In this document: positions 1-9,073 of the stretch, in pieces
How the letters are laid out: each line of letters opens with the position of its first letter
How positions within the stretch are numbered: position 1 is the first letter of the stretch
Source of the DNA: Gemmatimonadota bacterium
GTDB lineage: Bacteria; Latescibacterota; UBA2968; UBA8231
DNA: 9,073 bases
Reading direction: 5' to 3'
NCBI GenBank assembly: GCA_002712305.1
Contig: PATE01000013.1
Location: 1 to 9,073, forward strand
Program-made: the position numbers and the translations under genes
The notes under the pieces: generated by a model
The model's input: only the letters and a program-made list of their open reading frames with translations
Told to the model about the DNA's origin: nothing
The model's database searches: none

Positions 1-1154
1 ACCGTTTCATCAGCGTCACCCTCTGTCCCCTGACAGGAACGCCCCAGGTCTTTGACGCGACCGACGAAGACGGGTTTCAGATCGAGTTCGGCGTCTCCGG
101 ATTGCTCATCAACAGCAATCTTGTGATGTACGACCGTCGTGATGAGGTCACCCTCTATCCGCAGATGATCTATACTGCCATCAACGGCGAAAACGAGGGC
201 GATCGACTCACCTTGTTGCCCGTCGTACACACGACCTTCGGGCGGTGGAAGCAGCTTCATCCAGATACACAGGTCGCCGAGTTTGGTTCGGGTCTCGATC
301 GCTACAGTTCGCGTCTACAGGATGCCTTTAAGAATCTCAGCATCTACGAGTATCCCTACGGCAACTACCGAACGAACAACAGCTATCTGATCTTCCCGTG
401 GACGACGAGTGAACCAGATCTGAGCCGTCACAATACGAAGGATCTGGTCCTCGGTGTCTGTATGGGCGATCTGCTGCGTGCCTATCCCTTCAGCGAGATG
501 GGCAGGCAGGCCGTCATCAACGATGAAATCGACGGAAACTCGATACTGGTCGTTTACGAGCGTGGTACATCGATTCCTTACTCGCGTGACGTGAATGGCC
601 AGACGCTGACCTTTTTCGAGGTCGAAGGCGCCGGCGATCTGCCGGTCTGGTTTGAGGATGTGGAGACCCGCAGTCTCTGGAGCATGGCCGGCGTCGCTGT
701 CGACGGCCCCCTGCAGGGCGAGCGCCTCGAACAGATTCCTTCCTACAACAGCATGTGGTTCGCCTGGCACACGTACTGGCCGCAGACGACCCTGTGGAAT
801 GGGGAGGGAATCCTCGACGAGCTGCCCCCCATCACGGCGATTCTCGAGCCGGTGACTGACGCGATGCCCGGTGATTTCGTCCTGGACCAGAACCATCCCA
901 ATCCCTTCAATCCGTCGACGCGGATTCGTTTCGATCTGCCCCACGACGGCGAGATCCATCTGGCCATCTACAACACCATGGGCCAGCGAATTCGGCGCCT
1001 CGCCGACGGATTCCACCGGGCCGGTGTCTACGAGTTGACCTGGGATGGAGGAGATGGCTCGGGTCGAGCGGTCGCCAGCGGTGCCTACATCTACCGCCTC
1101 GAGTCGGCCGAACTGGGCCTGGTGGCGAGTCGCCAACTGGTTTTGGCCCGCTGA
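1..1154 (+). CDS. DUF3179-family protein with C-terminal type IX/FlgD-like sorting module (5' end missing)
   Basis: The reading frame is open from base 3 at the window edge, so the true start lies upstream; the TTG at 102 is internal. Seen: an LCPLTG motif (about 27-44), then FGVSGLLINSNLVMYDR (about 90-137), then HPDT near 256-270 and a second block with LGVCMGDLLRAYPF (about 450-491). These are the landmarks I know from DUF3179 (usual forms YCPLTG, FGVSG-L-NS-LVMYDR, HPDT, GV-ARAYP). The function of that family is unknown. From about 885 an NHPNPFNPSTRIRFDLP segment opens a roughly 85-residue beta-rich tail ending in SRQLVLAR, the FlgD-like/type IX C-terminal domain that usually directs secretion or surface anchoring. 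Inference: an exported or surface protein. No enzymatic activity can be assigned. The gene ends just before a strong terminator, so it closes its transcription unit. Family call is confident; role is not. Confidence 0.82.
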   Translation, partial: RFISVTLCPLTGTPQVFDATDEDGFQIEFGVSGLLINSNLVMYDRRDEVTLYPQMIYTAINGENEGDRLTLLPVVHTTFGRWKQLHPDTQVAEFGSGLDRYSSRLQDAFKNLSIYEYPYGNYRTNNSYLIFPWTTSEPDLSRHNTKDLVLGVCMGDLLRAYPFSEMGRQAVINDEIDGNSILVVYERGTSIPYSRDVNGQTLTFFEVEGAGDLPVWFEDVETRSLWSMAGVAVDGPLQGERLEQIPSYNSMWFAWHTYWPQTTLWNGEGILDELPPITAILEPVTDAMPGDFVLDQNHPNPFNPSTRIRFDLPHDGEIHLAIYNTMGQRIRRLADGFHRAGVYELTWDGGDGSGRAVASGAYIYRLESAELGLVASRQLVLAR

Positions 1155-1180
1155 TTCCCACCTCGAATCCCACGAGTTCT

Positions 1181-1214
1181 AAAGGCGTCCGGCTTTCGAG
1201 GTGGGCGCCTTTTT
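1181..1214 (+). terminator. Rho-independent terminator after the DUF3179 gene
   Basis: A 10-bp stem pairs 1181-1190 (AAAGGCGTCC) with 1203-1212 (GGGCGCCTTT), with one G-U pair and a 12-nt loop, running into a T-tract at 1210-1214. It lies 26 nt after the TGA at 1152-1154 and 48 nt before the next start. It separates the two plus-strand transcription units. Confidence 0.85.
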
Positions 1215-1223
1215 GCTATCTTC
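1215..1223 (+). promoter_or_regulatory. Possible -10-like element GCTATCTTC ahead of the flavoprotein operon
   Basis: After the terminator only about 48 nt remain before the ATG at 1263, so any operon promoter must lie here or overlap the terminator. GCTATCTTC contains TATCTT (4 of 6 matches to TATAAT) and ends 39 nt before the start. The same 9-mer occurs on the minus strand at 6292-6300, 37 nt before the response-regulator start. No good -35 box sits 16-18 nt upstream (TTTCGA at 1194-1199 matches weakly and lies inside the terminator). No clear Shine-Dalgarno precedes the ATG; the upstream stretch is A-rich. Confidence 0.3.
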
Positions 1224-1262
1224 CGACCTCTCAGAACTCTCGAAAAAACAACCGCTTGGTAT

Positions 1263-3656
1263 ATGTCGCTGAGCTCCCGATACAGTCGCTGGCTGCATCT
1301 GCGTTGGCCCGCTGGGACCGTCGAACGGTTGCCCGAAGTGGGCCCGAACTATCGCAGCAATGTGCCAGGGCTCTACATCGTGGGGGATCTCACCGGTGTG
1401 CCACTGCTGAAGTTTTCGGCCCACAGCGGCTCGATGGCGATCAAGGACATCATCGCCGATTCGAGTTTCCAGCGACAGCGTGGTTCTAAGGTGACGGGTG
1501 ACACACCCGCTGCCCCTTCCGGTCAACAGCTGGATGTGGTCATCATCGGCGCCGGTGTCTCGGGAATGTCGGCGGCGCTGGCTGCACGCGAGGCAAACCT
1601 TCGTTTTGCCTTGCTCGAAGCGACCGAACCCTTCTCCACGGTGGTCAATTTCCCCAAGGGAAAACCGATCTACACCTATCCGACCGAGATGGTGCCTTCC
1701 GGGCAGCTCCAGTTCAATGCGAACGTCAAGGAGCCTCTCGTCGCCGATCTCAAGGCACAGACTCTCGATGCCGGGATCGAGCCGACCATGGTTCACGCCG
1801 AACGGGTCGAACGGCGTGGAGATCATTTCGAGATCGTCATTCCCGATGGCGAGAATCTGCAGGCTCTGCGCGTGGTGGTGGGCATCGGTCGTTCCGGAAA
1901 CTTTCGCAAGCTGGGTGTGCCCGGCGAAGATTTCGACAAGGTGTCGAATCGGCTGCACGATCCTCAGGAGTTTTCGGACAAGGACGTGCTCGTCGTTGGC
2001 GGTGGCGACAGCGCCATGGAAACGGCCATCGCCGTGGCCTGTGCCGGGGGGCGGGTCACGCTGTCCTATCGCAAGCCCGAATTCTCCCGACCGAAACCGG
2101 AGAATGTGGAACGCCTGGAGGCGCTGCGGATTGACCCCATGGCGGATGTGGAGGTGGACAACCCGACTTCAGAACGAGTCACCACGTCGGCGGGCGCCTT
2201 CCTCGAGGGTGGGCGACAGGCGGGTTCGGTGAACCTGATGATGCCATCTCAGGTGAAACAGATCGGCGATGCAGAGGTGGTGATCACCAACGCCGACGGC
2301 GCCGAGGTGACCGTGCCGAACGACACGGTCTTCACGATGATCGGTCGTGAGGCGCCCCTGGAATTCTTCCGCCGCAGTGGGGTGCACATCCAGGGAGAGA
2401 TGACGCCGCGCAACTGGGCCGGTCTGGTGTTGTTCGTTGCCCTGTGCACGTTCATCTACCACTGGAAGTCCGGCGGGGCGCTGACGATGCTGTTCAAGGA
2501 GAATCACTGGTTCCCGTTCAATATCCCAGACCTGCTCACCGGTCTCAGCGTTACAGCAGCAGATCCGTCGACGCTGCTGGGCATCCTCAACTTCAATCTG
2601 GGCAAGCCCGGGTTTTACTACAGCTGCGCGTACTGTGCGCTGGTGGCCGTCTTTGGCTGGCGCCGAGTTCGGCTGCGTCAGACACCCTACGTGAAGTGGC
2701 AGACGGCGAGTCTGGCGGCATTTCAGATCGTGCCTCTGTTTCTGCTTCCCTACATCGTACTGCCTCTGATGGGCCTCAATGGCTGGTTTGACACCGGCTT
2801 CGGCAAGAGCTTCGCCGACACCTTCCTGCCTCAGGTGGACTACGATCTGGGGCGTGAATACTGGCGTGCTTTCGGTTTTGTGCTGGCGTGGCCTCTGTTC
2901 GTCTGGAACGTGTTCACCCACGAGCCGCTGTGGGGATGGCTCGCCGTGAGTCTCGTGCAGACCTTCGTCATTCTGCCGCTGATCATCTATCGGTGGGGGA
3001 AGGGTGCGTACTGTGGGTGGATCTGCTCATGTGGAGCCCTAGCCGAAACCCTCGGGGACGGCCACCGTCACAAGATGGTGCATGGCCCGAGCTCCAATCG
3101 CTGGAATCTTCTCGGTCAGGTGATCCTGGCCATCTGCCTGGTTCTGCTACTGACGAGGATCATCGCCTGGGCCTGGCCCCACAGCGGTTTCGGCGTCAGC
3201 GTACGGGGAATCCACGAGGGGCTGCTGTATGGCTGGCAACCCTTCGGCGTTCCCTTCAACTATGCCTACGTCGTAGATCTACTCCTGGCCGGTGTCGTCG
3301 GTTACGGGGTCTATTTCTGGTACAGCGGTCGCGTGTGGTGTCGCTTCGCTTGTCCGCTGGCGGCGCTCATGCACATCTACGCTCGCTTCAGCCGCTTTCG
3401 TATTCTGCCAGAGAAGAAGAAGTGTATCTCCTGCAATGTGTGTACATCGGTTTGTCATCAGGGGATCGATGTGATGAACTTCGCCAACAAAGGGCTGCCC
3501 ATGGCGGACCCTGAATGTGTACGTTGCAGTGCGTGTGTCGGCGCATGCCCGACAGGGGTGTTGGAGTTTGGTCAGGTCGATCCGGCAACGGGTAAAGTGC
3601 TGCAAACAGACAGTTTACCCGCCTCAACCGTTCGTCAGTCAGAGATGAGCGCATGA
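1263..3656 (+). CDS. Fusion of an NAD(P)H-dependent flavoprotein with a NapH/NosR-like membrane iron-sulfur module
   Basis: 797 residues. Residues 34-50 (VPGLYIVGDLTG region, G41-D42) match the motif that normally ends thioredoxin-reductase-like folds. Next comes an FAD dinucleotide-binding GAGVSG at 96-101 with acidic E119, an NAD(P)H-binding GGGDSA at 246-251, and FTMIGREAPL near 357-366. From about 385 there are roughly seven membrane spans. Between and after them lie CGWICSCGAL (C584, C588, C590) and CRFACPL (C693, C697), the paired Cys motifs of NapH/NosR/FixG proteins. The C-terminus carries two ferredoxin-like sets: C721/C724/C727/C731 and C752/C755/C758/C762. Inferred role: electron transfer from NAD(P)H via FAD into membrane-bound [4Fe-4S] clusters; acceptor unknown. 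The N-terminus is conserved-looking from the ATG, which supports this start despite a weak ribosome site. The barrel-protein gene follows 31 nt after the stop. Domain calls are strong; physiological role is open. Confidence 0.88.
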   Translation: MSLSSRYSRWLHLRWPAGTVERLPEVGPNYRSNVPGLYIVGDLTGVPLLKFSAHSGSMAIKDIIADSSFQRQRGSKVTGDTPAAPSGQQLDVVIIGAGVSGMSAALAAREANLRFALLEATEPFSTVVNFPKGKPIYTYPTEMVPSGQLQFNANVKEPLVADLKAQTLDAGIEPTMVHAERVERRGDHFEIVIPDGENLQALRVVVGIGRSGNFRKLGVPGEDFDKVSNRLHDPQEFSDKDVLVVGGGDSAMETAIAVACAGGRVTLSYRKPEFSRPKPENVERLEALRIDPMADVEVDNPTSERVTTSAGAFLEGGRQAGSVNLMMPSQVKQIGDAEVVITNADGAEVTVPNDTVFTMIGREAPLEFFRRSGVHIQGEMTPRNWAGLVLFVALCTFIYHWKSGGALTMLFKENHWFPFNIPDLLTGLSVTAADPSTLLGILNFNLGKPGFYYSCAYCALVAVFGWRRVRLRQTPYVKWQTASLAAFQIVPLFLLPYIVLPLMGLNGWFDTGFGKSFADTFLPQVDYDLGREYWRAFGFVLAWPLFVWNVFTHEPLWGWLAVSLVQTFVILPLIIYRWGKGAYCGWICSCGALAETLGDGHRHKMVHGPSSNRWNLLGQVILAICLVLLLTRIIAWAWPHSGFGVSVRGIHEGLLYGWQPFGVPFNYAYVVDLLLAGVVGYGVYFWYSGRVWCRFACPLAALMHIYARFSRFRILPEKKKCISCNVCTSVCHQGIDVMNFANKGLPMADPECVRCSACVGACPTGVLEFGQVDPATGKVLQTDSLPASTVRQSEMSA

Positions 3657-3676
3657 GTGCGGGAATGAAACGCTGA
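3653..3676 (+). other. Seven-codon open frame bridging the two operon genes
   Basis: An ATG at 3653 overlaps the TGA stop of the upstream gene in an ATGA arrangement and reads MSAGMKR, then TGA at 3674-3676. That stop overlaps the Shine-Dalgarno sequence of the next gene (TGAGGA, 3674-3679). It could carry terminating ribosomes onto the downstream start (translational coupling), or be chance. It is too short to call a gene. Confidence 0.2.
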
Positions 3677-3687
3677 GGATGTTATCG

Positions 3688-5166
3688 ATGAGACGCGTTA
3701 CGGGTTGGTCGCGCTACGTAGGATGGATGTTGACCCTGATGCTGCTGATGCCGGCAGCGCCGGGTGTCGCCCAGGATTCAACGGTCGAGACGTTGAAAGA
3801 GCTGCAGGAATTGCGCAAGGAAGTCGAGCGCCGACGCAACGAAATGCGGCGTGAACTGATGCTCCTGCGCCAGGTGTTGGGTGAAGAGGTGGAGCCAGAG
3901 TTCGAAGGCGGCTTCGGTTCTCTCGGCGGGATGACACCAGACGAACTGGGTGCCGAATTGCGAATTCTGCGCGAGGAGATCGAACGCCTGCGCGACAAGA
4001 TCACACTGGAGCAACTCGAGGCACGGCAGGAGCGGTTTGACATCACTGGCATCGTGCGCTCACGACTGGAATGGTCCGACATCGATTTCGTCAGTGGTGA
4101 CGCTGATGTGCGCCAACTCATGCGCTCGCGCATCAAACTCACCGGTCGACCGCGCCACGACACGCGCGTCATCGTGGAGATTCAGGACGGCCGTGCGTGG
4201 GGTTCAGAGTCCGGCCTCGATCCGACCTTCGATGCAGACGCCGATCACATCGATTTCCATCAGGCCTATATCGAGTTGCAGGAGATCTACGGCAAGCAGT
4301 TGACCATGCGACTCGGCCGCCAGGAACTGGCCTATGGCAGCGGTCACCTGTTGGGTTCAGCCGCCTGGGGGAATGCGGGACGCGCCTTTGACGGGCTCGT
4401 TTTCCGCTATGGCGAGAAGTCCTTCGTGGATCTGTTCGTCGCCAAAATCGCCGAGCAGGGCGTAACGGATGAAAACCTGTTCGGCCTGTACGTCGATGCG
4501 CGTCTCAACGATGGTCACCGTGCCGAACCGTATGTGTTTCTCGAGCATGACAAGACCCTCGGCGTCGAGCGGCTCCTACGTGCGACGGGCGGTCTGCGGA
4601 TCTACGGCTCGGCCACGGGAGAGACGGGGCACATCTTTGGCTATGAACTAGAGGGGATCGGTCAAGCGGGTGAGGTCGGCGACGACGACGTCCTGTCCTA
4701 CATGGGGTCGGCCACCTTCCGTTATCGGGGTCCTTCCTGGACCCAACCGGAAGTACGCCTCGGGCTCGATTTTCTGTCAGGCGATGATGCACCCCTTGAC
4801 GGTGATCGCGAAGCCTTCGACACGATGTATCCTGCGTGGCATACGTTCTTCGGCCTCATGGACCTGTTCCGGGACATGCCCGAAGATACCGGCAATGGGG
4901 GGCTGCTAGACTTCAGGGTACAAGGGGAGATGTCGGCATCGGAGAGTGTGCGTGTAGGGCTGCACGTGCATCACTTTACGCTGGCCAAAGGGGTCGAGAA
5001 GGGGCTGGGACAGGAGGCGGACGCGATCGTCACGTATCGCTACAACGCGGCGACGACGCTGCACTGGGGCGGTATGATCTTCGTCCCCAGTGACGCGATG
5101 AAGCTCAGTCGTGGTGGCGAGGATCCGGCCTTCAAGACGTTCATGCAGTTGGAGGTGCGGTTCTAG
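3688..5166 (+). CDS. Outer-membrane beta-barrel protein with N-terminal coiled coil (alginate-export/porin-like)
   Basis: The frame is also open from ATG 3679, but I prefer ATG 3688: TGAGGA at 3674-3679 sits 8 nt before it, whereas it would abut and overlap the 3679 start. From 3688 the product is 492 residues. Seen: a signal peptide (two Arg, hydrophobic core at about 10-24, likely cleavage after A28 in GVAQD); two charged heptad-like segments at about 33-67 and 80-115 predicting coiled coils; then alternating amphipathic strands with motifs such as RSRIKLTGRP, DFHQAYIEL, LGRQELAYGSGHLLG and AFDGLVFRYG; and a terminal Phe (QLEVRF), typical of barrel insertion. These motifs resemble the alginate-export (AlgE-like) family, in which many members have no link to alginate. 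It is probably co-transcribed with the upstream redox fusion. The substrate is unknown; porin-like is certain enough, alginate is not implied. Confidence 0.78.
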   Translation: MRRVTGWSRYVGWMLTLMLLMPAAPGVAQDSTVETLKELQELRKEVERRRNEMRRELMLLRQVLGEEVEPEFEGGFGSLGGMTPDELGAELRILREEIERLRDKITLEQLEARQERFDITGIVRSRLEWSDIDFVSGDADVRQLMRSRIKLTGRPRHDTRVIVEIQDGRAWGSESGLDPTFDADADHIDFHQAYIELQEIYGKQLTMRLGRQELAYGSGHLLGSAAWGNAGRAFDGLVFRYGEKSFVDLFVAKIAEQGVTDENLFGLYVDARLNDGHRAEPYVFLEHDKTLGVERLLRATGGLRIYGSATGETGHIFGYELEGIGQAGEVGDDDVLSYMGSATFRYRGPSWTQPEVRLGLDFLSGDDAPLDGDREAFDTMYPAWHTFFGLMDLFRDMPEDTGNGGLLDFRVQGEMSASESVRVGLHVHHFTLAKGVEKGLGQEADAIVTYRYNAATTLHWGGMIFVPSDAMKLSRGGEDPAFKTFMQLEVRF

Positions 5167-5172
5167 GCGGCT

Positions 5173-5505
5173 CTACTCGGCGTCGAGTGCATCGACGCTG
5201 TCGGAATCTGACTCGTCGTCTGTCTGCTTGGGGGAGCTGGCCTCCGGCACTGGTGGTTTGGAGACAGCGCTATCGGCAGGAGCCGCCTCGTCACCCTTGC
5301 CCTCCTACGTGCTGGCGACACGCTGGCGTACGGCAGGTTCAAGCACTTGTGTCAATTCCACGAGGTCTTCGACGGTGATCTCCACCTGCTCGAGCATTCC
5401 CTCTGGCAAGAAGGGCGCCAGCTCTTCGGTACTGGCCTGGGCTGGTTCCGTCGCAGCGGTCGCGTCACCAGATTTGTCAGATTCATGCGCTCGCGCTCGG
5501 GGATC
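5173..5505 (-). pseudogene. Out-of-frame, amber-interrupted C-terminal remnant of the response regulator
   Basis: Reading the minus strand in the other phase from 5505 gives a coherent hydrophilic sequence (for example EPAQASTEELAPFLPEGM, then VEDLVELTQVLEP) to a TAG at 5305-5307. The same phase continues for 43 further codons with an acidic tail ending in DSDSVDALDAE and TAG at 5173-5175, 6 nt from the convergent barrel-protein stop. The span 5173-6254 is 1082 nt, one base short of 361 codons, so a single lost base would restore the frame. Inference: the ancestral protein was about 360 residues and now carries one frameshift (between about 5465 and 5505) and one nonsense change. Assembly error could explain one of these; both together make real decay more likely. 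Confidence 0.6.
5178..5200. other. Hairpin in the convergent junction
   Basis: GCGTCGA (5180-5186) and TCGACGC (5192-5198) form a perfect 7-bp stem with a 5-nt loop, extendable by a G-U and a C-G pair to 9 bp. It begins 11 nt after the barrel-protein stop and lies in the residual acidic-tail codons of the minus-strand regulator. There is no T-tract on either side, so it is not a classical terminator. It may slow or protect transcripts from both sides, or be incidental. Confidence 0.3.
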
Positions 5506-6254
5506 TCACCCCGCTCATCGACGATGAGTGCGACGTTCAGATCGCTGCGCTTGTTGATGGATGCCAGTCGCGCCAGAGTCACACCGCCCCCATGCACCTT
5601 CGTCGACAACACCATCAATTTGACTCGCTGTCCGATGACGCGGAGCAAACGGCTGATTTCACCGGAGTCATGGTCGATGACGACACCGAACAAGGGCGGG
5701 TCGGCGTCGGCATTCAGATGTTTCACCGAAGTGGCGACATCGGCCAGTGTGTGTAGCGTTTCCAGATGTTCGGGCCGCAGCAGGTGGCTCGGGACACTCG
5801 TGGAATCGCCGATCACCATGAGTGGATAGTTATCCTCAGGCCGCATCGGATCTTTGGCCTCTGCCACCTGTCTGGCGAGAATCTCGGCGTGTCGGTTCAA
5901 GATGAGGTCGATGCGCTGCTTCACCTGCGGTGGCGTGAAGGGTTTGGCCAGATAACCGTTGACCCCGATCTTGAAGGCGGTCACGAGATCTTTGCGTGAG
6001 GCGCGGGTCGTGAACATCAAGATGGGCAGCCGGGCATACTCCACCCGCTCGCGAACCTGTCGTATTAACTCGAGCCCATTCAAAACGGGCATGTTCCAGT
6101 TGGTGATCAACAGATCGACGACTCGAGCGTCCATCAACTCGAGGGCCTCTTTGCCGTTGGTCGCCATCATCAGGTCGTCGTAGTCAAAATCCGTGAGCAT
6201 GCGAGCGACGATTTTTCGCATGCCTTCGGCGTCTTCGACGAGCAGGATCCGCAA
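5352..6254 (-). CDS. Response-regulator-like protein with Asn at the phosphoacceptor site and a frameshifted C-terminus
   Basis: Start chosen at TTG 6254, giving RILLVEDAEGMRKIVARML, the normal beginning of a receiver domain. The frame stays open to an ATG at 6458, but that would add 68 uncharacteristic residues and overlap the divergent hydrolase gene. From 6254 the product is 300 residues. Receiver domain 1-120: acidic pair E7/D8, Thr at 82-83, Lys104 in LAKPF. The phosphoacceptor position, normally Asp in a T-D-W-N-M-P context, is N52 (codon AAC, 6099-6101). Residues of about 130-248 show strand-like stretches (PLMVIGDS, FGVVIDHDS, VKLMVLST, NVALIVDE) suggesting a second, degenerate receiver-like fold. 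There is no DNA-binding or enzymatic output domain. After about residue 256 the sequence turns Arg/Ser/Pro-rich and looks out of frame. Phosphorylation-independent signalling or decay are both possible. Confidence 0.75.
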   Translation of the reverse strand: MRILLVEDAEGMRKIVARMLTDFDYDDLMMATNGKEALELMDARVVDLLITNWNMPVLNGLELIRQVRERVEYARLPILMFTTRASRKDLVTAFKIGVNGYLAKPFTPPQVKQRIDLILNRHAEILARQVAEAKDPMRPEDNYPLMVIGDSTSVPSHLLRPEHLETLHTLADVATSVKHLNADADPPLFGVVIDHDSGEISRLLRVIGQRVKLMVLSTKVHGGGVTLARLASINKRSDLNVALIVDERGEIPERERMNLTNLVTRPLRRNQPRPVPKSWRPSCQRECSSRWRSPSKTSWN

Positions 6255-6291
6255 CTGGGTTTCGTCCGGGTAATGGAGAAAGGGTCTGTCA

Positions 6292-6300
6292 GAAGATAGC
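6292..6300 (-). promoter_or_regulatory. Possible -10-like element ahead of the response regulator
   Basis: GCTATCTTC on the minus strand (TATCTT at 6293-6298) ends 37 nt before the TTG start, matching the placement of the same 9-mer upstream of the flavoprotein operon. The -35 region (CTGTCG with a 17-nt spacer) matches poorly. The 145-nt divergent gap 6255-6399 also holds an imperfect inverted repeat (6301-6310 with 6331-6343) of unknown meaning. Confidence 0.3.
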
Positions 6301-6384
6301 GATGGCAGCGCCCACCGACAGCATGGTTGACGCTGATGCCATCCCGCAGTTTGGTTGTTGCCTTCCCGCTCACCCCCGCAGATC

Positions 6385-6389
6385 AGGAG
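6385..6389 (+). promoter_or_regulatory. Shine-Dalgarno site of the metallo-hydrolase gene
   Basis: AGGAG lies 10 nt before ATG 6400. The frame is open further upstream to 6355, but this site and the family-typical beginning VKVTFLGHASF fix the start at 6400. Confidence 0.75.
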
Positions 6390-6399
6390 TGCCCACACC

Positions 6400-7164
6400 A
6401 TGGCATCAGTGAAAGTTACATTCTTGGGACACGCTTCCTTCCGTTTTGAGTCGGACAAGGGAACGGTGATCTACTTCGACCCATGGCTCGATGAGAATCC
6501 GACGGCCAAGTCCAAGGTCTCGCAGATTCGCAAGGCCGATATCGTGATCGCCTCACACGGTCACCACGATCATTGTGCCGACGCCTTCGCCATCTGCAAG
6601 AAGACGAAGGCGAAGTTCGTCAGCGGCTATGAGATGTGCGTCGTCGCTGAGGCCCATGGACTCAAGCTGGGCAGTCGCGCCGTGCCCCTGAACCCTGGTG
6701 GCTCACTGAAGGTGAAGGACGTGACCCTGACGATGACCCAGGCCGTGCATTCGGTGTCCCTGTCGCCCAGTCTCGGTGCGGCGCCGGAAGGGGGCCATTT
6801 TCATCCGGATGGCTCCGTTAGCGGGTATGTACTGGCTTTCGACAATGGCATCACGATCTACGACAGCGCCGACACCTGCCTGTTCTCGGACATGCAGTTG
6901 ATCAGCCAGATGCACGGCCCGCAGATCGCCATCCTACCCGTAGGAGGGAAGTACACCATGGGCGTGCGTGAGGCGGCGCGGGCGGCGAGTCTGATTCGCC
7001 CAGAGATCGTGATTCCCGCCCACTACGGAACCACCATGGGTCAGCCCGCCGATATCGGTGAACTGAAGCGCGGCGTGAAGTTCCTGTCGGCCAACACTCG
7101 CGTCGAGGAGCTGAAGGTGGGCAAGACGCTGACCTACACGGCGAGCCAGAGCAAGGTCAGTTGA
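6400..7164 (+). CDS. Metallo-beta-lactamase-fold metal-dependent hydrolase, UPF0173-like
   Basis: 254 residues, slightly longer than the roughly 225-230 usual for UPF0173. Seen: an opening VKVTFLGHASFRF strand; DPWLDENP at 27-34; the metal-binding motif SHGHHDH with H53, H55, D57 and H58; H117 in QAVHS; D158 in the SADT motif; LPVGGKYTMG at 179-188; and H208 in PAHYGT. All canonical dinuclear metal ligands are present, so it should be catalytically competent. There is no signal peptide, so it is probably cytoplasmic. The physiological substrate of UPF0173 proteins is not established. A GGHFHPDG insertion near 131-138 adds two His residues ahead of the second half of the sheet. It is transcribed divergently from the response regulator and separated from the efflux operon by a promoter-like region. 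No obvious partner gene is nearby. Confidence 0.88.
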   Translation: MASVKVTFLGHASFRFESDKGTVIYFDPWLDENPTAKSKVSQIRKADIVIASHGHHDHCADAFAICKKTKAKFVSGYEMCVVAEAHGLKLGSRAVPLNPGGSLKVKDVTLTMTQAVHSVSLSPSLGAAPEGGHFHPDGSVSGYVLAFDNGITIYDSADTCLFSDMQLISQMHGPQIAILPVGGKYTMGVREAARAASLIRPEIVIPAHYGTTMGQPADIGELKRGVKFLSANTRVEELKVGKTLTYTASQSKVS

Positions 7165-7205
7165 CCCGTTAAACATGGGCCCCTGTTCCCGCGTCCAACA
7201 TGACG

Positions 7206-7233
7206 TTGACGAACAAGGGCCAATCCGTAGAGT
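7206..7233 (+). promoter_or_regulatory. Predicted sigma-70-type promoter of the tetR-efflux operon
   Basis: TTGACG at 7206-7211 (5 of 6 to the -35 consensus) and TAGAGT at 7228-7233 (4 of 6 to the -10 consensus) are separated by 16 bp. Transcription would start near 7240, directly at the palindrome at 7242-7255, which makes the pair a coherent repressible promoter. Confidence 0.55.
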
Positions 7234-7241
7234 CTTTTCTG

Positions 7242-7255
7242 ACTGACCGGTCAGT
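7242..7255. promoter_or_regulatory. Perfect 14-bp palindrome, candidate TetR operator
   Basis: ACTGACCGGTCAGT is identical to its reverse complement. It covers the predicted transcription start and lies 44 nt ahead of the regulator's start codon. TetR-family repressors bind palindromes of this size and commonly repress themselves and an adjacent pump. Inference: the TetR protein encoded next to it binds here. Confidence 0.72.
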
Positions 7256-7299
7256 ACCATTTTCAGCCGAGACTGTGCCTCCCTCAGGTGATTGCCGCA

Positions 7300-7944
7300 G
7301 TGCCCGGATCTCAGACCATAGAGACCGCCACACCCGCACAGACACGACGCCGGCAGGCCATCGTCCGTGCCGCGGAACACCAGTTTGCCGAGCGACGATT
7401 CGATGAAGTGCTCATGGACGACGTCGCCGCCGAGGCTGGCGTCGGCAAGGGAACCCTCTATCGCTACTTCGAGGACAAGGAGTCTCTCTACTTCGCCGTC
7501 GTTATGGAAGGGTTTGATGCCCTCATCGAACGTCTGCACAATGCGGATGCCGCCAGCGACCCCGTCGAACGACTGCAGCAGACGGTGGGTAGCATCGTCG
7601 GCTATCTGCGCCGTGACCGTTTCTTCTTTCGTCTCATGGATCGCGATGAGGGAGAGGGTCGGCGTCGAGGGCTCAAGGCCGAATGGAAACGACGACGTTC
7701 GGCCCTGGTGGATGAGGTCGCTCAAGTACTGCGTGACGGCGCCCAGACGGGTGCCTTCGAGATACGGCATCTGCATATGGACGCGCAGATCCTTCTGGGC
7801 ATGGTCCGATCCTGTATGCGCTTCAATGAACAGGGTCTCGACGACGAGCAGATCGTGGCCGAGATCATCCGCATTTTCGTCCAAGGCGTGCGCCGCCACG
7901 AGCCACAACCAACGGGACATGGGAATGACGCAACATCGGAGTAG
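7300..7944 (+). CDS. TetR/AcrR-family transcriptional repressor
   Basis: Start chosen at GTG 7300: AGGTGA at 7286-7291 sits 8 nt upstream. The alternative GTG 7288 overlaps that site and adds only four residues. From 7300 the product is 214 residues, a normal TetR length. The N-terminal DNA-binding domain is clear: RRRQAIVRAAEHQFAERRF at 16-34, then the helix-turn-helix with VAAEAGVGKGTLYRYFEDKE at 42-61. The rest is a helical ligand-binding and dimerisation domain with no recognisable specificity motif. Its last 20 nt overlap the adaptor gene, so the two are translated from one message. With the palindrome upstream, the simplest reading is autorepression of an efflux operon relieved by a small-molecule ligand. 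The inducer cannot be inferred. Family call is near certain. Confidence 0.92.
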   Translation: MPGSQTIETATPAQTRRRQAIVRAAEHQFAERRFDEVLMDDVAAEAGVGKGTLYRYFEDKESLYFAVVMEGFDALIERLHNADAASDPVERLQQTVGSIVGYLRRDRFFFRLMDRDEGEGRRRGLKAEWKRRRSALVDEVAQVLRDGAQTGAFEIRHLHMDAQILLGMVRSCMRFNEQGLDDEQIVAEIIRIFVQGVRRHEPQPTGHGNDATSE

Positions 7945-9073
7945 ATCCAGCTGGGGCAGGACAACTCGCTTTGGTGCCTTCTTCGCCATCGGTGTGCTGA
8001 TGCTGGCGGGCTGCGGCGACGAAGAGGAGGCCGCCGGCAGCACCCGGCAGGCCGGGGGCCAGCGGGGGAATTGGGGCTCGGGACGTCCTGGCGGACGCCC
8101 CGCCGAATCGGCATCGATTCCGGTCAAGACCGAGCCCGTCGTGCGTGCGGAGATGACCAGCTACATCGAGACACACGCCCGCCTCGAGGCGGAGCGCTGG
8201 GTGCAGGTTGTGGCACGCACACAGGGCCTGGTGGAGAGGCTGGTTGCGGAAGAAGGAGATGAGGTTCGAGAGGGCGTGATTCTCCTTCAACTGGAAAAGC
8301 GGCAACTGCGGCTGCAGGTCGATCAGGCACAGGTCAGCCTCGAAGGGGCTCAGGCAACACACAAACGCACCCAGGCCCTGCACGAGAGGCAGCTGGTGAG
8401 TCAGGAGGAGTTCGAGAACGCCACGCAGCAGATGCAGAATGCCCAGGTCAATCTGAAGGAGGCGAACCTTCAGTTGGAGTACGCCGACGTGCGTGCCTCC
8501 ATCGACGGCGTTGTCATGGTACGCAATGTGGAACAGGGCGATCTGGTGCGGACCAACGACGTGGTGTTCTCCGTGGCTGATCTGAATCCCCTGCAGGCGC
8601 GCATCCGTGTTCCCGAGAAACGCATGGCCCAGATCCAGCAGGGCCAACAGGCCCGAGTCGTCGTCGATCCGGTACCCGATCGTGTGTTTTCCGCTCTTGT
8701 CCGCCGGATCAGCCCCGGTGTGGATCCAGCCAGTGGCACTGTGAAGGTGACCCTCGACGTGCCGCCCGATGACCAGCTGCGCCCTGGTATGTTCGCTACG
8801 ATTCGGATCGTGACGGATCGCCGCCCCGATGCACTCGTGATCCCCAAGAAGGCACTCGTGTTGGAGACGGACGAGGACGATCTGTTTGTCGTGCGAGAGG
8901 GTAAGGCTCAGCGTGTTCGTGTCGAGCTCGGCTACGTCGACGGCGAACGTGTCGAAGTTCGCGGTGGCCTTAGACTCGGCGATCAGGTGGTCACCGTCGG
9001 ACACGAGGGGCTCAAGGAAGGTGCCGATGTGCGTGTCGTCGGGGCTGAGGATCCCTCGCCCGTCGAGCAAGAG
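7925..9073 (+). CDS. RND/HlyD-type efflux periplasmic adaptor lipoprotein (3' end missing)
   Basis: The frame runs from ATG 7925 to the last base (383 codons, no stop), so the C-terminus is cut by the window edge; family length suggests little is missing. GGGA at 7914-7917 lies 7 nt before this ATG; ATG 7919, two codons upstream in frame, is an alternative. Seen: a lipoprotein signal with lipobox LAGC, Cys30 being the lipidation site; a Gly/Arg/Pro-rich linker at about 38-60; a first biotinyl-lipoyl half (VARTQGLVERLVAEEGDEV, about 96-114); an alpha-hairpin coiled coil at about 125-190; the second lipoyl half with ASIDGVVMVRNVEQGD; a beta-barrel segment with LRPGMFATIRIV; and a membrane-proximal segment with LKEGADVRVV. 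Function by family: bridges an inner-membrane RND or ABC pump to an outer-membrane channel. The 20-nt overlap with tetR indicates a shared transcript; the pump gene is expected downstream. Substrate unknown. Confidence 0.9.
   Translation, partial: MTQHRSRSSWGRTTRFGAFFAIGVLMLAGCGDEEEAAGSTRQAGGQRGNWGSGRPGGRPAESASIPVKTEPVVRAEMTSYIETHARLEAERWVQVVARTQGLVERLVAEEGDEVREGVILLQLEKRQLRLQVDQAQVSLEGAQATHKRTQALHERQLVSQEEFENATQQMQNAQVNLKEANLQLEYADVRASIDGVVMVRNVEQGDLVRTNDVVFSVADLNPLQARIRVPEKRMAQIQQGQQARVVVDPVPDRVFSALVRRISPGVDPASGTVKVTLDVPPDDQLRPGMFATIRIVTDRRPDALVIPKKALVLETDEDDLFVVREGKAQRVRVELGYVDGERVEVRGGLRLGDQVVTVGHEGLKEGADVRVVGAEDPSPVEQE

What the first reader, a model, noticed from the sequence alone, without database searches (positions are those of the whole stretch)
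1263..2460. Flavoprotein fold appears circularly permuted, with the FAD-closing motif at the N-terminus
In thioredoxin-reductase-like proteins the order is GxGxxG (FAD), then GxGxxA/G (NADPH), then a VPGLYAxGD-type motif that completes the FAD site at the C-terminus. Here the VPGLYIVGD motif comes first (residues 34-42), followed by GAGVSG (96) and GGGDSA (246). The chain then enters the membrane right after the IGREAPL strand, with no second GD motif. The N-terminal segment therefore looks like the displaced C-terminal cap of the same fold.
Basis: partly seen in the sequence, partly recalled or inferred. Interest (0 to 1): 0.72.

Follow-up and report, generated by a model that had tools for sequence, protein, structure and literature searches.

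The report
Circularly permuted thioredoxin-reductase-like membrane flavoprotein
This bacterial membrane enzyme, predicted to pass electrons from NADPH through a flavin to iron-sulfur centres, has its flavin domain re-cut so that the normal tail end comes first, and this rearrangement is kept in relatives from about a dozen phyla.

Summary
The finding holds. ORF 1263-3656 (797 aa) carries the piece that normally ends a thioredoxin-reductase-like flavoprotein (VPGLYIVGD, residues 34-42) in front of the FAD motif (96) and the NAD(P)H motif (246). Against a profile of its nearest normal-order relatives, residues 91-379 match positions 3-265 and residues 19-61 match 266-308: the two pieces tile exactly, in swapped order. 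The predicted structure matches solved thioredoxin reductases only up to the cut, and the cap strand must pair with the FAD sheet. Cap-to-core couplings rank 2nd, 5th, 9th and 14th of 47,008 residue pairs among 228 permuted sequences. Of 390 ORFs examined, 267 have the cap first, 107 last, none both, and none has two flavoprotein copies, so a fused-enzyme remnant is unlikely. Permuted modules occur in about a dozen phyla with several ferredoxin, membrane and cytochrome partners. The module lacks the thioredoxin reductase CxxC and the YpdA cysteine. Most likely it is a membrane NAD(P)H dehydrogenase delivering electrons via FAD and [4Fe-4S] clusters to a membrane or periplasmic acceptor; this function is inferred. 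I found no published description of the permutation in the open-access library searched. New variant of a known fold.

The parts
1263..3656 (+). Whole gene: cap, FAD/NAD(P)H core, NapH/NosR-like membrane domain, two [4Fe-4S] (797 aa)
1305..1490 (+). Displaced C-terminal cap, residues 15-76 (strand 37-41, helix 49-65)
1362..1388 (+). VPGLYIVGD, FAD-closing motif, residues 34-42
   Evidence: G41 266/266; D or E at 42 266/266
1491..1526 (+). Low-confidence linker joining cap to FAD domain, residues 77-88
   Evidence: AF2 pLDDT under 50 at 78-86; GD to GxGxxG distance median 44 in all architectures
1527..1958 (+). First half of FAD domain, residues 89-232, GAGVSG at 1548-1565
1959..2297 (+). NAD(P)H domain, residues 233-345, GGGDSA at 1998-2015, R270/R276
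2298..2402 (+). Returning FAD-domain segment, residues 346-380; normal-order proteins continue here into the cap
2403..3395 (+). Membrane domain, NapH/NosR-like, with YCGWICSCG (C584, C588, C590) and WCRFACP (C693, C697)
3414..3563 (+). Double [4Fe-4S] ferredoxin, residues 718-767
   Evidence: Fer4 Pfam matches, invariant Cys
3679..5166 (+). Alginate_exp-type outer-membrane porin 22 bp downstream; possible partner, seen in the same place only in the nearest relative (L003)

Best explanation
Residues 15-380 form one thioredoxin-reductase-like (two dinucleotide-binding domain) flavoprotein module whose chain has been circularly permuted: the C-terminal FAD-closing cap (strand, GD motif, helix) now precedes the FAD domain, and the old joint between the last FAD strand and the cap is the new exit into the membrane domain. 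In the folded protein the cap still packs on the FAD domain in the usual place. The permutation is a stable trait of a large, apparently undescribed family found with several electron-transfer partners. Most likely function (inferred): NAD(P)H reduces FAD in the cytosol; FAD passes electrons to the C-terminal double [4Fe-4S] domain and the NapH/NosR-like membrane part, which delivers them to quinone or an extracytosolic carrier. Moving the cap to the front frees the end of the FAD domain to be joined directly to a membrane or ferredoxin partner. Shown: the order, its conservation, homology of this cap to the normal cap, tiling, and coevolution of cap with core. Inferred: FAD and NAD(P)H binding, direction of electron flow, acceptor, and evolutionary advantage.
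For: Tiling of 91-379 = profile 3-265 and 19-61 = profile 266-308 of normal-order relatives; in ferredoxin-first members in-silico rotation restores one full-length match (L113 168.8 to 203.8 bits, L114 187.8 to 229.8; shuffled-cap maxima 173.5 and 191.6). Shuffle test. Order conserved in 76 homologs, 46-85% identical over the flavoprotein part. 267 N-cap, 107 C-cap, 0 both; no double cores. AF2 models with the cap strand at pLDDT about 94-95 and no partner strand of its own. PDB alignments end where the cap would begin. Cap-core couplings I60-V92, L37-V374, V40-V205, N33-H375, consistent with helix 49-65 packing on strand 90-95 and helix 99-110, and strand 37-41 beside strand 199-208. GD to GxGxxG spacing median 44 in every architecture. 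Electron-transfer role: fusion to ferredoxin, membrane and multihaem cytochrome partners; R270, R276 and K278 invariant in the 77-sequence alignment.
Against: No coordinates, so contact distances were not measured. The coevolution set is small (about 184 effective sequences); a normal-order control set (about 96) gave only weak agreement of cap-core couplings (0.25 of the top 20 against 0.09 in rolled nulls, 133 of 5000 as high). A reduced-alphabet full-length run gave only moderate preference of the cap for the FAD domain (11 of 20 against 5.5 expected). Whether the cap closes its own or a neighbouring chain's site is not settled. No functional data; gene neighbours are not conserved.
Confidence: 0.88

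Rival explanations
1. The N-terminal piece is the leftover end of a second, upstream flavoprotein that was fused and then lost; it does not belong to the fold that follows.
For: A duplication-and-trimming history would leave just such a piece, and is a standard route to permutation (established knowledge).
Against: None of 390 ORFs has two cores or caps at both ends. The cap is among the most conserved parts (Y7, W10, L11, H12, P16, G41, D42, G45 invariant) and couples to the following core. No second cap exists to close the core's FAD site.
Confidence: 0.04
2. Permuted and also domain-swapped: the cap closes the FAD site of the partner subunit in a dimer.
For: Thioredoxin reductases are dimers (established knowledge); coevolution cannot tell contacts within a chain from those between chains; AF2 confidence in the linker is low.
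Against: AF2 monomer models place the cap strand in the core's own sheet, and the spacing from GD to GxGxxG is short and uniform (minimum 38, median 44).
Confidence: 0.08
3. The module is a thiol-disulfide reductase (bacillithiol or thioredoxin reductase type) anchored in the membrane.
For: The best named model is YpdA (TIGR04018, 115 bits) and the best structure hits are Bdr/YpdA and TrxR.
Against: No CxxC in the core of 259 of 267 permuted proteins and no YpdA-type GxGxCG cysteine in any; NCBIfam cut-offs missed by a wide margin; constant fusion to [4Fe-4S] domains instead.
Confidence: 0.05

Closest known systems
YpdA/Bdr bacillithiol disulfide reductase and thioredoxin reductase (PF13738, PF07992)
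   Same: Same two-dinucleotide-domain fold over residues 85-378 (VIA Z 19.8 with 7a7b, rmsd 9.1 over 261; Z 18.9 with 2q7v, rmsd 3.9 over 248); same FAD and NAD(P)H motifs.
   Different: Order of segments permuted; no redox cysteines; fused to membrane and ferredoxin domains.
Normal-order flavoprotein with two cNMP-binding-like domains and [4Fe-4S] (L135-L142 type, Pseudomonadota and others)
   Same: Most similar cap (ESNVPGLYIIGALAGYPLIKQAMNQGYEVIEYI) and core; also joined to [4Fe-4S].
   Different: FAD-NAD(P)H-cap order; additional cNMP-type domains (named from sequence inspection, not run against Pfam); mostly GA instead of GD/GE in the cap.
Bacterial ferredoxin:NADP reductases of the YumC/FNR type
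   Same: Thioredoxin-reductase fold without CxxC, exchanging electrons between NADPH and iron-sulfur proteins (established knowledge; structural hits 3lzw, 6gar, 3ab1).
   Different: Soluble, normal order, separate ferredoxin.
NapH/NosR/MauN membrane iron-sulfur proteins
   Same: Membrane part and C-terminal double [4Fe-4S] match NapH/MauN (60.7 bits) and NosR (24.5 bits).
   Different: Below the family cut-offs; carries its own NAD(P)H/FAD module, which NapH and NosR do not have.

Membership tests
Thioredoxin-reductase-like two dinucleotide-binding domain flavoproteins | GxGxxG FAD motif, GxGxxA NAD(P)H motif, GD-type cap motif | tested here: met
Thioredoxin-reductase-like two dinucleotide-binding domain flavoproteins | Fold matches solved members | tested here: met
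   residues 85-378, Z up to 19.8; the part up to the cap only
Thioredoxin-reductase-like two dinucleotide-binding domain flavoproteins | Linear order FAD - NAD(P)H - cap | tested here: not met
   cap first
Circular permutation of that fold | Segments tile the normal-order profile in rotated order | tested here: met
Circular permutation of that fold | Moved segment packs at its usual place | tested here: inconclusive
   supported by DSSP reasoning and coevolution; no coordinates to measure
Thioredoxin reductase (TIGR01292) | Score above curated cut-off | tested here: not met
   70.5 bits against 343.45
Thioredoxin reductase (TIGR01292) | Redox-active CxxC in the NADPH domain | tested here: not met
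   no CxxC in the window's core; no Cys among invariant columns of 1-385
YpdA/Bdr (TIGR04018) | Score above cut-off; Cys in GGGPCG | tested here: not met
   115 against 339.9 bits; GAGVSG here, GGGPCG in 7a76, GxGxCG in 0 of 267 permuted
NapH/MauN (TIGR02163) | Score above curated cut-off | tested here: not met
   60.7 against 213.05
NAD(P)H dehydrogenase (function) | NAD(P)H oxidation coupled to [4Fe-4S] or quinone reduction | not testable with these tools
   needs purified protein

The most novel reading that the evidence does not exclude
An undescribed, widespread family of single-chain membrane NAD(P)H dehydrogenases (NAD(P)H to FAD to [4Fe-4S] to membrane or periplasmic acceptor), built on a naturally circularly permuted thioredoxin-reductase fold that was re-used with at least three different sets of electron-transfer partners, including multihaem cytochromes.
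Probability: 0.5. Interest if true: 0.78.

Novelty: new variant of a known kind. Interest (0 to 1): 0.64.

Why it matters
A natural circular permutation of one of the commonest redox folds, fixed across about a dozen phyla and joined to several electron-transfer partners, seems undescribed. It shows how moving a cap can create a new fusion point, explains why profile libraries see only part of these proteins, and points to an unstudied set of putative membrane NAD(P)H dehydrogenases in Planctomycetota, Acidobacteriota, Latescibacterota and others. Permuted and unpermuted relatives with nearly the same cap make the origin and cost of permutation testable.

Tried and rejected
Fused second enzyme remnant: rejected (no double cores, no double caps). 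Disulfide reductase: disfavoured rather than excluded (no cysteines). Single origin: neither shown nor rejected; the core tree needs two changes because the multihaem forms L205/L206 sit with the normal-order cNMP group, but holding all permuted rows together costs only 2.56 log-likelihood units (AU p 0.349). Gene neighbourhood as a guide to function: DUF547, family 2 glycosyltransferase, radical SAM and other genes recur in a few loci only; no conserved operon. Whole-profile rotation of the window itself did not merge into one match, because HMMER split it at the extra residues; the tile positions were used instead. Control coevolution on normal-order proteins was too shallow to be decisive. 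A first full-length coevolution run was killed by the sandbox's limits. Structural matches of 725-732 to cap positions in the full-length model were not interpreted. Literature: nine searches of the open-access library gave no description of this permutation; the one permuted flavoprotein case read was an FMN-bind domain, unrelated (PMC11334425). Subscription papers and preprints were not searched.

Full report
Observation. The window holds one 797-residue ORF at 1263-3656 on the plus strand. Pfam and NCBIfam see a pyridine-nucleotide flavoprotein only from 91 to 379, then a NapH/NosR-like membrane part and a double [4Fe-4S] domain. Residues 1-89 alone match nothing in Pfam and only weakly the C-terminal GD region of lipoamide dehydrogenase-type models. 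phmmer against PDB sequences shows the same split: TrxR and YpdA match from residue 88-90 on, while 23-66 match the C-terminal part of dihydrolipoamide dehydrogenases.

Conservation. A scan of GTDB genomes returned 80 loci; 76 are full length over the flavoprotein and all keep the order. Record titles name Gemmatimonadota, Latescibacterota, Calditrichota, Planctomycetota, Deltaproteobacteria/Myxococcota, Dadabacteria, Acidobacteriota, Verrucomicrobiota, Omnitrophota, Eisenbacteria, Zixiibacteriota and Pseudomonadota; most are metagenome bins, so single placements may be wrong. In 77 aligned sequences Y7, W10, L11, H12, P16, G41, D42, G45, P47, L48 and L49 are invariant, so the N-terminal piece is among the most conserved parts.

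Other permuted families. Genome searches brought in divergent relatives. Type A is the window's. Type B (for example L116, L117, and L019:1006-3372 lying just upstream of a type A gene) has the same layout with GD or GE. Type C (L113-L115, L132-L134, L189, L195-L203) is hydrophobic helix - two [4Fe-4S] - cap - FAD - NAD(P)H and ends at the point where a normal protein would go on into its cap. L205/L206 add a multihaem cytochrome c in front. L118 has lost the NAD(P)H domain but kept cap and FAD. Among 390 ORFs, 267 have the cap before the core, 107 after, 16 undetected, none both, and none has two cores. The spacing from the GD motif to GxGxxG is similar (minimum 38, median 44) in all architectures.

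Permutation test by profile. The nearest normal-order relatives are FAD - NAD(P)H - cap proteins with cNMP-binding-like and [4Fe-4S] domains (L135-L142, L144, L152). With a profile of their flavoprotein part (319 positions), the window gives 91-379 = positions 3-265 and 19-61 = positions 266-308, a perfect tile in swapped order. For type C proteins, rotating the sequence in silico restores one full-length match with a gain of 35-42 bits, while shuffled caps give at most about 6 bits. The cap alone scores 33.2 bits against the normal-order cap profile; 2000 shuffles reach 6.7; 77 of 77 homologous caps beat all 1540 shuffles.

Structure. AF2 of residues 1-385 (77 sequences, pLDDT 83.6, pTM 0.72) and of the full protein (pLDDT 84.2, pTM 0.74) give a cap strand at 37-41 or 37-39 and helix 49-65, pLDDT about 94-95. 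No other strand of three or more residues exists in 1-89, so the partner of that strand must lie in the core. Solved thioredoxin reductases and YpdA match the model from about 85 to 378 and stop some 50 residues before their own C-terminus, just before their cap.

Coevolution. Mean-field direct coupling on 228 unique permuted sequences (effective 184) ranks cap-core pairs 2nd (I60-V92), 5th (L37-V374), 9th (V40-V205) and 14th (N33-H375) of 47,008 pairs; further pairs K61-A107, S55-S103, I60-A104, I60-V205 and D66-R203 fit a cap helix lying on the first FAD strand and helix and a cap strand beside strand 199-208. V374 and H375 end the core where normal proteins run on into the cap, so the two sides of the old joint still touch. 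Eighteen of the top 20 cap-core pairs fall in the FAD domain (P 0.02). In a coarser full-length run the cap prefers the FAD domain over membrane and ferredoxin (11 of 20 against 5.5 expected, P 0.009). A control on normal-order proteins was too shallow.

Evolution. On a core-only tree permuted rows need two changes, but a single clade is not rejected (AU p 0.349). One or two origins remain open. No duplicated intermediate was seen.

Function (inferred). The core lacks CxxC and the YpdA cysteine, so thiol chemistry is unlikely. R270, R276 and K278 are invariant among type A, at the place where thioredoxin reductase holds the NADPH phosphate (established knowledge), which suggests NADPH. The constant partners are [4Fe-4S] domains, a NapH/NosR-like membrane part with conserved Cys motifs, or a multihaem cytochrome. 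The simplest reading is an NAD(P)H dehydrogenase feeding a membrane or periplasmic acceptor. Neighbouring genes are not conserved and give no further clue.

Verdict. It is a new, widespread variant (circular permutation) of a well-known fold; I found no description of it in the open-access literature searched.

Noticed in passing
L118:2332-3033 (-): A permuted relative that has lost its whole NAD(P)H domain but keeps cap, FAD domain, membrane part and [4Fe-4S]; it may take electrons from elsewhere.
   Followed up: partly
L205, L206, L301: Permuted flavoprotein fused behind a multihaem cytochrome c, a membrane helix and two [4Fe-4S]: a one-chain path between NAD(P)H and periplasmic haems.
   Followed up: partly
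L135-L142, L144, L152, L207-L209, L302-L331: Normal-order family FAD-NAD(P)H-cap with cNMP-binding-like domains and [4Fe-4S]: a possibly cyclic-nucleotide-gated redox protein, mostly with GA instead of GD in the cap.
   Followed up: partly
L019:1006-3372 and 4065-6449: Type B and type A permuted proteins encoded side by side in one planctomycete contig.
   Followed up: no
window 3679-5166: Alginate_exp-type outer-membrane porin with an N-terminal coiled-coil-like stretch, 22 bp downstream; same arrangement in L003.
   Followed up: partly
window 102-1154: DUF3179 protein with a C-terminal FlgD-like/secretion-sorting type domain (NHPNPFNPSTRIRF).
   Followed up: no
window 5352-6458 (-) and 6355-7164 (+): Response regulator and a metallo-beta-lactamase-superfamily hydrolase called as overlapping divergent ORFs; the true starts are probably further in.
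   Followed up: no
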